Assembly (NCBI RefSeq): GCF_016863395.1
Contig: NZ_BOOU01000050.1
Coordinates: 1-36,674 of the forward strand
Direction of reading: 5' to 3'
Source of the DNA: Sphaerisporangium rufum
Lineage (GTDB): Bacteria; Actinomycetota; Actinomycetes; Streptosporangiales; Streptosporangiaceae
DNA: 36,674 nucleotides
Part shown: positions 1-36,674 of the stretch, in pieces
Position numbering within the stretch: the stretch's first letter is position 1
Layout of the letters: every line of letters starts with the position of its first letter
Position numbers and translations under genes: made by a program
Notes under the pieces: generated by a model
Databases searched by the model: none
Told to the model about the DNA's origin: nothing
What the model saw: the letters and a program-made list of their open reading frames with translations, nothing else

Positions 1-1
1 G

Positions 2-511
2 GGCGGCCCGCCGATCTGGATCGGCGCCGGCGGCCGCGTCTCGGTGCGCAAGGCCGCCGAGCTGGGCGACGCCTGGATCATCCCTGGCAACTCGCCCAAG
101 CCCGGCTGGCACCTCCAGGCGATGGAGAACCACGACGACGCGCTCGCCGGGGCCGGAAAGCCGCGCGAGGGCCGCGAGTATCCGATGGTGGTGAACGTGT
201 TCTGCGGCCCGGACCTCGAGCGCGCCCGGGAGACGGTGCGGCCGTACATCGAGCGGGAGTACTTCAACTACGCCGACTACCCGCAGCTCGCCTTCCAGCG
301 CGAGAAGTTCGAGTACATGTGGGAGAACCTGTTCCTGGTGGGCGATCCCGACACGGTGGCCGAGAAGGTCGGCCGGCTGCGGGACTCGGGGGTGAACCAC
401 CTCATCTGCCGCCCGTTCTGGCTGGGCATGTCGCACGACCGGACCGTCGAGTCGGTGAAGCTGTTCGCCCGGGAAGTGATGCCCCGGTTCGCGGAGGTGC
501 CCGCCGCCTGA
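2..511 (+). CDS. LLM-class flavin-dependent oxidoreductase, C-terminal part (5' truncated by window edge)
   Basis: The open frame runs in from the left edge and ends at TGA 509-511, so only about 169 C-terminal residues are visible. The stretch PPIWIGAGG near the start, followed by a KAAELGDAW segment, is the late beta-strand and phosphate-binding region of luciferase-like (LLM) monooxygenases. The final third has the typical VGDPDTVAEKVGRLRDSGVNH segment ending the TIM barrel. Such enzymes use FMN or F420; which one cannot be told from this fragment. It lies 25 bp upstream of the NDP-forming acyl-CoA synthetase and is probably in the same transcript, which suggests oxidation or reduction of an intermediate in the acyl-CoA pathway. 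Family assignment is firm; substrate is unknown. Confidence 0.88.
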   Translation, partial: GGPPIWIGAGGRVSVRKAAELGDAWIIPGNSPKPGWHLQAMENHDDALAGAGKPREGREYPMVVNVFCGPDLERARETVRPYIEREYFNYADYPQLAFQREKFEYMWENLFLVGDPDTVAEKVGRLRDSGVNHLICRPFWLGMSHDRTVESVKLFAREVMPRFAEVPAA

Positions 512-536
512 GGCGGCCGGCGGGGAGGGGAGCGCG

Positions 537-2693
537 ATGAACGGCACCGAGGCGGACGGCGGCGCACCGGGCGGTGGAGACCGGCGGCCCGCGGGGACCG
601 CCGGGCCGGACCTCCGCGGCTTCTTCACCCCCCGGCGGGTGGCGCTGATCGGCGCCAGCGAGTCCTCCGGATGGACCGGCCTGGTGCTGGCGGGCGCCGA
701 CCGGTCTCCAGGGTTGGAGGAGATGATCCTGGTGAACCCGCGGCGCGCCACGGTGCACGGACGGCCCGCGATCCCGAGCCTGGCCGCGCTGGACCGGCCG
801 GCCGACCTGGCGTTCGTGATGGTCGGCCCGGACCGGGTGGCCGGCGCGGTGCGGGACGCCCTCGCGGCCGGCACCCGCGACCTCGTCGTGCTGTCGGCCG
901 GGCTCGGCGAGGCGGGCGCGGAGGGCGGGACGCGGCAGCGCCACCTGGCGGAGCTGTGCGCCGCCGGCGGCGCCCGGCTGCTCGGCCCGAACGTCAGCGG
1001 ATTCGTCAATCCCGCGGGCGGCGTCACGCTGTTCGGCCTGCCGGTGCCGGCGGATCTGCCCGCCGGGCGGGTCGGGGTGGTCATGCAGTCCGGCGGCCTG
1101 GCCACCCACGTCCTCGGCCTGGCGCGCAGCTGGGGCATCGGCCTCAGCCTCCTCGCCACGACCGGGAACGAGGCGGTGCTCACCGCCACCGACGTGCTGG
1201 ATCATCTGGTCGACGACGAGGGCACCGGCGTCGTCGCGGTGTTCCTGGAGTCGGTGCGCGACCCGGCCGCGTTCCGCGCGGTGGCGCTGCGCGCCGCCGG
1301 GCGGGGCAAGCCGATCGTCGCGCTGCACGCCGGCACGTCCACGCTCGGCCGCGCCGCGGCGCTCTCGCACACCGGGGCGCTGGTCGGTGACCACGCGCTC
1401 ACCGCCGCCGCGCTGGAGGACCTCGGCGTGGTGCTGGTGCGCTCGATGGAGGAACTGGTCGCGACCGCGGCGCTGCTCGCCCACCACCCGCGCGGCCTGG
1501 GCGGGCGCCGGCTGGCCGTGGTCGCCGCGTCCGGCGGAGCCTGCGAGCTCATCGCGGACGCCGCCGAGCCGCTCGGGTTCACGCTGCCGCCTTTCTCCGG
1601 AGAGCTGGCCGGGGCGCTGGCGGCGGCGCTGCCCCCGTTCGCCGACGTGCGCAACCCGCTGGACGTCACCGGGTACGTGGTCAAGGCGGCGGACCTGCCG
1701 TTCACCGCTACGGAGCTGGTCGACCGGCATGGCGCCGGCGACCACGACGCGCTGATCCTGCAGTCCGTCGTGCTGCCGGCCGGGCCCGGGCCGGACGAGG
1801 AGGCGGTGCGCGCCCGGTTCCGGCGGCTCGCCGGGGCGGTCCGCGGTGCCACCGTCCCGGTGGTGCTGCAGACCGGCGCGGTGTTCGCGCTGAGCCCGTT
1901 CGCGCTGGAGCTCGTCATGGACAACGACCTCGTCGTCCTGCCGGGCATCGCCGCCGGGATGGCCGCGCTGGACCGGGCGGCGCGGTACGCGGAGATCCTG
2001 CCGCGCGCGCTGCGGGACCGGAGTCCAGCCGCCGTCCCGGCGTGGGCCGGCCGCGGCGACGTGGCGGAGCTGCTGGCGCGGTGCGGCGTCCCGGTGCCGC
2101 CGGAACGCCGCGTCCGCACGGCGGGGGAGGCCGCGCGGGCCGCGGCCGAGCTGGGCTTTCCGGTGGTGCTGAAGGTGGTCAGCGACGACGTGCCGCACAA
2201 GTCGGACGTGGGCGGCGTGGTGCTGGGGCTGGCCGGCCCGGCGGCGGTGTCCGAGGCGTTCTCGGCCATGATGGCCGAGGTGTCCGCGCGCCTGCCCGGC
2301 GCGGCGCTGGATGGCGCGCTGGTGGCGCCGATGCGGCCGCCCGGGGTGGAGTTGCTGGTCAGCGTGGTGAACGACCCGCGCTGGGGGTTGTTGTTGACCG
2401 TGGGGTCGGGCGGGGTGCTGGCCGAGTTGCTGGACGATGTGGTGGTCCGGCCGCTGCCGGTCGCCGAGACGGAGATCCCCGGCATGCTGGCCGGGCTGCG
2501 GGTGGCGCGGCTGCTCGGCGGGTACCGCGGGTCGGCGCCGGCCGACCTGCCCGCCGTCACCGCGGCGATCGTGGGCGTGCAGCGGCTGGCCGGCGCGCTC
2601 GGACCGGACCTGCGCGCCGTCGAGATCAACCCGCTGTGGGTGCGCGGCGAGCAGGTGGAGGCGCTCGACGTGTTGCTCGACTGGGCGCACTGA
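537..2693 (+). CDS. Acetate--CoA ligase (NDP-forming) family acyl-CoA synthetase, fused alpha-beta form
   Basis: The 718-residue protein matches single-chain ADP-forming acyl-CoA synthetases. It has a CoA-binding Rossmann domain (about 25-150), a succinyl-CoA-ligase-like region (about 160-470) and a C-terminal ATP-grasp domain (about 495-715). Two histidines used by this family for phosphoryl relay are visible: His278 in SHTGAL and His554 in PHKSDVGGVV. The ATP-grasp domain ends with the family's EINPLWV segment. The enzyme interconverts an acyl-CoA plus NDP and phosphate with a free acid plus NTP; direction and acid are unknown. ATG 537 is preceded by the strong purine-rich site GGGGAGGGGAG. 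A second paralogue lies at 10514-12799, which is unusual for one pathway. Confidence 0.93.
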   Translation: MNGTEADGGAPGGGDRRPAGTAGPDLRGFFTPRRVALIGASESSGWTGLVLAGADRSPGLEEMILVNPRRATVHGRPAIPSLAALDRPADLAFVMVGPDRVAGAVRDALAAGTRDLVVLSAGLGEAGAEGGTRQRHLAELCAAGGARLLGPNVSGFVNPAGGVTLFGLPVPADLPAGRVGVVMQSGGLATHVLGLARSWGIGLSLLATTGNEAVLTATDVLDHLVDDEGTGVVAVFLESVRDPAAFRAVALRAAGRGKPIVALHAGTSTLGRAAALSHTGALVGDHALTAAALEDLGVVLVRSMEELVATAALLAHHPRGLGGRRLAVVAASGGACELIADAAEPLGFTLPPFSGELAGALAAALPPFADVRNPLDVTGYVVKAADLPFTATELVDRHGAGDHDALILQSVVLPAGPGPDEEAVRARFRRLAGAVRGATVPVVLQTGAVFALSPFALELVMDNDLVVLPGIAAGMAALDRAARYAEILPRALRDRSPAAVPAWAGRGDVAELLARCGVPVPPERRVRTAGEAARAAAELGFPVVLKVVSDDVPHKSDVGGVVLGLAGPAAVSEAFSAMMAEVSARLPGAALDGALVAPMRPPGVELLVSVVNDPRWGLLLTVGSGGVLAELLDDVVVRPLPVAETEIPGMLAGLRVARLLGGYRGSAPADLPAVTAAIVGVQRLAGALGPDLRAVEINPLWVRGEQVEALDVLLDWAH

Positions 2694-2730
2694 CCTCAGA
2701 GGCTGGACAGGCCGTTCCGGGTGCCATAAA

Positions 2731-2754
2731 ATTCCGACTAGTTGGTATGAAATT
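2731..2754 (+). promoter_or_regulatory. Putative TetR-type operator/promoter, site 1 (AMP-ligase transcript)
   Basis: TTCCGACTAGTTGGTA (2732-2747) is an imperfect palindrome centred on ACTAGT; 12 of 16 positions agree with its own reverse complement. The 24-bp block 2731-2754 matches 9279-9302 at 17 of 24 positions in the same orientation, with most differences being transitions. Both sites lie just upstream of acyl-CoA genes. The TACC-N8-GGTA architecture is of the kind bound by TetR-family repressors of acyl-CoA catabolism. No regulator gene is visible. The adjacent TATGAA could be a -10 element, in which case the ATG at 2747 is promoter and not a start codon. Confidence 0.55.
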
Positions 2755-2779
2755 GCTCCAGGCCGAAGAGGTGGAACCG

Positions 2780-4354
2780 TTGGCGCGCAACCTGGCACAT
2801 GATCTGGAAGCCCGGGCGAGCCGATCGCCGGACCGGGTCGGGCTGATCCACGAGGACGGCCGCACCTGGACCTACCGCCAGCTCGACCGGGCGGCCGCCG
2901 CGGTCGCCCGCGACCTGTCCGCCCGGGGAGCGGCCCGGGGCGCCCGGGTGGGCCTCCACCTCGCCAACGGTCCCGAGCTCGTCCTCGGCCTGGCCGGCTG
3001 CTGGAAGGCCGGCCTGGTCCCGGTCCCGATGAGCGGCCTCTACACCGCCGACGAGGTCGGCTCCTGCGTGCGTAAGACCGCGCCCGCCCTGGTGGTGGCC
3101 GACCCGGCCCGGCTGCCCGTCGCCGGCGTCCCGGTCGTCCTCCTCGACGTGCTGCGCTCGGCCGGTGAGGCGGCACGCGTCCCCGGCGCCGCCGCCGTGC
3201 CCGGCGTGGCCGCGCCTGATCCCGCCGCGGACGAGGAAGGGCTGGTGCTGTTCACCGGCGGCTCCACCGGGCTGCCCAAGGCGGTGGCCGTCACCCACGC
3301 CGGCACCCACGCTTCGATGGCGACCCTGGCCCGGGCGCAGAAACGGGGTACGCCGCCCCCGGACGGACTGTACGACCTCGCCGCCGAGGATGTGCCGCCC
3401 AACCTGGTGCTGCTGCCGCTGTTCCACGGCGGCGGCATCCAGTCGCTGCTGTTCGCCTGGCACGTCGGCCGGGCCGTGCTGCTGGTCGAGCGGTTCTCGG
3501 TGGACCGCGTCGCCCGGCTGGTGCCGGGCCACCGGGTGGACAACCTGTTCCTGCTGCCCACCATGGTCTACGACCTGACGCACGCCGCCGAGTCTCCCGA
3601 CCTCTCCTCGGTGCGCACCGTCCTGGTCGCGGGCCAGCGGCTGGACCCGGAGCTGAAGGTGCGGTTCGAGGAACGCTTCGGTGTCACCGTGACGTCCAAC
3701 TACGGCTCCGCCGAGCTCGGCCACGTCGCCGGCTGGCACTCCAGGGACGTGCGCGAGGGGCGCTGGCGGCCGGGCTCGGTCGGCCGCGTCTACGACGGCG
3801 TCGAGCTGGAGGTCCGCGACGAGCGGGGCCGGGCCCTTCCCCCCGGCACCCCTGGCGAGATCTGGGTCAGGTCCACCCGCACCAAGGGATACGCCGACGG
3901 TGGTGGCGACGAGGCACCGCTGGTGCGGGACGGCTGGGTGCGCTCCGGCGACGTCGGCCACCTGGACGCCGACCGCGTGCTGTACCTGGTCGGGCGGATC
4001 AGGGAGGTCATCAAGACCGGCGGCTTCCAGGTGTGGCCCGGGGAGGTGGAGGCGGTGCTGCGACGGCACCCCGCGGTGGCCGACGTCGCCGTGGTGGGCG
4101 TCCCGGACCCGCGGCTCGGCGAGGTGCCCAAAGCGTTCGTCGTGACCCGTGAGCCGGTGCCCCCCGAGGAACTGGTCGAGTGGTGCCGCGACCGGCTCGC
4201 GCACTTCAAGTGCGTCCGGCGGGTGGCCTTCGTGGCCTCGTTGCCGCGCAGCGAGGCCGGCAAGCTCATGCGCGCCGCCCTCGCCGCCGCCGACCCGGCT
4301 CCCAGCGGCCCGCAGACCCCCACCGGCGCCCGGCCTGAGGAGGCCGCGCGATGA
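2780..4354 (+). CDS. AMP-dependent acyl-CoA synthetase/ligase (ANL superfamily)
   Basis: It activates a carboxylic acid to acyl-CoA through an acyl-adenylate. The adenylation P-loop is FTGGSTGLPKAV, a variant of the common YTSGTTGxPK. Further along are the A5-like YGSAELG, the A7/A8 segment SGDVGHLD...GRIREVIKTGGFQVWP, and the C-terminal catalytic lysine in PRSEAGKLMR. About 524 residues is normal for the family. I place the start at TTG 2780 because GAGGTGG (2768-2774) is a near-consensus ribosome site at good spacing and the protein then begins ARNLAHDLEARA, as relatives do. The in-frame ATG at 2747 has no ribosome site and sits inside the putative operator. The 3' end overlaps the flavin reductase start by 4 bp. 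Substrate is unknown. Confidence 0.88.
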   Translation: MARNLAHDLEARASRSPDRVGLIHEDGRTWTYRQLDRAAAAVARDLSARGAARGARVGLHLANGPELVLGLAGCWKAGLVPVPMSGLYTADEVGSCVRKTAPALVVADPARLPVAGVPVVLLDVLRSAGEAARVPGAAAVPGVAAPDPAADEEGLVLFTGGSTGLPKAVAVTHAGTHASMATLARAQKRGTPPPDGLYDLAAEDVPPNLVLLPLFHGGGIQSLLFAWHVGRAVLLVERFSVDRVARLVPGHRVDNLFLLPTMVYDLTHAAESPDLSSVRTVLVAGQRLDPELKVRFEERFGVTVTSNYGSAELGHVAGWHSRDVREGRWRPGSVGRVYDGVELEVRDERGRALPPGTPGEIWVRSTRTKGYADGGGDEAPLVRDGWVRSGDVGHLDADRVLYLVGRIREVIKTGGFQVWPGEVEAVLRRHPAVADVAVVGVPDPRLGEVPKAFVVTREPVPPEELVEWCRDRLAHFKCVRRVAFVASLPRSEAGKLMRAALAAADPAPSGPQTPTGARPEEAAR

Positions 4355-4941
4355 CCGGCCCGATCACCGGTTCCTGGTGCCCGGTCGACTCTCGCCCGGC
4401 CGCCGGCCAGCTGCCGCGCCGCGACGGCGCCGTCCGGCCCGCCGTGGTCCCGGCCGTGGTCCCGGCCCCGATTTCGGGCACGCTCTTCCGTAGCGTGATG
4501 GGCAGCGTGCCCACCAGCGTCGCGGTGGTGGCCGGCATGACGGCGGGCGGGGAGCCGGTCGGGCTGGCGATCGGCACGCTGACCTCCGTCTCGCTGGATC
4601 CGCCATTGATCGCCTTCTGCCCGGGGGCGACCTCCACCAGCTGGCCGAAGATCCGCGCGACCGGCCGCTTCTGCGTGAGCGTGCTGGCCGGCGACCAGCA
4701 GGATGTCTGCGCCGTCTTCGCCAGCAAGCGGCCCGACAAGTTCGCCGGGCTCTCCTGGTCGGTCGCCGGCAACGGTGCCCCGCGGCTGGACGACGTGGTG
4801 GCGTGGCTGGAGTGCGACCTGGAGGCCGAGCACGCGGCCGGCGACCACAGCATCGCGATCGGGCGGGTCACCCGTCTCGGCTCGGGCACCGGCGAGGTCC
4901 CGCTCGTCTTCCTCGGCGGGCGGTACGTCGGTGTCGCCTGA
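4351..4941 (+). CDS. Flavin reductase-like FMN-binding split-barrel protein
   Basis: The protein has 196 residues. After a Pro/Arg-rich N-terminal stretch of about 40 residues, a flavin-reductase-like domain runs from LFRSVMGSVPTSVAVVA to the end, with the SLDPPLIAFCP segment and the GDH motif (AGDHSIAIG) characteristic of HpaC/ActVB-type NAD(P)H:flavin reductases. It would supply reduced FMN or FAD to a flavin-dependent partner such as a monooxygenase. ATG 4351 overlaps the ligase stop (ATGA), with GAGGAGG directly upstream, so the two genes are translationally coupled. No dedicated two-component monooxygenase is next to it; the neighbouring ACAD-fold protein or the LLM enzymes are possible partners, but that is inference. 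Confidence 0.88.
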   Translation: MTGPITGSWCPVDSRPAAGQLPRRDGAVRPAVVPAVVPAPISGTLFRSVMGSVPTSVAVVAGMTAGGEPVGLAIGTLTSVSLDPPLIAFCPGATSTSWPKIRATGRFCVSVLAGDQQDVCAVFASKRPDKFAGLSWSVAGNGAPRLDDVVAWLECDLEAEHAAGDHSIAIGRVTRLGSGTGEVPLVFLGGRYVGVA

Positions 4942-6190
4942 GGCGGCGCCACCGGAACCCGCCGCCGCGCCGCGGCCGGCCGCGATGGCGTCGCCTGAGC
5001 ATGCGGCGTTCCGGGCGCGGCTGCACGCGATCGCCGCCGACGCGGTGCGGCCCCGGGCGGCGGCGATCGACGAGACCGGCCGGTATCCGGTGGACGTGTA
5101 CGACCGGTTCGCCGCCGAAGGGCTGTTCGCCCTCACCTTGCCGCCCGAACTCGGCGGCCCGCGGACCGGCCCCCGGGGGATCGTCGCCCTGACCCACGCC
5201 ACCGAGGTGATGGCCCAGTACTCCAGCGCGGCCGGCCTGATGTTGCTGCTGTCCCGGCTGCCCGCGGCGCCGCTGCTGGCCGGCGGCACCCCGGAGCAGC
5301 GGCGCCGGCTGCTGGTCCCGCTCGGTGCCGGACGCGCACGGGGGGCCTTTTGCATGTCGGAGCCGCAGGCCGGCAGCGACGTGCTCGGCATCGCCGCCCG
5401 CGCCGAGCCGGACGGGGGCGGCTGGCGGCTCACCGGGCACAAGAGCTGGATCTCCGGCGCGGCCGAGGCCGACTGGTACGTCGTCGTCGCGACCACCGCC
5501 GACCCGGCCGACCGGCGGGCCGGCGCGCTGCGCGCCTTCGTGGTCGAGCGGGACGCCCCAGGGGTGGCCGTCCGGTCGCACGCCCGGTCCTCGGTGCGCG
5601 GCATGAGCCTGGGCGACCTCCTGCTGGACGGGGTACCGGTCCCCGGCGGCGCGGCGCTGCCGGGCATCGACGGGCTCGGCCCGCTGCTGGGCGCCCTGGC
5701 GACCATGCGGCCGGTCGTCGCCGCACGCGGGCTCGGCCTGGCCGAGGCCGCGCTCATGGCCGCGGTCCGGTACGCCGGTGAGCGCCGGGTGAACGGAACC
5801 GCGCTGATCCGGCAGCAAGGGATCCGGTGGGAGCTGGCCCGGGCCGCCGCCGACGTCGAGGCGGCCCGCGCGCTGACCTACCAGGCGGCCGGCCTGGTGG
5901 CGGCCGGTACGGCCGGCCCGGAGTCCGCCGCCCGCCTCGCCGTCGCCAAGCTGCACGCCACCGAGTGCGCGGTACGCGTCTCCGGGCTGGCGACCCAGAT
6001 CTTCGGCGCCGCGGGCGCGGTCGCCGGGCATCCGGCCGAGCGCATGTACCGCGACGCGCGCACCCTGACCGTGGTCGAGGGTACCTCGGAGATCCAGCTC
6101 GACCTCATCGCCCGCGGCCTGGAGCGGGGCCACCTGTGGTGGGGGCCGCCGGCGGCGTCCGGACCGGCGGGACCACGTGACGGACCATGA
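4931..6190 (+). CDS. Acyl-CoA dehydrogenase family protein (FadE type)
   Basis: FAD-dependent alpha,beta-dehydrogenation of an acyl-CoA is the expected reaction. Three ACAD domains are present: a helical N-terminus; a middle beta domain with CMSEPQAGSDVLG and GHKSWISGA; and a C-terminal helical domain ending VVEGTSEIQLDLIARGL. The Glu of VEGTSEIQ (residue 383 counted from GTG 4931) is the medium-chain-type catalytic base. GTG 4931 overlaps the flavin reductase end by 11 bp and would be coupled to it, but it adds a Pro/Ala-rich leader. ATG 4985 gives a 401-residue protein starting closer to family norms; neither has a convincing ribosome site. The stop region overlaps the leader of the nitroreductase gene. 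Because it follows a flavin reductase, an ACAD-fold monooxygenase cannot be fully excluded. Confidence 0.88.
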   Translation: MSPEAAPPEPAAAPRPAAMASPEHAAFRARLHAIAADAVRPRAAAIDETGRYPVDVYDRFAAEGLFALTLPPELGGPRTGPRGIVALTHATEVMAQYSSAAGLMLLLSRLPAAPLLAGGTPEQRRRLLVPLGAGRARGAFCMSEPQAGSDVLGIAARAEPDGGGWRLTGHKSWISGAAEADWYVVVATTADPADRRAGALRAFVVERDAPGVAVRSHARSSVRGMSLGDLLLDGVPVPGGAALPGIDGLGPLLGALATMRPVVAARGLGLAEAALMAAVRYAGERRVNGTALIRQQGIRWELARAAADVEAARALTYQAAGLVAAGTAGPESAARLAVAKLHATECAVRVSGLATQIFGAAGAVAGHPAERMYRDARTLTVVEGTSEIQLDLIARGLERGHLWWGPPAASGPAGPRDGP

Positions 6191-6218
6191 GGAACCCGAA
6201 GCAGAGGAAGGAGGCGCC

Positions 6219-7037
6219 ATGGCGGAGCCCGGCACGCAGAAGCCGGCCGGCCCGGTGCGCGAGCCGCTGATCACCGACCTGGAGACGGTGCTGACCACGA
6301 CCCGCGCGGTACGCCGCCGGCTCGACCTGGCACGTCCGGTACCACGCGAACTCGTGCTCGACTGCCTGCGTCTGGCCCTGCAGGCGCCGACCGGCGGGGA
6401 CGCCGAGGACTGGCGTTTCGTCCTGGTCGGCGACCCGGCGACCCGGGCGCGCATCGGCGAGGAATACCGGCGCCTGTTCGACCTGCACGTCCGGCCCCGG
6501 TTGCCGGCGCTCCAGGCCGGGGCCACCATGCGGGCCGGTCCGCCGGGCAGCGACCCGGAGCGGGGCAGGGACCTGGGCCGGGACGGTGCCCAGGACCTTG
6601 GGCACGATCGGGACGGCGCCCAGGATGCCGGTCACGATCTGGACGGCGCGGCCCGGCGCCGGCGGGCCCGCGTCTACGCCGGGGCCGCCTACCTCGCCGA
6701 GAACATCGGGCGGGCACCGTGGCTGGTGCTCGCCTGCGCCACCCGGCCGAACCGCAGTCCGAAGATCGCCGCCGCCGTGTACGGCTCGGTCTTCCCCGCC
6801 GTATGGTCCTTCCAGCTCGCCCTGCGCTCGCACGGGCTCGGCTCGATCATCACGACGCTGCACCTGCGGGATCCGGCGGAGGTGACCCGCATCCTCGGCA
6901 TCCCGGACGGCGTGACGCAGTGCGCGTTGCTACCGGTCGCCTACACGCTCGGTACGGATTTCCGCCCGGCGGCCCGCCGGCCGGTGGCGGAGGTCACCTA
7001 CCTGGACCAGTGGGCCCGCCCGCTGCCCGCGGGCTGA
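6219..7037 (+). CDS. Nitroreductase family protein with a repeat-bearing insertion
   Basis: The N-terminal part (TTTRAVRRRLDL, LALQAPTGGDAEDWRFVLVGD) is the FMN-binding opening of the nitroreductase fold. The C-terminal half (AAAVYGSVFPAVWSFQLALR, SHGLGSIITTLHL) is the dimer-interface and cofactor helix region. The protein has 272 residues, longer than a minimal nitroreductase because of a polar insertion at about residues 105-145 containing a twice-repeated GAQDxGHDxD unit. ATG 6219 follows the excellent ribosome site AAGGAGG (6208-6214), so I prefer it to the GTG at 6177. Family members reduce nitro, quinone or enone groups or act in ring chemistry. In this operon, reduction of a conjugated intermediate is plausible but unproven. 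Confidence 0.88.
   Translation: MAEPGTQKPAGPVREPLITDLETVLTTTRAVRRRLDLARPVPRELVLDCLRLALQAPTGGDAEDWRFVLVGDPATRARIGEEYRRLFDLHVRPRLPALQAGATMRAGPPGSDPERGRDLGRDGAQDLGHDRDGAQDAGHDLDGAARRRRARVYAGAAYLAENIGRAPWLVLACATRPNRSPKIAAAVYGSVFPAVWSFQLALRSHGLGSIITTLHLRDPAEVTRILGIPDGVTQCALLPVAYTLGTDFRPAARRPVAEVTYLDQWARPLPAG
6580..6650 (+). repeat. 30-bp tandem repeat inside the nitroreductase gene
   Basis: Two adjacent 30-bp units (6580-6609 and 6610-6639) and a partial third (6640-6650) begin GGGACGG(T/C)GCCCAGGA and end CACGATC. They keep the reading frame and encode the GAQD-GHD insertion. The repeat explains why this nitroreductase is longer than usual and points to recent slippage-type expansion. Confidence 0.8.
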
Positions 7038-7043
7038 GCCGCC

Positions 7044-8027
7044 GTGCAGATCATGGTCACCCTGGCACCCGACGACCTGGCCGTGCTGCGCCGCCGGGTG
7101 GCGGCCTGCGAGCGTGCCGGGTTCGCCGCCCTCGGCATCGGGGACTCGCCGGGTTATCACGACGTCCACGTCGCGCTCACCGTCGCCGCGCAGGTGCCGG
7201 CCCGGCTGCGGATCGGCCCGATGGTCACCAACGTCGTGACGCGGACCCCGCAGGTCACCGCGCGGGCGCTGCACTCGGTGGACGAGATCGCCGGCGGCCG
7301 GGTCTTCGCCGGGGTCGGCGGGGGCGACAGCGCCCTGGCCGGCGCCGCCGGGGCGGGCGTGGCCGGACTCGCGGCCGGCCTCGGCCGGCTCCGGGAGCAC
7401 TGGCCGGCGGCCGGCGTGCCGGGGCCGGACCGGCCGTGGCGGCTGGTGGTCGCGGCCAACGGCCCGCGTACGCTCGCGCTCGGCGGGGCGATGGCCGATC
7501 TGGTCGTCTCCGGCGCCGGGATCACCGCGGAGGCCGTCCGGCGCGCCCGGACCGCCGTGGCCGCCGGCGAGCGCCGGGCCGGACGCGCGCCCGGGTCGGT
7601 GCCGCTGTGGGCGGTGGCCCGGGTCGCGGTGGCCGGTGACCGGGAGACGGCGCTGGCCGGGTTGCTGCCGTTGCTCGCATCCGGTGCCAACCATGTCTTC
7701 CGCGTGCCGGGCGAAGCGCGCGGGCTGCCGCCCGAGGTGGCGGCTGGAGTGGCCACGTTGCGGGCCCGCTACGACTACGCGGCGCACGGCCACCGTACCG
7801 GGAACCCCAACGCCGCGCTGGTGGAGCGGCTCGGCCTGCGCGAACCGCTCGCCGAGCGGTTCGCGATCGCGGGCACCGCCGCGCAGGTCGCCGCCGGGTT
7901 GCGGGAGCTTTCGGGCCGCGGCGTCGACGGCGTGGTGATCCCGGCGGTGGGCCTGGACGTCGACGATCTGCTGGCCCGGCTCGGCGAGGAGGTGCTGCCG
8001 CTGCTCGGGCGGCACGCGGGCCGGTGA
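7044..8027 (+). CDS. LLM-class (probably F420-dependent) oxidoreductase
   Basis: A full-length luciferase-like TIM-barrel protein of 327 residues. The visible family landmarks are FAALGIGDSPGYHDVHVAL near the N-terminus, RIGPMVTNVVTRTPQVTA, the GRVFAGVGGGDSA cofactor-phosphate loop, and AIAGTAAQVAAGLRELSGRGVDGVVIPA near the end. The organism type and the compact form suggest F420 rather than FMN, but this is inference. It starts at GTG 7044, 6 bp after the nitroreductase stop, and runs into the MFS gene 7 bp later, so the three are co-transcribed. It is the second LLM enzyme in the window, after the fragment at the left edge. It probably performs a hydride transfer on a pathway intermediate. 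Confidence 0.87.
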   Translation: MQIMVTLAPDDLAVLRRRVAACERAGFAALGIGDSPGYHDVHVALTVAAQVPARLRIGPMVTNVVTRTPQVTARALHSVDEIAGGRVFAGVGGGDSALAGAAGAGVAGLAAGLGRLREHWPAAGVPGPDRPWRLVVAANGPRTLALGGAMADLVVSGAGITAEAVRRARTAVAAGERRAGRAPGSVPLWAVARVAVAGDRETALAGLLPLLASGANHVFRVPGEARGLPPEVAAGVATLRARYDYAAHGHRTGNPNAALVERLGLREPLAERFAIAGTAAQVAAGLRELSGRGVDGVVIPAVGLDVDDLLARLGEEVLPLLGRHAGR

Positions 8028-8034
8028 CGGGGCG

Positions 8035-9279
8035 GTGACGGGGCGGGGCGGGGCACCGCTGACGGCACTCGCGTTGCCCGGGTACCGGGCGTTCATCGCC
8101 TCGCAGGCGCTGGGCAACGCGGCGATGTGGATGCACCGCACCACGCACGTCTGGCTGGTCGTGCAGATCACCAAGGGCGACGGAGTGGCGGTCGGCGTGG
8201 TGACCGGCCTGCAGTTCATCCCGATGATCGTGCTCGGGCTCGGCGGCGGCGCGCTCGGCGACCGTTTCGACAAGCGCCGGATGATGCTGCTGACCCAGTC
8301 CGCGGTGGTGCTGGCGGCCGCCGTGCTGGCCCTGCTGGTCGCCCGGGGCGCCGCCACGCTGCCGATCGCCTACGCCTTCGCCCTGCTGCTCGGCGTCCCC
8401 GGCGCGCTGGACGCCCCGGTCCGGCTGGCCTACCCCCGGCAACTAGTGCCGTCCGAGCTGCTGGCCCCGGCGGTCGGGGTGAACGGCGCGGTCTTCCAGC
8501 TCGCCCGGGTCGCCGGGCCGGCCCTGGCCGGCGGGCTCATCGCCTGGCACGGCACCGCCACCGTGTTCGCCGCCGTCGCGGTACTGGGGGCCGGCGCCTG
8601 CGCGGCGCTGTGGCGGGTACGGCCGCCACCCGCGCCGGACCCCGTGGTATCAGGAGGCGCGCCGGGCCTGCGCGGCCGGTGGCGCCGGGCGTACCTGGTT
8701 CCGATGCTGGGCGGCTTCCTGCTCGGAGTGGGCATCGCCCACCTGCAGCTCGCCGTGCCCCTGCTGCTGGATCCCACCGCGCGCGGCGCCGCCGGGACGT
8801 TCGGCATGCTGACCGCGATGATCGGCCTCGGCGGCGTGGCCGGGGCAGGGCTGGTGACCGTCACCCGCGGTGCTTCGGGTGACCGCGGGCTACTGTGGTG
8901 GTCGGCCGCGTTCTGCGCGGTCACGGTGGCCGTGGCCGCGCTGCCCACCGGCCTGGCGATGGGCGCGGGGCTGTTCCTGGCCGGCGTGACGATGCAGATC
9001 TTCGGCACCTCCGCCATCTCGGCGCTGCAGCTGCGCTCGCCCGCCGACGTGCAGGGCCGGTTGATGGCGTGGTACGTGATCGTGTTCTTCCTCTGGGCAC
9101 CGGTCGGCGGGCCGGTCTTCGGCCGGCTCGCCGGCCTCGCCGGGGTGCGCCCCGCCCTGGCCGGCTCCGGCCTGGCCTGCCTGGCCGTGGCGCTGCTGGG
9201 GCTGGCGATGCTCCGGCCGGGCCGGCCGGGTGACCGCGGCGCCCCTCGACAAAGCGGTGACCGGCGGGGTATTACTTGA
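8035..9279 (+). CDS. MFS transporter
   Basis: The protein is 414 residues long with about 10-12 hydrophobic segments spread along its whole length. The cytoplasmic loop between helices 2 and 3 carries GALGDRFDKRRMM, the MFS motif-A signature, and there is a PGALDAPVRLAYP segment before the middle of the chain, as in the EntS-like (MFS_3) branch. It would sit in the cell membrane and move the pathway substrate in or a product out; direction cannot be told. GTG 8035 lies just after the LLM stop. It is the last gene of its transcript: the TGA at 9277-9279 abuts the second operator. The C-terminal tail is short, polar and arginine-rich. Confidence 0.9.
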   Translation: MTGRGGAPLTALALPGYRAFIASQALGNAAMWMHRTTHVWLVVQITKGDGVAVGVVTGLQFIPMIVLGLGGGALGDRFDKRRMMLLTQSAVVLAAAVLALLVARGAATLPIAYAFALLLGVPGALDAPVRLAYPRQLVPSELLAPAVGVNGAVFQLARVAGPALAGGLIAWHGTATVFAAVAVLGAGACAALWRVRPPPAPDPVVSGGAPGLRGRWRRAYLVPMLGGFLLGVGIAHLQLAVPLLLDPTARGAAGTFGMLTAMIGLGGVAGAGLVTVTRGASGDRGLLWWSAAFCAVTVAVAALPTGLAMGAGLFLAGVTMQIFGTSAISALQLRSPADVQGRLMAWYVIVFFLWAPVGGPVFGRLAGLAGVRPALAGSGLACLAVALLGLAMLRPGRPGDRGAPRQSGDRRGIT

Positions 9280-9302
9280 TACCAACCAGCCGGTACGAAT
9301 TT
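9279..9302 (+). promoter_or_regulatory. Putative TetR-type operator/promoter, site 2 (second acyl-CoA transcript)
   Basis: TACCAACCAGCCGGTA (9280-9295) has perfect TACC/GGTA outer arms and is followed by CGAATTT. It resembles site 1 at 2731-2754 over 24 bp and sits in the only gap (33 bp) between the MFS gene and the next ACAD. The ribosome site GGGAGG (9303-9308) follows directly. Shared sequence, shared orientation and equivalent position suggest one repressor controls both transcripts. Confidence 0.55.
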
Positions 9303-9312
9303 GGGAGGCCCC

Positions 9313-10512
9313 GTGACGATCGACTCCGGTGACGGACGGCTCGACCGGCTGCGGGCCGAGCTGCGGGAATGGCTCGGCGAGCACCGCCGCCCGTCCCTGG
9401 CGGGGATGGGCGAGTACGACCTGGAGCGCGAGGTCTGGCGCAACCCGGAGTCGCCGCTGCACGACGACTTCCAGGCCTTCGAGCAGGCGTCGCTGGCGGC
9501 CCGGCTGGTCTGCCCGCAGTGGCCCGCCGAGTACGGCGGACGCGGGCTCGGCGAGCTGGAGATGGCCGTCCTCGCCGAGGAGTTCGCGCGGGCCGGGATG
9601 CCCCGGGTCACCCGGGGCATGGGGGAGCGGCTGGCCGGGCCGGCCATCCTGGCGCACGGCACCCCCGAGCAGAGGGCGTACTTCCTGCCCCGGGTGGTCA
9701 GCGGCCAGGACCGCTACTGCCAGGGGTTCTCCGAGCCGGACGCCGGCTCCGACCTCGCGGCGGTGACCACGCGCGGCGTGGTGGCCGGCGACGAGATCGT
9801 CATCACCGGGCAGAAGATCTGGACCTCCCGGGCGCACCTGGCCGACACCCTGTTCCTGCTGTGCCGCACCGACCCGGCCGCACCCAAGCACAAGGGCATC
9901 TCGTACGTGCTGGTGCCGATGAAGGACAACGGGATCACCGTCACCTCGCTGGTCACCATGTCGGGCGAGGACGCGTTCTGCCAGGAGTACATCGACGGCG
10001 CGCGCGCCCCGCTGTTCAACGTCATCGGCGGGCTGAACAACGGCTGGCGGGCCGCGATGACCACGCTCGGCAGCGAGCGCGGCGCGGTGGCCGCCGTGCA
10101 ACACCTTGAGTACGAGGAGGAGTGGCGGGCCCTGGTGGCACGGGCCCGCGAGCTTGGCCGGGACACCGACCCGTTGGTTCGCCAGGATCTCGCCTGGGCC
10201 TACTGCCAGGTGCACGTCATGAAGGCGACCGGCCGGCGCGTCCTCGCCTCGCTCGCCGCCGGTGGCCGGCCCGGCGCGGAGGCCTCGCTGACCAAGCTGG
10301 TGTGGAGCGAGTACCACCGCCGGCTGGGGGAGATCGCCATGGAGATCGAGGGCGCCGAAGGTCTGGTGCGCCCGCCGGGGGAGGGTTACCCGCTCACCCG
10401 GTGGCAGAAGACCTTCCTCACCAGCCGGGCTGAGACGATCTTCGCCGGCACCAGCGAGGTGCAGCGCCGGATCGTCGCCGAGCGCGTGCTCGGCCTTCCG
10501 AAGTCGTCCTGA
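9313..10512 (+). CDS. Acyl-CoA dehydrogenase family protein, probable catalytic (alpha-type) subunit
   Basis: 399 residues. Landmarks in order: CPQWPAEYGGRGLGELE, GFSEPDAGSDLAA and GQKIWTSRAHLAD in the FAD/substrate beta domain, LNNGWRAAMTTLGSERG entering the C-terminal helices, and IFAGTSEVQRRIVAERVLGLP at the end. The terminal motif has Ala where medium-chain enzymes carry the catalytic Glu, but Glu255 in LGSERG lies where isovaleryl-type enzymes keep their base. This pattern is common in actinobacterial FadE proteins that pair with a base-less partner, and such a partner is encoded at 12796-13920. GTG 9313 follows GGGAGG by 4 bp. First gene after operator site 2. Substrate unknown. Confidence 0.9.
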   Translation: MTIDSGDGRLDRLRAELREWLGEHRRPSLAGMGEYDLEREVWRNPESPLHDDFQAFEQASLAARLVCPQWPAEYGGRGLGELEMAVLAEEFARAGMPRVTRGMGERLAGPAILAHGTPEQRAYFLPRVVSGQDRYCQGFSEPDAGSDLAAVTTRGVVAGDEIVITGQKIWTSRAHLADTLFLLCRTDPAAPKHKGISYVLVPMKDNGITVTSLVTMSGEDAFCQEYIDGARAPLFNVIGGLNNGWRAAMTTLGSERGAVAAVQHLEYEEEWRALVARARELGRDTDPLVRQDLAWAYCQVHVMKATGRRVLASLAAGGRPGAEASLTKLVWSEYHRRLGEIAMEIEGAEGLVRPPGEGYPLTRWQKTFLTSRAETIFAGTSEVQRRIVAERVLGLPKSS

Positions 10513-10513
10513 C

Positions 10514-12799
10514 ATGCCGGCCCCGCCCTCCCGGCCCGCGAGCCCGCCGGACGCGCGCGGTCCCGCACCGGACGCCCGGCCGGCCGCCGGCGCCGCGGCC
10601 TGGCCCGGCGCCGGACCGGACGCCTCGCCGGACCTCGCGCCGCTGTTCCGGCCGCGCTCGGTCGCGCTGGTCGGCGCCACGGAACGCTCCATGTGGTCGG
10701 TCAACACCTTCGCCAACCTGCGCCACCACTCCCCGGACATCGCGGTGCACTGCGTCAACCCGCGCCGTGACCGGGTGCACGGTGTCCGGTCCGCGCCGTC
10801 GCTGGCCGCGATCGGCGAGCCGGTCGACCTGGCGTACATCATGTCGCCGCGCGACACCGTGCCGCGGGTGCTGCGCGAGGCGGCCGGCTGCGGCGCCGGC
10901 GCCGCGATCGTACTGACCGCCGGGTTCGGCGAGACGCCGGACGGCCGGGCCGCGCAGCGCGAGCTGGTCGAGGTGGCCGCGGAGACCGGCATCCGCGTGC
11001 TCGGGCCGAACGGGAACGGCTTCGTGGACGTCGCGGGCGGGGTCGTGCCCTTCGGCCTCCGGCTGCCCCCGCTGCCCGCCCCGGGCCGCGCCTCGTTCGT
11101 CCTGCAGTCCGGCGGGCTGATGAAACCACTGCTCTGCCTGGCCCGGTCCTGGGGCGTCGGGGTCGGCCTGCTGGCCAACACCGGCAACGAGGCCGTGCTC
11201 TCCTGCACCGATGTGGCCCGCTACCTGGTGGAGCGCGCGGAGACCGGTGCGGTCGGGCTGTTCCTGGAAGCCTTCCGCGACCCGGCCGCCTTCCGCGCGC
11301 TCGCACACCGGGCGGTCGAGCTGGACCGGCCGCTGGTCGTGCTGCCGGTGGGTCGCAGCGAGGCGGCGCGCAGCGCGGCGATGTCGCACACCGGGGCGCT
11401 GACCGGCGACTCCGCCGTCACCTCGGCGGTGTTGCGCGGCCTCGGGGTGGTCGAGGTCACCTCGCTGGAGGAACTGCTCGCCACCACCGACCTGCTGGCC
11501 CGAGGGCTGCGCCCGGGCGGTGGCCGGCTCGCGGTCGTCTCCGCCTCCGGCGGGAGCTGCGAACTGCTGGCCGACCAGGCCGCCGAGCAGGGCCTGACCC
11601 TGCCGCCGCTGCCCCCGGCCGCGGTGCGGGGCCTCACCGCGATACTGCCGGAGTTCGCCCACGTGGCCAACCCGCTGGACGTCACCGGGTACGCGACGGT
11701 GGACCCGGCACTGCCGGCCCGCGCGGCGGAGGTGGTGGGCCGGGCCGGGGCCGGGCGGTTCGACCTGATGCTGTTCCAGGCGTTCGTCTCGCCGCCCGGG
11801 TCCCCGTCCGCCGCGGACCGCGCCCACTTCGCCGGGCTCGCCGGGACGCTGCACGCCCTGCCGATGCCCGCCGTGCTGCAGGACGAGGTGGCGGTGGGGC
11901 TCGGCGACTTCGCCCGCGAGCTGTTCGCCGAGCTCGACCTGGTCCGGCTGCCAGGGATCGAGGTGGGGCTGCGCGCCGTCGCCGGCGCCGTCCGCTACAC
12001 CGCCCGCCGGCGCCGCCTGGTCACCGGCCCCGGGGCCGAGGCGGCGGCCGGCACCGGGTCGCGAACGGAGGCCGGCGCGGACCCGCCGGCCGGGCGGGCG
12101 CCGCTCCCGCCCGGTCCCTGGTCGGAGGCGGTGGCGCTCGGCCTGCTGGCGCGCGGCGGCGTGCCGGTGGTGCCGCACCGCCTGGCCGGCGGCGTGGCCG
12201 CCGCCGTGGCCGCCGCCAGGGAGATCGGCGGCCGGGTGGTGCTGAAGATCTGCTCTCCCGACATCGCCCACAAGTCCGATATCGGAGGCGTGGTGCTCGG
12301 GGTCCAGGGCGACGTGGCGGTGGCCGACGCGTACGCGGCGCTGATGTCGGCCGCAGCGGCCCGCGCCCCGGCGGCCCGGATCGACGGCGTGCTGGTCACC
12401 GCGTTCCGGCCCGGCGGCCTCGAGCTGATCGCGGGCGTGCGCCGGGACCGCGTGTGGGGCCCGGTCCTGGTGCTGGGCTTCGGCGGCGTGCTGGTCGAGG
12501 TGCTGGCGGACGTGGCGATCCGGCCGCTGCCGGTCGGCACGCCGGAGGTGCTGGAGATGCTCGGCGAGCTGCGTGGCGCGGCGCTGCTGCGCGGCGCGCG
12601 CGGCGCCCCGGACGCAGACGCCGGGGCGATCGCCGAGGCGGTCCGGGCGCTGGCCGGCACCGCGCTGAGCTGGGGCGATGGTTGGGAGTCAGTCGAGGTG
12701 AACCCGCTGCGGGTCGACGGGACGGTGGTGGAGGCGCTGGACGCCCTGCTGGCCGCCGCGCCCGGCGGGTCACCGAAGATCAGCGGGAGGGCGCGATGA
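10514..12799 (+). CDS. Second NDP-forming acyl-CoA synthetase (acetate--CoA ligase family)
   Basis: A 761-residue fused alpha-beta acyl-CoA synthetase with the same order as its paralogue at 537-2693: CoA-binding domain, succinyl-CoA-ligase-like region with His292 in SHTGAL, and a C-terminal ATP-grasp domain with His586 in AHKSDIGGVVLG and the closing VEVNPLRV. The first 45 residues are a Pro/Ala/Asp-rich leader outside the fold, and a second low-complexity Ala/Gly/Pro linker precedes the ATP-grasp domain. ATG 10514 comes 1 bp after the upstream stop. The start could lie downstream of the leader, but no better ribosome site is evident. The gene is embedded between two ACAD genes, so its acyl-CoA is probably an intermediate or end product of this pathway. 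Confidence 0.92.
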   Translation: MPAPPSRPASPPDARGPAPDARPAAGAAAWPGAGPDASPDLAPLFRPRSVALVGATERSMWSVNTFANLRHHSPDIAVHCVNPRRDRVHGVRSAPSLAAIGEPVDLAYIMSPRDTVPRVLREAAGCGAGAAIVLTAGFGETPDGRAAQRELVEVAAETGIRVLGPNGNGFVDVAGGVVPFGLRLPPLPAPGRASFVLQSGGLMKPLLCLARSWGVGVGLLANTGNEAVLSCTDVARYLVERAETGAVGLFLEAFRDPAAFRALAHRAVELDRPLVVLPVGRSEAARSAAMSHTGALTGDSAVTSAVLRGLGVVEVTSLEELLATTDLLARGLRPGGGRLAVVSASGGSCELLADQAAEQGLTLPPLPPAAVRGLTAILPEFAHVANPLDVTGYATVDPALPARAAEVVGRAGAGRFDLMLFQAFVSPPGSPSAADRAHFAGLAGTLHALPMPAVLQDEVAVGLGDFARELFAELDLVRLPGIEVGLRAVAGAVRYTARRRRLVTGPGAEAAAGTGSRTEAGADPPAGRAPLPPGPWSEAVALGLLARGGVPVVPHRLAGGVAAAVAAAREIGGRVVLKICSPDIAHKSDIGGVVLGVQGDVAVADAYAALMSAAAARAPAARIDGVLVTAFRPGGLELIAGVRRDRVWGPVLVLGFGGVLVEVLADVAIRPLPVGTPEVLEMLGELRGAALLRGARGAPDADAGAIAEAVRALAGTALSWGDGWESVEVNPLRVDGTVVEALDALLAAAPGGSPKISGRAR

Positions 12800-13920
12800 G
12801 GCTGGGGTTCACCGAGGAACAGGACGAGCTGCGCGCGGGCGTACGCCGGCTGCTGGCCGAACGGGCGGCGCCCGACCGGCTGCGCGCGGCGACCGAGGCG
12901 GCCGAGCCGTACGACACCGATCTGTGGAAGATGATGGCGCGGGATCTCGGCCTGCACGCCATGGCGATCCCGGAGGAGTACGGCGGGGCCGGGTACGGGT
13001 TCCGCGAGCAGTCGGTGGTGCTGGAGGAGATGGGGCGGACCCTGCTGCGCTCGCCCTACCTGTCGACGGTCGTCGTGGCCGCCGCGGCGCTGCTGCACGG
13101 CGATGACGAGGAAGCGCGTGCCCGGTGGCTGCCCCGGATCGCCGCCGGCGAGGTGGTCGCCACCCTGGCGCACGCCGAGCCGGGCGTCGGGTGGCGGGCG
13201 GGCCGGCCCCGCGCGGTCGCGGTGCGGGACGGCGCCGGCTGGCAGGTGGGCGGAGCCAAGTCCCACGTCGTGGACGGCGCCGAGGCCGGCCTGCTGCTGG
13301 TGTCGGCCGCCGCCGGCCAGGACGGCCGCGATCTCGTGCTGCTCGCGGTGGATCCCGGCCACCCGGGGGTCACGGTGACGGAACTGCCCGCCCTGGACAC
13401 GACGCGGCGGCTCGCGTCGGTCACGTTGGACGGCGTGCCGGCGCAGGCGGTGGCGACCGGCGAGCGCGCCCGGCGGCTGCTGGACCGCGTCCTGGACGTC
13501 GCGGTGACCGGGCTGGCCTGCGAGCAGGCGGGCGCGGCGGCCCGGGCCCTGGAGATGACGGTGGAGTACGCCAAGGTACGCCACCAGTTCGGGGTGCCGA
13601 TCGGTTCGTTCCAGGCGGTGCAGTTCACCTGCGCCGACATGCTGCTGCACCTGGAGGCGGCCCGGTCCGCGGCCTACTACGCGGCCGCCGCGATCGACCG
13701 GGACGACGAGGACGCGCCGATCGCGGCCGCGGTCGCCAAGGCGGTCTGCTCCGACGCCGGCATGGCCATCGCGGCGGAGATGGTACAGATCCACGGCGGC
13801 ATCGGCTACACCTGGGAGCACGACGCCCACCTGTACTTCAAGCGGGCGGCGTCCTCCGCGGGCCTCTTCGGCGACGCCGACCTCTACCGCGAGCGGGTCG
13901 CCACCCTGGCGGGGGTCTGA
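12796..13920 (+). CDS. Acyl-CoA dehydrogenase family protein, probable non-catalytic (beta-type) subunit
   Basis: 374 residues with the ACAD fold: MRLGFTEEQDELRAGVRRLL at the N-terminus, IPEEYGGAGYG, a degenerate middle domain (LAHAEPGVGW), YAKVRHQFGVPIGSFQAVQ and QIHGGIGYTWEHDAHLYFKRA. The usual terminal EGTSE motif is replaced by LFGDADLYRER, and the isovaleryl-type position is Ala when aligned back from VRHQFG, so I find no Glu at either usual base position. Known actinobacterial ACAD heterotetramers (ChsE4-ChsE5 type) pair such a subunit with a catalytic one; the ACAD at 9313-10512 is the natural candidate. ATG 12796 overlaps the preceding stop and has GGGAGGG upstream. The heteromer is inference. 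Confidence 0.88.
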   Translation: MRLGFTEEQDELRAGVRRLLAERAAPDRLRAATEAAEPYDTDLWKMMARDLGLHAMAIPEEYGGAGYGFREQSVVLEEMGRTLLRSPYLSTVVVAAAALLHGDDEEARARWLPRIAAGEVVATLAHAEPGVGWRAGRPRAVAVRDGAGWQVGGAKSHVVDGAEAGLLLVSAAAGQDGRDLVLLAVDPGHPGVTVTELPALDTTRRLASVTLDGVPAQAVATGERARRLLDRVLDVAVTGLACEQAGAAARALEMTVEYAKVRHQFGVPIGSFQAVQFTCADMLLHLEAARSAAYYAAAAIDRDDEDAPIAAAVAKAVCSDAGMAIAAEMVQIHGGIGYTWEHDAHLYFKRAASSAGLFGDADLYRERVATLAGV

Positions 13921-13921
13921 C

Positions 13922-14350
13922 GTGGCCGGCGATGAGGGCAGGCCCAAGCCGGTGCCCCGGCCGACCCCCGACACCGCCCCGTACTGGGACGGCGCGGCGG
14001 CCGGCGAGCTGCGCGTGCCCCGCTGCCGGCCGTGCGGCGAGGCGTTCCTCTACCCGCGCCCGCACTGCCCGGTCTGCTCATCGGACGACATCGAGTGGTT
14101 CACCGCGAGCGGGCGGGCCACCCTGCACTCCTACCTCATCGCGCACATCCCGGCGCCCGGCTTCGAGGATGAGGTGCCGTACGCGGTCGCGGTGGTCGAG
14201 CTGGAAGAGGGGCCGCGGTTGATGTCCGGCATAGTGGAAGTGCCGAACGATCCCGAGCACCTGGTCCTCGACATGGAGCTGGAGGTCGTCTTCGACCGGC
14301 ACGGCGACGTCGCGGTGCCGAAGTTCCGGCCACGGGGCGGCGCCCGGTGA
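13922..14350 (+). CDS. DUF35 zinc-ribbon/OB-fold protein (partner of thiolase-like protein)
   Basis: The 142-residue protein has the two-part DUF35 layout. An N-terminal helix with PYWDGAAAGELRVPRC leads into a rubredoxin-like zinc ribbon with four cysteines (CRPCG and CPVC, about residues 38-60). An OB-fold follows, with the conserved PYAVAVVELEEGPRLMSGI. DUF35 proteins bind thiolase-like Ltp proteins; in steroid side-chain breakdown the DUF35 part of ChsH2 is required by the Ltp2 retro-aldolase. The gene overlaps the thiolase-like gene by 4 bp (GTGA), so a 1:1 complex is likely. GTG 13922 starts 1 bp after the ACAD stop. Confidence 0.9.
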   Translation: MAGDEGRPKPVPRPTPDTAPYWDGAAAGELRVPRCRPCGEAFLYPRPHCPVCSSDDIEWFTASGRATLHSYLIAHIPAPGFEDEVPYAVAVVELEEGPRLMSGIVEVPNDPEHLVLDMELEVVFDRHGDVAVPKFRPRGGAR

Positions 14351-15498
14351 GCCGCCGTCCCGGGGTCGCCATCGTCGGGGCCGCCGAGACCGAGCGCATC
14401 GGCCGGGTGCCCGACATGTCGGCCATGCAGTTGCACGCCGCGGCCGGCCTGGCCGCGCTGCGCGACGCCGGACTCACCACCGCCGACATCGACGGGGTGG
14501 CCTGCGCCGGGGAGAGCCCGGTCGACGTCGCCGACACGCTGGGCATCCGTGCCGGGTACCTCGACGGCACCATGGTCGGCGGTGCCTCGTTCATGCTGCA
14601 CGTCCGGCACGCCGCCGCCGCCATCGAGGCCGGGCTGTGCCACACGGTGCTGATCACCCACGGGGAGTCCGGCCGGTCCCGGATCGGCATGCAACCCTGG
14701 GCGCCCGCGCCTCAGTCGGTGCGCGGGCAGTTCGAGGTGCCCTACGGGGCGATCCTGGCACCGTCCACCTTTCCCATCGGCGTGCTCCGTTACATGAAGC
14801 GCTACGGCATGACCCCCGAGCAGCTGGCCATGGTCCCGGTCGTCCAGCGCCGCTGGGCGGCCCGCAACCCGCGGGCGAAGCTGCGCGAGCCGATCACCGT
14901 CGAGGACGTGCTGGCGTCCAGGATGATCTCCTATCCGTTGCACCTGCTGGAGTGCTGCCTGGTCACCGATGGCGGCGCCGCCATCGTGGTCACCTCCCGG
15001 GACCGGGCCGCCGACCGGCCGAGACCGCCGGTGCACCTGCTCGGGGCGGGCGAGGCCGGTGAGTCGCCGGCGATCTCGCAGATGGCGGACCTGACCTCCT
15101 CCCGGGCGTTCCGCGACGCCGGCCGGGCCGCGTTCGCCGAGGCCGGGATCTCGCACGCCGACGTGGACCATCTGATGATCTACGACGCGTTCGCGCACGT
15201 CCCGCTGTACGGGCTGGAGGACCTGGGCTTCGTCGGCCGAGGCGAGTCCTTCTCCTTCGTCGAGGAGGGCCACACGGCCCCCGGCGGGCGGCTGCCGACG
15301 AACACCAACGGGGGCGGCCTGGCCTACACCCACACCGGCATGTACGGCATGTTCGCCATCCAGGAGTCGGTGCGCCAGGTGCGCGGCGAGGCGGCGGCCC
15401 AGGTCGACGGGGTGCGTGTCAGCGTCGTGCTCGGCAATGGCGGCTCGTTCATGAGCGCCGGGGTGCTGGTGCTCGGCGCGGCGGAGGCCGCCGGGTGA
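14347..15498 (+). CDS. Thiolase-like lipid-transfer family protein (Ltp2-type, no catalytic Cys)
   Basis: 383 residues with the SCP-x/Ltp thiolase fold: VAIVGAAETERIG at the start, a mid-domain CCLVTDGGAAIVVTS, IYDAFAHVPLYGLEDLGF, and NTNGGGLAYTHTGMYGM followed by ESVRQVRGEA near the end. The thiolase nucleophile position reads GGASFM and the second cysteine position reads GNGGSF, so both catalytic Cys residues are missing. Ltp2-type enzymes with this pattern are retro-aldolases that release a short acyl-CoA from a beta-hydroxyacyl-CoA, acting with a DUF35 partner, which is encoded directly upstream. That reaction is therefore a better guess than thiolysis. The substrate is unknown, and a non-catalytic role is possible. 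Confidence 0.88.
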   Translation: MSRRPGVAIVGAAETERIGRVPDMSAMQLHAAAGLAALRDAGLTTADIDGVACAGESPVDVADTLGIRAGYLDGTMVGGASFMLHVRHAAAAIEAGLCHTVLITHGESGRSRIGMQPWAPAPQSVRGQFEVPYGAILAPSTFPIGVLRYMKRYGMTPEQLAMVPVVQRRWAARNPRAKLREPITVEDVLASRMISYPLHLLECCLVTDGGAAIVVTSRDRAADRPRPPVHLLGAGEAGESPAISQMADLTSSRAFRDAGRAAFAEAGISHADVDHLMIYDAFAHVPLYGLEDLGFVGRGESFSFVEEGHTAPGGRLPTNTNGGGLAYTHTGMYGMFAIQESVRQVRGEAAAQVDGVRVSVVLGNGGSFMSAGVLVLGAAEAAG

Positions 15499-15509
15499 GG
15501 CGGCGGGGA

Positions 15510-15528
15510 CGGCCGCGGCGCGCGGCCG
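15510..15528 (+). terminator. GC-rich hairpin between thiolase-like and SDR genes
   Basis: CGGCCGCG (15510-15517), a 3-nt loop and CGCGGCCG (15521-15528) form a perfect 8-bp stem. There is no U-tract. It lies in the only gap (60 bp) inside the second transcript and could attenuate readthrough or protect an mRNA end. The SDR gene continues in the same direction. Confidence 0.4.
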
Positions 15529-15558
15529 GTCGGAGCAGGACCTGGGGATGGAGGAGCG

Positions 15559-16458
15559 ATGTCGAGGTTGTGTGAGGGACGCGTGGTGATCGTGACCGGT
15601 GCCGGCAACGGCATCGGCCGCCACCACGCGCTGGAGTTCGCCCGGCAGGGCGCCACGGTGGTGGTCAACGACCGCGGCGTGCGGCGCGACGGCTCGGGCG
15701 GCTCGGGCACGCCCGCCGACGAGGTCGTGGCGGAGATCGCCGCGATGGGGGGACAGGCGGTGGCCGACCACGGCGACGTGTCGGACGTGGCGGCGGCCGA
15801 GGAGATGGTCGCCACCGCGATCGACCGGTTCGGCCGGCTGGACGTGCTGGTGAACAACGCCGGCATCCTGCGCGACCGCACCCTGGTGAACATGGCCGAG
15901 GAGGAGTGGGACGACGTGCTGCGCGTGCACCTGAAGGGCACGTTCGCGCCGTCCCGGGCGGCCGCCCGGCACTGGCGGCGGCGAGCCAAGGCGGGCGAGC
16001 GGGTCGCCGGGCGCCTGGTCAACACCTCGTCCTCCTCCGGGCTGCTCGGCAACATCGGCCAGAGCAACTACGGGGCGGCCAAGGCCGGCATCGCGGGGTT
16101 CACCATCGTCGCCGCCATGGAGCTCGCGCCCTACGGCGTCACCGTCAACGCGGTCGCCCCCGGTGCGCGGACCCGGATGACCGAAGGGCTGATGGCCGAG
16201 GCCGACGGCGACCTCGACCCCTACGACCCGGCCGCCATCTCGCCGCTGGTCGCCTGGCTGGGCAGCGAGCGGTCGGCCGGGGTGACCGGCCAGGTCTTCG
16301 ACGCCCGCGGCGGCACCATCGGCGTGTACGAGGGGTGGCGGGTCGGTCCCACCGCGACGCTGCCCCGGCTGTGGCGCGCCGAGGAGGTCGACGGCGAGGT
16401 GCGCAAGCTCCTGGCCCAGGCGGTGCGCAACCCCCGGCTGCCCGAGGCGGCGGGCTGA
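15559..16458 (+). CDS. SDR-family 3-hydroxyacyl-CoA dehydrogenase-like protein
   Basis: A classical short-chain dehydrogenase of 299 residues. The NAD(P) loop is TGAGNGIG; NNAGIL is the structural motif; the catalytic Ser lies in the TSSSSG run, with Tyr171 and Lys175 in NYGAAKAG. The segment VVVNDRGVRRDGSG after strand 2, with Asp ending that strand, favours NAD. This segment is typical of the (3R)-hydroxyacyl-CoA dehydrogenase part of peroxisomal multifunctional enzyme type 2 and its actinobacterial relatives. It is longer than a plain SDR because of a C-terminal extension of about 50 residues, also seen in that group. With the MaoC hydratase immediately downstream it can hydrate and oxidise an enoyl-CoA. 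Strong ribosome site GGAGGAG precedes ATG 15559. Confidence 0.9.
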   Translation: MSRLCEGRVVIVTGAGNGIGRHHALEFARQGATVVVNDRGVRRDGSGGSGTPADEVVAEIAAMGGQAVADHGDVSDVAAAEEMVATAIDRFGRLDVLVNNAGILRDRTLVNMAEEEWDDVLRVHLKGTFAPSRAAARHWRRRAKAGERVAGRLVNTSSSSGLLGNIGQSNYGAAKAGIAGFTIVAAMELAPYGVTVNAVAPGARTRMTEGLMAEADGDLDPYDPAAISPLVAWLGSERSAGVTGQVFDARGGTIGVYEGWRVGPTATLPRLWRAEEVDGEVRKLLAQAVRNPRLPEAAG

Positions 16459-16459
16459 C

Positions 16460-17326
16460 GTGGGGCTGGACCCGGCGGCGGTGGGCAGGACCGGCGAGCC
16501 GCTGGACGTCGCGTGGGAGTCCCGTGACGCGCTGCTGTACGCCGTGGCGGTCGGCGCCGGCCATGACCCGGCGGCGGAGCTGGCGCTGACCACCGAGAAC
16601 ACCGAGGGCGTGCCACAGCGCGCGCTCCCGTCCTTCGCCGCGCTGCTCTCCCAGCGGGTGCCGCGCCCGGACGTCGGCACCTACGACCGCGCGATGCTGC
16701 TGCACGCCGAGCAGCACCTGGAGCTGCGGGCGCCGCTGCCGGTCGCCGGGCGTGCACGGCTGACCGCCGAGGTGCTCGCCGTGCACGACAAGGGGACCGG
16801 CGCCGTGGTGTGGACCGGGGTGCGCGCGGTGGACCCGGCGACCGGCGCGCCGTTGTTCTCCACCCGGTCGGCGGCCTTCATCCGCGGCGCGGGCGGCTTC
16901 GGTGGCCCGCGCGGCACCGCCGAGCCGTGGGAGGCGCCGGCGCGCGAGCCGGACGAGGTGGTGCGTTTTCGTACCCGGCCGGAGCAGGCGCTGCTCTACC
17001 GGCTGACCGGTGACCGCAACCCGCTGCACTCCGACCCGGGCTTCGCCGCCCGCGCCGGGTTCGACCGGCCGATCCTGCACGGCATGTGCACCTACGGCTT
17101 CACCGCCCGCGCCTTGGTGGCCGCGGCCTGCGGTGGCGACCCTGACCGGCTCGCCACGCTCGGCGGCCGGTTCCGCGGCCCGGTCGTGCCGGGCGACGCG
17201 CTGGAGGTCCGGCTGTGGCGGGACGGCCGGGCCGTGCTGTTCCAGACGCTCCGCGGCGACGGCGCCGTGGTGATCGACCGGGGCGTTGCGCGGCTGGACG
17301 ACATCCGCCCGGCCGGCCTGGCCTGA
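16460..17326 (+). CDS. MaoC-family enoyl-CoA hydratase 2 (double hot-dog)
   Basis: 288 residues forming two hot-dog halves. The N-terminal half is a degenerate fold, and the C-terminal half carries the complete hydratase-2 signature YRLTGDRNPLHSDPGFAARA, with catalytic Asp185 and His190 followed by PILHGMCTYGF. It adds water to a trans-2-enoyl-CoA to give the (3R)-hydroxyacyl-CoA, the substrate form expected by the SDR encoded 1 bp upstream. Length and layout match eukaryotic-type MFE-2 hydratase domains and actinobacterial ChsH/Hsd4-like proteins. GTG 16460 is the chosen start; there is no separate ribosome site, so translation is probably coupled. Confident family call; substrate chain unknown. 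Confidence 0.92.
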   Translation: MGLDPAAVGRTGEPLDVAWESRDALLYAVAVGAGHDPAAELALTTENTEGVPQRALPSFAALLSQRVPRPDVGTYDRAMLLHAEQHLELRAPLPVAGRARLTAEVLAVHDKGTGAVVWTGVRAVDPATGAPLFSTRSAAFIRGAGGFGGPRGTAEPWEAPAREPDEVVRFRTRPEQALLYRLTGDRNPLHSDPGFAARAGFDRPILHGMCTYGFTARALVAAACGGDPDRLATLGGRFRGPVVPGDALEVRLWRDGRAVLFQTLRGDGAVVIDRGVARLDDIRPAGLA

Positions 17327-17344
17327 CGAAAAGCGAGGTACGAC

Positions 17345-18559
17345 ATGGCAAAGCCTGGAACGCAGGAAACGACCGGCACGCCGGGACGGCCGCCGGCCGC
17401 CCCCGACCCGCGCGACCTGCTCGACGTCGGCTGGCTGCTCGACGACGAGGAGCGGGCCGTCCGCGACACCGTTCGCCGCTTCGTTCGCGAGCGGGTGCTG
17501 CCCGAGGTGGGCACCTGGTTCGACCGGGGCGCGTTCCCGCGCGAGCTCGCCAAGGACCTCGGGGCCATCGGGCTGCTCGGCATGCATCTGTCCGGGTACG
17601 GCTGCGCCGGCACCGGCGCGGTCCCTTACGGACTGGCCTGCCTGGAACTGGAGGCGGGGGACAGCGGCCTGCGCAGCTTCGTCTCGGTGCAGGGCTCGCT
17701 CGCCATGTTCCCGATCCACGCCTACGGGTCGGCCGAGCAGAAGGAGACCTGGCTGCCGCGGATGGCCGCCGGCGAGGTCATCGGCTGTTTCGGCCTGACC
17801 GAGCCGGACTCCGGCAGCGATCCGGGGAGCATGCGGACCACGGCCCGGCGGGATGGCCCGGACTGGGTGCTGAACGGCACCAAGATGTGGATCACCAACG
17901 GCGGCATCGCCGACCTGGCCGTGGTGTGGGCCCGGACCGAGGAGGGAGTGCGGGGCTTCCTCGTCCCGGCCGGCACGCCCGGGTTCGGCACCCGCGACGT
18001 GGCCGGGAAGCTGTCCCTGCGCGCCTCGGTCACCTCCGAGCTGGTGCTTCAGGACGTCCGGCTGCCGGCGGACGCCGTGCTGCCCGGGGTGGTGGGGCTG
18101 AAGGGCCCGCTGTCCTGCCTGAACGAGGCCCGGTTCGGCATCCTGTTCGGCGCGGCCGGCGCGGCCCGCGCGTGCTACGAGGCGGCCCTGGACTACACCC
18201 TGGCCCGCGTCCAGTTCGGCCGGCCGGTGGCCGGATTCCAGCTGGTGCAGCGCAAGCTCACCGAGATGGCGGTCAGCGTCAACCGCGCCGCGCTGCTGGC
18301 CGTGCACCTGGGCCGGCTCAAGGACGCCGGGCGGCTGGTGCCGGCCCAGGTCAGCGCCGGCAAGCTGGACAACGTCCGCCAGGCGCTGCGGGTGGCGCGC
18401 GAGGCGCGCGGGCTGCTGGGCGCCAACGGCATCACCCTGGAATATCCGGTGATCCGCCACATGGCGAACCTGGAGTCGGTGGCGACCTACGAGGGCACCG
18501 AGGAGATCCACACCCTGGTCCTCGGACAGGCCATCACCGGTATCCCGGCCTTCCGCTGA
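17345..18559 (+). CDS. Glutaryl-CoA dehydrogenase-like acyl-CoA dehydrogenase
   Basis: 404 residues. The segment LRSFVSVQGSLAMFPIHAYGS, including the Arg before the Ser-Val-Gln run, and the C-terminal TYEGTEEIHTLVLGQAITGIPAF are signatures of the glutaryl-CoA dehydrogenase branch of ACADs; Glu383 is the catalytic base. FGLTEPDSGSDPGSM and NGTKMWITNGG form the FAD/substrate domain. True glutaryl-CoA dehydrogenases oxidise and decarboxylate glutaryl-CoA to crotonyl-CoA. Without a determined substrate pocket this could act on another dicarboxyl- or short acyl-CoA. AAAGCGAGG lies upstream of ATG 17345, 18 bp after the MaoC stop. It is the last gene of the island; a GC hairpin follows. Confidence 0.9.
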   Translation: MAKPGTQETTGTPGRPPAAPDPRDLLDVGWLLDDEERAVRDTVRRFVRERVLPEVGTWFDRGAFPRELAKDLGAIGLLGMHLSGYGCAGTGAVPYGLACLELEAGDSGLRSFVSVQGSLAMFPIHAYGSAEQKETWLPRMAAGEVIGCFGLTEPDSGSDPGSMRTTARRDGPDWVLNGTKMWITNGGIADLAVVWARTEEGVRGFLVPAGTPGFGTRDVAGKLSLRASVTSELVLQDVRLPADAVLPGVVGLKGPLSCLNEARFGILFGAAGAARACYEAALDYTLARVQFGRPVAGFQLVQRKLTEMAVSVNRAALLAVHLGRLKDAGRLVPAQVSAGKLDNVRQALRVAREARGLLGANGITLEYPVIRHMANLESVATYEGTEEIHTLVLGQAITGIPAFR

Positions 18560-18590
18560 CCCGGCCGTGCGGCCCGGACCCGCGGCCGGG
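18560..18590 (+). terminator. Putative terminator hairpin after the acyl-CoA island
   Basis: CCCGGCCG (18560-18567) and CGGCCGGG (18583-18590) form a perfect 8-bp stem around a 15-nt loop, starting immediately after the ACAD stop codon. No U-tract follows, as is usual in very GC-rich genomes. The position between the island and the paa promoter supports termination. Confidence 0.5.
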
Positions 18591-18642
18591 CGGTGGTCCG
18601 GCTCGCCAGGGCCGGGGTTGCGCCGGCGGGGGGTGTGAGCCA

Positions 18643-18668
18643 GACTATTAACCGACCGAATGTTCGGT
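18643..18668 (+). promoter_or_regulatory. paa promoter with palindromic TetR-type (PaaR-like) operator
   Basis: ACCGAATGTTCGGT (18655-18668) is a palindrome with 6-bp perfect arms around a central TG. It fits the ACCG-N6-CGGT pattern known for TetR-family PaaR repressors of phenylacetate genes in actinobacteria. An A/T-rich stretch, ACTATTAA, just upstream (18644-18651) is a plausible -10, putting the operator over the transcription start. The ribosome site GGGGAGG (18672-18678) and paaA follow. No paaR gene is in the window. Confidence 0.65.
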
Positions 18669-18684
18669 AATGGGGAGGCGGCGG

Positions 18685-19638
18685 ATGGCTGACCTCGAGG
18701 GGCACTTCGACCGCACGATCGCCCGCGACCAGCGGATCGAGCCCCGGGACTGGATGCCGGACGGCTACCGGGCGACCATGGTCCGGCAGATCGCCCAGCA
18801 CGCCCACTCGGAGATCATCGGGATGCAGCCCGAGGGCGAGTGGATCACCCGGGCGCCGTCGCTGCGCCGCAAGGCGATCCTGCTGGCCAAGGTGCAGGAC
18901 GAGGCGGGCCACGGGCTCTACCTCTACTCGGCTGCCGAGACGCTCGGCGCCGACCGGGCCGAGCTGACCGACAAGCTGATCGAGGGCCGGCAGAAGTACT
19001 CGTCGATCTTCAACTACCCGACGCTGGGCTACGCCGACGTCGGGGTGATCGGCTGGCTGGTGGACGGCGCGGCGATCTGCAACCAGGTGCCGCTGTGCCG
19101 CAGCTCCTACGGGCCCTACGCCCGGGCGATGATCCGGATCTGCAAGGAGGAGTCCTTCCACCAGCGGCAGGGCTACGAGCTGCTGCTGACCATGATGAAG
19201 GGCACCGCCGACCAGCGGGCCATGGTGCAGGACGCGGTGGACCGCTGGTGGTGGCCGTCGCTGATGATGTTCGGCCCGCCGGACGACGCCTCGCCGAACA
19301 CGGCGAGGTCCATGGCCTGGAAGATCAAGCGGCACACCAACGACGAGCTGCGGCAGCGGTTCGTCGACATGACCGTGCCGCAGGCCGCCGTGCTCGGGGT
19401 GACGCTGCCCGACCCGGAGCTGCGCTGGAACCCCGAGCGCGGCCACCACGACTTCGGCGCGATCGACTGGTCTGAGCTGCAGCGGGTCATCAGCGGCGAC
19501 GGCCCGTGCAACGCCGAGCGGCTGGCCCGCCGGCGCGCCGCGCACGAGGACGGCGCCTGGGTGCGCGAGGCCGCCGCCGCGCACGCCCGCAAGGCCGCCG
19601 CGCGGGCCGCGCGCGAGCCGCAGGAGGTGGCAGGATGA
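18685..19638 (+). CDS. paaA: Phenylacetyl-CoA epoxidase catalytic subunit PaaA
   Basis: This is the catalytic subunit of the 1,2-phenylacetyl-CoA epoxidase (PaaABCE), which inserts one oxygen atom into the aromatic ring of phenylacetyl-CoA. It is a ferritin-like di-iron protein of 317 residues. The expected ligands are visible as Glu43, Glu73 and His76 (QDEAGH), Asp127, and Glu156 and His159 (EESFH), each one position off the E. coli numbering. The C-terminal tail is Ala/Arg-rich and extended. I use ATG 18685, preceded by GGGGAGG, and not ATG 18670, which lies beside the operator. It overlaps paaB by 4 bp. Confidence 0.97.
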
Positions 19639-19916
19639 CCGACCTGCCGCTGTACGAGGTGTTCGTCCGCAGCAAGCGGGGCCTCAACCACGTGCACGTG
19701 GGCTCGCTGCGCGCCGCCGACGACGAGACGGCGCTGCGCCACGCCCGCGACCTGTACACCCGCCGCAACGAGGGCGTGAGCATCTGGGTGGTCCGCTCCG
19801 ACCACATCGCCGCGACCAGCCCGGACGAGAAGGACCCGTTCTTCGCGCCGAGCGCCGACAAGGTCTACCGGCACCCCACCTTCTACGCCATCCCCGGCGA
19901 CGTGCCGCACATGTGA
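19635..19916 (+). CDS. paaB: Phenylacetyl-CoA epoxidase subunit PaaB
   Basis: A 93-residue protein with the PaaB core: [20 protein letters not shown] at the N-terminus, [21 protein letters not shown] in the middle and the terminal segment [19 protein letters not shown]. PaaB bridges the two PaaAC heterodimers and is needed for full complex assembly. Its length is that of family members. ATG 19635 overlaps the paaA stop, with AGGAGGTGG directly upstream, so it is translationally coupled. Confidence 0.97.
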
Positions 19917-19923
19917 GCCGCCG

Positions 19924-20844
19924 ATGTCTCCAGAACGAGCCACAGAACACCCCGCGGCGGCTGCCGCGGCGGAGCCCGGCAACGCCTACGAGGCGCTGAA
20001 CGAGGGCGACGACCCGCGCTGGGCGTACGGCACCGGCTTCGCCGACCCGCTCGCCGGCGTGGACACCCGGGTGCCGTCCGGGGTGGACGCCGCCGACCTG
20101 GCCGGCTACTGCCTGATGCTCGGCGACGACGCGCTGGTCATGTCGCATCGCCTGCAGGAATGGTGCACCCGCGCCCCCGAGCTGGAGGAGGAGGTCGCGC
20201 TGGCCAACATCGCCCTCGACCTGCTCGGCCAGGCCCGGCTGCTGCTGTCCCGGGCCGGCGCGGCCGAGGGGGCCGGCCGGGACGAGGACGCGCTGGCCTA
20301 CCTGCGCGACCCCGGAGGGTTCCGCAACGTCCGGCTGGTGGAGGCGGAGAACGGCGACTTCGGGCACGCGATGGCCCGGCTGCTGGTCTTCGCCGCCTGG
20401 CGGCTGGCGCTGCTGGACCGGCTGGCCGGCTCGCGCGATCCGGTGCTGGCCGCGGTGGCCGCCAAGGGGGTCAAGGAGGTCGCCTACCACCGCGACTACG
20501 CGGCGGGCTGGGTCGTCCGGCTCGGCGACGGCACCGCGTACTCGCGGGAGCGGATGGCCGCCGGGCTGGCGGCGGTCTGGCCGCTGGTGCCCGAGCTGTT
20601 CGCCCGGCACGAGGTGGAGGCGCGGCTGGCCGCGGCCGGCGTCGCGGCGGACCCGGCCGGGCTGCGGGCGGAGTTCGACCAGGTGCTGGACCAGGTCTTG
20701 ACCGCCGCCACCCTGGCCCGGCCGCCGGAGCGGCCCGGGCCGGTACGCGCCGCCGGGCGGGCCGGCGAGCACACCCCGGCGCTGGCCACTCTGCTGGCCG
20801 AGCTGCAGAGCGTCGCCCGCGCCCATCCCGGGGCGGCCTGGTGA
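19924..20844 (+). CDS. paaC: Phenylacetyl-CoA epoxidase structural subunit PaaC
   Basis: A 306-residue ferritin-like protein that pairs with PaaA. The segments LGDDALVMSHRLQEWC, LEEEVALANIALDLLGQARLL and NGDFGHAMARLLVFAAWRLALL are diagnostic of PaaC, as is KEVAYHRDYAAGWVVRLGDGT. PaaC does not hold the active di-iron site but stabilises PaaA. The first 20 residues are an Ala/Glu-rich leader. It starts 7 bp after paaB and overlaps paaD by the GTGA at 20841. Confidence 0.96.
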   Translation: MSPERATEHPAAAAAAEPGNAYEALNEGDDPRWAYGTGFADPLAGVDTRVPSGVDAADLAGYCLMLGDDALVMSHRLQEWCTRAPELEEEVALANIALDLLGQARLLLSRAGAAEGAGRDEDALAYLRDPGGFRNVRLVEAENGDFGHAMARLLVFAAWRLALLDRLAGSRDPVLAAVAAKGVKEVAYHRDYAAGWVVRLGDGTAYSRERMAAGLAAVWPLVPELFARHEVEARLAAAGVAADPAGLRAEFDQVLDQVLTAATLARPPERPGPVRAAGRAGEHTPALATLLAELQSVARAHPGAAW

Positions 20845-21332
20845 GCGGGCGGGCCTGGCAGGTGGCGGCCGAGGTCGCCGACCCCGAGCTGCCGGTGGTG
20901 ACGCTCGCCGACCTCGGCATCCTGCGCGCGGTCGACGAGACGCCCGCCGGGGTGGTGGTCACCATCACCCCCACCTACAGCGGCTGCCCGGCGATGGCGG
21001 CCATCCGCGCCGACGTGGCGGCCGCGCTGCGCGCCGCCGGCTACGCGCCGGTCGAGGTGCGGACCCGGCTGGCGCCGCCGTGGACCACCGACTGGATCAC
21101 CGAGCGCGGCCGGCGGCGGCTGGCCGAGGCGGGCCTCGCCCCGCCGGGCGCGGCGCCCGCCCGGGCGTCCGGGCCGGTGCCGCTGAGCCTCGGCCCGCGT
21201 CGCGGCGTGCCCTGCCCGCGCTGCGGGGCCGGCCGGACCGAGGAGCGCTCCCGGTTCGGCGCCACCGCCTGCACGGCGCTGTGGTGGTGCCAGGACTGCC
21301 GGGAGCCGTTCGAGCACGTCAAGGAGATATGA
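20841..21332 (+). CDS. paaD: PaaD, DUF59/zinc-ribbon maturation protein of the phenylacetyl-CoA epoxidase
   Basis: 163 residues. The N-terminal half is a DUF59/MIP18 domain (VADPELPVVTLADLGILRAV, ITPTYSGCPAM), and the C-terminal half has a zinc-ribbon with PCPRCGAG and WCQDC, ending FEHVKEI. PaaD is required for epoxidase activity in vivo and is thought to help iron-sulfur or di-iron maturation. GTG 20841 is coupled to the paaC stop. The stop is followed 1 bp later by a small ORF and not directly by paaE. Confidence 0.95.
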   Translation: MSGRAWQVAAEVADPELPVVTLADLGILRAVDETPAGVVVTITPTYSGCPAMAAIRADVAAALRAAGYAPVEVRTRLAPPWTTDWITERGRRRLAEAGLAPPGAAPARASGPVPLSLGPRRGVPCPRCGAGRTEERSRFGATACTALWWCQDCREPFEHVKEI

Positions 21333-21333
21333 G

Positions 21334-21477
21334 ATGCCCGTCCCGCACCGCGGCCCGGGCCGCAACCGGCCCCGCGACCGGCTCCGCGGCCCGGGCCGCG
21401 ACCGGCTCTCGGGCCGGCTCTCGGGCCGGGTCGCCGCGAGCGGCCGGGCCGGTGGACGGCCGGAGGTGCGGCGATGA
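21334..21477 (+). CDS. 47-residue Arg/Gly-rich mini-ORF coupling paaD to paaE
   Basis: ATG 21334 follows the well-placed ribosome site AAGGAG (21321-21326) inside the paaD 3' end. The frame runs 47 codons and its TGA overlaps the paaE start codon (ATGA at 21474-21477). The peptide is built of imperfect repeats of GPGRxRxRDRL and SGR and resembles no family I know. The DNA is itself repetitive. It may be a leader that carries ribosomes across the gap to paaE rather than a functional protein. It is short and could be chance. Confidence 0.4.
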   Translation: MPVPHRGPGRNRPRDRLRGPGRDRLSGRLSGRVAASGRAGGRPEVRR

Positions 21478-22559
21478 CCCTGGCCGGGGTGCGCGACCGG
21501 CGGCGGAGCGGGTTCACCGACCTGACGGTGGCCCGGGTCGACCGGCTGTGCGAGGACGCGGTGGCGGTCACCTTCGACGTGCCGCCGGAGTCGGCGGCCG
21601 ACTTCGCCTTCCGGCCCGGGCAGTCGCTGACCCTGCGGATGACGGTCGACGGCCGCGAGGAACGCCGGTCGTACTCGATCTGCGCCCCGGCCGGCGCCGC
21701 GCCGCGCATCGGCGTCCGCGAGGTGCCCGGCGGGCTGTTCTCCGCCCGGCTGGTCCACGACCTGCGGCCGGGCGACCGGGTGGCGGCGCTGCCGCCGGCC
21801 GGGCGCTTCACCCCCGACCTCGACCGGCCCGGGCACCACGCGTTCGTCGCCGCCGGTTCGGGCATCACGCCGGTGCTGTCGATGGCCGCCTCCCTGCTGG
21901 CCCGCCCGGGCACCGAGGTGACGATCTTCTACGGCAACCGCAGCTCGCGGACCGTCATGTTCGCCGAGGAGCTGGCCGACCTGAAGGACTCCGCGCCCGG
22001 CCGGGTGGCGCTGTTCCACGTGCTGTCCCGGGAGCCGCGCGAGCCCGAGCTGTTCAGCGGCCGGCTGGACGCGGCCCGGCTGCGCCGGCTGCTGCCCGCG
22101 CTCACCCCGGTGCCGCGGGTCGCGCACTGGTGGCTGTGCGGGCCGTACGGCATGGTGCGGGACGCGCGCCTGGTGCTCGGCGAGCTGGGCGTCCCCGGCG
22201 AGCGGGTGCACCGCGAGCTGTTCTACGTGGACGAGCCGCCGCCGGAGCCGGTCCGGCCGGCGCCCGCGCCCGGCGGCACCGGGACCGCCGCGGTGACCGT
22301 CCACCTGGACGGGCGGGCCACCGAGGTGGCGCTGCCGCGGGACGTCACCGTGCTGGAGGGCGCGCAGCGGGTGCGGCCGGACCTGCCGTTCGCGTGCAAG
22401 GGCGGGGTGTGCGGGACCTGCCGGGCCCGGGTGACCGCCGGCGAGGTGCGCATGCGCCGCAACTTCGCGCTGGAGCCGGCCGAGGTGGCCGCCGGGTACG
22501 TGCTGACCTGCCAGTCGCTGCCGGTCTCGGCGGAGGTGACCGTCGACTTCGACACCTGA
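21474..22559 (+). CDS. paaE: Phenylacetyl-CoA epoxidase reductase subunit PaaE
   Basis: This protein transfers electrons from NADPH through FAD and a plant-type [2Fe-2S] cluster to PaaA. Across 361 residues the order is FAD-binding barrel (RRSYSICAP), NAD(P)-binding domain (GSGITPVLSM and CGPYGMV), a Pro-rich hinge near 265, and the C-terminal ferredoxin domain with CKGGVCGTC and the fourth Cys in LTCQS. The class matches PaaE. The ribosome site GGAGGTG lies upstream of ATG 21474. It ends the paa operon; a roadblock gene converges 19 bp away. Confidence 0.96.
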   Translation: MTLAGVRDRRRSGFTDLTVARVDRLCEDAVAVTFDVPPESAADFAFRPGQSLTLRMTVDGREERRSYSICAPAGAAPRIGVREVPGGLFSARLVHDLRPGDRVAALPPAGRFTPDLDRPGHHAFVAAGSGITPVLSMAASLLARPGTEVTIFYGNRSSRTVMFAEELADLKDSAPGRVALFHVLSREPREPELFSGRLDAARLRRLLPALTPVPRVAHWWLCGPYGMVRDARLVLGELGVPGERVHRELFYVDEPPPEPVRPAPAPGGTGTAAVTVHLDGRATEVALPRDVTVLEGAQRVRPDLPFACKGGVCGTCRARVTAGEVRMRRNFALEPAEVAAGYVLTCQSLPVSAEVTVDFDT

Positions 22560-22562
22560 GCC

Positions 22563-22575
22563 GCGCCCCGGGCGC
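22563..22575. terminator. Short GC palindrome between convergent paaE and roadblock genes
   Basis: GCGCCC (22563-22568), one base, and GGGCGC (22570-22575) form a palindrome filling most of the 19-bp convergent gap. It could be a bidirectional terminator, but the loop is too small for a good hairpin without opening base pairs. Confidence 0.3.
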
Positions 22576-22578
22576 CGG

Positions 22579-22956
22579 TCAGCGGGCGCGCGAGCCGGAC
22601 AGCAGGGTGCCGAGCCGGTCGATGGTCGGCTGGGCGGCCAGGTGCAGCCGGGCGACGTCCAGGCCCTCGTCGGCCAGCACCACCAGCAGGCCCTCGGCGC
22701 GTACCGCGTAGACGACGATGTAGCCCTGGCGGCAGCGGATCACCACCTCGCGCAGGTCGCCCAGCCCCACCTCATGCCCGGTGCGCTTGCCGAGGCCGAG
22801 GGTGGCGGCCGCCAGCGCGGCCAGCGCCTCCGGGCGGGCTCCGTCGGTGTCGGCGGCGACCAGCAGGCCGTCCACCGACGCGACGGCGGACTCCGCCACG
22901 CCGGTCACCCGGTCCCTGAACTCCCGCAGCTCCGCCATCACCGCGTCAAGACTCAT
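22579..22956 (-). CDS. Roadblock/LC7 domain protein
   Basis: A single roadblock/LC7 fold of 125 residues. A long N-terminal helix (LDAVMAELREFRDRV) leads into the strand pair VAESAVASVDGLLVAADTDG, then the central helix LAALAAATLGLGKRTG and strands EVVIRCRQGYIVVYAV and GLLVVLADEGLDVARLH. Bacterial roadblock proteins such as MglB or the actinobacterial CvnB regulate or scaffold Ras-like GTPases. No GTPase is encoded in this window. The start ATG (22956) has GAGAGGA upstream. It lies 84 bp downstream of the DUF4388-like gene in the same direction and is probably co-transcribed. Confidence 0.85.
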   Translation of the reverse strand: MSLDAVMAELREFRDRVTGVAESAVASVDGLLVAADTDGARPEALAALAAATLGLGKRTGHEVGLGDLREVVIRCRQGYIVVYAVRAEGLLVVLADEGLDVARLHLAAQPTIDRLGTLLSGSRAR

Positions 22957-23040
22957 TCGCTGGATCCTCTCGTCGTGCCGGTCCGGCCGGCCGGTGGGCG
23001 CGTGCCCGGTGTGGGCCGTCCGGTACGTCCCGGAGCGGCG

Positions 23041-23976
23041 TCACGGTTGTTCTTCGTGCGCGGCGGCCGTCCGGATGTCTCGCACGGCGAGCGATCTCGC
23101 CGCGGGCGGCGGGCCGGCGGCGGGAGGCGGCGGGATCTGGCCGGCCCCGCTGGCGCCGCGCCGCCGCCGGGGGAGCAGCCCGCCGTCCGGCACCGGGGCC
23201 GCGCGCGCCGGGCCGGCCGGCGCCGCCCCCTCCCCGGGCAGGGGGACCGGGCCGGTCTCGGCGTCCGCCGGGGCCAGGGTGAGGAGGCCGGCCGCGACCA
23301 TGTGGGCCGCCTCGCCCATCACCGGGAACAGCCCGCGGCCGAGGGCGAAGGCGATGTCGCGGACCGTCCGCCGGCCGTTCGCGAGGCGCAGCACGGCGTG
23401 GCGCAACTCGTCCGGGCGCGGTGCGGCCGGATCGGCGGGACGGGTGGCGAGCGGGCGGGCGCGCGGGGTGACGCCGAGGTCCCGCCACGGAGCCGCGGCG
23501 GCCAGCCGGCGCCGGGTCTCGCGGACCAGGCGGTCCGGCGTGATGCCCGGTGACACCGGCAGCGCCGGGGACAGATCGCCGGGTCCGGCCGGCTCGGCGG
23601 TGCAGCGGTACGCCCCCGAGGCGACCATGGCGAACAGCGCGTCGAACAGCGCGGTCAGGCAGATCACCTCCAGACCGGCGGCGCCGACGGCCCGTTCGGC
23701 CACCAGGGCCGCGCCGAGTTCACCGGCCGGGGCGCCGGCGCGGTAGGCCTGGCTCCAGGCCTCCTCGCTGACGCCTGTCGCGCGGAGCAGCACCGACTCC
23801 GGGCCGGGAGCCGCGGGAGTGGTGGCGGCGATCACCAGGCCGTCCCGGAGATGCACGTCACCGCCGGGACCGCCGCCGATCCGCAGGACGCCGGAGAAGC
23901 GTTCGGTACCGCAGCGGAGCAGGGCGGGTGCGATCTGGTCGCCGGGGCCGGCCGCCGCTCCCGGTATCTCGGACAC
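23041..23976 (-). CDS. DUF4388-like protein with Pro/Ala-rich tail
   Basis: 311 residues from GTG 23976. The N-terminal 60 residues (CGTERFSGVLRIGGGPGG, VHLRDGLVIAATTPA) resemble the start of DUF4388/PATAN-type domains, which in other bacteria occur with roadblock or two-component systems. The middle (LANGRRTVRDIAFALGRGLFPVMGEAAHMVAAGLLTL) looks like a winged-helix-like segment. The last 70 residues are disordered, rich in Pro, Ala and Arg. I choose GTG 23976 because AAGGGG sits at proper spacing; GTG 23991 is in frame but has no ribosome site. The DUF4388 call is from pattern only. It probably works with the roadblock protein downstream. Confidence 0.65.
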   Translation of the reverse strand: MSEIPGAAAGPGDQIAPALLRCGTERFSGVLRIGGGPGGDVHLRDGLVIAATTPAAPGPESVLLRATGVSEEAWSQAYRAGAPAGELGAALVAERAVGAAGLEVICLTALFDALFAMVASGAYRCTAEPAGPGDLSPALPVSPGITPDRLVRETRRRLAAAAPWRDLGVTPRARPLATRPADPAAPRPDELRHAVLRLANGRRTVRDIAFALGRGLFPVMGEAAHMVAAGLLTLAPADAETGPVPLPGEGAAPAGPARAAPVPDGGLLPRRRRGASGAGQIPPPPAAGPPPAARSLAVRDIRTAAAHEEQP

Positions 23977-24030
23977 CACGTTCCCCTTCACTATCCGCAG
24001 ACGGTAAGGGTACTTTAAGTATCATCAATC

Positions 24031-24056
24031 ACAAACGGGTACCGAATCCCGTTTGT
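24031..24056. promoter_or_regulatory. 9-bp inverted repeat in the divergent roadblock promoter region
   Basis: ACAAACGGG (24031-24039) and CCCGTTTGT (24048-24056) are perfect inverted arms around the 8-bp spacer TACCGAAT. The site lies in the A/T-richer gap between the divergent DUF4388-like and roadblock genes. There is no U-tract, so an operator for a dimeric regulator is more likely than a terminator. The regulator is unknown. Confidence 0.6.
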
Positions 24057-24118
24057 TACCACCTGTCACGGGCGTCGTCCCGCCGGCGGGTCCCTCATCG
24101 TCGTCCGGAAAGAGTCCG

Positions 24119-24484
24119 ATGAACATCGAAACCGCCCTCAAGGAAGCGATGGCCACCGAGGGGGCGCAGGGCGCCTCGCTCGTCGACTACGAGAGCGGCA
24201 TGTGCCTGGGCGCGGTCGGCGGAGGCCGCGAGCTGGACCTCGAGGTCGCGGCGGCGGGCAACACCGACGTGGTCCGCGCCAAGATGCGCACGCTGAGCTC
24301 GCTGAACCTCGACGACAGCGTGGAGGACATCCTGATCACGCTGAGCACGCAGTACCACATCATCCGGCTGCTGCCGACGGCCCGGGGGAACCTCTTCCTG
24401 TACCTCGTGCTCGACCGGCAGCGGGCCAACCTCGCCCTGGCCCGGCACAACCTGCGGCGCATCGAGCAGGCACTGGCCCTCTGA
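24119..24484 (+). CDS. Roadblock/LC7-like small protein
   Basis: The protein has 121 residues: helix NIETALKEAMATEG, strand pair GASLVDYESGMCLGAVGG, helix with LEVAAAGNTDVVRAKMRTLSSL, strands SVEDILITLSTQYHIIRLLP and NLFLYLVLDRQRANLALARH, then a C-terminal helix. The fold pattern matches small actinobacterial roadblock-like proteins. ATG 24119 has a modest GGAAAGAG site; the in-frame extension upstream would run into the promoter. It is divergent from the DUF4388/roadblock pair and shares an inverted-repeat region with it. A partner GTPase is not encoded here; homo- or hetero-dimerisation with the other roadblock protein is an inference. Confidence 0.8.
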   Translation: MNIETALKEAMATEGAQGASLVDYESGMCLGAVGGGRELDLEVAAAGNTDVVRAKMRTLSSLNLDDSVEDILITLSTQYHIIRLLPTARGNLFLYLVLDRQRANLALARHNLRRIEQALAL

Positions 24485-24590
24485 GCGGCGACCGGCCGGC
24501 CGCCCGTTCTCCGGTGCATCCGGCCGGGCGCCGGACCAGGATTTACCGAAGATCCCCACAGTCTTGATGATCTCCGGCCAAGATGGTCGC

Positions 24591-25211
24591 ATGACGCGCA
24601 GGGAGACACCGTTAGGCGCGTGGGACCCCGCGCCCTTACCCGACGTGGCCGCCCACTTCTCGGCGACCGGACGGCCCTGGTGGCTGGCCGGCGGGTACGC
24701 GATCGAGCTGGCGGTGGGCCGGTCCTTCCGCGACCACGCCGACATTGACGTGCTGCTGCTGCGCCCGGATCAGCTGTCGGCGCAGCGCGCCCTGTCCGGC
24801 TGGGAGTGGTGGGCGGCCGATCCGCCCGGGGTGCTGCGGCCCTGGGCGCCGGGCGAGGTGCTGCCGGGCAGCGTGCGGGACATCTGGTGCCGGCCCGGGC
24901 CGACCGAGCCGTGGCGGATCCAGGTGATGCTCGACGAGTCCGACGGCGAGGACTGGATCTCCCGGCGCTGCGCCCGGGTGCGCCGCCCGATCGCCGCCCT
25001 CGGGCACCGCTCCGCGGTGGGGATCCCCTATCTGGCACCCGAGGTGCAGCTGTACTACAAGGCGAAGCGCCCGCGCGCCAAGGACGAGAAGGACTTCCTC
25101 GAGGTGCTGCCGGTGCTCACCGGCGCGCAGCGGGACTGGCTGGCCTGGGCCATCGATACCGCTTACGGTGAGCACTCGTGGGCCGAACGGCTCGCCGGCG
25201 CCCACGGCTGA
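24591..25211 (+). CDS. Nucleotidyltransferase, aminoglycoside-2''-adenylyltransferase-like, with two TTA codons
   Basis: 206 residues with the nucleotidyltransferase core WLAGGYAIELAVGRSFRDHADIDVLLL: Gly34-Gly35 and the metal-binding Asp51 and Asp53. A later segment, GIPYLAPEVQLYYKAKRPRAKDEKDF, is typical of ANT(2'')-like proteins and their many uncharacterised relatives. Actual resistance activity cannot be inferred. Leu8 and Leu16 are both encoded by TTA (24612-24614 and 24636-24638), the rare codon read by the bldA tRNA in streptomycetes and relatives, so translation may be developmentally restricted. No ribosome site precedes ATG 24591, and AAGATG sits 5 bp before it, which suggests a leaderless transcript; ATG 24567 is an alternative. 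Confidence 0.78.
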   Translation: MTRRETPLGAWDPAPLPDVAAHFSATGRPWWLAGGYAIELAVGRSFRDHADIDVLLLRPDQLSAQRALSGWEWWAADPPGVLRPWAPGEVLPGSVRDIWCRPGPTEPWRIQVMLDESDGEDWISRRCARVRRPIAALGHRSAVGIPYLAPEVQLYYKAKRPRAKDEKDFLEVLPVLTGAQRDWLAWAIDTAYGEHSWAERLAGAHG

Positions 25212-25318
25212 ACCGCCGCCGCACCGCCGCCCGCCGGGCCGGGAAAAGGCGAATGTTCATCGCGACTTCCGGGGACATGCCCCTGCACCTGGCCGGCCCG
25301 ATCCGGAATACTGGCCGG

Positions 25319-26290
25319 ATGGAAACGCGGAACACCGCGGCGGCCGGCCATGGTGTCATCCCGCCCGCACGTCGCGGCACCTACGTTCTCGGCGACGGGC
25401 GCCGGCTCGGCTGGGCCGAATGGGGGCCGGTCGACGGCGTGCCCGTCCTGCTGTGCCCGGGGGCGGGCACCGGCCGCGAGTTCGGCTTCGGCGCCGGCGT
25501 CCTGCACCCGCTCGGGGTACGGCTGATCTCGGTGGACCGGCCCGGTCTCGGCGCCTCCGACCCGTGGCCGTCCCGCACGCTCACCGACTGGGCCCGCGAC
25601 ATCGAGGAGTTCGCCGCCGGGCGCGGGCTGGACGGGCCGGCCGCCGTCGGATTCTCCGCCGGCGGGCCGTTCGCGCTGGCCTGCGCCGCCGCCGGGGTGG
25701 TCACCGGCGTCGCCGTCGTGTCGGGCACCGACGAGCTGGCCGCGCCGGGGATCGCCCCCCTGCTGGCGGCGGAGATCGGGCTGCTGGTGGACGCCGTCGC
25801 CACCGACCCGGCGGGCGCGGAGGCGTCCTTCCACCCGCTCGGCGCCGACCCCGACGTGCTGCGGCATCTGGTGCTCGCGGTCAGCTCGGCCGCGGACCGG
25901 GCCGTCTACACCGAGCCGTTCTTCCAGGACGCCTACCGCCGGGCGCTGGCCGACGGCCTGGCGCAGGGGCCGTCGGGCTACGCGCGCGACACCGCGCTGA
26001 CGATGAGCCCGTGGCCGTTCGACCCGGAGGCCATCAAGGTCCCGGTGGACCTGTGGTACGGGATGCTCGACGTCTCGCCGGTGCACTCACCAGACCTCGG
26101 CGCCTCGCTGGAGCTGCGCATCCCGACGGCGCGCCGGCACGTGGTGCCCGACGCGGGGGCCGCGCTGCTGTGGACGCACGCCGGCGACGTGCTGCGCGGG
26201 CTGCTGGCCCGTATCGGCCGCCCGGCCGCGCCGGCCGGGCGCCCGCGTGGGCGCGACGCTGCGGCGCCGGGCGTCACGAGCGCAGGGTGA
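25319..26290 (+). CDS. Alpha/beta hydrolase
   Basis: 323 residues with the alpha/beta-hydrolase fold. WAEWGPVDGVPVLLCPGAGTG is the first strand and oxyanion region, ISVDRPGLGASDPW follows, and the nucleophile elbow is GFSAGG (Ser113). A canonical GH histidine before the last helix is not obvious; the His in LLWTH near the C-terminus is the best candidate. The last 25 residues are a Pro/Arg/Gly-rich tail. ATG 25319 has no ribosome site but has AATACT 6 bp upstream, suggesting a leaderless start; ATG 25253 is a longer alternative. The 3' end overlaps the convergent transglutaminase-like gene by 17 bp. Substrate unknown. Confidence 0.83.
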   Translation: METRNTAAAGHGVIPPARRGTYVLGDGRRLGWAEWGPVDGVPVLLCPGAGTGREFGFGAGVLHPLGVRLISVDRPGLGASDPWPSRTLTDWARDIEEFAAGRGLDGPAAVGFSAGGPFALACAAAGVVTGVAVVSGTDELAAPGIAPLLAAEIGLLVDAVATDPAGAEASFHPLGADPDVLRHLVLAVSSAADRAVYTEPFFQDAYRRALADGLAQGPSGYARDTALTMSPWPFDPEAIKVPVDLWYGMLDVSPVHSPDLGASLELRIPTARRHVVPDAGAALLWTHAGDVLRGLLARIGRPAAPAGRPRGRDAAAPGVTSAG

Positions 26291-27185
26291 CCGTCCGGGT
26301 GCCTCCGTAGGTCGTCCGGGAGATGACCGCGGACGGCGTGCGCAGCCCCGGGTTGGCCAGGAAGAGCTGTCGCAGCCGGTGGAACGGCCCGCCGGCGACC
26401 TCGGTCTCGGCGACCTCGTCCAGCAGCCGGCGCTCGGCGTCGACCAGGTCCTTGTGCACCTTCTCCGCCAGGTCCCAGCCGTCCCAGGGCAGCACCTCGA
26501 CCTTGTTGAGGGCGGCGAGATCGCGTACGACGTTGCTCTGTACGAAGTCCATGCCGGAGAGGTGCAGGATCGACACGCCGAACGTCTCGGGGTCGGCCTC
26601 GCCGGCGCGGCAGGCCCGCCAGCCGGCTCCGGCCACCAGGAAGCGGTCGCGCGGCACGTCCATCGGGTCGAACGGGATGCCGAACGCGTCCATCAGTTCG
26701 GGCGCCAGCAACTGCACGTCCACCAGCGTCCAGCCGGTCTCCGGCCGCCAGTACTCGGCGACCCAGTGGTCCTCGTTGCGGCCCGGGACGAAGTAGGCGG
26801 CGAAACCGCACCGGATGCGGGCCGGCACGCCGGTGGCGCGCAGCAGCGAGCAGAACAGCAGGGCGAAGTCGCGGCAGCTGCCGGCGAAGCGCCGGGCCGG
26901 CGGGCGGGCCGTGGTGAGCGGCATGCCGTCGCGCTCGGAGATGATGCGCAGGATCTCCGAGACGTACCGGGTCTCGGCCTCGTTGCGGCGGCTGTCGGGG
27001 AGGTCGAAGCCGAACAGCGGCGCCTCCTCGCGGTGGATCAGCAGCTCGCGCACCATCCGCGCCAGCCGCTCGGGCTCGCGGGGGATGCTGGACAGCCGGC
27101 GGGGGTCACCGGGATCGCTGAATACGCTGTGTGCGAGATAAAACCCTCTTTCTTCATTTTCGAGAGCATGTAAGGCATTTGCCAT
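26274..27185 (-). CDS. Transglutaminase-like (papain-fold) protein with a TTA codon
   Basis: 303 residues. The transglutaminase-like triad is Cys104 in AGSCRDFALLFCSLLRATGV, His140 in EDHWVAEYW and Asp156 in TLVDVQ. No signal peptide, so it is cytoplasmic and more likely a protease or amidase-type hydrolase than a cross-linking enzyme. Codon 5 is TTA (27171-27173). The first 20 codons are markedly A/T-rich (GAA AAT GAA GAA AGA) compared with the rest, which may favour initiation or mark a foreign 5' end. The stop region overlaps the alpha/beta hydrolase gene convergently. A weak AAGGA site lies upstream of the start. Function unknown beyond fold. Confidence 0.82.
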   Translation of the reverse strand: MANALHALENEERGFYLAHSVFSDPGDPRRLSSIPREPERLARMVRELLIHREEAPLFGFDLPDSRRNEAETRYVSEILRIISERDGMPLTTARPPARRFAGSCRDFALLFCSLLRATGVPARIRCGFAAYFVPGRNEDHWVAEYWRPETGWTLVDVQLLAPELMDAFGIPFDPMDVPRDRFLVAGAGWRACRAGEADPETFGVSILHLSGMDFVQSNVVRDLAALNKVEVLPWDGWDLAEKVHKDLVDAERRLLDEVAETEVAGGPFHRLRQLFLANPGLRTPSAVISRTTYGGTRTVTLRS

Positions 27186-27251
27186 GGTTTGCCGTCCTTG
27201 CCAGGGATGTCAGTACAGGGCGGCCTCAGCTTCCTGTAATTCGCCGACTCA

Positions 27252-27268
27252 TGCCCACCTTTTGGGCA
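27252..27268. terminator. Small hairpin in the transglutaminase-CDF gap
   Basis: TGCCCA (27252-27257), loop CCTTT and TGGGCA (27263-27268) form a 6-bp stem. It lies in the 123-bp gap between the minus-strand CDF gene end and the minus-strand transglutaminase start region. It could be a terminator for the CDF transcript or part of the transglutaminase leader. The rest of the gap shows nothing I can name. Confidence 0.35.
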
Positions 27269-27308
27269 ACTCCATGGACGCTCGGCGTGATATTTCCGTC
27301 GGGCCGGT

Positions 27309-28373
27309 TCAGCGGGCTGGACGGCCATCCTCACCGGCCCCGTCGGACGACCCGGCGGCCGGGCCGGCCCGGTGCGCCGGCCCGTGCGGGTCGGCGCAGT
27401 GCGGGGTGTCGCGGCCGATGGTGAGCAGCTCCGGCGTCGCGTGGTCCACCTGCAGCGTCGTGTGCTCGATGCCGTACTCCTCCCGCACCAGCCGCTCCGC
27501 GGCCAGCCGGACCTGATGGCAGTCGGCGCCCGGCCGCACCAGGATGTGCGCCGACAACGCCGCGTACCCGGAGGTGACCTCCCAGATGTGCAGGTCGTGC
27601 ACCTCCACCACGTGCTCGAGGGCGGCGGTCCGCCGGCCGATCTCCGCCGGGTTCGTCCCGGCCGGCGCCGCCTCCATGAACACGCGCCCGGAGTCGCGCA
27701 CCAGTCCCCAGCCGGCCTTGAACATCAGCCCGGCCACCACCAGCGCGGCGACGGCGTCCGCCCGGTTCCAGCCGGTCGCCCAGATCACCGCGCCGGCCAC
27801 CGTGGTGGCGATGAAGGCGATCAGGTCGTTGAGGATGTGCTGGTAGGCCCCCTCGACGTGCAGGCGCGAGCGGTCGGCCCGGCGCAGCGTCCAGGTCGCG
27901 GCCAGGTTCACCACGATGCCCGCCAGGCCGGTGGCTACTACCAGCGCGCCGCGCACCTCGGGCGGCGCGACCAGCCGGGTGACGCCCTCGTAGACGAAGT
28001 AGCCGCCGAGCAGGAGCAGGGTGATGCCGTTCGCCTGCGCCGAGACGATCTCCGCCCGCTTGAGGCCGTAGGTGAAGCCGCCGTGCGGCGGGCGCTGGGC
28101 GATGCGCATCGCGACCAGCGCCAGCACGATCGCCATGGCGTCGGTGAGCATGTGCGCGGCGTCGGAGATCAGCGCCAGCGAGGCCGCGATGACGCCGACC
28201 GTCACCTCCACGACCATGAACGCCACGATGAGTGCGAGCGCGGCCGTCAGGTAGCGCCGGTCGGTGTCAGCCGCGATGGCGTGCCCGTGACCATGACCGT
28301 GCCCGCCACCGTGCCCGCCACCGTGCCCCCCGTCGCGCCCCCCGGCGGTCCGGGCGCGCGACGCCTCAGCCAT
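27309..28373 (-). CDS. Cation diffusion facilitator family zinc/cobalt exporter
   Basis: 354 residues with six membrane helices. The N-terminus carries the His-rich run GGHGGGHGGGHGHGHGHA, a cytoplasmic metal-binding tail typical of CzcD/ZitB-like CDFs. The membrane metal site is formed by the HxxxD pairs in SDAAHMLTD (helix 2) and HILND (helix 5). The cytoplasmic C-terminal domain has HDLHIWEVTSGYAALSAHI, the usual regulatory metal-binding region, then a 50-residue polar tail. It exports Zn(II), Co(II) or similar using the proton gradient. ATG 28373 overlaps the ArsR stop by 8 bp, so sensor and exporter form one operon. Confidence 0.95.
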   Translation of the reverse strand: MAEASRARTAGGRDGGHGGGHGGGHGHGHGHAIAADTDRRYLTAALALIVAFMVVEVTVGVIAASLALISDAAHMLTDAMAIVLALVAMRIAQRPPHGGFTYGLKRAEIVSAQANGITLLLLGGYFVYEGVTRLVAPPEVRGALVVATGLAGIVVNLAATWTLRRADRSRLHVEGAYQHILNDLIAFIATTVAGAVIWATGWNRADAVAALVVAGLMFKAGWGLVRDSGRVFMEAAPAGTNPAEIGRRTAALEHVVEVHDLHIWEVTSGYAALSAHILVRPGADCHQVRLAAERLVREEYGIEHTTLQVDHATPELLTIGRDTPHCADPHGPAHRAGPAAGSSDGAGEDGRPAR

Positions 28374-28764
28374 CACCCGCTCCGGCGTGCCGGGTGTGGG
28401 CGAGCGCGAGGTCGAGCAGCATGCGGACGTGCGAGTCGGCGAGCTGGTAGTACGCCATCCGCCCGGACCGCCGGACCCGGACCACCTGGCGCATCCGCAG
28501 CAGCCGCAGCGCGTGCGAGGTGCCCGACATGCTCTGGCCGGTCGCCGCGGCCAGGTCGCACACGCACATCTCGCCGCCCTCCAGCAGCGCCGTCACGGTG
28601 CGCAGCCGGCCGGGGTCGGCGAGCAGGCCGAAGACCTCGGCCAGATCCACCACCGTCTCGGCCGGCGGGAGGGCGCGGCGGACCGCCGCCACCCGCTCGG
28701 CGTCGACCACCGGCGCGGCGCAGGAGTCCGGTTCGGCGGCCACGACGTTTGAACGGTCATTCAT
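28366..28764 (-). CDS. ArsR/SmtB-family metal sensor (CzrA/SmtB-like)
   Basis: A 132-residue winged-helix repressor. The recognition region is MCVCDLAAATGQSMSGTSHALRLLRMRQVV with the wing RRSGRMAYYQL. The C-terminal helix has DSHVRMLLDLALAHTRH, exactly the alpha-5 metal site spacing Asp-x-His-x10-His-x2-His of zinc/cobalt sensors SmtB and CzrA. It also keeps CxC in the alpha-3 helix as in CadC/ArsR types, so it may bind metal at more than one site. Start ATG (28764) is my choice: it lies in an SmtB-like operator, and an upstream ATG (28851) would extend through the LPMO terminator. It overlaps the CDF gene. It probably represses both genes until zinc is in excess. Confidence 0.92.
   Translation of the reverse strand: MNDRSNVVAAEPDSCAAPVVDAERVAAVRRALPPAETVVDLAEVFGLLADPGRLRTVTALLEGGEMCVCDLAAATGQSMSGTSHALRLLRMRQVVRVRRSGRMAYYQLADSHVRMLLDLALAHTRHAGAGDG
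28750..28763 (-). promoter_or_regulatory. SmtB/CzrA-type operator over the ArsR start codon
   Basis: TGAACGGTCATTCA (plus strand) has the TGAA-N6-TTCA arms typical of SmtB/CzrA operators and differs little from the cyanobacterial smt operator. It overlaps codons 1-5 of the ArsR gene, which has no ribosome site, consistent with a leaderless transcript whose start is covered by the bound repressor. Confidence 0.65.
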
Positions 28765-28828
28765 ATGTCGAAGTGTATGGAGACCGCCGGCCGGATGTCC
28801 ACCCGCACCGGCGGGGCCGCGACGGCGA

Positions 28829-28869
28829 GCGGCGCCCGCCCCGGCCATCATGGCCAGGACGGGCGCCGC
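28829..28869 (-). terminator. Strong hairpin downstream of the LPMO gene
   Basis: The outer arms GCGGCGCCCG (28829-28838) and CGGGCGCCGC (28860-28869) pair over 10 bp and enclose an inner palindrome GGCCATCATGGCC (28843-28855). The structure lies 44 bp past the LPMO stop, before the ArsR start, and probably ends the LPMO transcript. There is no U-tract. Confidence 0.6.
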
Positions 28870-28912
28870 CCATTGTCGCGCGATCCTCGGTGGGTCCTCG
28901 CGGCCAGGTCCG

Positions 28913-30046
28913 CTAGGTCGCCGTGCAGGTCAGCGCGGGCGAGCCGGGCGTACCGTTCGCGGTGAAGCCGAAGGTGGTCGAGGCGCCGCCTGCCACCCCG
29001 CCGTTCCAGGCGGCGTTCTTCACCGTGACCGTGGAACCGCTGACCGACGAGGTGCCGCTCCACACGCTGTTGATCGTCGTGCTGCCCAGGTTCCAGCTGA
29101 CGCTCCAGCCGTTGATGGTGGAGGAGCCGGTGTTCTTGACCGTCACCTCACCCTGGAAGCCGCCGCCCCAGCTGCTCACCGTCTTGAAGCTGGCCGAGCA
29201 GCCGTTCGACGGGTTCGGCCCCGGGCTGGTGCCCGGAGTGGGGCTGGTGCCCGGGGACGGGCTGGTACCGGGCGACGGGCTGGTGCCCGGGGACGGGCTG
29301 ACGCTCGGCGACGGGCCGGGCGACGGGTTGCCGCCGGAGCCGACGCCGGTCACCTCGCCGTTACCGCCGTCGAAGACGACGTCGGAGCAGTTGTAGAACG
29401 TCTCCTGGCTGTCGCTGCGGGTCCACACCGAGTAGATGATGTGCCGGCCGCTCTTGCCCGACGGCAGCTGGGCGTTCCAGTAATAGTAGCCGCTCTCGCT
29501 GCCGACCGAGCCGACGCTCGGCGGGTCCTGGGCGGTGTAGAACGGCGTGGACTCCAGGTCGCTCCAGGCCAGCGCGCGGGTCGGGCTCCAGCTGTCCTTG
29601 GTGATGTAGGTGCGGAACGAGCCCGGGTGGGCGGCCCACTTGTTGTAGCGGAACTGGATGTTCGCCCCGGAGGTGAGGTGGGTCACCGGCCAGTCGTTGC
29701 GGGCGAGGTCGAAACCGCTGAAGTCGTACACGATCGCGCCGCCGCTGCACAGCTTCCCGTCCGGGATGAAGCCGGCCATCCGGCCGCCGCCATCCGAACG
29801 CAGCACGGCGAACCAGTTGTACAGCGAGTTCGGGCCGTTCTTCGCCACCGCCGCCGCGCAGGCCGGGTTCTTCGGCTGGATGTCACCGCTGGAGCTGGTG
29901 CCGTCCTTCCAGCACAGGTAGGTGCGGCTTCCCGGCATCATCATCGCGCCGTGCGCGGTCGCCAGGCTGGGGAACAACGCGACCACCAGCATGGTGGCGG
30001 CCATCGCCGCGAGGCCGGTCAGCGTGAGATTTCGTCGCCTTCTCAT
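28913..30046 (-). CDS. Secreted AA10 lytic polysaccharide monooxygenase with CBM2 (cellulose-active type)
   Basis: 377 residues. A signal peptide (1-31, MRRRRN then a hydrophobic core, LATA) would be cut to expose His32 of HGAMMMPGSR as the first residue, as required for the copper histidine brace; the second His is His140 in WAAHPG. The catalytic domain matches CelS2/ScLPMO10C and TfAA10-type C1-oxidising cellulose enzymes (CWKDG, YNWFAVLRSDGGGRMAGF, YYWNAQLPSGKSG, FYNCSDVVFDGGNGEVTG). A PSPGTS-repeat linker follows, then a C-terminal CBM2 (GCSASFKTVSSWGGGFQGEV to ALTCTAT). It oxidatively breaks crystalline cellulose outside the cell. AAGGTG lies upstream of ATG 30046. No cellulase genes are adjacent. 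Confidence 0.96.
   Translation of the reverse strand: MRRRRNLTLTGLAAMAATMLVVALFPSLATAHGAMMMPGSRTYLCWKDGTSSSGDIQPKNPACAAAVAKNGPNSLYNWFAVLRSDGGGRMAGFIPDGKLCSGGAIVYDFSGFDLARNDWPVTHLTSGANIQFRYNKWAAHPGSFRTYITKDSWSPTRALAWSDLESTPFYTAQDPPSVGSVGSESGYYYWNAQLPSGKSGRHIIYSVWTRSDSQETFYNCSDVVFDGGNGEVTGVGSGGNPSPGPSPSVSPSPGTSPSPGTSPSPGTSPTPGTSPGPNPSNGCSASFKTVSSWGGGFQGEVTVKNTGSSTINGWSVSWNLGSTTINSVWSGTSSVSGSTVTVKNAAWNGGVAGGASTTFGFTANGTPGSPALTCTAT
29223..29312 (-). repeat. 18-bp tandem repeats encoding the LPMO linker
   Basis: Five 18-bp units, each starting GGGCTG on the plus strand (29223, 29241, 29259, 29277, 29295), encode the GTSPxP-type linker between the AA10 and CBM2 domains. The repeat stays in frame, so linker length can vary in six-residue steps. 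Confidence 0.85.
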
Positions 30047-30502
30047 TGAACACCTTTCGAGGGGGCACGACGTCGGCACTCGGCACTCCGGACACGTCCG
30101 TCGCGGCACGCTGCCCGGCGGCCGGAGCGGTCCGGGCGGTCAGGCACGTGGCCAGGAGTGGTCGAGGACCTGGTGGTGAGGCACCGGCCCGCTTCCTGGG
30201 AGATCGGCCGACCGGCATTGCGCAAGGGCTCCCGCGGTGAAAACATTAGGTCGCCCCTGTGCCCGGCGGAACCGGGCGAATCTCCGATCCCTGCCGCCAT
30301 CGGGCGCGTTGCCGCGCCGCCGCAGGTCGCGGCCGGTGCCGGCCCGCCGCGGGTCTGAGCGTCGCCGAAAACCCGGTGAAAGTTTCGCGCCACCCCCGTC
30401 GCTGCCCCGTCGCCGCTCCCTCGCCGGCCCCGGTCACCGGCGATCGCCGCCCACCCCGGAGCCGGGCGTCCGGGCCGGCCGCCGATCCGCGAGGATGGGC
30501 TC
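30047..30502. promoter_or_regulatory. 456-bp non-coding region upstream of the LPMO, with candidate promoter at 30244-30272
   Basis: The region holds no convincing gene. On the minus strand TTCCGC (30272-30267) and TAATGT (30249-30244) are separated by 17 bp and could be a -35/-10 pair for the LPMO, giving a leader of about 190 nt. GAAAGTTTC (30378-30386) is an odd-length palindrome of the GAAA-N-TTTC kind linked to polysaccharide-use genes in some actinomycetes. At the right end GAGGAT lies 6 bp before ATG 30503, fitting a leaderless start of the next gene. All are pattern-level calls. Confidence 0.35.
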
Positions 30503-31132
30503 ATGCGCGCCCGCCCCATCACCCCCGAGGCGCTGGTCGCCGAGCTGGCCGACCGGGTGGCCGCGGCGCCGGGCACGCCCTTCGTGCGGGTCGCGGTGGA
30601 CGGCGCTCCCGCCGCCGCACCGGACGAGCTGGCCGACGCCCTGGTCGCCCCGCTGCGGCTGCGCGGCCGGCCGGTCGTCCGGGTGGCCGCGGCCGACTTC
30701 CTGCGCCCGGCGTCGCTGCGCCTGGAGCACGGCCGCACCGACCCCGACGCCTACTACGACGGCTGGGTCGACTACCGGGCGCTGGACCGGGAGGTGCTCG
30801 GCCCGCTGGAGCCGGGCGGCACCGGGCGGGTGCTGCCCACCTTGTGGGACAGCGCCACCGACCGGGCCACCCGCGCGCCCTACCTGACCGTGCCGGCCGG
30901 CGGGGTGCTGGTGCTGTCCGGCGCGTTGCTGCTCGGCCGCTGGCTGCCCTTCGAGGTCAGCGTGCACCTGTGGCTGTCACCCGGGGCGCTGGCCCGCCGC
31001 ACCGGCCCGGAGCGGCGGTGGACCCTGCCCGCCTTCGAGCGCTACCGGGCCGAGGTGATGCCGCAGGAGGCGGCCGACGTGGTGGTGCGGATGGACGACC
31101 CCCGCCGCCCCGCCGTCGTCGACCGGGCCTGA
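30503..31132 (+). CDS. Uridine kinase-like protein with degenerate P-loop
   Basis: 209 residues resembling actinobacterial uridine-kinase-like P-loop proteins. A helix is followed by FVRVAVDGAPAAAPDELADAL, where relatives carry a Walker A GxxxxGK(S/T). The later segments VVRVAAADFLRPASLRLEHG, DPDAYYDGWVDY and GGVLVLSGALLLGRWLPFEVSVHLWL fit the nucleoside-binding and Walker B regions. Neither the Gly-Lys nor the Ser/Thr of Walker A is present, although the frame is intact. It may therefore be a non-catalytic relative. No ribosome site; likely leaderless from ATG 30503. Family call moderately sure, activity doubtful. Confidence 0.72.
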   Translation: MRARPITPEALVAELADRVAAAPGTPFVRVAVDGAPAAAPDELADALVAPLRLRGRPVVRVAAADFLRPASLRLEHGRTDPDAYYDGWVDYRALDREVLGPLEPGGTGRVLPTLWDSATDRATRAPYLTVPAGGVLVLSGALLLGRWLPFEVSVHLWLSPGALARRTGPERRWTLPAFERYRAEVMPQEAADVVVRMDDPRRPAVVDRA

Positions 31133-31212
31133 CCGGCCGGGCCGGGCCGCGCGCGGCGCACGGACGTGGCATGCTGGCCGCGGCCCAGACGGCCATCCCG
31201 CGAGGAGGAGCG

Positions 31213-31719
31213 ATGCACACCACGGACGCCGCCGGCGGCCCGGGCCGGCGCCCGCTGCCCGAACCGGCCCGGTCGGTCGCCGCGGCCGTCACCGGCGCGG
31301 TGACCGCCGCCCGGTCCGGCGACCCCGAGGCGTACGCCGCATCGGTCACCCGGCTCGGCGCGCTCGACCCCGAGCACACCGGCCTCGTCCTCGGGGCCAT
31401 GGCGCGCCTGCTGCTGGAGGACGCACATCCGGGCGGGATGACCGCGGACGACGTGCGGGCCCTGGTCGCCCGGTGCGCGCGGGCCGCCGCCCCGGTGTAC
31501 CCGCGGGCCGACCCGGACGTGCTGGTGATGCTGGTGGCCGCCGCGCTCGGCGTCCACCAGCACCAGGACGGCGGGATCCCGCTGGACGCGCAGGTGACGG
31601 CGGCGCACGCGCCGCTGCTGGTCGCCGCGCTGCTCGCCGACTCCGGGCATCCGCTCGCCGGCTGCCTGGACGCGGCGCTCGCCGACCTGGAACTGGCGGG
31701 CCGCGCCGACACGCCCTGA
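31213..31719 (+). CDS. Hypothetical protein, helical
   Basis: 168 residues that I do not recognise. The sequence is predicted mostly helical: VAAAVTGAVTAARSGDPEAYAASVTRL, HTGLVLGAMARLLLEDAHPGG, DVRALVARCARAAAPVYPRADPDVLVMLVAAALG and APLLVAALLADSGHPLAGCLDAALADL. No signal peptide or membrane segment is evident. ATG 31213 has the strong ribosome site GAGGAGGAG (31202-31210), and codon use matches its neighbours, so it is a real gene. It lies 80 bp after the uridine-kinase-like gene and converges on the DUF6461 gene 20 bp away. Confidence 0.7.
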   Translation: MHTTDAAGGPGRRPLPEPARSVAAAVTGAVTAARSGDPEAYAASVTRLGALDPEHTGLVLGAMARLLLEDAHPGGMTADDVRALVARCARAAAPVYPRADPDVLVMLVAAALGVHQHQDGGIPLDAQVTAAHAPLLVAALLADSGHPLAGCLDAALADLELAGRADTP

Positions 31720-31739
31720 CCCGGGCCGGCCGGGCGCCC

Positions 31740-32270
31740 TCAGTACAGGTGCCCGGCCGAGCCGGTGAGCGCGGGCCCGCACAGGTGGCCGGGGGCCAGC
31801 CGCACCCCGGCCGCCCGCTCGGCCAGCGCCAGCGCCGCCGGGACCGGGGCCGGCGGGTCACCGGCGCGGCAGATCTCCCGCAGCTGGTGGCGCAGCCGGT
31901 CCGGCGCGGCACCGAACCGGGTGGTCCCGCCGTCCGCCAGGCCGGTGACCAGCCGCCCGTCCACGGCGTACAGGAACGACAGCGCGCCGGCGGCGTCCAG
32001 CGCCACGGTGGCGGTCGCCGTGCCCCGGGACAGCAGCCGGGTCGTCTCGGCCAGGGTGCCGGCGTGGCCGGCCGGCTCCAGCAGCGCGGCACCGCCCGCG
32101 GCCGCGTAGGCGTGCAGCGGCGGGTCGCCCGCGCCGGTGCCGCCGATCCGGGCCAGCACCTCGGCGGGTGACAGGTCGCGCACCAGGGTCAGGCAGAAGC
32201 CCGAGACGCATAAGCTCCCGCGGTACGTCTCGGTGAACCAGGCGTAATCCGACGCCGTCGCATCGCTCAT
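31740..32270 (-). CDS. DUF6461-like protein
   Basis: 176 residues beginning MSDATASDYAWFTETYRGSL, then CVSGFCLTLVRDLSPAEVLARIGG, a pattern I associate with the actinobacterial DUF6461 family. The middle has LDAAGALSFLYAVDGRLVTGLADGGTTRFG. No signal peptide or catalytic motif is visible, and the function of the family is unknown. The start ATG (32270) is fixed by the conserved DYAWF opening; the long open frame continuing upstream is antisense to the SARP gene. It is divergent from the SARP regulator with 165 bp between, so both may share control elements. Confidence 0.75.
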   Translation of the reverse strand: MSDATASDYAWFTETYRGSLCVSGFCLTLVRDLSPAEVLARIGGTGAGDPPLHAYAAAGGAALLEPAGHAGTLAETTRLLSRGTATATVALDAAGALSFLYAVDGRLVTGLADGGTTRFGAAPDRLRHQLREICRAGDPPAPVPAALALAERAAGVRLAPGHLCGPALTGSAGHLY

Positions 32271-32368
32271 GGGTGAGGCCCCCTCGGCATTCCGCCAACA
32301 GCCAGATCTTGCCAAAGCGGCCCGACAGAATCGGCGGTCCCGGCGGGTGAAGCGATCCACACCTGTTC

Positions 32369-32385
32369 GATCACGCCGGGTGATC
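32369..32385. promoter_or_regulatory. Inverted repeat in the DUF6461/SARP divergent region
   Basis: GATCAC (32369-32374), spacer GCCGG and GTGATC (32380-32385) form perfect 6-bp arms, 50 bp before the SARP start. Further GATC-containing pieces (GCGATCCAC) lie just upstream. It could be an operator for either divergent gene; the short arms make chance possible. Confidence 0.4.
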
Positions 32386-32435
32386 TCCCACCTCAGAGAT
32401 GGCCGGGCGGACCGGCCGCGTGCCAGGGTGGCCCC

Positions 32436-35400
32436 ATGGAGTTCCGGATCCTCGGCCCGGTAGAGGTTTGGGACGGCACCCGGCAGGTGCCGCTGGGCGG
32501 GGCGAAGCCCCGGGCGCTGCTCGCCGCCCTGCTGCTGGAGGCGGGCCGCGCGGTCCCCGGCGAGCGGCTGGTGGACGCGGTCTGGGGCGACCGGCCGCCG
32601 GGCACCGCCCGGGCGGTCCTGCAGACCTACGTATCCTCGCTGCGGCGTTCCTTGGCCCGGGCGGGCCTGCCCGCGGTCATCGGCTCGCATCGCATCGGCT
32701 ATCTTGCCGAGATCCCGCCCGGCACCCTCGACCTGCACGTCTTCGAGCGGCGGGTCGCCGAGGCGCGGACGGCGGCCGCGGCCGGCCGGCCCGAGGAGGC
32801 CGCCGGGGCCTACCGTGCCGCGCTGGCGCTGTGGCGCGGGCCGGCGCTCGGCGGCACCGGGGAGGTGCTGCCGCAGATCGACGGCCGCCGGCTGGACGAG
32901 CTGCGGCTCACCGTGACCGGCGAGCGGATCGCGGCCGAGCTGGAGACCGGCCGGCCGGACCGGCTGATCGGCGAGCTGACCGAGCTGGCCGGCCGCCATC
33001 CCCTGCACGAAGTGCTGCGCGGGCACCTGATGCTGGCCCTGTACCGGGCCGGGCGCCAGGGCGACGCCTTGGCCGAGTACCGGCGCGGCGCGGCGGCGCT
33101 GGCCGCCGAGCTGGGCATCGACCCGGGGCCGGAGCTGCGCCGCCTGCACGAGGCGATCCTGCGCGGCGATCCGGCCCTCGCCGGTCCGGGGCGCGCCGCC
33201 CCTGGGCGGTCGCCCGCCACCGGCGCCCGCCCGGCACCGGCTCCGGACGCCGGCTCCCCCCGGGACGCCGCCGCGGGCCGGGAGGCCGCCGCGGGCCGGG
33301 AGGCCGCCGCGGGCCGGGGAAGCGCCGCGGGCCGGGGGGCCGCCCAGGGCGCCGGTCCCGCCGTCCGTCCGGCGCGGCCGCCGGCCCGGCCCGCGGCCGC
33401 GGCGGCCGCCCCCGTCCGACCTGCCGGGGACGGCCAGGACATCGAGCACCCCGGCCACGCCGGGCACGCCGCGGGCGCTGAGGACGCCTCGCGATCCACC
33501 GGGGAGCCGCGGGTCGCCGCCCCTGGCCATCCCGGCGGCCGTCCCCACTCCGCCGGCCATCCGGACCCGGCTCCCGGCCGCACCGATTCCCCGGCCGGCC
33601 GTTCCGACGCGATCTCCGGCCGGCCGGACGCCGGGCGGTCCGAACGGCCGGACCGAGGCGAGGGCCGCCCGGTCCGCCCGCAGCAGCTGCCGCCCGCCCC
33701 GTTCGACTTCACCGGACGCGGTGGCGAGCGGGCGGCGCTGCGCGAGGCCCTCGCCCGGCCGGACGCCAGCCCCATCTGCGTGATCTCCGGGGCCGGCGGC
33801 GCCGGCAAGTCGGCCCTGGCCCTGCGGGTCGCCCACGACGTCGCCGGCCACTACCCGGACGGGCAGGTGCACGTCGAGCTGCGCGGCACCGCCGACGCCG
33901 TCACGCCGGACGCGGTACTCGCCCGGCTGCTGCGCGAACTCGGCGTGCCGGCCGCCGAGCTGCCCGCCGGGACCGAGGAGCGGGTCAACCGCTACCGCAC
34001 GCTGCTGGCCGGCCGCCGGGTGCTGGTCGTGCTGGACGACGCGGCCGGGGAAACCCAGGTCAGGCCGCTGTTGCCGGGCTCGGCCGGCTGTGCCGTCGTG
34101 GTCACCTCGCGCAGCCGGCTGGCCGGCCTGGCCGGATCGCTGCTGACCGACCTCGGCGTGCTCGGCACCGATGCCGCCCTCGAACTGCTCGGCCGGATCG
34201 CCGGGCCGGACCGGGTCGCCGCCGAGCCCGACGGCGCGTTGCGGATCATCCGGCAGTGCGGCGCGCTGCCGCTCGCCATCCGGGTGGCCGGTGCCCGGCT
34301 CGCCGCCCGCCGGCAGTGGTCGGTCGAGTACTTCACCCGGCGCCTGGCCGACGAGCGGCACCGGCTGGACGAGCTGGCCGTGGGCGACCAGGAGGTGCGC
34401 GCGAGCATCAAGCTCAGCTACGACCTGCTGTCCCGACCGGCCCGGCGGGCGCTGCGGCACCTCGGCTGGCTGGGGCTGCCGCACTTTCCCGCCTGGGTGG
34501 CCGCCGCGGCCCTGGACACCGGCGACCTGGAGGCGGAGCGACTGCTGGAGCAGCTGGTCGACGCCTCGCTGGCCGACGTGGACGGCATGGATCCGGCAGG
34601 CGGCGTCCGCTACCGCCTGCACGACCTCATCCGCCTGTTCGCCCGCGAGCAGGCCGAGGTGGAGGACGTGGGCGACGAGCTACGGAACGGGCTGCGCCGG
34701 GTGCTCGGCGGCTGGCTGTGGCTGCTGGACCGCGCCGGTGAGGCCGTCCCGCCGGGCACGCCCACCCTGCGCGCCGGCTCGCGGCACGCCGTCCCGGTGG
34801 ATCCGGAGGTCGAGGACGCGGTACTCGCCGAGCCGGCGGGGTGGATCCGGGCGGAGGAGGAGAGCCTGGTGGTCGGCGCCGAGCGGGCCGCCGCCGAGGA
34901 TCTGGACGAGCTCGCCGTCGAGCTGGCCTCGGCCGCCTGCGCCTCCGTGCTCATCTTCGAGAACAACTTCGTCGCCTGGGAGCGCATCCACGACGCGGCG
35001 CTGGGGGCCGTCCGGCGGACCGGCAACGCGGCCGGCGAGGCGGCGCTGCTGGCCGCGCTGGGCCAGGTCCGGATGGAGCAGGACCGGTTCGTCGAGGCCC
35101 GCGAGCACCTCGGCCAGGCGCTGCGGCGTTTCCGGTCGGCCGGCGACGTCCGGGGCGAGAGCGTCGTGCTGGCGCTGGTGGGCAGCGTCTGCCGCGAGCA
35201 GGGGCATCTGCCGGAGGCGCTGCGCTACCTCGGCCTGGCCGAGGAGAGGTGGCGCGGCCACGACGACCCGGCGGTGCTGGCCCACGTGCTGCGGATGACC
35301 GGCTCGGTACTCCTGGAGCGCGGCGAGCTGGAACCGGCGCGGAGTCGGCTGGCCGAGGCGCTCGAGCTGTACCGGGCGGCGGGCAGCCGCCGCGGCGAGG

Positions 35401-35909
35401 GGCTCAGCTGGCGGACGATGGCGCTGTACCACCTGGCGGCGGACGATCCGGCCGCCGCCGAGGACTGCGCGGGGCGATCCCTGCAGATCTTCACCGAGCT
35501 GGGGGACCGGCTGCTGGAATCGTACGCGCGGCGAACCTGGGCCAAGGCCCGGCTGCGCCGCGGCGACCCGGCCGGTGCGCGCGAGCCGCTGGAGGCGGTG
35601 CTGGCCCTGGCCCGGTCCATGGACGACCGCTGGGGCGAGGCGCTCACCCTGCGCACCCTGGGCGAGCTGTGCCTGGCGACCGGCGGGACCGCCGAGGCCG
35701 AGGCGTACCTGCGCGAGGCCATCGAGCGGTTCGAGGCGCTGCGGCTCCCGCTGTACCGGGCCCGCTGCCTGCGCGACCTGGCGGAGCTGCACGACGCCCG
35801 GGGAGAGGACCGCGCGGCGCGCGAGGTACGCGCCGAGGCGATGGAGGTCTTCTGGCGCTACGGCACCCGCGAGTACGCCGAACTCGCCGGAACCTCGCCG
35901 ACCGGCTGA
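32436..35909 (+). CDS. AfsR/SARP-family transcriptional regulator (SARP-BTAD-NB-ARC-TPR)
   Basis: 1157 residues. Residues 1-95 form an OmpR-like DNA-binding domain (MEFRILGPVEVWDG, GAKPRALLAALLLEAGR, YVSSLRRSL), and about 96-243 a bacterial transcriptional activation domain (LDLHVFERRVAEAR, HPLHEVLRGHLMLALYRAGR, ELGIDPGPELRRLH). A disordered Pro/Ala/Gly linker spans about 245-415. The NB-ARC ATPase follows with Walker A GAGGAGKS (452-459), Walker B-like RVLVVLDDA (about 528-536) and CGALPLAIRVAG. From about 840 to 1145 there are tetratricopeptide repeats. This is the AfsR layout: ATP/ADP-switched activators that bind direct heptamer repeats. ATG 32436 follows AGGGTGG. Seven such repeats lie directly downstream, before the CHAP gene, making that gene its likely target. 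Confidence 0.95.
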   Translation: MEFRILGPVEVWDGTRQVPLGGAKPRALLAALLLEAGRAVPGERLVDAVWGDRPPGTARAVLQTYVSSLRRSLARAGLPAVIGSHRIGYLAEIPPGTLDLHVFERRVAEARTAAAAGRPEEAAGAYRAALALWRGPALGGTGEVLPQIDGRRLDELRLTVTGERIAAELETGRPDRLIGELTELAGRHPLHEVLRGHLMLALYRAGRQGDALAEYRRGAAALAAELGIDPGPELRRLHEAILRGDPALAGPGRAAPGRSPATGARPAPAPDAGSPRDAAAGREAAAGREAAAGRGSAAGRGAAQGAGPAVRPARPPARPAAAAAAPVRPAGDGQDIEHPGHAGHAAGAEDASRSTGEPRVAAPGHPGGRPHSAGHPDPAPGRTDSPAGRSDAISGRPDAGRSERPDRGEGRPVRPQQLPPAPFDFTGRGGERAALREALARPDASPICVISGAGGAGKSALALRVAHDVAGHYPDGQVHVELRGTADAVTPDAVLARLLRELGVPAAELPAGTEERVNRYRTLLAGRRVLVVLDDAAGETQVRPLLPGSAGCAVVVTSRSRLAGLAGSLLTDLGVLGTDAALELLGRIAGPDRVAAEPDGALRIIRQCGALPLAIRVAGARLAARRQWSVEYFTRRLADERHRLDELAVGDQEVRASIKLSYDLLSRPARRALRHLGWLGLPHFPAWVAAAALDTGDLEAERLLEQLVDASLADVDGMDPAGGVRYRLHDLIRLFAREQAEVEDVGDELRNGLRRVLGGWLWLLDRAGEAVPPGTPTLRAGSRHAVPVDPEVEDAVLAEPAGWIRAEEESLVVGAERAAAEDLDELAVELASAACASVLIFENNFVAWERIHDAALGAVRRTGNAAGEAALLAALGQVRMEQDRFVEAREHLGQALRRFRSAGDVRGESVVLALVGSVCREQGHLPEALRYLGLAEERWRGHDDPAVLAHVLRMTGSVLLERGELEPARSRLAEALELYRAAGSRRGEGLSWRTMALYHLAADDPAAAEDCAGRSLQIFTELGDRLLESYARRTWAKARLRRGDPAGAREPLEAVLALARSMDDRWGEALTLRTLGELCLATGGTAEAEAYLREAIERFEALRLPLYRARCLRDLAELHDARGEDRAAREVRAEAMEVFWRYGTREYAELAGTSPTG
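33264..33335 (+). repeat. 18-bp tandem repeats in the SARP linker
   Basis: Four 18-bp units starting at 33264, 33282, 33300 and 33318, each ending GCCGCGGGCCGG or a close variant, encode xAAAGR-type repeats in the linker between BTAD and NB-ARC; a decayed fifth follows. The frame is kept. This explains the unusually long linker. Confidence 0.85.
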
Positions 35910-35990
35910 TTCCAGTGAAGTTACAGGCGGGTTCCAGCGGTTTGACAGCACGACCCCGCGGGCTGCAGCACGGTTGCAGAAGAGCTGGAG
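35909..35990 (+). promoter_or_regulatory. Array of seven heptamer direct repeats at 11-bp spacing (putative SARP-binding site)
   Basis: Block 1: ATTCCAG (35909), GTTACAG (35920), GTTCCAG (35931) and TTGACAG (35942). Block 2: GCTGCAG (35962), GTTGCAG (35973) and GCTGGAG (35984). Within each block the spacing is exactly 11 bp (7-bp repeat plus 4-bp spacer), with consensus GTTNCAG; the blocks are 20 bp apart. SARP proteins bind such direct repeats beside the -35 region. TTGACA itself forms a -35-like element at 35942-35947, but no clear -10 is visible. The array starts on the SARP stop codon and ends 49 bp before the CHAP gene. Confidence 0.75.
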
Positions 35991-36039
35991 GCCGGCGCCG
36001 GATCCTCGTACTCAGCGACATCGAGACGAGGAGAACCTC

Positions 36040-36674
36040 ATGGAGAGCACGGGGTACCGGGTGCGGCGCATCGCCGGCGGGCTGGCGGCGGGGGTCGTCG
36101 CCCTGGCCGGACTGGAACTGGCGCTGGTGACGCCCGCGTCCGCCGCCACCCGCGGCGACATCGTGAGCGTGGCGCAGCGGGAGCTGGGTGACTCCGACCG
36201 CAACGTCGAGCGGCCGGCCGGCAGCGGTTGCAACTACTACACCGGCCTTTTCCGCACCTGGAAGTCGTCCTCGGGCTGCGGTTCCGCCGACGGGGTGAAG
36301 TTCCGCGACAGCGACTGGTGCGCGGACTTCGCCAAGTACGTCTGGCAGAGCGCCGGCGTGGACCACGCGGACGTGGCCGAGACGGCCGGGGGAGTGCTGA
36401 CCGGCTGGGCCAGCTCGTTCAAGGACTACGGGGTCAAGTACGGCACCTGGCACACCCGGTCCAGCGGCTACACCCCGCAGCCGGGCGACTCGCTGGTCTT
36501 CGACTGGGACCACAACGGCGACATCGACCACGTGGGCATCGTCACCTCCGCGACGTCCGGCACGGTCTACACCATCGAGGGCAACACCAGCGACGCCATC
36601 CACGCCCGCAGCTACTCGCGGTCCAGCGCCGACATCGTCGGCTACTCGGCGCCGATCGTCTCCGCGACACCTCC
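36040..36674 (+). CDS. Secreted CHAP-domain peptidoglycan hydrolase (3' truncated by window edge)
   Basis: Open from ATG 36040 to the window end (211 codons seen, no stop). A signal peptide covers about residues 1-35 (RVRR, hydrophobic core, TPASA). The CHAP amidase/endopeptidase domain follows: DIVSVAQRELGDS, catalytic Cys94 in DWCADFAKYVWQSAGV, GDSLVFDWD, His164 in DIDHVGIV and Asn in IEGNTS. Cys64 and Cys80 may form a disulfide. Such enzymes cut peptidoglycan cross-bridges or stems outside the membrane; further domains may lie beyond the edge. GAGGAG precedes the start. The SARP-type repeat array directly upstream suggests activation by the neighbouring regulator. Confidence 0.92.
   Translation, partial: MESTGYRVRRIAGGLAAGVVALAGLELALVTPASAATRGDIVSVAQRELGDSDRNVERPAGSGCNYYTGLFRTWKSSSGCGSADGVKFRDSDWCADFAKYVWQSAGVDHADVAETAGGVLTGWASSFKDYGVKYGTWHTRSSGYTPQPGDSLVFDWDHNGDIDHVGIVTSATSGTVYTIEGNTSDAIHARSYSRSSADIVGYSAPIVSATP

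Follow-up and report, generated by a model that had tools for sequence, protein, structure and literature searches.

A predicted SARP operator upstream of a secreted CHAP hydrolase gene

A 36,674-nucleotide stretch of the Sphaerisporangium rufum genome (the window) carries an array of 11-bp direct repeats between a large AfsR-type SARP regulator gene and a gene for a secreted CHAP-domain hydrolase. The array is very probably the operator of a large SARP, likeliest the product of the upstream gene, that drives the CHAP gene and with it a peptidoglycan-digesting cassette. The array, its promoter register, their conservation, the synteny and a covarying inverted repeat are computed from the sequences, and we infer SARP binding, activation, the start site, a sensor role and a lock formed by the inverted repeat in read-through RNA.

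32436..35909, + strand: large AfsR-type SARP gene (winged helix + BTAD, NB-ARC, TPR)
35910..35948, + strand: block 1, four hexamers in 11-bp steps (TTCCAG 35910, TTACAG 35921, TTCCAG 35932, TGACAG 35943), the first directly abutting the SARP stop codon
35963..35990, + strand: block 2, three hexamers in 11-bp steps (CTGCAG 35963, TTGCAG 35974, CTGGAG 35985), predicted operator in the conserved promoter register
36001..36006, + strand: predicted -10, GATCCT, 10 bp past the last block 2 hexamer
36003..36009, + strand: 5' arm of the inverted repeat, TCCTCGT, partly within the -10, ahead of the predicted start
36014, + strand: predicted transcription start, 7 nt past the -10, by analogy with six homologues
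36026..36032, + strand: 3' arm of the inverted repeat, ACGAGGA, overlapping the Shine-Dalgarno sequence
36028-36033, + strand: Shine-Dalgarno sequence, GAGGAG
36040..36674, + strand: secreted CHAP-domain hydrolase gene (Pfam CHAP 1.3e-12), truncated by the contig end

Repeat array and its conservation

Direct reading of the window located CAG triplets at 35913, 35924, 35935, 35946, 35966 and 35977 and GAG at 35988, exactly where a preliminary description of this DNA had placed seven triplets. The 11-bp phasing that it reported for each block also held: the hexamers step by 11 bp in both. Counting both strands, the window contains a single run of four T..CAG motifs at this spacing; 100 dinucleotide shuffles produced none, and six alternative spacings yielded no such run. 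For four bare CAG triplets, an 11-bp step picked out the same single place, and a 12-bp step picked out one minus-strand place. The array was absent from the Tandem Repeats Finder and repeat-finder output for the window, presumably because its spacers differ. An Rfam scan of the window returned no family at gathering score, and so the hydrolase gene is not preceded by any curated riboswitch, c-di-AMP elements included.

Among 35 upstream regions of the same CHAP family (excluding L056 and L072, whose start codons are uncertain, and the fragment L074), 49 YTNNAG pairs were spaced at 11 bp, compared with a mean of 0.3 and a maximum of 2 in 60 shuffles. Orthologous regions, proposed earlier as a check, keep the heptamer motif and its 11-bp phase while the spacers drift. 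This conservation refutes a chance repeat in GC-rich DNA, which the 0/100 shuffles for four T..CAG also oppose and to which we attach practically no weight. The proposed repeat unit GTTNCAG had to be replaced, the consensus across relatives being TTnnAG followed by C/G-rich bases.

When the 35 regions were anchored by hexamer score alone, the A and T of the -10 lay at a gap of exactly 10 bp in 30 regions; every other gap between 2 and 19 bp fitted at most 4. The rule anchors misfitted the -10 in the other five: L035, L043 and the window, where the rule chose block 1 and block 2 was chosen by eye, were re-anchored by eye, and L038 and L052, which have no box, were dropped from the alignment. 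In the 24 aligned non-redundant promoters (21 anchored by rule, these three by eye), A at -10 position 2 and T at position 6 are invariant (24/24). In a separate comparison two further loci were mis-anchored, L093 without a -10 in register and L111 with its box one base off. Duplicate loci (L042/L036, L047/L037, L057/L038 and L062/L035) were each counted once in the promoter counts and in the 38 loci described below. Six homologous promoters have their start codon 6-7 nt past the -10, as expected of leaderless genes, and it is by this analogy that 36014 is the predicted start in the window. The window's -10 is weak (GATCCT; in relatives CACTCT, GACTCT, CACGCT and similar). SARP promoters have repeats at 11 or 22 bp and a 3' repeat 8 bp from the -10, which is CACTGT at afsS (excerpts of PMC10936776). 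Block 2 shares this geometry, with repeats 11 bp apart and a -10 starting 10 bp after the last hexamer, which would equal 8 bp if the contact site were 8 bp long as in AfsR.

The seven repeats had been described as one two-block array. Both blocks exist, but the conserved promoter register is that of block 2 alone. The step between the blocks is 20 bp, not 22, and with this phase mismatch the seven repeats do not make up a single operator in a single register. Profile R1, built from the 24 CHAP promoter rows including the window, matched the window at 35964-36006 with 17.4 bits, which is among the weaker matches and falls on a training row; block 1 gave 4.8 bits (E 2) with no -10 in register. 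Block 1 may be an addition that provides further SARP binding or persists as a remnant. The gene order SARP, M15, CHAP in L066 hints at one origin, in which block 1 would be the leftover of a lost dipeptidase promoter. Block 1 was rejected by eye as a promoter of its own: its internal TTGACA (35942-35947) lacks an A-and-T -10 at the usual distance.

Searched over 487,798 bp of loci selected for carrying CHAP, R1 gave 50 matches: 32 at CHAP genes (23 training places and 9 near-duplicates of them), 15 at M15 dipeptidase genes, all outside training, and 3 elsewhere. There was no R1 match at CHAP in 5 of 37 sources (L052, L056, L057, L072, L074). Matches without a wall enzyme made up 7 of 24 rows in the genus (L083, L084, L085, L089, L091, L092, L099) and 5 of 26 in the family sample (L106, L107, L109, L112, L117). 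Matches at E <= 0.05 were present in only 14 of 120 family genomes, and at E <= 0.01 in 4 of 197 class genomes, two of them outside Streptosporangiaceae. One of these two (L137) has, by eye, a SARP-like tail, the box and a secreted DCSG protein; the match in the other (L138) fits no pattern.

PhoP binds PHO boxes, direct repeats whose 11-bp units have A as their fourth base (TTCA/TTYA), so that phosphate, and not a SARP, might control the array. The period of 11 bp is the same, and PhoP and AfsR share a CGTT(T/C)ATCGNN site at afsS (excerpts of PMC10972967). Against this, the last two hexamers have their invariant A at position 5 of TTnnAG, not at position 4, in 24 of 24 promoters, and the boxes accompany SARP genes and sit in the SARP -10 register. 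We therefore regard a PHO-box array as very unlikely.

The adjacent SARP

The preliminary description was also right that an AfsR-type NB-ARC/TPR SARP adjoins the array. Pfam matches to BTAD (3.5e-42), NB-ARC (2.4e-16) and TPR_12 (1.1e-22), together with a winged helix, give the protein the architecture of the AfsR family of large SARPs, and it was aligned to the solved AfsR chains 8jke/8k60/8hvr. It is not AfsR proper, scoring 563.4 bits with the NCBIfam AfsR model against a cut-off of 1430. The recognition helix common to the SARPs beside these CHAP genes is near QTYVxxLRR, unlike the RTYASRLRK of AfsR; by chain-number mapping, the window protein has S where AfsR has R92. The closest paralogue in the same genome (58-59%) is followed by a box, found by eye, and an M15 gene. 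On visual inspection, the readable downstream sides of six less similar paralogues (L121, L122, L123, L125, L126, L127) showed no wall enzyme. In genomes with several SARPs, any of them may be the one that binds.

In Streptomyces coelicolor, AfsR has the same large-SARP make-up of BTAD, NB-ARC-type and TPR parts, and it binds 11-bp direct repeats side by side immediately upstream of a weak -10, as predicted here (excerpts of PMC10936776). Its box is CGTTYATCG rather than TTnnAG, its target is afsS rather than peptidoglycan enzymes, and there are two repeats there and seven here (same excerpts). PimR, a PimR/SanG-type SARP-LAL, is alike in having three direct repeats, heptamers set 4 bp apart, plus a secondary block; that type differs from the window in its CGGCAAG repeats, antifungal clusters and LAL-type C-terminus (PMC5930380, in excerpt).

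A recurrent peptidoglycan-digesting cassette

Cys94 and His164 of the CHAP hydrolase, which we take to be its catalytic residues, are invariant in 7 of 7 sequences, as in a CHAP amidase/endopeptidase. Across 38 CHAP loci we found a recurrent cassette of AfsR-type SARP, CHAP, muramidase or GH25 and D-Ala-D-Ala dipeptidase genes. A SARP of the same subfamily lies near CHAP in 23 loci and was not seen nearby in the other 15, several of which are cut by contig ends; an M15 dipeptidase gene is present in 23/38 and a muramidase-like gene in 13/38. In L040, both a muramidase and a dipeptidase gene come after CHAP. The dipeptidase genes carry their own copy of the box (R1 matches), and many of the secreted enzymes bear FG-GAP or other repeat tails. 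Pfam Peptidase_M15 matched all three dipeptidases tested, a domain shared with VanX-type D-Ala-D-Ala dipeptidases; the L094 dipeptidase scored 39 bits against the VanX equivalog cut-off of 320. VanX has VanRS as its neighbouring regulator, whereas the cassette dipeptidase has a SARP.

Given the conserved repeat phase and a SARP at 23/38 CHAP loci, the hydrolase is, as had been proposed, very probably a direct SARP target. Alternatively, the SARP may bind mainly to control its own expression or another partner, with CHAP as a passenger, since the SARP adjoins the boxes and in divergent loci one box might serve both genes. We give this little credence. In the window, L040, L066 and L073 the SARP precedes CHAP in the same orientation, so that the promoter faces CHAP; the box is kept without a full SARP adjacent in L042, L046 and L048 (7 kb on both sides) and in L034, of which only 0.7 kb downstream is seen; and a second box stands at the M15 genes. 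A short SARP-tail-like remnant lies just upstream in L046, L048, L050 and L054, which may have lost an adjacent SARP recently.

Of the link to wall remodelling that had been suggested, no more can be said than that it is one possible reading; digestion of foreign or released peptidoglycan fits at least equally, given secreted enzymes with repeat tails and a D-Ala-D-Ala dipeptidase.

An inverted repeat from the -10 to the ribosome site

An inverted repeat, absent from the preliminary description, links the -10 to the ribosome site. Its arms covary (z about 5.8, 0/4000 permutations, with a peak only at the -10), and the fold predicted for the longer RNA contains the stem. The repeat is missing from the L067-L070 branch. 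In phage T4 gene e (lysozyme), the ribosome site likewise forms a stem with a 5' arm lying partly within the promoter region, and transcripts from that promoter therefore do not contain the arm (excerpts of PMC3014915). The gene e product is a wall hydrolase, as at the window locus (same excerpts). Arm placement and compensating changes here agree with such a lock, with the start itself predicted; gene e has a phage late promoter, whereas here a SARP promoter is predicted on a bacterial chromosome and read-through repression is putative. The mean unpaired value of the ribosome site was 0.39 in the read-through RNA versus 0.52 in the RNA of the gene's own promoter (p 0.06) and 0.48 with shuffled arms (p 0.048). 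A second accessibility calculation gave 0.35 versus 0.49 (p 0.21) and 0.42 (p 0.23), being lower in 9/18. The modelled accessibility only partly supports the suggestion that the inverted repeat is a T4-lysozyme-like lock on the ribosome site.

The repeat could instead be an ordinary mRNA hairpin (a thermosensor, stability element or protein site), present whole in every transcript if transcription in fact begins upstream of the predicted -10. Covariation shows pairing, not the start position, and the long and short RNAs show only a partial difference in how accessible the ribosome site is predicted to be. However, the -10 A and T are nearly invariant, and the six homologues with a start codon 6-7 nt past the -10 put the start there. 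We consider an ordinary hairpin unlikely, though a contender to be reckoned with.

Proposed mechanism and implications

In our preferred model, SARP protomers would bind next to one another along one DNA face at the 11-bp repeats. Block 2, ending 10 bp before the weak -10, would recruit RNA polymerase, which would start near 36014 and transcribe the CHAP gene. The same box would drive the Streptosporangiaceae cassette, comprising CHAP, commonly followed by a muramidase-like or GH25 gene, and the boxed dipeptidase, under the control of an AfsR-type SARP with NB-ARC and TPR sensor parts. A more tentative possibility, which we favour less than not, is that this SARP branch is a dedicated sensor-activator of peptidoglycan digestion, switching on a set of secreted hydrolases with exchangeable repeat tails together with a D-Ala-D-Ala dipeptidase. 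The secreted enzymes would then be gated twice, since translation would require a transcript that begins at the SARP promoter. Leadered genes would depend on the -10/ribosome-site lock, and the other genes, being leaderless, would need an exact 5' end.

The best-known role of SARPs is to activate antibiotic clusters. Among the matches listed in the open-licence literature, including excerpts of PMC13011467, we found no description of a SARP or AfsR governing peptidoglycan hydrolases. If the model is true, a recurrent SARP-run peptidoglycan hydrolase cassette would constitute a new class of SARP targets. Its short, well-defined promoters would allow study of what the NB-ARC/TPR part senses, for which muropeptides are our guess. 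The lock, if true, would add a second safety layer against mis-timed lytic enzymes, like that of phage T4 lysozyme.

Repeat array and adjacent regulator

The array and its flanking genes are arranged as follows.

32436-35909, large SARP gene (winged helix, BTAD, NB-ARC and TPR; domain search)
35910-35948, block 1 of the array, four hexamers
35963-35990, block 2 of the array, three hexamers
36040 to the contig end, truncated gene for a secreted CHAP protein (CHAP domain search; signal peptide by eye)

All seven repeats lie exactly where the preliminary description placed them, and the first base of block 1 directly follows the SARP stop codon. Four T..CAG hexamers at 11-bp steps were found at a single place across the two window strands and in 0 of 100 dinucleotide shuffles, confirming that the series is not due to chance; at six other spacings no fourfold series was found on either strand. 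The first hexamer of block 2 starts 20 bp past the start of the last hexamer of block 1, and the two blocks are therefore mutually out of phase. The array is very probably read by a SARP, as had been proposed from the sequence, and we infer that the SARP encoded next door is the binder and activator.

The solved relatives of the window SARP are AfsR and EmbR, and it scores 563 bits against the curated AfsR model, far under 1430. In the TPR part (residues 700-1152), SARPs adjoining the wall enzymes considered here are 42-58% identical to it, compared to at most 33% for other SARPs of the window's genome aligning over 280 residues of this part (L121, L122, L126). In the NB-ARC part, some other SARPs of this genome reach up to 45% identity. 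The recognition helix of CHAP-adjacent SARPs is near QTYVxxLRR (22 rows, one gene counted twice), apart from isolated deviations, for example HTYV, QTYI, LRK and LRG. In contrast, that of AfsR is RTYASRLRK, a difference in line with the differing box (the hexamer repeats) found beside the CHAP-adjacent SARPs. An 18-bp tandem repeat at 33260-33344 encodes an AAAGRE-type linker joining the SARP and NB-ARC parts. Elsewhere in the window, a secreted LPMO_10 and CBM_2 protein (28913-30109, minus strand) also has a linker with an 18-bp tandem repeat (29222-29316).

Phase and promoter register in relatives

CHAP relatives came from the genus and from a search of 84,980 species genomes with two peptide patterns, which yielded 35 loci. 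By record, the CHAP loci belong to Nonomuraea, Acrocarpospora, Sphaerisporangium, Streptosporangium, Planobispora, Planomonospora and Rhizohabitans; a taxonomy look-up placed three of the seven genera in Streptosporangiaceae, and we take the remainder to belong there as well. The 11-bp phase described for the window proved to be conserved, with 49 YTNNAG pairs in 35 upstream regions, whereas 60 shuffles averaged 0.3 pairs and never gave more than 2. Pairs also occurred at 22 bp (19), 34 bp (17), 23 bp (12) and 12 bp (8). Because the count of 49 takes related sequences separately, a non-redundant set of 24 promoters sharing <80% identity over 63 nt was built, with the last hexamer as the point of alignment.

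Anchors were first picked by hexamer score alone, without regard to the -10. The A and T of a -10 hexamer stood after a 10-bp gap in 30/35 regions, compared to at most 4/35 for each of the remaining gaps between 2 and 19 bp. Five regions did not fit. Three of them (the window, L035 and L043) were given a different hexamer as anchor by eye, and the other two (L038, L052) lack a box at the anchored upstream place and were dropped. In L052, TTTACAG-type repeats lie at 6688-6716 (minus strand), ~250 bp ahead of the CHAP gene. In L035 (S. melleum), ~283 nt separate the CHAP start from an upstream box, its -10 and its stem (974-1017, minus strand), an arrangement resembling a promoter parted from its gene.

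All 24 non-redundant promoters carry A at position 5 of each of their two final hexamers. The -10 is mostly [CG]AnnCT (A and T 24/24, C 19/24, including the three rows re-anchored by eye). This layout matches the published SARP promoter geometry (PMC10936776), where repeats are 11 or 22 bp apart, the 3' repeat is 8 bp from the -10, the afs box is at -40 to -19 and the afsS -10 is CACTGT. Six promoters (L034, L037, L051, L053, L055, L073) have their start codon 6-7 nt past the -10. This spacing is consistent with leaderless transcripts and hints at where transcription starts in the remaining promoters. By this register, the window promoter would comprise block 2, the -10 GATCCT at 36001-36006 and a predicted start near 36014.

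An inverted repeat spanning the -10 and the ribosome site

The Shine-Dalgarno region of leadered promoters is complementary to a stretch that begins at the -10 and stops just short of the start. Native pairing exceeded species-swapped pairing in 26 promoters (18.3 vs 14.07, sd 0.64; 0/20,000) and in 18 non-redundant promoters (16.9 vs 13.0, z 5.8; 0/4000). The excess peaks solely with the 5' segment at the -10 and is gone at -60 to -22 and +8 to +12. The arms are TCCTCGT/ACGAGGA in the window, CTCTTTCGGT/ACCGAAAGAG in L040, TCTTCCGGTG/CACCGGAAGG in L046 and CCTTTTCCTCG/CGAGGAAAAGG in L066. They differ between branches, and it is therefore the pairing that is conserved, not the sequence; the branch L067-L070 has no inverted repeat.

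Since the 5' arm precedes the predicted start, the stem could form in read-through RNA only. The same arrangement, with the start site here being predicted, is described for T4 gene e (PMC3014915), in which long transcripts are locked and those from the late promoter are not. The inverted repeat may thus act as a lock on the ribosome site. Computed accessibility of this site in read-through RNA averaged 0.39, compared to 0.52 in own RNA (p 0.06) and 0.48 after arm shuffling (p 0.048). With the site located by energy, the values were 0.35, 0.49 (p 0.21) and 0.42 (p 0.23), lower in 9/18. The drop is present on average only, being clear in L039, L059 and L065, small in the window (0.45 vs 0.56; 0.30 vs 0.37) and reversed in several promoters. 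As modelled, this uneven drop speaks against the lock reading, which accessibility supports only in part. For the window, L040 and L066, predicted folds of the longer RNAs contain the stem, with fold energies ordinary relative to shuffles (z -0.77, -1.71 and -1.12, respectively).

Other enzyme promoters pair to differing extents. Of four NlpC-like promoters (a name given by eye on the basis of a DCSG motif), three show a long stem at the CHAP-like place; many swaps with similar CHAP leaders come close to this pairing, and 11-15% attain it. Muramidase-like promoters are mixed, with 1/4 strong. Promoters of M15 (D-Ala-D-Ala dipeptidase-like) genes average 15.3 vs 11.4 in swaps; their leaders are longer, the 3' arm lies 8-58 nt ahead of the start codon, and only L114 shows CHAP-like geometry.

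Boxes before other wall enzymes

A 44-nt, sequence-only profile (R1) was trained on the 24 CHAP promoters, with no M15 promoter in training. Over 37 loci (487,798 bp, E <= 2) it gave 50 matches: 32 CHAP (23 training places and 9 near-duplicates of these), 15 M15 and 3 elsewhere. In 11 genus genomes, the 24 rows comprised 6 CHAP, 5 M15, 3 muramidase-like, 2 NlpC-like, 1 GH25 and 7 fitting nothing; a subfamily SARP lies directly upstream in 6/11 of the non-CHAP wall-enzyme rows (L078, L079, L082, L095, L096, L098). Under stricter filters, 14 of 120 family genomes had a match at E <= 0.05, and 21/26 rows fit wall enzymes. In the window's genome, profile matches precede four wall-enzyme genes (two CHAP, one muramidase-like, one M15). 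A further box, identified by eye, precedes a second M15 gene, which directly follows the SARP paralogue most similar to the window's (58-59% identical). Opposite-strand boxes adjoin the CHAP box in L070 (6869-6907, minus strand) and L071 (6789-6829, minus strand), and in the similar L101 and L102 a small secreted-looking protein is divergent at that place. Outside the family, the single row L137 (around 1501-1541) combines a SARP-like tail and a box with a secreted DCSG protein (by eye).

A recurrent wall-enzyme cassette

Of 38 CHAP loci, duplicates merged and several negative loci stopping at a contig end, 23 have a subfamily SARP nearby (≥50% identity in the N-terminal part or ≥40% in the TPR part) and 23 an M15 gene nearby, the two sets being overlapping and non-identical. 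A muramidase-like gene is present in 13/38, co-directional behind CHAP in 11 of the 13. A GH25 gene lies behind CHAP in two loci at 84-85% identity, and weakly in two more at 28-29%. Muramidase-like proteins of L078, L086 and L105 gave no Pfam family, and that of L093 gave repeat-type Pfam matches only; its first part matches the solved chains 8b2h (4e-11) and 8b2e (1.5e-7; named muramidase). FG-GAP repeats are present in L082, L093, L116 and the CHAP protein of L040. By eye, C-terminal parts (L043, L066, L082 and others) carry near-identical repeats inside each enzyme with tail types differing between paralogues, as if tails had been exchanged.

Four Acrocarpospora loci without a SARP match have a short reading frame resembling a SARP tail (REYDEL or REYDEF) directly before the box. 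These frames (L046, L048, L050, L054) continue with GG and a stop about 100-150 nt before the CHAP start, with no SARP gene there; they resemble the window SARP tail REYAELAG and were read as what is left of a regulator that was lost while the adjacent box persisted.

Gene order varies: M15-SARP divergent from CHAP-muramidase (e.g. L041, L043, L045, L061), SARP-CHAP-muramidase-M15 in one direction (L040), CHAP-SARP-M15 (L047, L053), SARP-M15-CHAP (L066) and, in the window, SARP-CHAP before the contig ends. Because order is shuffled while membership and boxes are retained, this comparison argues for a functional linkage of the cassette genes. A recurrent peptidoglycan-digestion cassette, very probably under an AfsR-type SARP, together with the covarying repeat that joins promoter and ribosome site, is of more interest than the array itself.
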